NCBI GenBank assembly: GCA_034440135.1
Contig: JAWXBP010000502.1
Span: 1 to 35,200, forward strand
DNA from: Planctomycetia bacterium
GTDB lineage: Bacteria; Planctomycetota; Planctomycetia; Pirellulales; JALHLM01
Direction: 5' to 3'
DNA: 35,200 bases
The stretch's first letter is position 1; every line of letters begins with the position of its first letter. Positions 1 through 35,200 of the stretch are shown here, piece after piece. Made by a program: the position numbers and the translations under genes. Below the pieces are notes generated by a model, which was not told the origin of the DNA, ran no database searches, and worked only from the letters and a program-made list of their open reading frames with translations.

Positions 1-170
1 GCTTCCCCAACCCTTGAACACCCTGCCATGCCTCATAAAATCCAACCGTCGCCCCGCCAACTCGTCGTCAATTCACCCACAGATTCTGGCGAAGACCCTT
101 TTTTGTGAACCGACGAGGCGCTCGACGAGTCCGAATAGACTCAAGCGACATGATAAGGAAGGAGGCGGTT

Positions 171-1277
171 ATGTTGGCGATCCAGCGCATTAAAATTCGT
201 AACTACGAGATTGGCCTGCGGTTCCGCGAGGACGAGTTCCAGGGTCTGGCTGCGCCGGGCGTGCACTGGACCTTCGATCCGTTCGGCAAAGTCGGCATCG
301 AAGTGGTCTCACAGCGCGAGCCGTGGCTGATGCACAACAAGCTGGACGTGATCGTGAAGTCCGGCGCGCTGCGGGATCGTGCCGTGGTGCTCGATTTGAA
401 GGACTACGAGCGTGCGCTGGTCTGGATCGATGGTCGGTTCAGCCACGTGCTGCCGCCGGGCTTGTACGCTTACTGGTCCGAACAGCGCGAGGTGAAGACC
501 GAAATCGTCGACGCGCGCCACGTGCGCTTTGAGCACCGCGACCTGGCGGTGATCTCGCGCTCGCAGTCCGCGGACCGCGTGCTGGAGATGATCACCGTCG
601 AGGCGCACTGCCAAGGCGTGTTGCTCATCGACGGTCAGTTCGTGGAGACGTTGTCGCCGGGCCGGTATGCGTTCTGGAAGAACATGGCGCAAGTCAAGCT
701 TTTCCCGGTGGACCTGCGCGAGGCGGCGCTTGACATCTCGGGCCAGGATATCATGACCGCGGATAAGGTCACGCTGCGCGTGAACGCGCTGGTGAACTAC
801 CGCGTCGTGGATCCGCGCTTGAGCGTGACCGTGGCCGAGAACGCGCCGCAGGCGCTGTACCGCGAGGCGCAGCTGGCCCTGCGGGCCGTGATCGGTGCGC
901 GCGAGCTTGACGCGTTCCTGGCCGGCAAGGACGGCGTGGCCGAGGAACTGGTGGAGCTGGTGCGTCCGCGCGCGAAGGCGTTTGGTCTGGAGTTGATCTC
1001 GGTGGGCATCCGTGACGTGATCCTGCCGGGCGAGATGAAGGACCTGATGAACAAGGTCACCGAGGCCAAGAAGGCCGCGGAGGCCAACCTGATCGCGCGG
1101 CGCGAGGAAACGGCCGCGATGCGCAGCCAGGCGAACACCGCCCGGCTGCTGGCGGAAAGCCCGACGTTGATGCGTCTCAAGGAACTGGAAGTCCTGGAGA
1201 AGGTTGCCGCGAGCGGCAAGCTGAACATCATGCTGGGCGAAAAAGGTCTGGCCGATAAGGTCGTGAACCTGTTGTAA
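171..1277 (+). CDS. Slipin-family SPFH-domain protein (no membrane anchor)
   Basis: Encodes 368 residues ending in a stomatin/slipin-type SPFH domain, including a VTLRVNALVNYRVVDP segment and a C-terminal helical region (roughly residues 285-330) rich in Glu, Lys and Ala typical of SPFH coiled coils. Slipins are membrane-associated scaffold proteins, but no transmembrane hairpin is seen at this N-terminus. Instead the first 190 residues hold three related blocks with the pattern PG-(V/L/R)-(H/Y)-x-(T/Y/F)-W, near residues 30, 110 and 175 (APGVHWTF, PPGLYAYW, SPGRYAFW). I chose ATG 171 because AAGGAAGGAGG lies just upstream; an upstream in-frame start at 105 would add 22 residues without a comparable ribosome site. 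A hairpin terminator follows the stop. The family call is strong, the cellular role unknown. Confidence 0.85.
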   Translation: MLAIQRIKIRNYEIGLRFREDEFQGLAAPGVHWTFDPFGKVGIEVVSQREPWLMHNKLDVIVKSGALRDRAVVLDLKDYERALVWIDGRFSHVLPPGLYAYWSEQREVKTEIVDARHVRFEHRDLAVISRSQSADRVLEMITVEAHCQGVLLIDGQFVETLSPGRYAFWKNMAQVKLFPVDLREAALDISGQDIMTADKVTLRVNALVNYRVVDPRLSVTVAENAPQALYREAQLALRAVIGARELDAFLAGKDGVAEELVELVRPRAKAFGLELISVGIRDVILPGEMKDLMNKVTEAKKAAEANLIARREETAAMRSQANTARLLAESPTLMRLKELEVLEKVAASGKLNIMLGEKGLADKVVNLL

Positions 1278-1284
1278 CGCGAAC

Positions 1285-1317
1285 GCCCGGATGCCAAGTA
1301 GATCTCGGCATCCGGGC
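1285..1317 (+). terminator. Hairpin terminator after the slipin gene
   Basis: A perfect 11-bp stem, GCCCGGATGCC (1285-1295) and GGCATCCGGGC (1307-1317), with an 11-base loop begins 8 bases after the slipin stop codon and is followed by the AT-rich TATTTA. The T-run is weak. The next gene is convergent, so the hairpin may terminate both transcripts. Confidence 0.7.
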
Positions 1318-1358
1318 TATTTACTGCGCTCCGCGGTTCCCTTAACCCTTGCTTTTGC

Positions 1359-2099
1359 TTAATGCGGGAACGCTTTGTGGCAAGCTTCGCAGTTGTCGGC
1401 GACGCGTTTCATTGCGGCTTCGATGCCGCCGGCGTCGCCGGCCTTGATCTTGGCCGCTAAGTCGGCTGAGCAGTCGCGCATTTCGTTCGAGTAGTCGTGC
1501 CAGTGCGGTAGCTTCGTTTCATCTTTCACTTCGTGCGTGTCGAAATTGCAGGCCTGCCCAATTACGGCCAACAGCGTGGCGTCCGACGCGCATTGCGCCT
1601 GGTACTTGTCCAGCTTCTTGATGTTGCGCTTCAGACGCGTGTGGACGAAGTTGACTTGCTTCATCAGTTGGCCGAGCGCCTTGACGTTGCTCCACGAGGC
1701 CGGGGCCGGTTCCGTGGCTTCGCCGGCGACGGTCGCCTTCAATTCCTCCAAGGCCGCTTGCGCCTTCACCAGGTCATCCCCGGACTCCGCCACTTTGGCC
1801 GACACGGAGGCAATCGACGGCGCTGCCGCCTTCAGCGCGTGATCCTGATCGCTCAGCGCCAAGGCCGTCCCCAGCACGACGAGCGTCCGGGCGTCCCGCA
1901 CCATCCGAGAACCCTTGGCCTCGAACTCTTCGGCGCTGACCACGGCCTCGGCGACGCGATCGCCGTACTCGGTGATCAACGCGGCCAGGTCGTCGGCGGA
2001 GGCGTATGTCGAGACCGGCACGTCCGCGGCGTTGTCGGAGGCGCCGGAAGTGACCAAAAGCATGGCGGCCAAGGTGGCGACGCCGAGAATGCGATTCAT
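1359..2099 (-). CDS. Exported cytochrome c (class II-like, single CxxCH)
   Basis: Encodes 246 residues with an N-terminal signal peptide (MNRILGVATLAAMLLVTSG, cleavage probably within about residues 18-24) and one haem-binding motif CEACH (C237, C240, H241) very close to the C-terminus. An almost entirely helical, Ala/Lys/Glu-rich body ending in CxxCH is the layout of class II (c'-type) cytochromes, which act in the periplasm as electron carriers or gas-binding proteins. At 246 residues it is longer than a usual cytochrome c' (about 130), and the extra N-terminal part may form a second helical bundle. Two further Cys near residues 168 and 184 could form a disulphide. The gene is convergent with the slipin gene, so no operon partner is visible. 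Confidence 0.75.
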   Translation of the reverse strand: MNRILGVATLAAMLLVTSGASDNAADVPVSTYASADDLAALITEYGDRVAEAVVSAEEFEAKGSRMVRDARTLVVLGTALALSDQDHALKAAAPSIASVSAKVAESGDDLVKAQAALEELKATVAGEATEPAPASWSNVKALGQLMKQVNFVHTRLKRNIKKLDKYQAQCASDATLLAVIGQACNFDTHEVKDETKLPHWHDYSNEMRDCSADLAAKIKAGDAGGIEAAMKRVADNCEACHKAFPH

Positions 2100-2303
2100 G
2101 GGTTCAATCCGTGTCTTGGCGATTAAGTGACAACCTGCCCTGGAGGACCGGCAACCGCAGTTAGTTTAGCCTTGCTACTGGCGGTTTGCCACCGTAAAGG
2201 AGGTCCGTTAACGCTCCAAGTGAACTCGCGGTCTTTCCGGGCTCCTCAATCAACTTCGCGTCGCCAAACTCAGATTTGCGTGCCCATCGAATGCGTCGGC
2301 GGT

Positions 2304-2309
2304 TAGAAT
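2304..2309 (+). promoter_or_regulatory. TAGAAT -10 box of a leaderless gene
   Basis: TAGAAT ends 8 bases before ATG 2318. With normal -10 geometry transcription would start at about 2316, leaving a 2-base leader. No clear -35 hexamer is visible; the nearest candidate is GTGCCC at 2280-2285. The same TAGAATC-to-ATG layout occurs at 6576 and 8598. Confidence 0.55.
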
Positions 2310-2317
2310 CTGGGCAA

Positions 2318-2812
2318 ATGGGACCTCGATTCTCTATTCTCACGGTCTTGGTAATCACTCTCTGGCTGGGTGTTTGTTGCGCTGCGATCGTCACTCCTGA
2401 GTCAGCATGGGATTTCGTAGCAATCGTTTTTTGGATGGGAACGCTGCTCATATTCGCGACCGTCGCGGCTCAACCGGTGTCGCGCCAGGTCGTCGCGGCG
2501 CGGGGCTTTCTGTTTGCCGTCATCATTTATGGGCTCGGCTCATTTGCCGACGAGTGGTGGACGAACGGCGGCATCCGACTTCCGCACGTTTATGTCGCTC
2601 AGGCCATTTATCACGTGAAGCCCGCCACTATGTCGTCTGATGTGAACATTAATGAGATCATTGCGAACGAACGTGCCCAACAAATCGCGTTTCTGAACCT
2701 GTCGGCGCTGCTTGGCCTGTTCGGCGGAGGCTTGGCCCGTTGGAGCTATCAGGTTCACGAACAGCGTCAGTTCCGAGTTCTCAAACGGCCTGACGACTCG
2801 AGAGCCTCGTGA
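2318..2812 (+). CDS. Small membrane protein of unknown function
   Basis: Encodes 164 residues with hydrophobic segments at about residues 7-27 (ILTVLVITLWLGVCCAAIV), 34-52 (AIVFWMGTLLIFATVAA), 61-76 (GFLFAVIIYGLGSF) and near 128-142 (FLNLSALLGLFGGGLARW), so it is probably an integral membrane protein with four helices. The loop after the third helix, carrying VYVAQAIYHVKP, is probably soluble. I chose ATG 2318 because a TAGAAT box ends 8 bases before it; an upstream TTG at 2276 would add an Arg-rich stretch that the promoter overlaps. I do not recognise a family. It precedes the arginine cluster but has its own promoter, and argB has another. Confidence 0.6.
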   Translation: MGPRFSILTVLVITLWLGVCCAAIVTPESAWDFVAIVFWMGTLLIFATVAAQPVSRQVVAARGFLFAVIIYGLGSFADEWWTNGGIRLPHVYVAQAIYHVKPATMSSDVNINEIIANERAQQIAFLNLSALLGLFGGGLARWSYQVHEQRQFRVLKRPDDSRAS

Positions 2813-2844
2813 ATCAGGCCGCGTCGATCGCACCCAAACCCACG

Positions 2845-2872
2845 TTGACACTCCCCCAACCCGTTCTAAAAT
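2845..2872 (+). promoter_or_regulatory. Sigma-70-like promoter of the arg cluster
   Basis: TTGACA (2845-2850), a 16-base spacer and TAAAAT (2867-2872) form a nearly consensus housekeeping promoter about 60 bases upstream of argB. Transcription would start at about 2879, giving a leader of about 54 bases. No ARG-box palindrome is obvious around it. Confidence 0.7.
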
Positions 2873-2932
2873 GGCGGTTTTTCCTCGAATCGACCTTGGC
2901 GGCGGCCGGTCGATGAAACTGGAGTTCGCCCG

Positions 2933-3814
2933 TTGCTATCCGCCATTGAAAAGGCCGACGTGCTGATCGAGGCGCTGGAATGGATCCGGCGGTTTCGCGG
3001 CAAGGTGACGGTCATCAAGCTCGGCGGCAGCGTGATGGAGAACCCCACGGCGCTCCGGCACTTGCTGCTGGACGTCGTGTTTATGGAGTCGGTCGGCATG
3101 CGGCCGGTGCTCGTCCACGGGGGCGGGGCCGCGATCAGCCGAGCGATGGCCGAGGCAGGGCTGGAAGCGCGCTTTATCCAGGGCCGGCGGTACACCGACG
3201 ACGCCACGTTGAAGATCGTCGAAGAAGTGCTGGCCTATGAGACCAACGAGGGCCTCGCCGCGCATATCGAATACCTCGGCGGCCGCGCCATGCCGCTGAA
3301 TTTCCGCAGTACGAACGTGCTGTTCGGGGAACGGATCACGTTGCCGGGCGAAGATGGCACGCCGATCGATCTGGGCCATGTCGGGCGCGTGACACGGGTC
3401 GATCGCGCCACGATTGACAATCTCTCCTACGCCGAGCAGGTGCCGGTGATTCCGTCGATGTGCATCGACGAATCTGGCCAGAAACTGAACGTCAACGCCG
3501 ACACCGCCGCGACCGCAGTGGCCGTGGCGCTCGGGGCGGAAAAGTTGGTCTACCTGAGCGACGTCCAGGGCGTGCTCCGCGATAAAAACGACCCGGCGTC
3601 GTTGATTCATTCGCTCACCGCGGCGGAAGCGCGGGAGCTGATCGCCGCAGGCATCGTGCAATCAGGGATGATCCCCAAGGTGGAAGCCTGCCTGGAGACT
3701 CTGGACAAAGGGGTCCGGAAGATCCACATCATCGACGGCCGCGTGCGGCATTCGTTGCTGCTCGAGGTGTATACCAGCAGTGGAGTGGGGACGGAGATTG
3801 CCGCGCAGCGATAA
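2933..3814 (+). CDS. argB: Acetylglutamate kinase
   Basis: Encodes 293 residues of the amino-acid kinase fold. ArgB phosphorylates N-acetylglutamate with ATP, the second step of arginine synthesis, in the cytoplasm. Visible family features are the N-terminal helix [17 protein letters not shown], the nucleotide-binding KLGGSVM segment near residue 31, the [11 protein letters not shown] loop near residue 60, the [30 protein letters not shown] block near 185-215 and the [11 protein letters not shown] segment near 243. Usual family length is 260-300. TTG 2933 is chosen as start because it has GGAG at 2921-2924 with 8-base spacing and retains the conserved N-terminal helix; the next ATG (3034) would delete the ATP loop. 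An N-terminal extension of this kind can mark arginine-inhibited ArgB, but that is inference. Confidence 0.93.
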
Positions 3815-3817
3815 AAT

Positions 3818-3877
3818 GCATAGTCGCCTTTCGCTCCGCGAAAGGGCGCCCTTTCGCGGAGCGAAAGGCGACTATGC
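3818..3877. repeat. Perfect 60-bp palindrome between argB and argD
   Basis: Two 30-base arms are exactly complementary with no loop: the left arm opens GCATAGTCGCCTTTCGC (from 3818) and the right arm closes with its reverse complement at 3877. It begins 4 bases after the argB stop codon. A partial copy of the same motif lies at 27538-27567 after rpsI, sharing the first 17 bases. This points to a dispersed intergenic palindromic element (REP/MITE-like) rather than a gene-specific site. As RNA it would form a very stable hairpin that could terminate transcription or protect the argB 3' end. Confidence 0.85.
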
Positions 3878-3970
3878 CGCGGGTGCGAACCAGTCTTGAA
3901 CACTTTGCGTCTCATTAGCTTCTTCGCCGCGACGAAATAGCACGACCAACTTTGCCCAAGAGGCTCACTC

Positions 3971-5176
3971 ATGACGACCGCCATTTCCTCGCCGAGTTCG
4001 GCCGACGTGATTGCCACGTTCAAGCGTTACGTGGTGCCGAACTACGGTCGGTATCCCATCTGTTTGGCGCGGGGCGAAGGCTCCTACGTCTGGGACGCCG
4101 AGGGGCGGCGGTACTTGGATTTCTTTCCCGGCTGGGGCTGCAACCTGCTGGGGCACTGTCCCGAGCCGGTCGTCCGCGCGGTGCAGGAACAGGTCGCGAC
4201 GCTGATTCACGTGCCAAACACCTGGTACACCGAAGCGCAAGGCGAGTGGGCCAAGGCGCTCAGCGAGCGGAGCTTCGGCGGGCAGGCGTTCTTCTGCAAT
4301 TCCGGCACCGAGGCCAACGAAGCGGCGATCAAGTTGGCGCGGCTGCATACGCCGAAGCAACGCTACAAGATCATCACCTTCACCGGCGGTTTCCATGGCC
4401 GCACGCTCGGCGCCACGAGCGCCACGGCGCAGCCGAAGTATCACGAGGGCCTCGGCCCGTTGATGGCCGGCTTCGTCTACGCTCCGTTCGGAGATCTGGA
4501 AGCGACGACGAAGTTGGTTGACGACGAGACGGCTGCCATCCTGATCGAGCCGATCCAGGGCGAAGGGGGCGTGAACATGCCGCCCGCGGGTTTCCTCGCC
4601 GGATTGCGGCGATTGTGCGACGAGAATAACTTGTTGTTGATGTTCGACGAAGTGCAAACCGGCTGCGGGCGGACCGGCAACTGGTTCGCCTATCAGAAAT
4701 TTGGCGTCACGCCCGACGTGATGACCTTGGCCAAAGCAGTCTGCGGCGGGGTCGCCGGCGGCGCGCTTTTAACGACGCCGGAGATCGCCCCCAGCTTGCG
4801 GCCGGGCATGCACGCCGCGACGTTCGGCGGCAATCCGTTGGCCGCGCGGGCCGGCATCGCCACGCTGGAAATGATCGAACAGGAAAACCTCCTGGAAAAC
4901 GGCCTGCGATTGGGCGAGGTCTTCCATCAGCGGTTCACCGAACTGGCGGAAAAATGCCCGCTGATCAGCGAGATTCGCGTGGCGGGCTGCATGATCGGCG
5001 TCGATTTGAAGGTCGAGGGAGCGCCGGCGGTGCAGGCCTGCCTGGAACGGCAATTGCTCATCAATTGCACGCACGGCCATGTGCTACGCTTGTTGCCGGC
5101 CTTGAACCTCTCGGTCGAGCAAGCCCACCAGGGTTGCGACATTATCGCGGACATATTGCAACGCATGGCGGCGTAA
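3971..5176 (+). CDS. argD: Acetylornithine aminotransferase
   Basis: Encodes 401 residues, a class III PLP-dependent aminotransferase that converts N-acetylglutamate semialdehyde to N-acetylornithine with glutamate as amino donor. Clear motifs are the [15 protein letters not shown] cofactor phosphate region (110-124), GGFHGRT (139-145), EPIQGEGG (193-200), [12 protein letters not shown] (225-236) and the Schiff-base lysine in MTLAKAV (K255). The C-terminal [12 protein letters not shown] matches the substrate-binding end of ArgD. Its place between argB and argF supports ArgD over ornithine or 4-aminobutyrate aminotransferases of the same fold; it might also serve lysine synthesis. The ribosome site upstream of ATG 3971 is weak (AGAGG). 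A large palindrome separates it from argB, so some transcription may start or stop there. Confidence 0.93.
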
Positions 5177-5216
5177 TGCCGCGATTTCAATTCGATTTGG
5201 TTTCCCATTCACGAGC

Positions 5217-5262
5217 GAGCCACGCACAGCCCCGACGGGCGGCGTGGCTCATCAGCTTTTTT
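5217..5262 (+). terminator. Hairpin with T-run between argD and argF
   Basis: GAGCCACGC (5217-5225) pairs perfectly with GCGTGGCTC (5242-5250), with a smaller inner GCCC/GGGC pairing, and is followed after six bases by TTTTTT (5257-5262). This resembles a Rho-independent terminator or attenuator that could reduce argF expression relative to argD. The short spacer between stem and T-run lowers certainty. Confidence 0.55.
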
Positions 5263-5287
5263 GGGCCGGTGCGACGAGGAACGAGGT

Positions 5288-6208
5288 ATGAAGCATTTAT
5301 TGACGATGAGCGACGTGACGCCGGCCGAGATCGAGCGGATCTTCGCCATCACGGCGGATTTGAAAGCCAAGTACGAAGCGGGACTGCGCGAACCGATGTT
5401 GCCAGGGCGCGTGATGGCGCTGTTGTTCGAGAAGCCGTCATTGCGCACCCGGGTCAGCTTCGAAGCCGGCATGGTCAACCTCGGCGGCAGCGCCATGTTT
5501 CTAGGCGCTGACGTCGGCTGGGGCAATCGCGAATCCGCTGCCGATTTCGGCCGCGTGCTGAGCCAGTACGTCGACGTGATCGTCTGCCGCGCTCACGCCC
5601 ATAAGAAGGTCACCGACTTGGCCGAGCATTGCACGTGCTCGGTGATTAACGGCCTCACCGACTACGAACATCCCTGCCAGGCGTTGGCGGATCTCTACAC
5701 GATCCGCGAACTGATCGGGCGCTTCGCCGGCCAGACCTTGGCCTACGTCGGCGATTGCAACAATGTCGCGCGCAGCCTGGCGCTCGGTTGCGGGAAGGTC
5801 GGCTTGAAGCTGTCGATCGCCGCGCCCAAGGACTATCGCTTCGAACCGGAATTTCTCGAACTTCTGAAGCGCGAGACGCCGCAATTGCAGATGTCCGTGA
5901 CGGACGATCCGATCGGCGCCGTGAAAGAAGCCGTGGCCGTCTACACCGACGTTTGGACCAGCATGGGCCAGGAAAAGGAATCGGCAAAACGCTGCCAGGA
6001 TTTTGCGCCGTATCAGGTCAACGAGCGACTCATGGCCGCAGCGCCGCAAGACTGCTTCTTCATGCACTGCCTGCCGGCGCATCGCGGCGAGGAAGTCACC
6101 GATGGCGTGATGGATTCCCCCCAAAGCGTCGTCGTCCAACAGGCCGGCAACCGGATGCATGTGCAGAAGGGCGTGCTGGCGTATTTGCTCGGGGCGCGTT
6201 CGATTTAG
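5288..6208 (+). CDS. argF: Ornithine carbamoyltransferase
   Basis: Encodes 306 residues, normal for the family. It transfers the carbamoyl group from carbamoyl phosphate to ornithine to make citrulline. Seen in order are the carbamoyl-phosphate loop FEKPSLRTRVSFE near residue 45 (SLRTR variant of STRTR), the CRAHAHK segment near 102, HPCQALADLYTI near 126, YVGDCNNVARSL near 150, DVWTSMGQEKE near 222 and the HCLPAHRGEEVT signature near 261. Start ATG 5288 is chosen because GAGGA (5276-5280) lies 7 bases upstream and the protein then begins MKHLLTMSDVTP; an upstream start at 5261 adds nine atypical residues. It is last of the argB-argD-argF cluster. The carbamoyl donor synthase is not in the window. 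Confidence 0.94.
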   Translation: MKHLLTMSDVTPAEIERIFAITADLKAKYEAGLREPMLPGRVMALLFEKPSLRTRVSFEAGMVNLGGSAMFLGADVGWGNRESAADFGRVLSQYVDVIVCRAHAHKKVTDLAEHCTCSVINGLTDYEHPCQALADLYTIRELIGRFAGQTLAYVGDCNNVARSLALGCGKVGLKLSIAAPKDYRFEPEFLELLKRETPQLQMSVTDDPIGAVKEAVAVYTDVWTSMGQEKESAKRCQDFAPYQVNERLMAAAPQDCFFMHCLPAHRGEEVTDGVMDSPQSVVVQQAGNRMHVQKGVLAYLLGARSI

Positions 6209-6225
6209 CCGTCCGGCCGCGGGAA

Positions 6226-6507
6226 GTGGTACAGTTTCAACCGGCCGTCAGGGAAAAGCCAGAGAAAAAACAGAAAACCCTCATTCGTGATGAGCAACTT
6301 GAGAAACTGGCGTCCCAAGTTGCACGTGCCCGGGAAATGATTGACGGCGCTATTTGGGAGATCGAGCACAATCCAGAAAAGTCTGGTTTTTACGTGGCGG
6401 CAATCGACACGTGGGTTGCGACGTTAAACACCCCTCCCGTGACCCTCTACTACGCAATTCCGCCGAAGTATGTTGTACATGCTCACGATCGTTTCCGACG
6501 ATCCTAA
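6226..6507 (+). CDS. Small hypothetical ORF, weakly RelE/ParE-like, possibly decayed
   Basis: Encodes 93 residues if GTG 6226 is the start. The C-terminal part (NTPPVTLYYAI then basic residues) resembles the end of short ParE/RelE toxin-like proteins, where a hydrophobic strand follows a proline pair. The frame then reads into HAHDRFRRS and stops. A different frame over the same bases (from ATG 6471) reads MLYMLTIVSDDPNVIL before stopping at 6521, which looks like a more natural final strand, so one frameshift may have broken the gene. No antitoxin partner is apparent. It begins 17 bases after argF and ends before a strong terminator, so it would be co-transcribed with the arg genes. The family assignment is tentative. 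Confidence 0.35.
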   Translation: MVQFQPAVREKPEKKQKTLIRDEQLEKLASQVARAREMIDGAIWEIEHNPEKSGFYVAAIDTWVATLNTPPVTLYYAIPPKYVVHAHDRFRRS

Positions 6508-6528
6508 CGTCATCCTCTAAGATTCCAT

Positions 6529-6561
6529 GCCCCGCCAGGCACCCGCTCGGCGGGGCTTTTT
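6529..6561 (+). terminator. Rho-independent terminator
   Basis: GCCCCGCC (6529-6536) and GGCGGGGC (6549-6556) form a perfect 8-bp GC stem with a 12-base loop, followed directly by TTTTT (6557-6561). This is the probable end of the arg transcript. Confidence 0.85.
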
Positions 6562-6575
6562 CATGCGCAGGCGGG

Positions 6576-6581
6576 TAGAAT
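6576..6581 (+). promoter_or_regulatory. TAGAAT -10 box of a leaderless small gene
   Basis: TAGAAT ends 7 bases before ATG 6589, which predicts transcription starting at about 6588 and essentially no leader. It lies 15 bases after the arg terminator, so the small gene should be transcribed independently. No convincing -35 is seen. Confidence 0.5.
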
Positions 6582-6588
6582 CGGTGGG

Positions 6589-6732
6589 ATGAAACCACGG
6601 TTCTCACTGCTTTTTCTGTTGGCCTTCACGGCTTACGTGGCCGTGAATATCGCGGGCTTTAGCGCGCCATTCACTAGCTGGCGGTATGTCGCCGTCATTC
6701 TTTGGTGCGCCATGCTCGGTTGGGCATGCTAG
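6589..6732 (+). CDS. 47-residue membrane protein, probably leaderless
   Basis: The reading frame opens MKPRFSLLFLLAFTAYVAV and ends MLGWAC before TAG at 6730-6732. Two hydrophobic stretches, about residues 6-23 and 33-46, flank a short polar turn (APFTSWR), so a two-helix membrane hairpin is likely. No Shine-Dalgarno pairing is needed if the transcript is leaderless: a TAGAAT box ends 7 bases before the ATG. The basic start followed by a hydrophobic run is typical of small inner-membrane proteins. No family is recognised. Two planctomycete-style membrane genes in this window (here and 2318) share this start architecture and a similar opening (M-x-P-R-F-S). Confidence 0.5.
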   Translation: MKPRFSLLFLLAFTAYVAVNIAGFSAPFTSWRYVAVILWCAMLGWAC

Positions 6733-6782
6733 CAATGCGGCAACACCGACTGCTAGGCGAGGCATTTTCATTCGCCCCCTGC

Positions 6783-6788
6783 TAGAAT
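6783..6788 (+). promoter_or_regulatory. TAGAAT -10-like box upstream of a tiny membrane ORF
   Basis: TAGAAT (within GCTAGAATCGGGG) lies 53 bases before GTG 6842, so this copy would give a transcript with an ordinary leader of about 47 bases. There is no strong -35 at standard spacing. Confidence 0.35.
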
Positions 6789-6841
6789 CGGGGAGGCGTC
6801 CCCCACACAACCAATCTGCATCAATCAAAAGTGAGTCCGCC

Positions 6842-6925
6842 GTGACTACAGTCATCGTTATCCTCGTGGTCGTTGCGGCATTAGCTGGAACTGGCGTGCT
6901 CGCCAGCAAACGACGCAAAAAGTAG
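6842..6925 (+). CDS. 27-residue single-span membrane protein (candidate)
   Basis: A GTG-started frame encodes MTTVIVILVVVAALAG followed by TGVLASKRRKK and a stop. It has one strongly hydrophobic helix and a basic C-terminal tail, the usual pattern of a single-span membrane microprotein with the tail inside. A TAGAAT box lies upstream at 6783. The ribosome site is poor, and a longer in-frame start at 6686 would run through the promoter region, so the short form is preferred. Function is unknown and the ORF is short enough to be chance, though its composition is clearly non-random. Confidence 0.4.
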   Translation: MTTVIVILVVVAALAGTGVLASKRRKK

Positions 6926-7013
6926 CACAACCCAAAAACGGCTACGTTCGTCCCTGAAAGATTTTCCATTTGGCGCGCTGGCAAACTGTACCACTACCCG
7001 GCCGCGGCCGAAG

Positions 7014-7042
7014 TTGCTTGTGTCCGCGCCACTCGGTATGCT
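7014..7042 (+). promoter_or_regulatory. Sigma-70-like promoter of the DUF1559 gene
   Basis: TTGCTT (7014-7019), a 17-base spacer and TATGCT (7037-7042) precede the DUF1559 gene. Transcription would start at about 7049 with a leader of about 84 bases. Confidence 0.5.
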
Positions 7043-7132
7043 GCACGCCGTAACGAGGCGGCTGCGGCGGGCAGCGCACCGGCGAATGCCCTGGTCCGCG
7101 GTTGAACGAAACGACCGGCTGGAGTGCCTGTC

Positions 7133-8071
7133 ATGAATTCCGCGCGTCGATCCGGCTTCACGCTCGTTGAGTTGCTGGTGGTGATCGCCATCATCGGCAT
7201 TCTGATCGCCTTGCTTCTGCCGGCCCTGCAGGTGGCTCGCGAGGCCGCGAGGCGCTCGCAGTGCACGAATAATCTCAAGCAACTCGGCTTGAGCGTGCAG
7301 CTTTACAACGAAGCCTTCAAGATGTTTCCGATCAGTATCAGCCCCTGGAGCGAAGGCAAGCGCCCGGCCACTCAATTGAATGGCAAGGGCTGGATCGTGG
7401 GCATCTTGCCATTCATCGAGCAGAAGGCGTTGTTCGACGAGTTCAAACCGCGATTCAACGGAAGTATGCTCAGTGGACAAGGAATGGCGGTTGGTTCTGG
7501 CCGTACGCCATTGCCAAGTGTGATGGACAAGCAATTGCCGTTCTTGAATTGCCCGACCGATGCATCCGCATTGCTGATCTCGACTGACGAATATCAATGG
7601 GAGAACAAGCGAGTTGCACTGACCAGTTACAAAGGCGTCATCGGCGACACGCGGATGGGAGGAGGTTCCAGCGTCCACCAAGGAACCGAGCCCGATTGCC
7701 ACAACAACATTGGCTGCAATGGCATTTTTTATCGAAACAATTATCAAGAGCCCATCAAGATTCATCGCATCAAGGACGGGCTTAGCAACACGTTCATGAT
7801 TGGCGAAGACGTGCCGGAATACAACAATCATTCGACGGCGTTCTACTCAAACGGCGACTACTGCAGTTGCCATGCCCCGCTCAACTATATGCCGGATCCG
7901 CCCCGTCCCGACCTGTGGTGGAACGCCATGTCATTCCGTAGCCGGCATCCAGGCGGCGCTAGTTTCTGCTTGGCCGACGGGTCCGTGCAGTTCATTGTGC
8001 AATCGATCAATCACCGTACTTACCGCAGTCTCTGCACCAAGGCCGGCCGGGAAGTGGCTACGTTGGAGTAG
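7133..8071 (+). CDS. DUF1559 pseudopilin-like protein
   Basis: Encodes 312 residues. The N-terminus has a type IV prepilin cleavage site, RRSGFTLVELL, with processing expected between G8 and F9 and the conserved Glu at position 13, then a hydrophobic helix to about residue 30 and the typical REAARRSQCTNNLKQLGL continuation. The C-terminus has SRHPGGASFCLADGSVQFI, the H-x-G signature of DUF1559. This family is hugely expanded in planctomycetes and is thought to be exported or assembled by a type II secretion/pilus-like system; individual functions are unknown. ATG 7133 has GGAG 8 bases upstream; a GTG at 7124 is less well placed. The following lipoprotein gene starts 21 bases later, the usual partner arrangement. 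Confidence 0.9.
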   Translation: MNSARRSGFTLVELLVVIAIIGILIALLLPALQVAREAARRSQCTNNLKQLGLSVQLYNEAFKMFPISISPWSEGKRPATQLNGKGWIVGILPFIEQKALFDEFKPRFNGSMLSGQGMAVGSGRTPLPSVMDKQLPFLNCPTDASALLISTDEYQWENKRVALTSYKGVIGDTRMGGGSSVHQGTEPDCHNNIGCNGIFYRNNYQEPIKIHRIKDGLSNTFMIGEDVPEYNNHSTAFYSNGDYCSCHAPLNYMPDPPRPDLWWNAMSFRSRHPGGASFCLADGSVQFIVQSINHRTYRSLCTKAGREVATLE

Positions 8072-8092
8072 GCATCGGTCCGGAGCACTTTC

Positions 8093-8524
8093 ATGACGAG
8101 ATTGCGCAGTTTGTTGCCGTCGCTTGTTAGCTGTGCGGCGCTTGCATTCCTACCGTGCATTGCGGGCTGCGGTTCACCGCATGACGCTACGGTCCACGGA
8201 ATGGTATCGCTCGATGGCGTGCCTCTCACGGAAGGCGAGGTTCAGTTTCATTCGCGGGGGAGTTCAGGAACGGCCTACGGGCCATTGCGCGATGGCGGCG
8301 CCTATGCACTGGGGACAGGAAGCGATTCGGGGCTCGATCCTGGCGAATACAAGGTAACCGTGGTCGCGACCGAGCCAATGCCCAAAAACTTGCCTGCCGG
8401 GACCACTCCGCCAATTCCAAAATTGCTTACGCCGCAACTGTACGGAAATCTGGATACGACACCTTTCACTTTCACGGTGAAGGAAGGGGACAACACGATT
8501 GATCTTGCACTGACATCGAAATAG
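8093..8524 (+). CDS. Small lipoprotein with transthyretin/carboxypeptidase-regulatory-like fold
   Basis: Encodes 143 residues. A lipoprotein signal ends in CIAGC, with lipidation expected at C26. The rest (VHGMVSLDGVPLTEGEVQFHS, YALGTGSDSGLDPGEYKVTVVA) follows the strand pattern of the carboxypeptidase-regulatory-like or transthyretin-like beta-sandwich, in which a duplicated G-x-V-x-L-D-G-x-P start is characteristic. In planctomycetes such lipoproteins commonly sit directly after DUF1559 genes, as here, and probably share an envelope role. The gene is 21 bases from the DUF1559 stop and is probably co-transcribed. No catalytic residues are evident. Confidence 0.75.
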   Translation: MTRLRSLLPSLVSCAALAFLPCIAGCGSPHDATVHGMVSLDGVPLTEGEVQFHSRGSSGTAYGPLRDGGAYALGTGSDSGLDPGEYKVTVVATEPMPKNLPAGTTPPIPKLLTPQLYGNLDTTPFTFTVKEGDNTIDLALTSK

Positions 8525-8574
8525 CCTCGCGGCTCGTCGTCTCGCGAGCTCTTGAAGTGTCCGATGCCTGACGC

Positions 8575-8603
8575 TTTCGCCGAAAGACGGGCTCGTCTAG
8601 AAT
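8575..8603 (+). promoter_or_regulatory. Leaderless promoter of rph
   Basis: TAGAAT (8598-8603) ends 7 bases before ATG 8611, and a weak -35 TTTCGC (8575-8580) lies 17 bases upstream of it. Predicted transcription start is about 8610, one base before the start codon. Confidence 0.55.
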
Positions 8604-8610
8604 CAGCTCG

Positions 8611-9348
8611 ATGCGACATGATTCCCGCGCCGCGCACGAGCTTCGTCCCATCCGCATCAAGCGCCGCTATACGCGATCCGCGCCAGGCAGCGTCTTAATT
8701 CAGGCTGGTCGCACAACGGTGCTCTGCACGGCCAGCATCGACGCGAAGGTGCCGCCGTGGATGGCCGGGCAAGGGCGTGGTTGGGTGACTGCCGAGTACA
8801 GCATGTTGCCTGGCAGTACGAGTCCACGGAAGTCGCGCGACCGCGCCAAAGTGGATGGCCGCACGACCGAGATTCAGCGCCTGATCGGCCGAGCGCTCCG
8901 TTCGGTGGTGGACCTGGAGGCCCTGGGGGAACGGCAGATCACGGTCGACTGCGACGTGCTGGAGGCTGATGGCGGAACCCGCACGTTGAGCATTTCCGGA
9001 GCACTGATCGCCCTGGTTGACGCCATTGGCACCTTTCAACGGTCGTTACCGGACCCGGCCCGTTACCCCTTGCGCGACAGCGTGGCCGCGATTAGCGTGG
9101 GCATCGTCGATGGAAAGCCTGCCTGCGACCTGGACTATCGCGAAGACGTGGCGGCGGCGGTAGACATGAACGTCGTGATGAGCGGCGGCGGGCAATTCGT
9201 CGAGGTGCAAGGCACCGGCGAAGAGGCGACGTTTTCCGAAGAGGAGTTGGCGGCGTTGCTCAAGCTCGCCAAGCGGGGAATCGTCCAGATGACCGAAATC
9301 CAGCGCAAAGAGCTGGGCAAACAGTGGCCGTTCGGCGGCTCCAAGTAG
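8611..9348 (+). CDS. rph: Ribonuclease PH
   Basis: Encodes 245 residues, the usual RNase PH length. The enzyme removes nucleotides from tRNA 3' ends by phosphorolysis and works as a hexamer. Recognisable blocks are the N-terminal [50 protein letters not shown] near residue 50, the [13 protein letters not shown] stretch, [19 protein letters not shown] near 112-130 and the acidic [17 protein letters not shown] segment near 172-190. Nothing needed appears missing. The ATG lies 7 bases behind a TAGAAT box with no Shine-Dalgarno, so leaderless translation is likely. RdgB, often encoded next to rph in other bacteria, is not adjacent here. Confidence 0.94.
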
Positions 9349-9426
9349 CGGCCTGTCCTGGTGACGCTCGACGGGAATTGCCAGAATCCCGCCCCCTGAT
9401 TCGGGAGTCGGACTGCGTAGTCGCGC

Positions 9427-9450
9427 AATGCGGAACATTGATTCCGCATT
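9427..9450. repeat. Small perfect hairpin in the rph-CBS gap
   Basis: AATGCGGAA (9427-9435) and TTCCGCATT (9442-9450) pair perfectly around a 6-base loop. It lies in the 291-base gap after rph and is followed by AAAA rather than a T-run, so it is not an ordinary terminator on the plus strand. Otherwise nothing convincing is seen in 9349-9639. Confidence 0.5.
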
Positions 9451-9639
9451 AAAATGGAGTGGTTTTCGGAAGATTTGCCGTTTATTCGCCCATATGTCCG
9501 TGGTAAAGTTCAACATGTTCAAGGACGGCCGGTAAGCCGAGGATAGCGTCCGCGCGTCACACTGCGAGGCACGGTGTCGTTGAACCTTTTTTCCGAGTCT
9601 GAGGCTGCGTTCGCCGCTTGAAGGCGGACCGATTGGACG

Positions 9640-10104
9640 ATGGACATCGCCGGCCAGCTGAAGGTCGAGACGATCGAACAGGCGCCTTGGGAAGAACCCT
9701 TGGTGGTCAGCCCCGGCGCGTCGATGCGCGAGGCGGTTCGCCTGATGCGCCAGCAACGAGCCGGCGGCGTGCTCGTTTGCCGCGAAGCCAAGATCGTCGG
9801 CATTCTCACGGAACGGGATGTGCTCCGTCTCATGTCTCAAGGCACGGACTGGGATCAAAGCGTAGAATCCGTTATCAGCGGTCATTGCGTTACGATCCCG
9901 CGCGAAACGACGATCGCCGCGGCGATCCGCCTGATGAACAAAGGCGGTTACCGCCGCTTGCCGGTGACGAACGCGTCGGGCGCCGCGATTGGCGTGCTGA
10001 CGGTGTCCGGAATCGTGCATTACCTGGTGCAGTTTTTCCCTCGATTAATCTATAACCTGCCTCCCAAGCCCCAACCTTTGTTGTCGGAACGCGAAGGCCC
10101 TTAG
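9640..10104 (+). CDS. Tandem CBS-domain protein
   Basis: Encodes 154 residues consisting almost entirely of two CBS motifs. The first runs from about residue 20 (LVVSPGASMREAVRLMRQQRAGGVLVCREAKIVGILTERDVL shape) and the second from about 84 (CVTIPRETTIAAAIRLMNKGGYRRLPVTNASGAAIGVLTVSG shape). CBS pairs bind adenine nucleotides or related ligands and act as energy sensors. No DNA-binding or enzymatic domain is attached. It lies 70 bases upstream of the 2-oxoacid:ferredoxin oxidoreductase genes on the same strand, and another CBS protein lies just downstream of them, so a regulatory link is plausible but inferred. Start ATG 9640 gives a full first CBS domain. Confidence 0.85.
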   Translation: MDIAGQLKVETIEQAPWEEPLVVSPGASMREAVRLMRQQRAGGVLVCREAKIVGILTERDVLRLMSQGTDWDQSVESVISGHCVTIPRETTIAAAIRLMNKGGYRRLPVTNASGAAIGVLTVSGIVHYLVQFFPRLIYNLPPKPQPLLSEREGP

Positions 10105-10174
10105 AACAGGCCAGCCTCGCCTCCCGACTCCCACCCGCTTGCATCGCAACTATTGCGAAGGAACAGAACGAGAT

Positions 10175-12028
10175 ATGTCCGCGACCTCGGCGGTTGCCAA
10201 AGAAATCAGTGAGATCCCGTCGGCCACTGTGCGCTTTTGCGGCGATTCCGGCGACGGAATGCAGTTGGCCGGCACCCAATTCACGAATACCTCGGCGCTG
10301 GCCGGCAACGACGTCGCGACGTTTCCGGACTTCCCAGCCGAAATCCGCGCGCCCCGCGGGACGAAGGCCGGCGTCAGCGGATTTCAGATCCATTTCGCCA
10401 GTGAAGAAATCTTCACGCCCGGCGATCAGGTCGACGCCCTCGTGGCGATGAACCCGGCTGCGCTCGTCACCAATCTCCAGGATCTGGTCCCTGGCGGGAT
10501 CTTGATCGTCAACAGCGAGGCCTTCGACGACAAAGGCTTGAAACAAGCCGGCTACGCGATGAACCCGCTCGAAGACGGCAGCCTGGAAGGCTATCAGCTG
10601 TTCTCCGTCGACATGACGAAATTGACCCGGTTGTCGGTCGAATCGCTGAACCTGGGCGTGAAGGAATCCGATCGCTGCCGGAACTTCTACGCCATGGGGC
10701 TGGTGTTCTGGCTCTACGACCGCTCGATGGAGCCCACGCTCCGCTATATCGAAGAGAAATTCGGCAAGCGCCCGGAAATCGCCGAAGCCAATCGCCGCGC
10801 GCTGACGGCCGGCTTCAACTACGGCGAAACGACCGACGCTCTGCACAGCCAGTACCGCGTCGCTCCGGCCAAGTTGAAGCCAGGGCAATACCGCAACATC
10901 ACCGGCAACCAGGCCCTGGCGATCGGCCTCGTGGCCGCGGCCAAGTTGAGTGGCAAGGAGTTGTTCCTCGGCAGCTACCCGATCACGCCCGCCAGCGATA
11001 TTCTTCACGATCTGTCGCGGCACAAGAACTTCGGCGTGCGGACCTTTCAGGCAGAGGACGAAATCGCCGCGGTGACTTCCGCGATCGGCGCGGCCTTCGG
11101 CGGCGCCATGGCCATCACCACGTCCAGCGGCCCGGGCATCGCCCTCAAGGGCGAAGGCATGGGCCTGGCCGTGATGACCGAATTGCCGATGATCATCATC
11201 AACGTGCAGCGCGGCGGACCCAGCACCGGCTTGCCGACCAAGACCGAACAGGCGGACCTGTTGCAGGCCATGTTCGGCCGCAATGGCGAATGCCCGATGC
11301 CCATCATCGCTTGCCGCAGCCCGGCCGATTGTTTCGAGGTCGCACTCGAAGCCTGGCGGATTGCCGCGCGGTTCATGACTCCGGTCATGTTGTTGAGCGA
11401 CGGCTACATCGCCAACGGCGCCGAGCCCTGGAGAATTCCCCCCGTCGACGGTTTGCCGACCATGGAAATTCAGCATCCGACCGGCTCAGAAAACGGCGAC
11501 GAGTTCCATCCGTATGAGCGTAACGAGCGGCTGTCACGGCCTTGGGCGCTGCCCGGCACGCCGGGATTGATGCATCGCATCGGCGGCCTGGAAAAACAGG
11601 ACATCACCGGCAACGTCAGCTACGACCCGATCAACCACCAGCACATGGTCGACACGCGTGCCGCGAAAGTGGCCGGCGTGGCGAACGACGTACCGCTGCA
11701 GGAAGTCGACGGTCCCGAGACCGGCGACGTACTGGTCTTGAGTTGGGGCGGCACGTACGGCGCCTGCGCCACGGCCGTCACGCGGGCACGGCAACTTGGC
11801 ACGTCGGTGGCCCACGCTCACCTGCGTTACTTGAACCCGTTCCCCAGGAACCTGGGCGAGATCGTCAAGCGTTACAAGAAAGTGCTGATCCCCGAGTTGA
11901 ACAAGGGACAGTTGATTATGTTGGTCCGCCACAAATTCCTGGTGGACGCCATTGGCTTGAACAAGGTGCAGGGCAAGCCCTTCACCGTCGCGGAAATTGT
12001 CAGCAAGATTCAGGAACTCGTGAAATAG
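10175..12028 (+). CDS. korA: 2-oxoacid:ferredoxin oxidoreductase, alpha subunit (fused gamma-alpha; KorA type)
   Basis: Encodes 617 residues. The N-terminal part (about 15-200) is the gamma domain (RFCGDSGDGMQLAGTQF start, PAEIRAPRGTKAGVSGFQI), and from about residue 240 follows the pyrimidine-binding alpha domain (NQALAIGLVAAAKLSGKELFLGSYPITPASDI, ITTSSGPGIALKGEGMGLAVMTELPM, NVQRGGPSTGLPTKTEQADL). This gamma-alpha fusion of about 600 residues is typical of 2-oxoglutarate:ferredoxin oxidoreductase KorA, which with KorB converts 2-oxoglutarate, CoA and ferredoxin to succinyl-CoA. Pyruvate or branched-chain keto acids cannot be excluded from sequence alone. ATG 10175 is preferred to a TTG at 10139; AAGGA lies 12 bases upstream. 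korB follows after 59 bases. Confidence 0.9.
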   Translation: MSATSAVAKEISEIPSATVRFCGDSGDGMQLAGTQFTNTSALAGNDVATFPDFPAEIRAPRGTKAGVSGFQIHFASEEIFTPGDQVDALVAMNPAALVTNLQDLVPGGILIVNSEAFDDKGLKQAGYAMNPLEDGSLEGYQLFSVDMTKLTRLSVESLNLGVKESDRCRNFYAMGLVFWLYDRSMEPTLRYIEEKFGKRPEIAEANRRALTAGFNYGETTDALHSQYRVAPAKLKPGQYRNITGNQALAIGLVAAAKLSGKELFLGSYPITPASDILHDLSRHKNFGVRTFQAEDEIAAVTSAIGAAFGGAMAITTSSGPGIALKGEGMGLAVMTELPMIIINVQRGGPSTGLPTKTEQADLLQAMFGRNGECPMPIIACRSPADCFEVALEAWRIAARFMTPVMLLSDGYIANGAEPWRIPPVDGLPTMEIQHPTGSENGDEFHPYERNERLSRPWALPGTPGLMHRIGGLEKQDITGNVSYDPINHQHMVDTRAAKVAGVANDVPLQEVDGPETGDVLVLSWGGTYGACATAVTRARQLGTSVAHAHLRYLNPFPRNLGEIVKRYKKVLIPELNKGQLIMLVRHKFLVDAIGLNKVQGKPFTVAEIVSKIQELVK

Positions 12029-12087
12029 GCAACGCCTCCGCGGGAGACGCCTCCGGCGAAGGTACCTACTTTTTTCAGCGCACATCC

Positions 12088-13122
12088 ATGAGCACAGACA
12101 CGCAACAACCGTCCGGCTCGCTGCCGGTTCTGCAGGCCGCCGACTTCGCCAGCGATCAAGAAGTTCGTTGGTGCCCCGGCTGCGGCGATTACAGCATCCT
12201 CGCGCAAATGAAAAAGGTGCTGCCGACCCTCGGCGTGCCGCGCGAGAACACCGTGTTCATCTCGGGCATCGGCTGCTCCAGCCGTTTTCCGTATTACATG
12301 AACACGTACGGCATCCATTCCATCCACGGCCGCGCGCCGGCAGTCGCCACGGGGCTCAAGCTCACGCGGCCGGAGTTGTCCGTGTGGGTGATCACCGGCG
12401 ACGGCGATGCGCTGTCGATTGGCGGCAATCACTTGATGCACGCCATCCGTCGCAACCTTGATATTAACATCGTGCTGTTCAACAACCGCATCTACGGCCT
12501 GACCAAGGGGCAATACTCCCCGACGTCGCCGTTGGGCAAGGTGACGAAGAGCACGCCGTACGGTTCCGTGGAGAATCCGCTGCACCCGCTGTCGATCGCC
12601 ATCGGCTGCGAAGCGACGTTCGTTGCCCGTTCGATCGACGTCCATATCAAGCACCTCGGCATGGTGCTGAAGCGCGCGGCGGAGCATCGCGGCGTGTCGT
12701 TCGTCGAGGTCTACCAGAATTGCAACGTCTTCAACGACGGCGCGTTCGACTATGCCACCGATCGGAACCAGAAGAGCGACACCACGATCGAGATTGAACA
12801 CGGCAAGCCGCTGATCTTCGGCAAAGAGCGCAACAAGGGCATCCGCCTCAACGGCATGGATCCCGAAGTGGTGGAACTCGGCAAGGGGATCAGCGAGGAC
12901 GACCTGTTGTTCCACGACGAGAAATCGACGGAGCCGACGCTGGCCTACTTGCTGAGCCGCATGACGCATCCGGAATTCCCGGAGCCGATTGGCGTCTTCC
13001 GCGACGTGGATCGCCCGTCGTACGACTCGCTCGTCAACGCACAAGTCCGCGACGCGCGCGCCAAACGCGAAGGCGACCTGACGGCGTTGTTCAACGCCGG
13101 AGATACTTGGACGGTGAACTGA
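12088..13122 (+). CDS. korB: 2-oxoacid:ferredoxin oxidoreductase, beta subunit (KorB type)
   Basis: Encodes 344 residues, the thiamine-diphosphate-binding partner of the preceding subunit. It shows the WCPGCGDYSIL motif near residue 29, SGIGCSSRFPYYM near 65, HGRAPAVATGLK near 85 and the TPP/Mg motif GDGDALSIGGNH followed by NNRIYGLTKGQYSPTS near 105-150. These cysteines and the GDGD...NN spacing are diagnostic of the beta subunit. The C-terminal extension (about 235-344) is the KorB type. No separate ferredoxin-like delta subunit is encoded nearby, so soluble ferredoxin is the likely acceptor. ATG 12088 is the natural start; the open frame extends upstream through korA only because of GC-rich third positions. 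Confidence 0.92.
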   Translation: MSTDTQQPSGSLPVLQAADFASDQEVRWCPGCGDYSILAQMKKVLPTLGVPRENTVFISGIGCSSRFPYYMNTYGIHSIHGRAPAVATGLKLTRPELSVWVITGDGDALSIGGNHLMHAIRRNLDINIVLFNNRIYGLTKGQYSPTSPLGKVTKSTPYGSVENPLHPLSIAIGCEATFVARSIDVHIKHLGMVLKRAAEHRGVSFVEVYQNCNVFNDGAFDYATDRNQKSDTTIEIEHGKPLIFGKERNKGIRLNGMDPEVVELGKGISEDDLLFHDEKSTEPTLAYLLSRMTHPEFPEPIGVFRDVDRPSYDSLVNAQVRDARAKREGDLTALFNAGDTWTVN

Positions 13123-13128
13123 TGGAAA

Positions 13129-13226
13129 AGTGATGAGTGCGTAGTGATGAGTGATGAAACAGGGCGGCCAAACCTTGTTCGTGCTTTGAAACTCCACTCA
13201 TCATTCATCACTCCGCACTCATCACT
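13129..13226. repeat. Long imperfect inverted repeat built from GTGATGAGT units
   Basis: A 30-base left arm (13129-13158, starting AGTGATGAGTGCGTAG) is complementary with few mismatches to a right arm ending at 13226 (ending CGCACTCATCACT), separated by about 37 bases. Each arm is itself made of short TGATGAGT-like units. The element fills almost the whole gap between korB and the next gene. Such a shape suggests a dispersed intergenic repeat or MITE relic; its RNA hairpin could also end the kor transcript. Confidence 0.75.
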
Positions 13227-13244
13227 CGAATACCGAGGCTGCCC

Positions 13245-13760
13245 ATGATCCTCTGTCCCTTCTGCGGAGCGGAGAACATCGACGGCGTCGATGAGTGCGA
13301 CGGCTGTTCGCAGTCACTGGGGCATCTCAGCAAGCCGCACCGTTCGCCCGGGGTGGAGGACGCCCTCTTCCAGGATCGCGTCGGTACATTGGTTCGTGTG
13401 CCTTCCTTAGCAGTCGATGAATCGACCACTGTCGGCGCGACGATCGACATGCTGGTGCGGGAACGGATCGGCTGCGTCGTTGTCGTGCGCGGGACCGACG
13501 TCGTCGGCATTTTCAGCGAGCGCGATGCGTTAATGCGAATCGGCGACGAGATCGATCGCCACCGGAATCGTCCAGTGCGCGATTTCATGACGGAATCGCC
13601 GGAGATGCTTGACGAACAAGACAAACTGGCCTTCGCGCTCCACAAAATGGACCTGGGACACTTTCGGCACGTCCCGATTCTCCACAACGGCCAACTGCGC
13701 GGGGTCATTTCCGTGCGCGATATCTTGCGGTATCTCACCGACCGCGTTCGCACGGGCTGA
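13245..13760 (+). CDS. Zinc-ribbon plus tandem CBS-domain protein
   Basis: Encodes 171 residues. A short N-terminal zinc ribbon with four cysteines (CPFC at residues 4-7, then C18 and C21, in MILCPFCGAENIDGVDECDGC order) precedes two CBS motifs, the first from about residue 49 (VRVPSLAVDESTTVGATIDML) and the second from about 116 (MTESPEMLDEQDKLAFALHKM). The ribbon may bind a protein or nucleic acid, and the CBS pair an adenosine ligand. It follows korB on the same strand but is separated by an inverted repeat of about 98 bases, so co-transcription is uncertain. Together with the CBS gene at 9640 it brackets korAB. Confidence 0.85.
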   Translation: MILCPFCGAENIDGVDECDGCSQSLGHLSKPHRSPGVEDALFQDRVGTLVRVPSLAVDESTTVGATIDMLVRERIGCVVVVRGTDVVGIFSERDALMRIGDEIDRHRNRPVRDFMTESPEMLDEQDKLAFALHKMDLGHFRHVPILHNGQLRGVISVRDILRYLTDRVRTG

Positions 13761-13801
13761 GCCGCGTTGAACGCTTTCTGCCGGCGTGAAACCTACGGGA
13801 G

Positions 13802-13830
13802 TTGGCTTCGTCCGATCATTGCCCTACAAT
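13802..13830 (+). promoter_or_regulatory. Sigma-70-like promoter with small inverted repeat over -10
   Basis: TTGGCT (13802-13807), a 17-base spacer and TACAAT (13825-13830) are well placed upstream of ATG 13860. GCCCT/AGGGC arms (13821-13836) bracket the -10 box and might form an operator, though they are short. The leader would be about 23 bases and contains a strong AGGGAGGA ribosome site. Confidence 0.6.
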
Positions 13831-13859
13831 CAGGGCGACTTCGGCAGGGAGGACATCGC

Positions 13860-14477
13860 ATGTCGTTCCGCTTCTGGCTGGTTGCTCCGCTCGTGACGCT
13901 CGGCCTGACTACGGCCGAGGCGCAACAATTCGCGCCGACCACGGTGCAGTTGCCCACGTTTTCAAAGTTTACCGTCGGCACCGTCGTTTCCGTGCCGGAT
14001 TCCGGTTGGGGATTCGCTCGGCGGCCCTGCCAGGTCAGCCACGGTTGGACGGCCTTCGGCCCGGCGTGGGGCGCATCGACCACGCATTGGGAAACGCTCG
14101 GCCAGGTGAGCATGTGGGGCGTCGGCGCGCAAGTGATCGACGTCGGCGCGTTCGATGCACAATTACTTGCTTCCGCTCAGGCGCAGCCCGTCGTCGCGAA
14201 CGATCCCTTCGCGCGGCAGATCGTGGCCGCGCGCGAAAGCAGCGCCGCCTTCGTGCCCGGTAGCGTGGCCGACGCCCGGCGCGCTCGCGCGGCGGAGTTA
14301 GACGAGAAAGTGCGCGCGGTCGATGAGCTCGTCGCGAAGGCCGACGAACTCCTCAGCCAAGGCAAAGCGAACGCCGCCCGCGTCTATTTACAGATGGCCG
14401 CGGGCAAGGCGACCGGCGATCGCAAGGCCGCGCTGGAACAGCGCGCCGCGGCGCTCAAGCGTCGCCCGGCGCGCTGA
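13860..14477 (+). CDS. Exported protein of unknown function with helical C-terminal half
   Basis: Encodes 205 residues with a clear signal peptide (MSFRFWLVAPLVTLGLTTAEA, cleavage near residue 21). The N-terminal half reads FAPTTVQLPTFSKFTVGTVV and contains a Gly/Trp-rich section; the C-terminal half, from about residue 125, is an Ala/Arg/Glu/Lys-rich helical region with a TPR-like look (AKADELLSQGKANAARVYLQMA). No family is recognised. The start is fixed by AGGGAGGA (13846-13853) 6 bases upstream and a good promoter. It is convergent with the next gene, with only 11 bases between stop codons. Confidence 0.65.
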   Translation: MSFRFWLVAPLVTLGLTTAEAQQFAPTTVQLPTFSKFTVGTVVSVPDSGWGFARRPCQVSHGWTAFGPAWGASTTHWETLGQVSMWGVGAQVIDVGAFDAQLLASAQAQPVVANDPFARQIVAARESSAAFVPGSVADARRARAAELDEKVRAVDELVAKADELLSQGKANAARVYLQMAAGKATGDRKAALEQRAAALKRRPAR

Positions 14478-14488
14478 TCGCGTCCCGT

Positions 14489-15160
14489 CTACGGCGTTTC
14501 GGCAGTGATCGCCAGGCAGAATGGCGCGGCGGCGGTATCGCCGTCGGCGGCATAGTCGATCGACTTGACCGCCTTGTCCGAGTGGGGATTTTCCCAGACA
14601 GTTGTGTAGAGCCGCACTTCGACGCCGAATTGCTCCGAGGCCTCGTTCATTTCGCTCCAGACGACCTTGCCTCGCTTGGTCTCTTTATTGTTATCGACGT
14701 TCCACCAATCGCGGACGTCTTCGCCATAGACGATGGGCAATTCCACGGTGGTGTCATCGGCGTAGCGGATCGTGTAGTGCCCGATCTGCGTGCCGTCCTT
14801 AACGTAATTCGGGTCCGTTTCTTGCCCCGTGCCGAAGCCGGTGGCGTGCAGGAAGTGCAGCTTGCCCACTGCCTTGTCGACCGGAATGCCTTCAATCTTC
14901 TTGGGTCGCTCCAGGCACAATTTGCTGCCGAGCTGTAACATTTTCTCCCCGATGTGGTATTGGACATCGGAGAGTCTCGGGTCGGTTTTCATCAACGCCT
15001 TAAGATGATTGCCCGGCAATCCCTCGCGATGAAACTCTTGGTCCAAGGGATCATTGACATGCGCGGACAAATCGAGCGGCACTTGCTCGCCGGCGACGGA
15101 GAGCCTGGGGGTCGCGAACAGAAGCAATGCTCCGAACAGAGCCAGGACTGTGATGCGCAT
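14489..15160 (-). CDS. Exported protein with a planctomycete-type beta-sandwich domain
   Basis: Encodes 223 residues with a signal peptide (MRITVLALFGALLLFATPRLSVAG). The mature part carries LHFLHATGFGTGQE, HYTIRYADDTTVELPIVYGEDVRDWW, the polar stretch NKETKRGKVVWSE and VRLYTTVWENPHSDKAVKSIDY, ending in FCLAITAE. This order of motifs (Y-x-I-x-YADDT, P-I-V-Y-G-x-D-V-R-D-W-W, then a W-x-N-P strand) recurs in planctomycete envelope and FecR-associated proteins from memory of the group, probably as a sugar- or surface-binding beta-sandwich, but I cannot name a family. The start at 15160 is set by GGGAGGATCCTC just upstream; the open frame continues 67 residues further without a signal. It is divergent from the giant gene. 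Confidence 0.6.
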   Translation of the reverse strand: MRITVLALFGALLLFATPRLSVAGEQVPLDLSAHVNDPLDQEFHREGLPGNHLKALMKTDPRLSDVQYHIGEKMLQLGSKLCLERPKKIEGIPVDKAVGKLHFLHATGFGTGQETDPNYVKDGTQIGHYTIRYADDTTVELPIVYGEDVRDWWNVDNNKETKRGKVVWSEMNEASEQFGVEVRLYTTVWENPHSDKAVKSIDYAADGDTAAAPFCLAITAETP

Positions 15161-15406
15161 GAGGATCCTCCCAGAAGTGGTTGCGTGAACAGAAAAGCCG
15201 CCGGAGTCGCAACACGCCAATTTTTTAGCTTGTCGGCAAGTCCGTGGGAAGGCCCCGTACGTGGTTTCCCGGCGGTATTCGCCCGGAATAGGAAAACCTT
15301 GGCTCAACTTGCGATTCCAGCGGATTGCGCAGTTTGCCGGCGAGCATCCAGCTTGCGGCAATTACTGCGAAAGAATCAGAAATTGCCGCAATTTGGCGGA
15401 AAACAA

Positions 15407-15434
15407 TTGATCGACCGCTGAATGTCGCTATCTT
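15407..15434 (+). promoter_or_regulatory. Promoter and structured leader of the giant secreted protein
   Basis: TTGATC (15407-15412), a 16-base spacer and TATCTT (15429-15434) lie about 175 bases before the giant gene. The predicted leader contains an 8-bp perfect hairpin GCGCGACC/GGTCGCGC (15494-15501 and 15513-15520) and a second palindrome CGCCGGC/GCCGGCG (15538-15544 and 15553-15559). The rest of the 448-base divergent gap (15161-15608) shows no ORF I can support. Confidence 0.5.
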
Positions 15435-15608
15435 ACGGTTGGAATTCTCCAGAGGAACCTCTTCGGTCCGCAGTCTCATCCGTTTCAGTTGCCGCGCGAC
15501 CCCGTATCTTGCGGTCGCGCGCGATGACTTTCACGCCCGCCGGCCAGTGACTGCCGGCGCCGCCCTTCATCCGCTGTTCGTGGCGCCGCCGCCACCAGGA
15601 GTATGTCG

Positions 15609-18600
15609 ATGAACGCTCACCGGAATCGGAATCGCCGCTTGACGCAGATTTCCACCGCGCGCCCGAACCGAATCGTGCGCCCGGAACTGCTGGAGAAGCG
15701 GCAGTTGCTGAGTTGCAGCACGCCGACGGTGCAGACCGTGCGTGGCCGCGACGCGACCTTCGACCAATGTTTCAATCTGGAATTCGAGCATGGCGGCGAG
15801 GACTACGAAGTCAGCGCCTACTACACCGAGACGACCACTGCGGCCGACCTGCTGCAATGCACCGACGCCGAGAACGACGCCGACCGTTGCGAACATCGGT
15901 TGCCCAATGATGACGACGGCAACGGCGACAATATTCACGCGGTCAGCATGGCTGGCCAGGCGCGCGACGCGTTCAAGTTCTTCCTCGATCGCGGTCTGAA
16001 ATTTCTTCCCGCGGGCGAGACGGAACTTGAAGTCTACATCGCCGAGGATCCACGCGGCGGCGGCGTGCCGACGGCGAACAGCCTGCTGACCGACGACGAA
16101 TTAGTTGCCGATCCGGACTTGCTGTGGGAAGAGCTGTTGGCATATCACGAGTTGCATCACCTCGTGCAGGGACAATACGACGGCTCCTGGGACGACTTCT
16201 ATGGCGAGGGGATCGCGCGATCGAGCGAAGATCGCGTGCGGACCGATCTCGACGCCGACACCGGCCATCTGTTCATCCCGCAGATCACGAACGCCATCGA
16301 CAGCAATACGGTCCGCACCACCGACCTGGCCGCTCAGTCTTACGACACGGCGGCGTGGTGGACGTGGCTCTGGGATCAATATCGCGTCGGCGCGGGCGAG
16401 AATCCCCCGGTCACCGGCGCCAACGATCTGGGCTGGGGCGCCATGCGCGAGTTCTACGAAGAACTCGAAACGCAGCAGTCCGACGAACTGGGCGCGGTCG
16501 CGGACTTCATCGCCGCGCAGGGCAGTTCCTTCCGGCAGGACTTCATCGACTACACCCTCGCCCTGTGGGCGCAGTCGTTCAATCCCTCGGATCCGAGGCT
16601 CGGTTATCTCGATAACGAGATCAACAACATCGGCCCGATGAATGGGCACACCATCATCAACTCCGCGCCGGCGTTCGGCAACACGACGTTAAACCTCACG
16701 CCGCGGACGAGCCGGTATATCGAGTTCAACCCAGCCAGCCAGTGCGACTACACGTCTTTCAGCTTCGACGGCAATGGCAAGAACTACGGCTTCAGCGTGA
16801 TGACGGCCGACGGCGGGGACTTGCAAGATCGCTGGACGAGCTATAGCAACAACTGGGCTCGCACCGTGCGAACCGCCGACCTGGACCGCGTGGTCGGCGT
16901 GGTGACATCGTTCGATCAATCCGGTTCGGTCGACGTCGGGCGAGGTTGCGTATCTCCCGACGTGCAAATCAAGTCGCCGACGACCTCTTCGTTCGCGATG
17001 GTGGGCACGGCCGACAATCCGCGTTCGTTTGTCGTGCGATTGTCGGTCACGGGCAACGGCGCGGCGATCGCCGGACTCGTGGCGGATGAATTCAATGTGA
17101 CGTTGAAAAAATCCGGCAGCGCCGATGCGCCGATTCCCGTCGAAGTGATCAACGCCAGCTACGTGCTGGACGACTACTGGCTGCTTGTGCAAGCGCCGGA
17201 TGATGTCGCCGGCGCGGAAACCGGTTCGTTTTACGATCTCAGCGTCACGCTCGGCAGCGACAGTGATTCGGAGAATTTCTCCGTCGTGTACCTGGAACGC
17301 GTCCAGGACGTGATCCTGGTGCTCGATCGTTCCGGCAGCATGGGGGGCGACACCGGCAAAATCGAAGCCGCGCGCAACGCCGCCAATCTCCTGGTGATGG
17401 CCTTGGCCGATGAGGACCAAGGAGGTTACGTGGCCTTCGACACCGACGCCGAAATCCAGGTGTCCCTGGATGAATTGAGCGATGGCAATCAGCGCCAGGA
17501 CCTGGAAGATGCGATCGCCGCGGAAGTGCCGCTGGATTTCACCTCGATCGGCGACGGTCTGCGGGCCGCGCTCGACGACTACAGCTCCAACGGCAACCCG
17601 GACAATCTCTGCAGCATCGTGTTGATGAGCGACGGGCACGAAAACGAACCGGACTATTGGGCCGATGTGAAGGACGACCTGATCGCGGCCGGTTGCCCGG
17701 TGCATACGATCTCGTTCGGTCCCGGCGCGAACGAAGTCTTGATGCAGGAGATCTCCGGAGCGGTTTCCGGCGGCTCCCACGACTACGCGACTTCGGAAGG
17801 AGGCGTGCCGATCAATTCCGTCCTCGGCTGGGAAAACAACGTCAGCCGTATCTACGAGAACAAGGCCACGCAGATGGCTGGCCGCCAGCGGATTTTCACC
17901 GTGCTGGGCGATTCGGCCATCGGCGGCGTGGCCACCGGTATCATCGATTTCGAAGACCATCCGACTGGGACGGTGATCGCTGTCGGCAATTCCTTCACTG
18001 CATCGGGGGTTCCGGGTAAGGGGCTGCCGTTCCAGAACAACGCCGGCGCAATGGTCAACACGGGCTTCGCGCGCGTCGACAACCAACAGAGTGCCGACGG
18101 CGCGGGCCACGACCTGCAGCTCAACAACATCAACGTCGGTTTCGAGTTCGCCAAGACGCTCGAATCCGCGTCGGCGCTGTTTGGTTACTTCGGCGGAAAT
18201 CTGAACGTGACCATTAATGGCGAACTGTTCAATGCGCGTACGCTGTCGCTTCTCCAAGGTCGCGTGATTGGCGGCGTCTCCGTCAACCTGACCATGTTCG
18301 ACAATCAGCACGGTCGACTGGACTTCAAGGGGGACATCGACTCCCTGGCACTCGGCGGTCAGGAGTTTTGGATCGACGACTTGCGATTCAACAGCGAGGT
18401 CGGGAACTTCCACGAAATCCCCGTCGACAAGGGCGCCGACATCCTGGTCGTTTCCGCCGCCTGGCAGGAAAAGATGGGCGGCGTTCACACCGAGTTGTTC
18501 GACCCGAACGGCGACCCCGTGCCGGCCGCGCGGCGCAGCCTTTCGTCCCAAGGCACGAACGAAGTCTGGCGCGTGCCCGATCCGATCCCGGGCAACTATC

Positions 18601-20375
18601 GGATGCGGCTGATGAATATTCCGCAGGAATACTTCCTGACCGCTTCGGTGCGGAGCGAATTTGAACTGTACACGTTCGTCGGCCAGCCGCAAGAAGATAT
18701 GTTGACGGGCGTAGAAGTGCCGCTCGTGGCCTCGTTCATCTCCAACACGGGGCCGGTGCTGGACGCCAATGTGACGGCCACCGTGCTTGATCCAGGCGGT
18801 ACGTCGAAGGTGGTCAAGCTCTGGGACGACGGCAACCACGGCGACGGCGAAGCGGATGACGGCGTCTACGCGAACAGCTATACCGCGACGTCATTCGGCG
18901 ATCTCGTGCAACTCAATCCTGATCTTGTCGTCGAAGGGGACGAGCCCATGGGCGTCGGCTCCTATCAAGTCACTTTCAAGGCCAAGAAGGACGAAATCGT
19001 TCGCGAAGGTCTCGGCAGCTTCGTATTGAACCGCGACAAGGACTCCGACAGCGACGGCCTCCCCGATCGTTGGGAAGAGGAGCATGGTCTCGATCCGAAG
19101 AATCGCGAGGATCAGAACTCCGATTTCGATAAGGACGGGCTGCCGGCCTCGTGCGAATACCGCGTCGGCACCGATCCGCGCAACAGCGACACCGACGACG
19201 GCGGTCGCTCCGACGGGGCCGAAGTGCAATACGTGCCGGGTCAACTCTGCCGCGCGGTGCGCGATCCGCTTGATCCGGCGGACGATCGCCTGCGCAAAGT
19301 GACCGGCATCGTGGCGCTGCCGGAAGCCACGCCGAACGGGAGCCCGCACGTGCGCCTCAAGATCAGTATCCCGGACGATGACTACTTGTTCTCCAGCATT
19401 CATCGCCGCCTGCTGAATGAAGACGGCCGGCCGATCGGCGATTGGATCGAGTTGGAAGACGAGTTCCGCGGGCCGGAATTCGAAGACCTTCGCCTGGCCG
19501 AAGGGAACTACGAATACCAGATCATCCCCTTCCACTTCGGCGGTGATGGGGAATCCCCGATCGAAGGGCAACATATCTTTTCCAGTCCCGTCCTCGTCAA
19601 GAAGGACCCGTACGCGCCGTTCGGCAGCGTGATGATCGACGACGCTGACGGCGAGACGTACAGCCCCTTGGTGACGCTGCGCATCATTGCCGACGATTCC
19701 GGGCACGTGCATGATTTCGATCCGGAGCATCAGCCTGCGCCCGGTTCGCCGCTCGAAAAGCTGATGATGAAGATCAGCAATCGCCCGGATTTCGCCGGCG
19801 CGGATTGGCAACCGTTCCAGCCAGAAGTGAAAGATTGGTTCCTGGGTCGCTTCGAACCGCTGCAGGAGACGACGCGCTGGGTCTACGTGGCCTTTATGGA
19901 CGAGGCCGGCAACATCAGCGACGGTCCCATTGCCGACAGTATTCAGGCGCTGCTCCAACCCGGCGACACGTACCCGTTCGATGGCAAGGTGGACATCACT
20001 GACCTGAACAACGTGCGGAACAACTTCGGCAGCCAAGGCCAGATCGCCATCCTGATCGGCGATGCCATCGGCGCCTTGAACGGCGCGGTCGACATTAGCG
20101 ACCTCAACGCGGTCCGCAACAACTTCGGCAGTTTCGTCGACTCGCCTTTGCCGTCGACGGCGCAGCGGCACGCCCCGGAAAAAATCGCAAACCGCGCCAT
20201 CATCGACCCGACTGCCTCGGATAGGCCGTTGCTGGGGCGAACTGTTGCGACGAATGGCAGCGCCGCGGCGCGCGACGTGCTGTTCGGTCGCTTCACCGAG
20301 GTCGGCGTGGACATCGACGCACTGTTGACCGCCCATCGGCATTCGCAAAAGCGGGGCTTGCGCGCATTGAAGTGA
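15609..20375 (+). CDS. Giant secreted metalloprotease-VWA protein with CLCA-like core and dockerin-like repeats
   Basis: Encodes 1588 residues. The N-terminus has Arg-rich sequence then ELLEKRQLLS, the planctomycete LEPR-XLL-type export motif. A zinc-protease-like HELHH (180-184) is followed by GEGIARSSED, whose Glu could be the third ligand. A VWA domain begins at about 567 with the MIDAS DRSGS (D573-S577), TSIGDGLRAAL and VLMSDGHEN. The order protease, VWA, then a beta-sandwich (VDKGADILVVSAAWQEK, ELFDPNGDPV) matches animal and bacterial CLCA proteins; a roughly 140-residue beta-rich segment (about 770-930) is inserted within that sandwich. TSP3-like calcium repeats (DKDSDSDGLPDRWEEEHGLD, about 1140-1200) and two dockerin-like blocks ending VRNNFG (about 1455-1510) follow. 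ATG 15609 is preferred over ATG 15603 because AGGAG (15597-15601) then has 7-base spacing. Cleavage activity is inferred. Confidence 0.85.
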   Translation: MNAHRNRNRRLTQISTARPNRIVRPELLEKRQLLSCSTPTVQTVRGRDATFDQCFNLEFEHGGEDYEVSAYYTETTTAADLLQCTDAENDADRCEHRLPNDDDGNGDNIHAVSMAGQARDAFKFFLDRGLKFLPAGETELEVYIAEDPRGGGVPTANSLLTDDELVADPDLLWEELLAYHELHHLVQGQYDGSWDDFYGEGIARSSEDRVRTDLDADTGHLFIPQITNAIDSNTVRTTDLAAQSYDTAAWWTWLWDQYRVGAGENPPVTGANDLGWGAMREFYEELETQQSDELGAVADFIAAQGSSFRQDFIDYTLALWAQSFNPSDPRLGYLDNEINNIGPMNGHTIINSAPAFGNTTLNLTPRTSRYIEFNPASQCDYTSFSFDGNGKNYGFSVMTADGGDLQDRWTSYSNNWARTVRTADLDRVVGVVTSFDQSGSVDVGRGCVSPDVQIKSPTTSSFAMVGTADNPRSFVVRLSVTGNGAAIAGLVADEFNVTLKKSGSADAPIPVEVINASYVLDDYWLLVQAPDDVAGAETGSFYDLSVTLGSDSDSENFSVVYLERVQDVILVLDRSGSMGGDTGKIEAARNAANLLVMALADEDQGGYVAFDTDAEIQVSLDELSDGNQRQDLEDAIAAEVPLDFTSIGDGLRAALDDYSSNGNPDNLCSIVLMSDGHENEPDYWADVKDDLIAAGCPVHTISFGPGANEVLMQEISGAVSGGSHDYATSEGGVPINSVLGWENNVSRIYENKATQMAGRQRIFTVLGDSAIGGVATGIIDFEDHPTGTVIAVGNSFTASGVPGKGLPFQNNAGAMVNTGFARVDNQQSADGAGHDLQLNNINVGFEFAKTLESASALFGYFGGNLNVTINGELFNARTLSLLQGRVIGGVSVNLTMFDNQHGRLDFKGDIDSLALGGQEFWIDDLRFNSEVGNFHEIPVDKGADILVVSAAWQEKMGGVHTELFDPNGDPVPAARRSLSSQGTNEVWRVPDPIPGNYRMRLMNIPQEYFLTASVRSEFELYTFVGQPQEDMLTGVEVPLVASFISNTGPVLDANVTATVLDPGGTSKVVKLWDDGNHGDGEADDGVYANSYTATSFGDLVQLNPDLVVEGDEPMGVGSYQVTFKAKKDEIVREGLGSFVLNRDKDSDSDGLPDRWEEEHGLDPKNREDQNSDFDKDGLPASCEYRVGTDPRNSDTDDGGRSDGAEVQYVPGQLCRAVRDPLDPADDRLRKVTGIVALPEATPNGSPHVRLKISIPDDDYLFSSIHRRLLNEDGRPIGDWIELEDEFRGPEFEDLRLAEGNYEYQIIPFHFGGDGESPIEGQHIFSSPVLVKKDPYAPFGSVMIDDADGETYSPLVTLRIIADDSGHVHDFDPEHQPAPGSPLEKLMMKISNRPDFAGADWQPFQPEVKDWFLGRFEPLQETTRWVYVAFMDEAGNISDGPIADSIQALLQPGDTYPFDGKVDITDLNNVRNNFGSQGQIAILIGDAIGALNGAVDISDLNAVRNNFGSFVDSPLPSTAQRHAPEKIANRAIIDPTASDRPLLGRTVATNGSAAARDVLFGRFTEVGVDIDALLTAHRHSQKRGLRALK

Positions 20376-20594
20376 TGTGCCCACACTCCTGTGCCGTCAA
20401 CTGTCAAGTTTTGAATCAGTAGTTCGGCGGGGGTGCCTAGGGCTGGGGCGAATCATGGAGGCAACCACGTCGAACCGGCTGGGGCATCGTGGCGACTTGT
20501 TGACAAGTCCAACGAATCCCCAGCAGTTGGACCATCGCGACCGCGCAGTCATTGCCCCTGCCCCAGGCACCCGCCGCGATTGTTGATCCGGCGG

Positions 20595-20609
20595 CCGGTC
20601 AGTGACCGG
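20595..20609. promoter_or_regulatory. 15-bp palindrome upstream of the serine hydrolase gene
   Basis: CCGGTCA (20595-20601) and TGACCGG (20603-20609) form a near-perfect dyad with a one-base centre, 28 bases before ATG 20638. A second dyad, GACTTG-TTGA-CAAGTC, lies at 20494-20509. Either could be a repressor site or a small RNA hairpin. The remainder of 20376-20637 shows nothing clear. Confidence 0.35.
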
Positions 20610-20637
20610 ACAATCGCAACTTCCTTTGAGCGACATC

Positions 20638-21864
20638 ATGAATCACAAAGTTTTTGCCGCAATCGTCGGCGGGTTGTTGTTCGGCCAATGCACTACGGCA
20701 TTGCGCGCGGAGGTCAAGAGCGCGAAGTTCGATACGGAGCGACTAAAATCGCTGCCGTCGGCCATGCAGCGATTCGTCGACGAGCACGAAATCTCCGGCG
20801 CGGTTGTTGTCGTCGGCAACGCCGATGGCGTGGCGGCGATTGAAGCGATCGGCCAGCGTGACTTGGCCTCCGGCGAGCCAATGCGCAACGATTCGCTGTT
20901 CCGCATCGCTTCGATGACCAAGCCGATCACCGCGATCGCCGTGGCCATGCTCGTCGAGGAAGGCAAGCTGAGCTTCGACGATCCGGTCGAAAAGCACTTG
21001 CCGGAATTCCGCGGACAGCGATTGATCGTCGAGCGCGACGGCGAGCGACGCGTCACCGTCCCGGCGCCGCGATCGATTACGATCCGTGAACTGCTGACGC
21101 ATACCTCGGGCATGCCCGGCGGACCGCCGCCGGGATTGGCGGAACTGTATCGACGGCGCGATCGCACCTTGAACGAAGCGGTGCTCGCCTTTTCGCAACT
21201 GCCGCTCGAATTCGAGCCGGGCTCTCGCTGGTCGTACAGCAACACCGGCATCGACACCGCCGGCCGCGTCGTCGAAGCCGTTTCCGGGCAGGGCTTCGAG
21301 GAGTTTCTGTCGACGCGATTGTTCCGGCCGCTGGGGATGAACGACACCGTGTTTTATCCCTCGGACGATCAGCGCGGTCGCCTGGCGACGATGTATCGCC
21401 GTGACAGCGATCAGCTCCTTCCCGCCGAGGAGAGCCTGATCGAAGTGCCGCGCGAGGCGAAGTACCCCGTGCCGGCCGGCGGGCTTTGCTCGACGGGGCC
21501 GGACTTGGCGAAACTGTACCAGGCGATGCTGCGGCTGGGCGAATGTGACGGACATCGCCTGCTCACTCCCGAAAGCGTCGCCGAATTGACGCGGTTGCAA
21601 ACCGGTTCGCTGGAAACGGGCTTCGTCCCCGGCATGGGTTTCGGGCTCGGTTGGGCATATGTGCGCGAACCGCAGGGCGTAACGGGCGCCCTCTCGCCCG
21701 GGAGCTTTGGCCACGGCGGCGCCTTTGGCACTCAGGCTTGGATCGACCCCCAGCGTGGCTGGTTCGCGATCCTGCTGATCCAACGTGTTGGCCTTCCGAA
21801 TGCGGACGCATCGGCAATGCGTGGAATTCTGCAAGCACAGGCGGCCGGTGCGATCTCGCCTTGA
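20638..21864 (+). CDS. Exported serine hydrolase, class C beta-lactamase fold (S12 family)
   Basis: Encodes 408 residues with an N-terminal signal sequence (MNHKVFAAIVGGLLFGQCTTALRA). The three active-site elements of the penicillin-binding/class C fold are present: SMTK (S92, K95), YSN (Y200, N202) and HGG (H359-G361) in place of KTG. Typical flanking segments are RELLTHTSGMPGG and PLGMNDTVFYP. Proteins of this subgroup include esterases, D-aminopeptidases and EstB-like enzymes, and HGG in the third motif is more common in these than in true beta-lactamases, so antibiotic hydrolysis should not be assumed. Start 20638 restores a signal peptide; an upstream start at 20602 lies inside the palindrome region. 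Confidence 0.88.
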   Translation: MNHKVFAAIVGGLLFGQCTTALRAEVKSAKFDTERLKSLPSAMQRFVDEHEISGAVVVVGNADGVAAIEAIGQRDLASGEPMRNDSLFRIASMTKPITAIAVAMLVEEGKLSFDDPVEKHLPEFRGQRLIVERDGERRVTVPAPRSITIRELLTHTSGMPGGPPPGLAELYRRRDRTLNEAVLAFSQLPLEFEPGSRWSYSNTGIDTAGRVVEAVSGQGFEEFLSTRLFRPLGMNDTVFYPSDDQRGRLATMYRRDSDQLLPAEESLIEVPREAKYPVPAGGLCSTGPDLAKLYQAMLRLGECDGHRLLTPESVAELTRLQTGSLETGFVPGMGFGLGWAYVREPQGVTGALSPGSFGHGGAFGTQAWIDPQRGWFAILLIQRVGLPNADASAMRGILQAQAAGAISP

Positions 21865-21918
21865 CGTCGGACTCGCAGACACTGGCGCGCTGCGCGGCAA
21901 ACTAATTCCGCCGCCCCT

Positions 21919-21948
21919 TTGCCAACTTGGCTCGGACGGCGTTAGAAT
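21919..21948 (+). promoter_or_regulatory. Promoter of the TPR gene (TTGCCA / TAGAAT)
   Basis: TTGCCA (21919-21924), an 18-base spacer and TAGAAT (21943-21948) form a good promoter about 240 bases before the TPR gene. Transcription would start near 21955. The 5' leader of about 235 bases includes several CCCGGGC-containing segments (for example near 22069, 22132 and 22149) that can pair with one another. An ATG at 21953 precedes a 33-codon frame but overlaps the expected start site. Confidence 0.55.
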
Positions 21949-22190
21949 CGTTATGGTCGCTCGATCCAGCGCGCAACCGGGGCGGAGTTCTCGTCTCGGG
22001 CCAATTCCTTTGCGCTGGAATTGGGGCGTCGCAAATTACAATGCAAGGAATTGACCTTGCTGAGCGCAGCCCGGGCCTGAACAGGGTAACGGGCCGCCGC
22101 GTAGAAACCAACTCACTTGCTTTTCTTCGTCGCCCGGGATTGGCGCAACCCGGGCCTCGCGATTGTCGCCAGGGCAAAGGAATTAGCAGC

Positions 22191-23663
22191 ATGAATCGCT
22201 TCATTTCGAAACTCCTGGCCGTTGCCCTGGCACTTTCGCCAGCGGCTTGGCAGAGCGTCTCGGCGGCCCCTTTGGCGACGGAGGACGTGCTGCCGACCGC
22301 GCCCGACGATCCGTCGAAGAAACAATACAAAGAGATCCAAGACGCCGTCGTCAAGTTCCAAGCCGGCGACTTGGATGGCACGTTGACGCTCTTGGAGCAG
22401 GCGCACGAAAAATATCCCGAGCTGGCGCCGGCGCAGATCCTGCTGGCGCAGATGTTTTTCAAGGCGATGAGTTCCACGACCGGCCAGAAGCAAGCGCAGC
22501 TGCTGACCTACGGCCGGGGAGCGTTGGAACGAGCCGTGGAGAAAGACAAGAACGACCCGGACGCGTATCTGTTCCTCGGCGACCTGGCCTTTGCCCAATC
22601 GCGGCTCACGGAAGCGGAGCTGCTGTTTACCAAAGCGAACGACCTCACGAATGCCATGGACGCGGCCAACCCGCGTAAGGCCGATTTGCACAAGCGCTGC
22701 CTGGCCGGAAACGCCTCGGTGGCCGAAGCGCGGAGCAACTTGGACGAAGCCATCAAGCTGTTGACCGAACTGGCGGAAACCTCGCCGGACAATCCATTGG
22801 CCCACTATCGCCATGGGCAGGTCTTGTTCAAGAAGAAGGAAGCCCGCAGCGCTTTCGAGGCCTTCAAGAAGGCCGTGGCGATCAAGGCCGATTTGGGCCC
22901 CGCCGGCATCGTCATGGCCCGCCTGTTCGAGCAAGCGGCGCAACAAGGAGACGCGGCCGCACGCAAGTCGGCGGACGACTGGATCGCCTACTCGATCTCG
23001 GCCAAGCAGGGTGGGAAGGATCCCTTGTCACACCTGGCGGTGGCGCGGATGTACTGGGATCGCGACGACGTCGCCAACGCGAAGAAGCACGCCGAGATTT
23101 CGCTCGGTCTGGATCCGAATTCCAAGGAGTTGAAGCTGCTCCTGGGGCTGATCGCTCGTTACGAAAAGGATTTGCCGACAGCCGAAAAGCTGTTCGAGGA
23201 AGTTTACAAATCTGACCCGAGCAACTTTGCCGCGGCGAATCAGTTCGTGATTTCGTTGATCGATCAGGACGATGACACCAGAAAAGGTCGCGCCTTAGTC
23301 ATCGCCGAAGCCAACATGAAGGACCACCAGAGCACCAATTTCGCTCCCACCGCAGCGGCCACGCTGGGTTGGGTCTACTACCGGCTCGGTCGTACGCAGG
23401 ACGCCCAAAAGATGTTGCAATCGGCCATGCAGGCCGGGCGCGGCAATATCTCAGGCGACACCGCTTACTACGTCGCAAAGATCCTCATCGACAGCGGCCG
23501 GGCCGACGACGCTAAGGCCCTGCTGAAAACGACGTTGCAGGGCAAGGGACCATTCCCGTACCGCACCGACTGCCAGGCGATGCTGGCTCAGTTGGAGAAC
23601 TCGTCGACGCCGGTGACACCGGACACGACTCCGGCCACGGATTCGAGTTCGCCGCCGAATTAG
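22191..23663 (+). CDS. Exported TPR-repeat protein
   Basis: Encodes 490 residues with a signal peptide (MNRFISKLLAVALALSPAAW, cleavage after about SVSA near residue 24). The mature protein is a series of helix pairs typical of tetratricopeptide repeats, such as AVVKFQAGDLDGTLTLLEQA, PDAYLFLGDLAFAQSRLTEAE, NPLAHYRHGQVLFKKKEARSA and TLGWVYYRLGRTQDAQKM, arranged over about residues 50-460, and ends in a Thr/Pro/Ser-rich tail. It is a periplasmic or surface scaffold that probably binds other proteins; no enzymatic motif is visible. ATG 22191 has AAAGGA (22176-22181) upstream and starts at the signal peptide; upstream starts in the same frame would add a leader-encoded stretch without one. A strong terminator follows. 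Confidence 0.85.
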   Translation: MNRFISKLLAVALALSPAAWQSVSAAPLATEDVLPTAPDDPSKKQYKEIQDAVVKFQAGDLDGTLTLLEQAHEKYPELAPAQILLAQMFFKAMSSTTGQKQAQLLTYGRGALERAVEKDKNDPDAYLFLGDLAFAQSRLTEAELLFTKANDLTNAMDAANPRKADLHKRCLAGNASVAEARSNLDEAIKLLTELAETSPDNPLAHYRHGQVLFKKKEARSAFEAFKKAVAIKADLGPAGIVMARLFEQAAQQGDAAARKSADDWIAYSISAKQGGKDPLSHLAVARMYWDRDDVANAKKHAEISLGLDPNSKELKLLLGLIARYEKDLPTAEKLFEEVYKSDPSNFAAANQFVISLIDQDDDTRKGRALVIAEANMKDHQSTNFAPTAAATLGWVYYRLGRTQDAQKMLQSAMQAGRGNISGDTAYYVAKILIDSGRADDAKALLKTTLQGKGPFPYRTDCQAMLAQLENSSTPVTPDTTPATDSSSPPN

Positions 23664-23711
23664 TAAGCGCGCCTTCCCTGGGCTTAAGTGGCGATGTTAA
23701 TTCAGTCTTTC

Positions 23712-23750
23712 AGCCCCGCTGCTTTCCTGGCAAAGCAGCGGGGCTTTTTT
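23712..23750 (+). terminator. Strong Rho-independent terminator
   Basis: A perfect 14-bp stem, AGCCCCGCTGCTTT (23712-23725) with AAAGCAGCGGGGCT (23732-23745), closes a 6-base loop and runs into TTTTTT. It ends the TPR transcript. Confidence 0.93.
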
Positions 23751-23755
23751 CGCGC

Positions 23756-23784
23756 TTGTACGGATAGCGGCCTTGGCGTATCCT
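23756..23784 (+). promoter_or_regulatory. Promoter of the lipoprotein gene
   Basis: TTGTAC (23756-23761), a 17-base spacer and TATCCT (23779-23784) follow directly after the terminator. The leader of about 55 bases contains the dyad GAAATG-CGCA-CATTTC (23815-23830). A second TATCCT (23832-23837) sits 8 bases before the chosen ATG and could be a leaderless alternative. Confidence 0.5.
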
Positions 23785-23845
23785 CCCGCCGCGCTGTAAT
23801 GGATTGCGGCGCGCGAAATGCGCACATTTCCTATCCTGCCAAGCC

Positions 23846-25237
23846 ATGGCTATGGGCCGATTGCGAGCCACGGTCGCCGTCCTGATCGCTTTCCTTGGCG
23901 TGTCATGCGCTGGGTGCGCGACTTTGTTTTCGTCGGACGATGGCAAAGCATCGCTCGAGCCGCAGGCCAAGGATGTCGCAGCCAGCCGAGACCAGGAATC
24001 AGCGGTGAAACCCGCGTTGGGCGCAGCTCAGCCGCCTTTGATGGCAACGGGCGCTTTGCCGGCGCAGTCCCAGGCGCCGCCTCCATCGCCGGAGCAATTC
24101 GTCGGGCAGTTGCCAGGCCTCGACCCAGCCACGCAGGCGCGATTGCTCGCCGATCTTAAGCAAACTGATCCGGCCCATTGGCCGCAGTTGCTGCAAGCGT
24201 TTCGAGTCGCTGCCGGTCGCGGCGCGAACCCGCGTCCTACGGGTGAACTGCCCCCACAATCGACGGTCGATGGTTCTCCCGCGATGGCGGCAACCGCTGA
24301 CGTCTCCTCAAAACTGCGCGAGCATCCCTATCATCCGTCCGAGCGCCCCGCGGCGCCGACAACACCGCCCACGTCGACTTTGCCTGGTGAGCCTCCGACC
24401 GGGGGACTTGCCCAGGCGTTCGCGGCGAATCGCGATCCCCGAGCAGCCTTGGCGACATTGAACGATCCGCTCGACGGCGACACTTCCGCCGTACGTCAAG
24501 TCAGCTATGAAAGCTCCGCTTCGAGCAATGCCCAGAGCGCCGAACAAGCAATCAGCGCCGCGATTCGCGAGTTGGAGGCCTCGGGCGATCATGCCGTGGC
24601 AGGTTCCCAGGAAGCGGCGCGCCGGCAAATCGAACTGCGACTGCTGTATCTGGCCGCCGGACGGCGCGACGATTCACTGAAACCGATTCCCGGCCTGACC
24701 TCCGCCGAGCAGGAGTTTTGGTCGTCGCAACTGTACGCGTTGTCGGCCTGGCTCGACGCCGAAAAAACGCCCGCCGCCGATCGCCGCGCGAATGAGGCGC
24801 TCGCGCATCTGGATCGCGCGCGGGGCAAACTGGCGGAGATCGGCACGCTGCAAGTTCGCAGTCCGGAATTCTGCACCCGCGTCGACGGTTTTGGCGCGTT
24901 CACGAAGTTCAAGGAGAACGTGTTCAAACCGTCGCAAGAAGTGGTGCTGTACGTCGAGTTGGAGAATTTCCACTGCGACTCGACCGACGGCGGCTATCGC
25001 ACGGCCCTTAGTAGCCGGTATCGCATTCTCGACAGCCAAGGTCGGCAGGTCACCGAGTATGAGTTCCCGGCCATCGAGGAAGTTTGTCAGAACCGTCGCC
25101 GGGACTACTACATCTCCTTCCGCGTGACGATGCCAGGGCGCGTGTACGACGGCCGCCACACGCTACAATTGACCGTCGAGGACACGCTCGGCAAAAAGGT
25201 CGGGCAGACCTCGATCGAATTCGCGATCAAAGAGTAA
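23846..25237 (+). CDS. Lipoprotein with conserved C-terminal beta domain, function unknown
   Basis: Encodes 463 residues from ATG 23846 (ATG 23852 is equally possible). The N-terminus MAMGRLRATVAVLIAFLGVS followed by CAGC is a lipoprotein-type signal, with lipidation at C21 or C24. Residues about 30-220 are low-complexity, rich in Ala, Pro, Gln and Ser, and probably unstructured. A helical segment (about 225-330) includes AISAAIRELEASGDHAVAGSQ and LYALSAWLDAEK. The C-terminal 120 residues form a probable beta-sandwich (EVVLYVELENFHC, YRTALSSRYRILDSQGRQV, GRHTLQLTVEDTLGKKVGQTS). This layout recurs in planctomycete lipoproteins but I know no assigned function. The oxidase gene starts 13 bases after its stop. 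Confidence 0.7.
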   Translation: MAMGRLRATVAVLIAFLGVSCAGCATLFSSDDGKASLEPQAKDVAASRDQESAVKPALGAAQPPLMATGALPAQSQAPPPSPEQFVGQLPGLDPATQARLLADLKQTDPAHWPQLLQAFRVAAGRGANPRPTGELPPQSTVDGSPAMAATADVSSKLREHPYHPSERPAAPTTPPTSTLPGEPPTGGLAQAFAANRDPRAALATLNDPLDGDTSAVRQVSYESSASSNAQSAEQAISAAIRELEASGDHAVAGSQEAARRQIELRLLYLAAGRRDDSLKPIPGLTSAEQEFWSSQLYALSAWLDAEKTPAADRRANEALAHLDRARGKLAEIGTLQVRSPEFCTRVDGFGAFTKFKENVFKPSQEVVLYVELENFHCDSTDGGYRTALSSRYRILDSQGRQVTEYEFPAIEEVCQNRRRDYYISFRVTMPGRVYDGRHTLQLTVEDTLGKKVGQTSIEFAIKE

Positions 25238-25250
25238 GCCGGCCGACGCG

Positions 25251-26420
25251 ATGCCCACCGAGCGCTATGACCTGATTGTCGCCGGCACGGGCGCCGTGGG
25301 GAGTGCCGCCCTGTGGCAGGCCGCCCAGCGCGGACTGCGCGTCCTTGGCATCGATCGCTTCCCGCCGGGGCATGATCGCGGCAGTTCGCACGGCCGCACG
25401 CGGATCATTCGCCACGCGTACTTTGAGCACCCGGACTACGTGCCGCTCCTGTTGCGCGCCTATGAACTCTGGGCCGAGTTGGAAAACGCCCGCGGCGAGC
25501 AACTCTTACGGCAGACGGGCCTGCTGCAAGTCGGCCCGGCCGATGGCTTTGTCGTCAACGGCGTCGTCGAAAGCGCCCGGCGCCACGGCCTGCACGTGGA
25601 AGCCCTTTCCGCCGACGACTGCCAGCAACGCTTTCCGGCCTTTCGCATTCCGCCCGATCACGTCGCCGTCTTCGAGCCCAAGGCCGGCTTCCTCCACGTC
25701 GAACGCTGCGTGATCGCCCAAGCGGAGGAAGCTCAACGGCTAGGGGCCGTTCTACGCCTGAACGAGACGGTGCAAAGTTGGCAGCAGCGTGGCGATCACG
25801 TTATCATTCAGACCGACCAGCAGGAATACAGCGCCGCGCGGCTAATCATTTCGGCCGGCGCTTGGGCCGGGCAATTGCTCGCGGAACTTGACATCCCGCT
25901 GACGGTGCGGCGCAAACCGGTCTATTGGTTCGAGCCGCGTGATGAGCGTTACGACGCGGACCAAGAGTGCCCGGCGTATCTGTTCGAAACACTTGCGGGC
26001 GTATTCTACGGTTTCCCGCGCATCGACGAGCACGGCGTGAAAGTTGCCGAACACTCCGGCGGCGAAGCAGTCGCCGATCCTCTGACCGTCGATCGCTACG
26101 ATCGCGCCTCCGACCGGGAACCGTTACTTCGATTCACCGCCGCGCACCTGCCGGGCGTCACCGACCGCGTGCTCGGACACAGCGTCTGCCTGTACACGAT
26201 GTCGCCAGATGAGCATTTCATCGTCGACTGTCATCCCGATTTCCCCGCGGTGGCCTTCGCCGCCGGCCTCTCCGGCCACGGCTTCAAATTCGCCCCGGTT
26301 CTGGGACAAGCCTTGGTCGAACTGGCAGTTAACGGCCGGACGGATTTGCCAGTGGAATTCCTGTCGCTGGGACGCGACGGTTTGTCCCGCCCAAGTGAAC
26401 CGTCCCGGCGGGACTCATGA
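25251..26420 (+). CDS. solA: FAD-dependent N-methyl amino acid oxidase (SolA / monomeric sarcosine oxidase type)
   Basis: Encodes 389 residues, the family's usual size. The N-terminal FAD-binding motif is GTGAVGSAA (12-20), followed by IDRF and the GSSHGRTRIIR segment near 44-54 characteristic of this family. Near the C-terminus CLYTMSPDEHFIVD places C313 where monomeric sarcosine oxidase and N-methyltryptophan oxidase bind FAD covalently, and GLSGHGFKFAPVLG completes the flavin site. The enzyme oxidises the N-methyl group of small amino acids, releasing formaldehyde and hydrogen peroxide. The exact substrate (sarcosine, N-methyltryptophan or another secondary amino acid) cannot be read from sequence. 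Only 13 bases separate it from the lipoprotein gene. Confidence 0.85.
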   Translation: MPTERYDLIVAGTGAVGSAALWQAAQRGLRVLGIDRFPPGHDRGSSHGRTRIIRHAYFEHPDYVPLLLRAYELWAELENARGEQLLRQTGLLQVGPADGFVVNGVVESARRHGLHVEALSADDCQQRFPAFRIPPDHVAVFEPKAGFLHVERCVIAQAEEAQRLGAVLRLNETVQSWQQRGDHVIIQTDQQEYSAARLIISAGAWAGQLLAELDIPLTVRRKPVYWFEPRDERYDADQECPAYLFETLAGVFYGFPRIDEHGVKVAEHSGGEAVADPLTVDRYDRASDREPLLRFTAAHLPGVTDRVLGHSVCLYTMSPDEHFIVDCHPDFPAVAFAAGLSGHGFKFAPVLGQALVELAVNGRTDLPVEFLSLGRDGLSRPSEPSRRDS

Positions 26421-26436
26421 ACCGGTTTTTCCACCC

Positions 26437-26465
26437 TTGTCGCCCGTCGGTCTAGCCGCTACATT
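26437..26465 (+). promoter_or_regulatory. Promoter of the rplM-rpsI operon
   Basis: TTGTCG (26437-26442), 17 bases and TACATT (26460-26465) make a good promoter just after the oxidase stop codon. The leader of about 100 bases upstream of rplM could carry autoregulatory structure, but no known L13 leader fold is evident. Confidence 0.55.
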
Positions 26466-26572
26466 GCTGGTTTCCCTTGGGCCGATTCCCGGTCGAACGG
26501 GGGGCCGTTGCCTGTCGGATAATGGTTTGTCTGACACGGGCGGCGATTTCCGCTTTGAAGGATGGGATTGAG

Positions 26573-27016
26573 ATGCTTTCGCAGAAGTCGTACGTCGCCA
26601 AGCCGGGTGAAGTCGAGCAGAAATGGCTGCTCGTCGACGCCAAGGACAAAATCGTCGGTCGCCTGGCCTCCGACATCGCCGTGATCCTGATGGGCAAGCA
26701 CCGCCCAACCTATACGCCGCACACCGATACCGGCGACTTCGTCGTGGTCACCAACGCGGAACGCGTGGTGTTCACCGGCAAGAAGTGGGACCAGAAGCGC
26801 TACACCTGGTACACCGGCTACACGCGGCAGAAGAGCGAGTCGGCCGCCGAGCGGCTCGCCAAGCAGCCGGAGACGATTCTCCGCGAGGCGGTCCGCCGGA
26901 TGCTGCCGAAGAACAAGCTCGCCACGAAGATGTTGGACAAGCTCAAGGTCTATAAGGGTCCTGAGCATCCGCATCAGGCCCAGAATCCCCAGCCCGTCGA
27001 GTTGGCGGTCAGCTAA
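26573..27016 (+). CDS. rplM: 50S ribosomal protein L13
   Basis: Encodes 147 residues, standard for bacterial L13, a large-subunit protein needed early in assembly. Characteristic sequence includes WLLVDAKDKIVGRLASDIAVILMGKHRPTY order near residues 18-45, the DTGDFVVVTNAERVVFTGKK block near 50-70, YTWYTGYTR, and ILREAVRRMLPKNKLATKML near 102-120, ending in KVYKGPEHPHQAQ. ATG 26573 leaves the usual short N-terminal tail; AAGGA lies upstream. rpsI follows after 54 bases, the conserved bacterial pair. Confidence 0.95.
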   Translation: MLSQKSYVAKPGEVEQKWLLVDAKDKIVGRLASDIAVILMGKHRPTYTPHTDTGDFVVVTNAERVVFTGKKWDQKRYTWYTGYTRQKSESAAERLAKQPETILREAVRRMLPKNKLATKMLDKLKVYKGPEHPHQAQNPQPVELAVS

Positions 27017-27070
27017 GGGTCGATTTCCCGTCTCAAATCATTTACGCATCGCTTAGAGGATCGTCCGTCG

Positions 27071-27469
27071 ATGGCCAACGCCACTGCAGATTCGCTCGGA
27101 ACTGGACGCCGTAAGACCTCAGTCGCCCGCGTGCGCATTCGCCCGGGTTCCGGCAAGATCACGATCAACAAACGGCCGCTCGACGATTTCTTCCACAACG
27201 TGAAGGATCGGGCTGCGGTGCTGGCCCCGCTGGAAACCACGGGCCAGGTAGAGACGGTCGATGTGATCATCGACGTCAAAGGCGGCGGCATGACCGGTCA
27301 ATCGGGCGCCTGCAAGCTCGGCATCGCCCGGGCCCTGAAGGGCCATAGCAGCGAGATGGAAGCCGCGCTCCGCCAGGCGAGCATGCTGACTCGCGACGGC
27401 CGCATGAAAGAACGCAAGAAGTACGGCCTCCGCGGCGCCCGCCGTGGCACGCAGTTCTCGAAGCGTTAA
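27071..27469 (+). CDS. rpsI: 30S ribosomal protein S9
   Basis: Encodes 132 residues, the normal S9 length. Diagnostic features are GTGRRKTSVARVRIRPGSGKITIN near the N-terminus, DVIIDVKGGGMTGQSGACKLGIARAL in the middle (about 65-90), LTRDGRMKERKKYGLRGARRG near the C-terminus and the terminal FSKR, whose basic tail contacts P-site tRNA. GAGGATC lies before ATG 27071. It follows rplM in the usual order and ends before a strong terminator. Confidence 0.96.
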   Translation: MANATADSLGTGRRKTSVARVRIRPGSGKITINKRPLDDFFHNVKDRAAVLAPLETTGQVETVDVIIDVKGGGMTGQSGACKLGIARALKGHSSEMEAALRQASMLTRDGRMKERKKYGLRGARRGTQFSKR

Positions 27470-27500
27470 ACTTTCAGTCGCAGCTCCCATACGATTAACG

Positions 27501-27532
27501 ACCCCCGCGCGGCAATCGCCCGGGGGTCTTTT
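27501..27532 (+). terminator. Rho-independent terminator of rplM-rpsI
   Basis: ACCCCCG (27501-27507) pairs with CGGGGGT (27521-27527) across a 13-base loop and is followed by CTTTTC. It is 31 bases after the rpsI stop. Confidence 0.85.
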
Positions 27533-27537
27533 CGTTG

Positions 27538-27599
27538 GCATAGTCGCCTTTCGCGGTGCGAAAGGCGCCTGTGGAGCGTGAACCCAAAATTGGGGTTCA
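27538..27599. repeat. Second copy of the GCATAGTCGCCTTTCGC element plus a small hairpin
   Basis: GCATAGTCGCCTTTCGC (27538-27554) matches the first 17 bases of the 60-bp palindrome at 3818. Here it forms a shorter hairpin, CGCCTTTCGC/GCGAAAGGCG with loop GGT (27545-27567). A separate TGAACCC/GGGTTCA hairpin (27579-27599) follows, 8 bases from the convergent desaturase stop. Confidence 0.8.
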
Positions 27600-27607
27600 A
27601 CGAAACA

Positions 27608-28558
27608 CTATCCCGACGCGCGACTTCGCGCACGTCGTGCGCGAGGCGGCACGACGTCCCAGGCCAGGCCGACGCATTTGAGGGCCAGGATCATCAGGTA
27701 GGTCGTGTCAAGCTCCCACCAGCGGTGCTGCACGGTCGCGCTCGCGGGATCCCAATGGTGGTTGTTGTGCCAACCTTCGCCATTCGCCAGCAGGGCCACG
27801 AGCCAGTTGTTGCGGCTGTTCTCGTCCGTGTCGTGCGTGCGATACCCGTAGAGATGCGTCAACGAGTTGACGCTCCAGGTAATGTGCCAAACGGCAACAG
27901 TCCGCAGCAGCACGCCCCAGATGACCAGGCTGGCGCCCCATTGGCTCGAAGCCGCCCAGGAATCGCCCATCGCCAGCCCCAAGCACAAGCCGCAAAGGTA
28001 GTAGGCAAGTGCCTGCGTTAGATAAATCCACATGACCCAGAGCGGCCGCTTCTCGAGCGCCATGAAGAACGGATCGCTCAGTACGTCTTGGGCGTATTTG
28101 TGATACACGCCGATGCTGTGATTCGTCGGATTGCGTCGAAACAGCCAGCCGATGTGCGACCAGCCGACGCTATCGAACGGCGAATGCGGATCTTCCATTT
28201 CGTCGGAATGGCGATGGTGCATCCGGTGCGTCGCGACCCAGCGCCCAGGCGTGTCTTGCATCGAGCAAAGCGCGATGACCGACAACACGCGCTCGAAAAA
28301 CGGGTAGGTGCGAAAGCTCCGATGGGACAACAGTCGGTGATACCCGATATTGATGCCGAAGCAGCCGAAAAAGTGGACGCCCACGAACATCACCGCCACG
28401 CCCGTCCAAGAAAAAAACCAGGGCACTGTCGCCAACAAAGCCAGCGCATGAATAGCGACAATCGGCAGGAAATAGGGCCAAAACAGCGGGAGCTTCAGGA
28501 GCGAAGGGTTCTGCGGACGGGAAAAATCGACCGTTGCCGCCGTGATTGCTTCCTGCAT
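27608..28558 (-). CDS. Membrane fatty acid desaturase (acyl-CoA/acyl-lipid delta-9 type)
   Basis: Encodes 316 residues. The three histidine clusters that hold the di-iron centre are present in order: HRLLSH (HX4H, near residue 70), HRMHH (HXXHH, near 107) and HNNHH (HXXHH, near 263), along with the NSLTHLYGYR segment. Hydrophobic stretches near residues 25-50 and 175-210 are the membrane spans. Such enzymes insert a cis double bond into membrane acyl chains, usually at carbon 9, using electrons from a ferredoxin or cytochrome b5-type donor, to adjust membrane fluidity. ATG 28558 is chosen over a TTG at 28570; GGTGAG lies just upstream. The gene is convergent with rpsI. Confidence 0.9.
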   Translation of the reverse strand: MQEAITAATVDFSRPQNPSLLKLPLFWPYFLPIVAIHALALLATVPWFFSWTGVAVMFVGVHFFGCFGINIGYHRLLSHRSFRTYPFFERVLSVIALCSMQDTPGRWVATHRMHHRHSDEMEDPHSPFDSVGWSHIGWLFRRNPTNHSIGVYHKYAQDVLSDPFFMALEKRPLWVMWIYLTQALAYYLCGLCLGLAMGDSWAASSQWGASLVIWGVLLRTVAVWHITWSVNSLTHLYGYRTHDTDENSRNNWLVALLANGEGWHNNHHWDPASATVQHRWWELDTTYLMILALKCVGLAWDVVPPRARRARSRASG

Positions 28559-28783
28559 CACACTCACCAATCTGAGTCAGAAGTTTCCGCTGCGAACTCC
28601 GCTCGCATCTGCTAGCATCGCTAGCGCCGGACAGCACGAGATGTTTGAAGTCTATAGAGTTCTCGCAATTCGCGATACAGCTGCTTGGTTGCATATTGCG
28701 GCCGGAGCGCCGAATACCACGCCGACAACCAGATCGATGTCAGTGATGTTGAGCGTTCGCCGTCCAATCCGCCGCGAAACGAA

Positions 28784-29218
28784 TCAGCGCTGCAGGCCAA
28801 TGAGCGCGGCGCCGAACCCAATGCAGCAGATGCCCAGCCACGCGATCGGCGCGGGGCGTTCGTTCAGAAATAGTGTCGCGAACACTGCAACGAGTACCAC
28901 GCTTAGTTTGTCGATCGGCGCCACTTGCGACACCGCGCCGGCCTTAAGCGCTCGAAAGTAGCAAAACCAAGACGCGCCGGTCGCCAATCCCGACAGGATG
29001 AGGAACAGGCCCGCACTGGGAGGCAGCGTCAGCGGACTGCGCCACTTTCCCAGACCCCACACCAGAAAAGCCAACACGGCGAAGATCACGGCAGTGCGGA
29101 TCAGTGTGGCGTAGTCGGCGTCGACTTCCTCCAAGCCTACCTTTGCAAAAATAGCCGTCAGCGCGGCAAATACTGCGGACAACAGCGCCCAAAAAAGCCA
29201 GTGGTCGGTGATTGACAT
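28784..29218 (-). CDS. Half-size EamA/DMT-superfamily membrane transporter
   Basis: Encodes 144 residues with five hydrophobic segments (about 7-26, 38-56, 66-86, 96-114 and 121-140), the length of a single EamA repeat. Motifs such as WALLSAVFAALTAIFAKVGLEEV, FYFRALKAGAVSQVAPIDKLSVVLVAVFA (shape only) and LNERPAPIAWLGICCIGFGAALI match the one-domain EamA proteins. These form dimers equivalent to the usual ten-helix transporters; the substrate is unknown. It lies 225 bases upstream of the desaturase on the same strand, in a gap without a clear ORF. A TATAGT box is present upstream. Confidence 0.85.
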   Translation of the reverse strand: MSITDHWLFWALLSAVFAALTAIFAKVGLEEVDADYATLIRTAVIFAVLAFLVWGLGKWRSPLTLPPSAGLFLILSGLATGASWFCYFRALKAGAVSQVAPIDKLSVVLVAVFATLFLNERPAPIAWLGICCIGFGAALIGLQR

Positions 29219-29338
29219 AGTGATCGGCCCGCCAAAACTGCGGGAGTGGACGCCGGACGTGCGACGGACGCTGTTTGGCGGGGATCGCCCCGCGCCAATA
29301 CCAGACGGTCAGCAAAGGGCCGCAGAAGGACGACGCTA

Positions 29339-29344
29339 ACTATA
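29339..29344 (-). promoter_or_regulatory. Minus-strand -10 candidate upstream of the EamA gene
   Basis: On the minus strand TATAGT occupies 29344-29339, with TTTCGC about 15 bases upstream. It would give a leader of about 115 bases for the EamA gene. The spacer is short, so this is a weak call. Confidence 0.35.
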
Positions 29345-29386
29345 GCATCGTAACCGGTCGCGAAAGAACGTTGACCGTAATTCCAG

Positions 29387-29656
29387 GTGCACTCACGGGA
29401 CCGCAATCCAATGACGGCTGGCGGAGCGGTACGGATGATTGCCAATAGGCTGAACGGAGAGGACAGGATTCGAACAAGTACGAAAAACACGGCGAAAATG
29501 TGGGTTTCCCATGAACGCGGCGCAGAATCCGGCGCAGTTGACTCGCGAATTGACGATTTGGACCTTCGATTGGCGGCCATCATTGACGCATGGCAGACAT
29601 TGCCCGAGGCCGTGCGAGATCAAATCCTCGCCCTAGTTCGCGACGTGGCCACCTAG
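29387..29656 (+). pseudogene. Short ORF with recombinase-associated C-terminal tail, probably a remnant
   Basis: The 89-codon frame reads through an antisense tRNA-end-like sequence (giving GEDRIRTSTKN) and ends DLRLAAIIDAWQTLPEAVRDQILALV. From memory, tails of this type (acidic run, then x-I-x-A-W-x-T-L-P-E-A-x-R-x-x-I-L-A-x-V) recur in planctomycete ORFs near site-specific recombinases. No recombinase catalytic residues are present, so at most this is a tail left from an integration module. A related but shorter tail (LLEAVRGRIVDLVQ) precedes the second repeat at about 31570. Apart from this ORF and the repeat at 29606, the 829-base gap from 29219 to 30047 shows no gene I can support. Confidence 0.4.
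29456..29475 (-). other. tRNA 3'-end-like fragment (candidate attachment-site relic)
   Basis: GGAGAGGACAGGATTCGAAC on the plus strand is the reverse complement of a T-loop followed by an acceptor-stem 3' half (TTCGAATCCTGTCCTCTCC). The T-stem pairs only partly and no D-arm, anticodon arm or 5' acceptor half is found at higher coordinates, so there is no complete tRNA gene. Integrases often target and duplicate exactly this part of a tRNA. Confidence 0.45.
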
Positions 29657-29880
29657 CGTCGGAGTAAGCGGTGCCGGAGTAAGCCCCCTGGCGTGGCGTA
29701 GGGCGGCCGGAGAGGCTCTCCAGCGGGCGATACGCACAACTGTAGAGACTTCGACGGCCGACATCCCGACGCCGCCAGCCGGCCCACCCCGGGGGGTACG
29801 CGCCCCCAAATCAAGTCGGTGCCATTCGTATGGGCGTATCAGAGGTTTTTCAATTTTTGCGGTATAGGTACTTCGCCGCC
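29606..29880 (+). repeat. Direct repeat, copy A, upstream of the toxin-like gene
   Basis: This segment aligns by eye with 31571-31850. Shared anchors in order are GAGGC-GTGCG, CTAGTTC, GTCGGAGT, AGGGCGGCCGG, GGCCCACCCCGGGGG and CCCAAATC, with variable sequence between them. It contains GGCCGG/CCGGCC pairing possibilities and a long T-rich end (29851-29866). Boundaries are approximate. Confidence 0.65.
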
Positions 29881-30047
29881 GCCGGCTCACCCAACAGAGA
29901 TCTTCGATTAAATGCCCTTGTGGCTGTCACAACTCGCAATATGACGCGAATAAAGTACCAGACGCGGCTAGTGAGCCTGCTCCAACGGTAACCTAGTCAT
30001 TCGGTTTTCATCCCCCAGTAATCCCCTTCGCGGCCGGAGTCCACGCC

Positions 30048-31490
30048 ATGTCCCACACGGAAACGTACCATCGGACGTTCTTGCCGGACGGACCGTTCGA
30101 GAGCTTCGAGTCAGCGCACGGAAGAAAAGAAAAGAAGGTCCAGTGGCCGGACTTTGGTCCCCAGCAGCCGAGTCAGTTTCCCAATTTTCCGCAGAATCAA
30201 GTCACACCTCCCAAAACTCCGGCTGGATACCAGCCAATTAAGCCCTTTCCGGCCCAAAATCCTCAACCGGCGGTGAATCCGTACCCGGCACCTACCGGAA
30301 AGCCTTACTTGCGCACACAAGGACGATTTCGGATCATCCAGACGGATGGCGCAGGTTCATACAACGAAATCTGGGTCGTCGAAAAAGAGGATCAGAAATT
30401 CAATACCGTGGCCACCCCCTGGGAACAAGTCAACAGCAAACTGCTGCCGGGAGGACATACATTCGATCCGGTCGTCAACAAAAACCTTACAGTCGTTGGT
30501 TACGTCGGCGCTGTGTACGACAACCACATTTACGTTCCCAGTAGCTCCAAAGAGATCATTGAGAAGTTCCCCGACTTGGATCAGAACGTAGAGACGTTTC
30601 CTGAGTCGCACTTCGTGGCAGCTTTTCAGCAGCCTGGCTTTCGACAATGGGGCACATGGGACCCAAAAGAGTTGTGGTTCGTGGCGACCGACCCCGATGG
30701 TCACATCACGGCCGCCGAACACTTGGGCGGAACCAGCAATGCCGAGTCGGTGGCGAATCCGGATATTCGTTTCCTATTGCGTGTCCTCCCCGCGCTCCTC
30801 GGGAAACTGGTGCTGGTGGTCGGCACCGTAGGTGGCAAGCGGTTGCTGACGCGACTCGCCCGCCGGCGCGGGATGAACGCCTCCACCACAGGTGGCTCAT
30901 CCGGCGGCAGACGAGGTGGTGGCATTCCCGGGGGTCCAGGCGCGATGGGAGGCAAGGCCGGCAAATTAACGGGAACTCCAGTTCATCATCCCAAGGTGAC
31001 GGGGAGCATCGGGTCCACCGATGCGGAAGCGATTGCTCGCGAAAGGGAAGCGATGATGCGTTATGCGGATTCAGGCAATGTAAAACACGTTTGGATGGAC
31101 GATGCCGCTCGTCCGAAATTCGGCGTAGCCGCGCATGGCGAGAAGTACCCCGACGTGACGGCTGAATTTAACAACGGAACCTGGGGGCTCGCCGAAGGCA
31201 AGGGAACGGATGTCACCAAGATGATCCAGCAGTTCGAGCGAGCAGGCCGAGTTCCAGAACTGACGGGAAAGATCGCCCGTCAAGAAGTTGTGGTGCAGCG
31301 GCTGAAGCCCCTTACTCATCCTGATGGTGGCACGTTTCAGATGGTAGGCCCCAATTTCGCCACTGGCAAGGAATATGGTTGGGCGTTGATGGACGTATCA
31401 TCGCTGCCGGCGAAGCCTTTGATCGTCAATGGCATTCCGATCAAGGTGATCGTTATGGGAATTCCTGAATCTCAAGGCCTGAGACCATAA
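30048..31490 (+). CDS. Candidate polymorphic-toxin-like protein with C-terminal PD-(D/E)XK-like domain
   Basis: Encodes 480 residues. An N-terminal Pro/Gln/Asn-rich linker (about 33-85) leads into a predicted beta-rich region (about 88-225), a hydrophobic segment (about 241-268, LLRVLPALLGKLVLVVGTVGG) with a basic flank, a Gly/Ser-rich hinge (about 281-310) and a C-terminal domain from about 320. In that domain YPDVTAEF (PD at 368-369), then WGLAEGKGTD (E383, K385), matches the spacing of the PD-(D/E)XK nuclease core. The multi-part layout with a glycine hinge before a small terminal domain is that of secreted toxins, but no signal peptide, RHS repeats or neighbouring immunity gene is visible. 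GGAG lies 8 bases before ATG 30048. It could instead be a non-toxic structural protein; the nuclease call rests on motifs only. Confidence 0.6.
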   Translation: MSHTETYHRTFLPDGPFESFESAHGRKEKKVQWPDFGPQQPSQFPNFPQNQVTPPKTPAGYQPIKPFPAQNPQPAVNPYPAPTGKPYLRTQGRFRIIQTDGAGSYNEIWVVEKEDQKFNTVATPWEQVNSKLLPGGHTFDPVVNKNLTVVGYVGAVYDNHIYVPSSSKEIIEKFPDLDQNVETFPESHFVAAFQQPGFRQWGTWDPKELWFVATDPDGHITAAEHLGGTSNAESVANPDIRFLLRVLPALLGKLVLVVGTVGGKRLLTRLARRRGMNASTTGGSSGGRRGGGIPGGPGAMGGKAGKLTGTPVHHPKVTGSIGSTDAEAIAREREAMMRYADSGNVKHVWMDDAARPKFGVAAHGEKYPDVTAEFNNGTWGLAEGKGTDVTKMIQQFERAGRVPELTGKIARQEVVVQRLKPLTHPDGGTFQMVGPNFATGKEYGWALMDVSSLPAKPLIVNGIPIKVIVMGIPESQGLRP

Positions 31491-31570
31491 CAGTCCTTCC
31501 AAGTCAATGTGCATATTTGCGAACCAGCCAACGCTACATGGGTGACGAAATCACGTTGCTTTTGCTGCTC

Positions 31571-31850
31571 GAGGCTGTGCGGGGTCGGATCGTCGATCTA
31601 GTTCAGAATGCGCCCACCCATCCGTCGGAGTGAGGGTGGCCTCTGTTGGCACCCAGCGTGACGCAGGGCGGCCGGGGGAGCAGACAGCGGCATTCGCGGT
31701 CCCACCGACTCGTCCGCCCTGTCAATCGACGACAGAGGCCACGCGACGGCCCACCCCGGGGGCAGGCCCCCCAAATCGTTATGCCCTTATTTGTATGTTC
31801 GGGTCGCCGAGTTTTTTGTTTTTTCGGAATTGCGACCAACCCAACGGCCA
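31571..31850 (+). repeat. Direct repeat, copy B, downstream of the toxin-like gene
   Basis: Second copy of the repeat at 29606, with the same anchors (GAGGC-GTGCG, CTAGTTC, GTCGGAGT, AGGGCGGCCGG, GGCCCACCCCGGGGG, CCCAAATC) and a T-rich end near 31812-31824. It is in the same orientation, so the pair brackets 30048-31490 as direct repeats. A 31-codon frame from 31539 runs into it. The rest of 31491-31958 shows no supported gene. Confidence 0.65.
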
Positions 31851-31881
31851 ATTGGCAGGGGCCTCCGATTCAGGCGATACT

Positions 31882-31909
31882 TTGCGTTCGCCTGCTAACG
31901 CGGTTAGGA
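31882..31909 (+). promoter_or_regulatory. Promoter of the HAF-repeat gene
   Basis: TTGCGT (31882-31887), 16 bases and TAGGAT (31904-31909) precede ATG 31959. The leader would be about 43 bases and contains an AAGGGGGCAGG ribosome site. Confidence 0.5.
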
Positions 31910-31958
31910 TCGCAGGCGGCTCTTTTGCAGAGACCCGTCGCGACTAAGGGGGCAGGCC

Positions 31959-33167
31959 ATGCGAGTGGCGTTTGCGCTGTGCGCTTTGATGGTTGTGTCG
32001 ACGCTCATTGAGACCCGGGCAGCGTCAATCGTCGCCGTAGGGCCACTGGACCGAGACACGGTTACGGAGCTGTTTGGCATCTCTGCCGACGGCAGCGTCG
32101 TGGCCGGACGCAGTTGGCGGGGCAGCGGCACCTCACGTGCCGTGCGATGGACTGCTGCAACTGGTACGCTCGCGTTGCCGGACACTCCCCAAGGCGCAGT
32201 CGCATATGCTGTGTCCGGCGACGGGAACTACATCGTAGGTCATACAGGAGACGACCACGGTTTTCGTTGGAGCGCGGCGAGTGAAATTGAGATCGTTGGC
32301 GGAGCCTTCGCGTACGCTGCTTCCTATAACGGATCGGTTGTAGTCGGAAGTACAATCGGGCCGGATCGGCGTGCGTTTCGGTGGTCCGAGGCTGACGGCC
32401 TCCAAGACCTCGGCAACTCACGCGCGACTGGCGTTTCGGCAGACGGCACGATCGTCGTCGGCCAAACTACCACGCCAGCCGGCGGCTTCTTTCGCTGGAC
32501 GGCGGAAGGAGGCGGCGTGGAACTTGGCCTGGGCATCGCCCAAGCTATTTCTGCCGACGGCACAACCATAGTTGGCGGTGGCGCAGGGAATGCCTTCGTG
32601 TGGACGGAGGCTGATGGGATTAGGTCGATCGGCGGCAACGTCGCTTATGCTGTTAATGCCGACGGTTCGGTCATTGTTGGTGAGGGAAAAGACGCCTTCG
32701 GCGATTGGCATGCAACGTTGATCCATTCTCGATTGGGTTCGCGCGATCTCGTGGACGTGTTGCGATGCCAAGGCGGAAACGTAGCTGGCTGGAATCTGAA
32801 TGAGGCAACCGGCGTTTCCGCCGATGGCCTGACGATCGTGGGCAATGGCACCGACCCCGGGGGCAATCGATACGGCTGGGTCGCTCAACTGGACCCGATT
32901 GCACATCCGGGCGACGCGGATGGCAATGGAAAGGTCGACATCAACGACTTGAACCTCGTCCGCAACAACTTCGGATCGGAAGGCGCTCCCGTGCTGGGCG
33001 ACACGGACTACGATTGTGGCGTCACGATTGACGATTTAAACGCCGTTCGGAATAACTTTGGTTGGGTGGAAGTGCGACAAGTGCCAGAGCCATCATCTTT
33101 CGCTGCAATGCTCTGTTGCCTCTCAGTTTTTGGCTTCTATTTCCATCTTCGTCGGGGGAGCGCGTAA
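31959..33167 (+). CDS. Exported HAF-repeat protein with dockerin-like repeats and PEP-CTERM anchor
   Basis: Encodes 402 residues with a signal peptide (MRVAFALCALMVVSTLIETRA). About six to seven repeats of the type ISADGSVVAGRS, VSGDGNYIVGHT and VSADGTIVVGQT, each followed by a beta strand ending in RW, form a probable beta-propeller of the HAF type. Near residue 315 come two dockerin-like calcium blocks (VDINDLNLVRNNFG and VTIDDLNAVRNNFG), closely related to those of the giant protein. The C-terminus VPEPSSFAAMLCCLSVFGFY plus Arg-rich end is a PEP-CTERM signal, implying exosortase-dependent sorting to the cell surface. The HD-domain gene starts 2 bases after its stop codon. Ligand and role are unknown. 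Confidence 0.85.
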   Translation: MRVAFALCALMVVSTLIETRAASIVAVGPLDRDTVTELFGISADGSVVAGRSWRGSGTSRAVRWTAATGTLALPDTPQGAVAYAVSGDGNYIVGHTGDDHGFRWSAASEIEIVGGAFAYAASYNGSVVVGSTIGPDRRAFRWSEADGLQDLGNSRATGVSADGTIVVGQTTTPAGGFFRWTAEGGGVELGLGIAQAISADGTTIVGGGAGNAFVWTEADGIRSIGGNVAYAVNADGSVIVGEGKDAFGDWHATLIHSRLGSRDLVDVLRCQGGNVAGWNLNEATGVSADGLTIVGNGTDPGGNRYGWVAQLDPIAHPGDADGNGKVDINDLNLVRNNFGSEGAPVLGDTDYDCGVTIDDLNAVRNNFGWVEVRQVPEPSSFAAMLCCLSVFGFYFHLRRGSA

Positions 33168-33169
33168 CG

Positions 33170-35200
33170 GTGGCCAAATCATTCTCAATGCTCCTGGAGG
33201 AGATCGATCCCTCAGTTTTGGCGTCTGCGCGCGAATCACTTCATCATGCGAGAACTTTGTCATCCTACACTCCGGCTTCATTCCCGAGTGGCACTGATCA
33301 TAGCCCTCAGCATACAGATGCTGTGGATGAACATGCTGGAATGCTTTGTGCGGCCGGACTCATTCAGGAACTAAACGATGCGGAGCGCTATCTGTTATTG
33401 CTTGCGTGTCATTTTCACGACCTGGGAATGGTGGGCACTGAAGAGGAGAGTGCAACCTCGGCGGGTCAAGAATCCATTCGTCGCCAACATTCTGTTCGTA
33501 TCGGGGAACGAATCAAGGCCGAATGGCAGGCCTTTAAGCTGAAGTCGCAGCCTTACGCTGAGGCGCTGGCTCTGACATGCCGTGGTCACAGACCCGAACG
33601 GGATGCAAATGGTGAGCCGACGTGGGCTGACCTTCCTGAGCTTTTGACGTTAGGGCGAAATGAAACCGTTCGCCCAAGACTGTTGTCGGCCATCCTATTT
33701 GCGGCGGACGAGCTTCACATCGGTGATGACCGTGCAAGCCATCAGGTGGAGCAGTATCGCGAGATTCGAAGCAAGACTGCGAAAGTCCACTGGGCTCGCC
33801 ACCAAGCAATCAGAGGCCCCGATCTAGTGGCCGGCCAACTGCGGTTCTCGGTGCAGGTGGATACTCCGGAACAAGAAGAAGACTTGCGTCGGAATGTCAT
33901 TCGGAAGGCCGGGCAGGCTTTATGGGCACTGCAAAAGGAGGTCACTGCACACGAGCTAAACATTGCCCTGCCGAGATTGGTTTTGACGTGGAATCGCGAC
34001 AAATGTCTTTGTCTGTGTCTTTGGATGCAATTGATGTCATTGCTCGCACAATCACGAGACGAATTGGAGAGCACGCTCACCACCAATTATGTCGCACATG
34101 TGGCTTCGTGCCCGGATATCACTGATTTTGCGTCGGATACTGATTCCGAAGAACGCGCCATCGCAGCGGCTTGTAAACGCATCGTGAGCGACGCCTTCTC
34201 CCTGGGGATCGTCGAGGCACCGGCTGAATCCAAGGTACAAGTGCGAAAAGACTCCCAAGACGTGCGAAAAGTGATTCAGGCAGGCATGTGTGAAGCAGAC
34301 GCGTCAAATGTACATTTCTGCATTTCGACTGCGAAAACGTATTCGATTGCACTGTTTGAGAGTGAGCTTGGGCAGTACTGGATTAGACACTTCGTATACC
34401 CGAGCGTGCGCGCGACATACTCCCTTCAACACACCTCAACGGCGTTCGAAGACCAGGTCACGACTCTATTGCAAGTGTCGCCCACTGCTTGTCAACTGGT
34501 GGAAACTCTCTCGCCCGCCCGTTCGCTCCTTGCAAAGCCAGAGCTGCTCGAATCGCTAGTGATGAGTGGCATCCTAATGGATTTGTCTGACAACTCTGAA
34601 ATCGTGCTGACCCCAAGTGTGCGTCACGCCTTTCGGCTTCTGGCAACTCGTGTGACAATGTCGTTGCCGCAAATAACGTACTTCATCGAAGAGCACGCGC
34701 TAATGAGAGGTTTCTCCTTCAAGGAAGTCACAGAGTTGCTCACAGAAGACTTTGCGAAAAGGCCCACCCAAGTGGCCGGAGGAAAGCACATTTCTATGGT
34801 CGAAATCGCTGATACTCCACCGGCCTTTCCGGCGATTCAATCGCCTTACATCATCGCCGCCAGCCTTCGCTCTCGTGTGGGTATAGCTCTCGTCGGCGAG
34901 CCAAACAAGTTCGATATTACCGTAGAGTCCGACAGCGACGCGGAGTCGAACGCATCGATTACTTCACATTCAATTCTAATTACACCGCAAGTAGGAAATG
35001 GCCAGCTCCTTTTCGCTCACGGTCGGATTCGCATTGATGTAGTGTCGCGGTCAATGACCTTTATCGCGGCAGAACCCGGAAGCGCGGAGTGCGAGGAATG
35101 TCCATATTTCTTGCGAATTGACGGGATGAGGCAAGGCGCGCCCTCGAACTTCACTATTCGCTCTAGATTGACGCATGTCACAGTGGTCGATGCACTTGAA
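33170..35200 (+). CDS. Large HD-domain protein resembling HD-CE conflict-system proteins (3' end beyond window)
   Basis: An open frame of 677 codons runs from GTG 33170 to the window end without a stop; ATG 33188 is an alternative start. The first 190 residues hold an HD phosphohydrolase-like domain: H48 in PQHTDAV, H83-D84 in CHFHDLGM, H107 in RRQHSVR, H140 in CRGHRPERD and D180 in LFAADELHIGDDR. The order HDLGM, R-x-x-H-x-x-R, C-x-G-H-R-P-E and ADELxIxxDR resembles the HD-CE family associated with bacterial conflict proteins. Residues about 195-330 are mainly helical; about 440-510 look winged-helix-like (LVETLSPARSLLAKPELLES), and the end (about 585-677) is strand-rich. I recognise no ATPase or nuclease in the visible part. 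It is translationally close to the HAF gene, and its codon use (many act, gaa, gta, cta, agt) is less GC-rich than the rest. Confidence 0.7.
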   Translation, partial: MAKSFSMLLEEIDPSVLASARESLHHARTLSSYTPASFPSGTDHSPQHTDAVDEHAGMLCAAGLIQELNDAERYLLLLACHFHDLGMVGTEEESATSAGQESIRRQHSVRIGERIKAEWQAFKLKSQPYAEALALTCRGHRPERDANGEPTWADLPELLTLGRNETVRPRLLSAILFAADELHIGDDRASHQVEQYREIRSKTAKVHWARHQAIRGPDLVAGQLRFSVQVDTPEQEEDLRRNVIRKAGQALWALQKEVTAHELNIALPRLVLTWNRDKCLCLCLWMQLMSLLAQSRDELESTLTTNYVAHVASCPDITDFASDTDSEERAIAAACKRIVSDAFSLGIVEAPAESKVQVRKDSQDVRKVIQAGMCEADASNVHFCISTAKTYSIALFESELGQYWIRHFVYPSVRATYSLQHTSTAFEDQVTTLLQVSPTACQLVETLSPARSLLAKPELLESLVMSGILMDLSDNSEIVLTPSVRHAFRLLATRVTMSLPQITYFIEEHALMRGFSFKEVTELLTEDFAKRPTQVAGGKHISMVEIADTPPAFPAIQSPYIIAASLRSRVGIALVGEPNKFDITVESDSDAESNASITSHSILITPQVGNGQLLFAHGRIRIDVVSRSMTFIAAEPGSAECEECPYFLRIDGMRQGAPSNFTIRSRLTHVTVVDALE

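Follow-up and report, generated by a model that had tools for sequence, protein, structure and literature searches.

The gene at the right end of the analyzed DNA (here called the window; 35,200 bases, the entire contig G000:C502) encodes an HD-CE phosphohydrolase with what looks like built-in control, and its product is probably a self-contained phage defense effector. The best reading of this protein is a rare HD-CE variant. It shares the domain of the HD-CE family (Pfam PF24391) far above the cutoff, with all conserved histidine and aspartate positions, but its C-terminal partner is neither a STAND/NACHT module, an Hsp90-like ATPase, nor any other Pfam family. The HD-CE immune effector itself has already been described, in recent work. 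What sets this protein apart is the C-terminal part, which is common to two proteins only and has no recognizable ATPase.

Extent of the gene at the contig end

The features that make up the gene, and the gene that precedes it, are as follows.

31959 to 33167, + strand: preceding gene, 402 amino acids (context; outside the proposed system)
33154 to 33160, + strand: Shine-Dalgarno-like GGGGGAG before the GTG start, read from the sequence
33170 to 35200, + strand: HD-CE protein gene; GTG start, 677 amino acids present, truncated at the 3' end where the contig stops
33281 to 33886, + strand: HD-CE phosphohydrolase domain (Pfam PF24391 match, E value of 8.7e-33)
33956 to 35200, + strand: C-terminal region, residues 263 to 677, without a known domain and conserved with the relative at L081 up to the contig end

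The frame opened by the GTG at 33170, 2 bases past the stop of the preceding gene on the same strand, is free of stops for 677 codons, up to the last base of both contig and window (35200). The contig stops at this base, and its last 22 bases occur only once in the assembly; the gene is thus truncated by the end of the contig, and there is no candidate contig to join to it. A search of the other contigs of the assembly, run without a positive control, revealed no continuation of the missing 3' end. Conservation with the full-length relative at L081 (954 amino acids) continues to the end of the window, which makes the C-terminal region part of the protein and predicts that the window copy lacks about 280 residues; this one relative suggests a full product of approximately 950 amino acids.

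The truncation, together with the lack of a detected continuation, would also fit a decayed or misassembled contig-end remnant that has no function. We consider this explanation very unlikely, given the 677 stop-free codons, the presence of all putative catalytic residues, and the collinear conservation with the relative at 28% identity.

HD-CE domain and putative catalytic residues

The family assignment proposed in the first-pass annotation was borne out by the profile search, in which PF24391 matched residues 37 to 238 counted from the second codon (38 to 239 from the GTG at 33170) with 114.6 bits against a cutoff of 27 bits. No ordinary metabolic HD hydrolase, the competing assignment, fitted better: the plain Pfam HD model reached 16.8 bits, under its own cutoff of 22, no metabolic HD hydrolase among the NCBIfam models matched the protein, and no dGTPase family model matched it in Pfam or NCBIfam. 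The related iHD-CE model was not among its Pfam matches. Matches to RPA_interact_C, acpS, and RNase J were under the cutoff or near chance and were dropped.

All of the HD motifs quoted earlier for this protein (HTDAV, HDLGM, RxxHxxR, CxGHRPE, and ADELxIxxDR) are present in it, at H48, H83-D84, R104xxH107, C137xGH140RPE, and D180 through R188. All 12 aligned HD-CE proteins have the same residue at eight positions (H44, H48, H83, D84, H107, H140, D180, and R188), and the catalytic domain with its putative metal ligands therefore looks intact. The presence of H107 and H140 beside the classical H-HD-D set resembles the pattern of two-metal HD phosphodiesterases. Since these two histidines recall such phosphodiesterases as much as dNTPases, the putative substrate may be a dNTP or NTP or, alternatively, another phosphodiester.

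C-terminal region and its single full-length relative

The C-terminal region had no Pfam match above the cutoff, either in the window protein or in the 954-amino-acid relative, and no PADLOC or PDB match; no recognizable sensor domain was found in it. A low-confidence AlphaFold model built for just the window protein (mean pLDDT of 36) depicts residues 263 to 677 as mostly helical up to about residue 530 and strand rich from about residue 560.

Relatives were searched for in overlapping sets of 147, 392, 398, 382, and 149 genomes of the phylum. Across these several hundred genomes, only one full-length relative was found, on contig G563:C8 (L081) of a genome from another family of the same class. 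It matches the window protein collinearly over 664 residues (28% identity, E value of 2e-76), and among the genomes searched, the C-terminal region is common to these two proteins only. Weak C-terminal matches in G107, G592, G676, G573, G628, and others were dropped, as a profile built from the two C-terminal regions did not match them. No relative was found in the phages, plasmids, and viral contigs searched. The contig scan beyond the phylum relied on patterns derived from one protein, that of the window, so that distant relatives there could escape it; a match at L018 (Balneolaceae) was a chance hit to the stretch QITYFIEEH inside an unrelated 571-amino-acid gene.

The G563:C8 gene has a GC content of 44%, compared with approximately 53% in its surroundings. 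It is flanked on one side by a pirin-like gene (read by eye) and a tRNA synthetase gene and on the other by genes for a DEAD-box helicase, an ECF sigma factor, and a kinase. No defense gene was recognized within about 7 to 10 kb; the relative stands alone among housekeeping genes, with no island around it.

Genomic neighborhood in the window

The different codon use ascribed to the gene at the outset was confirmed. It has the most deviant codon use of the 18 window genes scored, with a GC3 of 0.55 and a codon score of -0.18, compared with a GC3 of 0.71 to 0.85 and scores of +0.12 to +0.36 for the 15 upstream genes; the two genes directly preceding it also deviate (GC3 of 0.62 to 0.63). The stretch from about 29.6 kb onward looks foreign by codon use, and the composition of the HD-CE gene is atypical in both hosts (the window genome and G563).

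The toxin-like neighbor flanked by repeats, another feature of the first-pass annotation, was likewise found. It is a 480-amino-acid open reading frame without known domains (30048 to 31490, + strand) with a direct repeat of about 200 bases on either side (29655 to 29850 and 31608 to 31820). The two repeat copies have diverged, and their 15-base core, GGCCCACCCCGGGGG, is found at no other place in the genome. Two related genomes have matches to the N-terminal part of this frame (31% identity over residues 5 to 253 in G009 and 40% over residues 106 to 165 in G036; L095 and L096) and none to its C-terminal part, a layout like that of polymorphic toxins with an exchangeable end. The 402-amino-acid gene that follows, immediately before the HD-CE gene, contains HAF repeats, dockerin-like repeats (by eye), and a PEP-CTERM-like tail just under the Pfam cutoff. 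Dozens of DNA copies similar to its dockerin-like repeat segment (32900 to 33060) are present genome-wide.

The earlier proposal that the HD-CE gene begins a defense island found no support. The contig ends within the gene, and no defense gene was recognized upstream in the window, where the two preceding genes were assessed by profile matches and the others by eye. An island or multigene operon whose ATPase, nuclease, or receptor genes lie beyond the contig end is an unlikely explanation, with some evidence in its favor: codon use is deviant in all three genes that lie beyond about 30 kb, and elsewhere in the phylum, some HD-CE genes have close partners on the same strand (a 912-amino-acid gene at L059 and a KaiC-like ATPase gene at L060) or lie inside a type I restriction region (L057). 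However, the upstream window genes encode ribosomal proteins and a desaturase (both read by eye), the secreted HAF/PEP-CTERM protein, and the toxin-like product, and the sole protein that shares this C-terminal region is encoded at the lone-gene locus described above, with a helicase gene after it and housekeeping genes before it.

The tight spacing and shared strand with the HAF/dockerin/PEP-CTERM gene raise another alternative, namely, that the product is a nonimmune regulator that acts on a signaling nucleotide, as a phosphodiesterase or a phosphohydrolase, and is perhaps coexpressed with that secreted protein. Consistent with this role, H107 and H140 are conserved in the manner of two-metal HD phosphodiesterases, and two relatives have weak PDEase_I matches. 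We nevertheless regard it as improbable: HD-CE scores above every other HD family, the G563:C8 relative has no such upstream gene, and the sporadic presence and low GC of this type of HD-CE gene suggest horizontal transfer and speak against a core regulator.

HD-CE proteins elsewhere in the phylum

The HD-CE concept reportedly goes back to Nicastro et al. in 2023, who are said to have described immune effectors that target or degrade nucleotides. About a dozen strong HD-CE domains were detected in 392 genomes of the phylum; weaker matches, in proteins near 500 to 560 amino acids, were left out as probable members of other HD families. Six of these proteins and one fusion with iHD-CE have the following architectures.

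L049 and L050: HD-CE with an Hsp90-like ATPase (HATPase)
L052 and L054: HD-CE with NA-iREase1 and NACHT
L053 and L055: HD-CE with STAND and TPR
L056: caspase-iHD-CE fusion

The protein at L054 (4775 to 8740) has 1,321 amino acids and combines HD-CE, NA-iREase1, NACHT, pentapeptide, and WD40 segments, and that at L056 (7041 to 11252) is a caspase/iHD-CE/wHTH-HSP90_Na protein of 1,403 amino acids. At L057 (7652 to 13477), the HD-CE gene lies between genes for an ORC-CDC6-like ATPase and a type I HsdR-like protein. The HD-CE gene at L059 (5013 to 8992) has a four-base overlap with its 912-amino-acid neighbor, which lacks a Pfam match, and the pair may form a two-gene system; the one at L060 adjoins its KaiC-like ATPase gene. 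These settings are typical of conflict systems and give a defense role for the HD-CE domain a good foundation. For the window protein, we infer a defense role from its family.

The PADLOC profile RT_UG24, which represents a defense reverse transcriptase (DRT), matches the HD-CE domains of several proteins with its positions from about 680 to 912 and matches the window protein weakly; the profile thus appears to contain an HD-CE-type domain. This segment is what the window protein has in common with RT_UG24; it has no reverse transcriptase domain, and PADLOC gave no full match for it.

HD-CE proteins had been noted at first as often fused or linked to ATPases. This link stands for several HD-CE relatives in the phylum but not for the window protein: neither its 677 amino acids nor the 954-amino-acid relative contains a Pfam ATPase, a P-loop motif (G4GK[ST]), or a Bergerat motif (DxGxG). 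Like the HD-CE-NACHT/STAND and HD-CE-HATPase proteins (L049, L050, and L052 to L055), the window protein joins an N-terminal HD-CE domain and a long C-terminal region in one polypeptide; unlike in those proteins, no NTP-binding switch was recognized in it or in its relative.

Proposed mode of action

We propose that the gene product is a metal-dependent HD-CE phosphohydrolase whose N-terminal domain, once switched on, probably hydrolyzes free nucleotides or a nucleotide-type signal. The long C-terminal region would hold the enzyme off and sense a trigger, for instance an altered nucleotide pool or a product of the phage. Once active, the enzyme would deplete nucleotides and halt phage growth, which would be costly to the cell. 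Sensing and control would apparently reside within one polypeptide without an NTPase switch, unlike in most HD-CE proteins encountered here.

The likely mode, in which the hydrolase stays silent until the C-terminal region perceives a trigger, is drawn by analogy with CloA and other HD-type anti-phage dNTPases (PMC12265719). HD dNTPases defend against phages, and the activity of CloA of the Clover system is gated by nucleotides (PMC12265719). The window protein would resemble CloA and SpdGTPase (PMC12265719) as an HD superfamily hydrolase with an N-terminal HD domain and a C-terminal control region that is hypothesized to work similarly; it differs from them in lacking a dGTPase family match, in having the additional conserved H107 and H140, and in that no adjacent NTase gene was seen.

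A stricter version of this proposal is that the gene is a stand-alone, single-gene immune effector, an HD-CE hydrolase under a sensor or regulatory region of about 680 amino acids and of an undescribed kind, with neither an NTPase switch nor a partner gene. We advance this version only tentatively. If the defense role is wrong, the protein would add one more ordinary member to a domain family that is already known. If the compact version is true, this single-gene form of HD-CE would lend itself to expression and would reveal how an enzyme of this type is triggered when it has no STAND or Hsp90-like switch.
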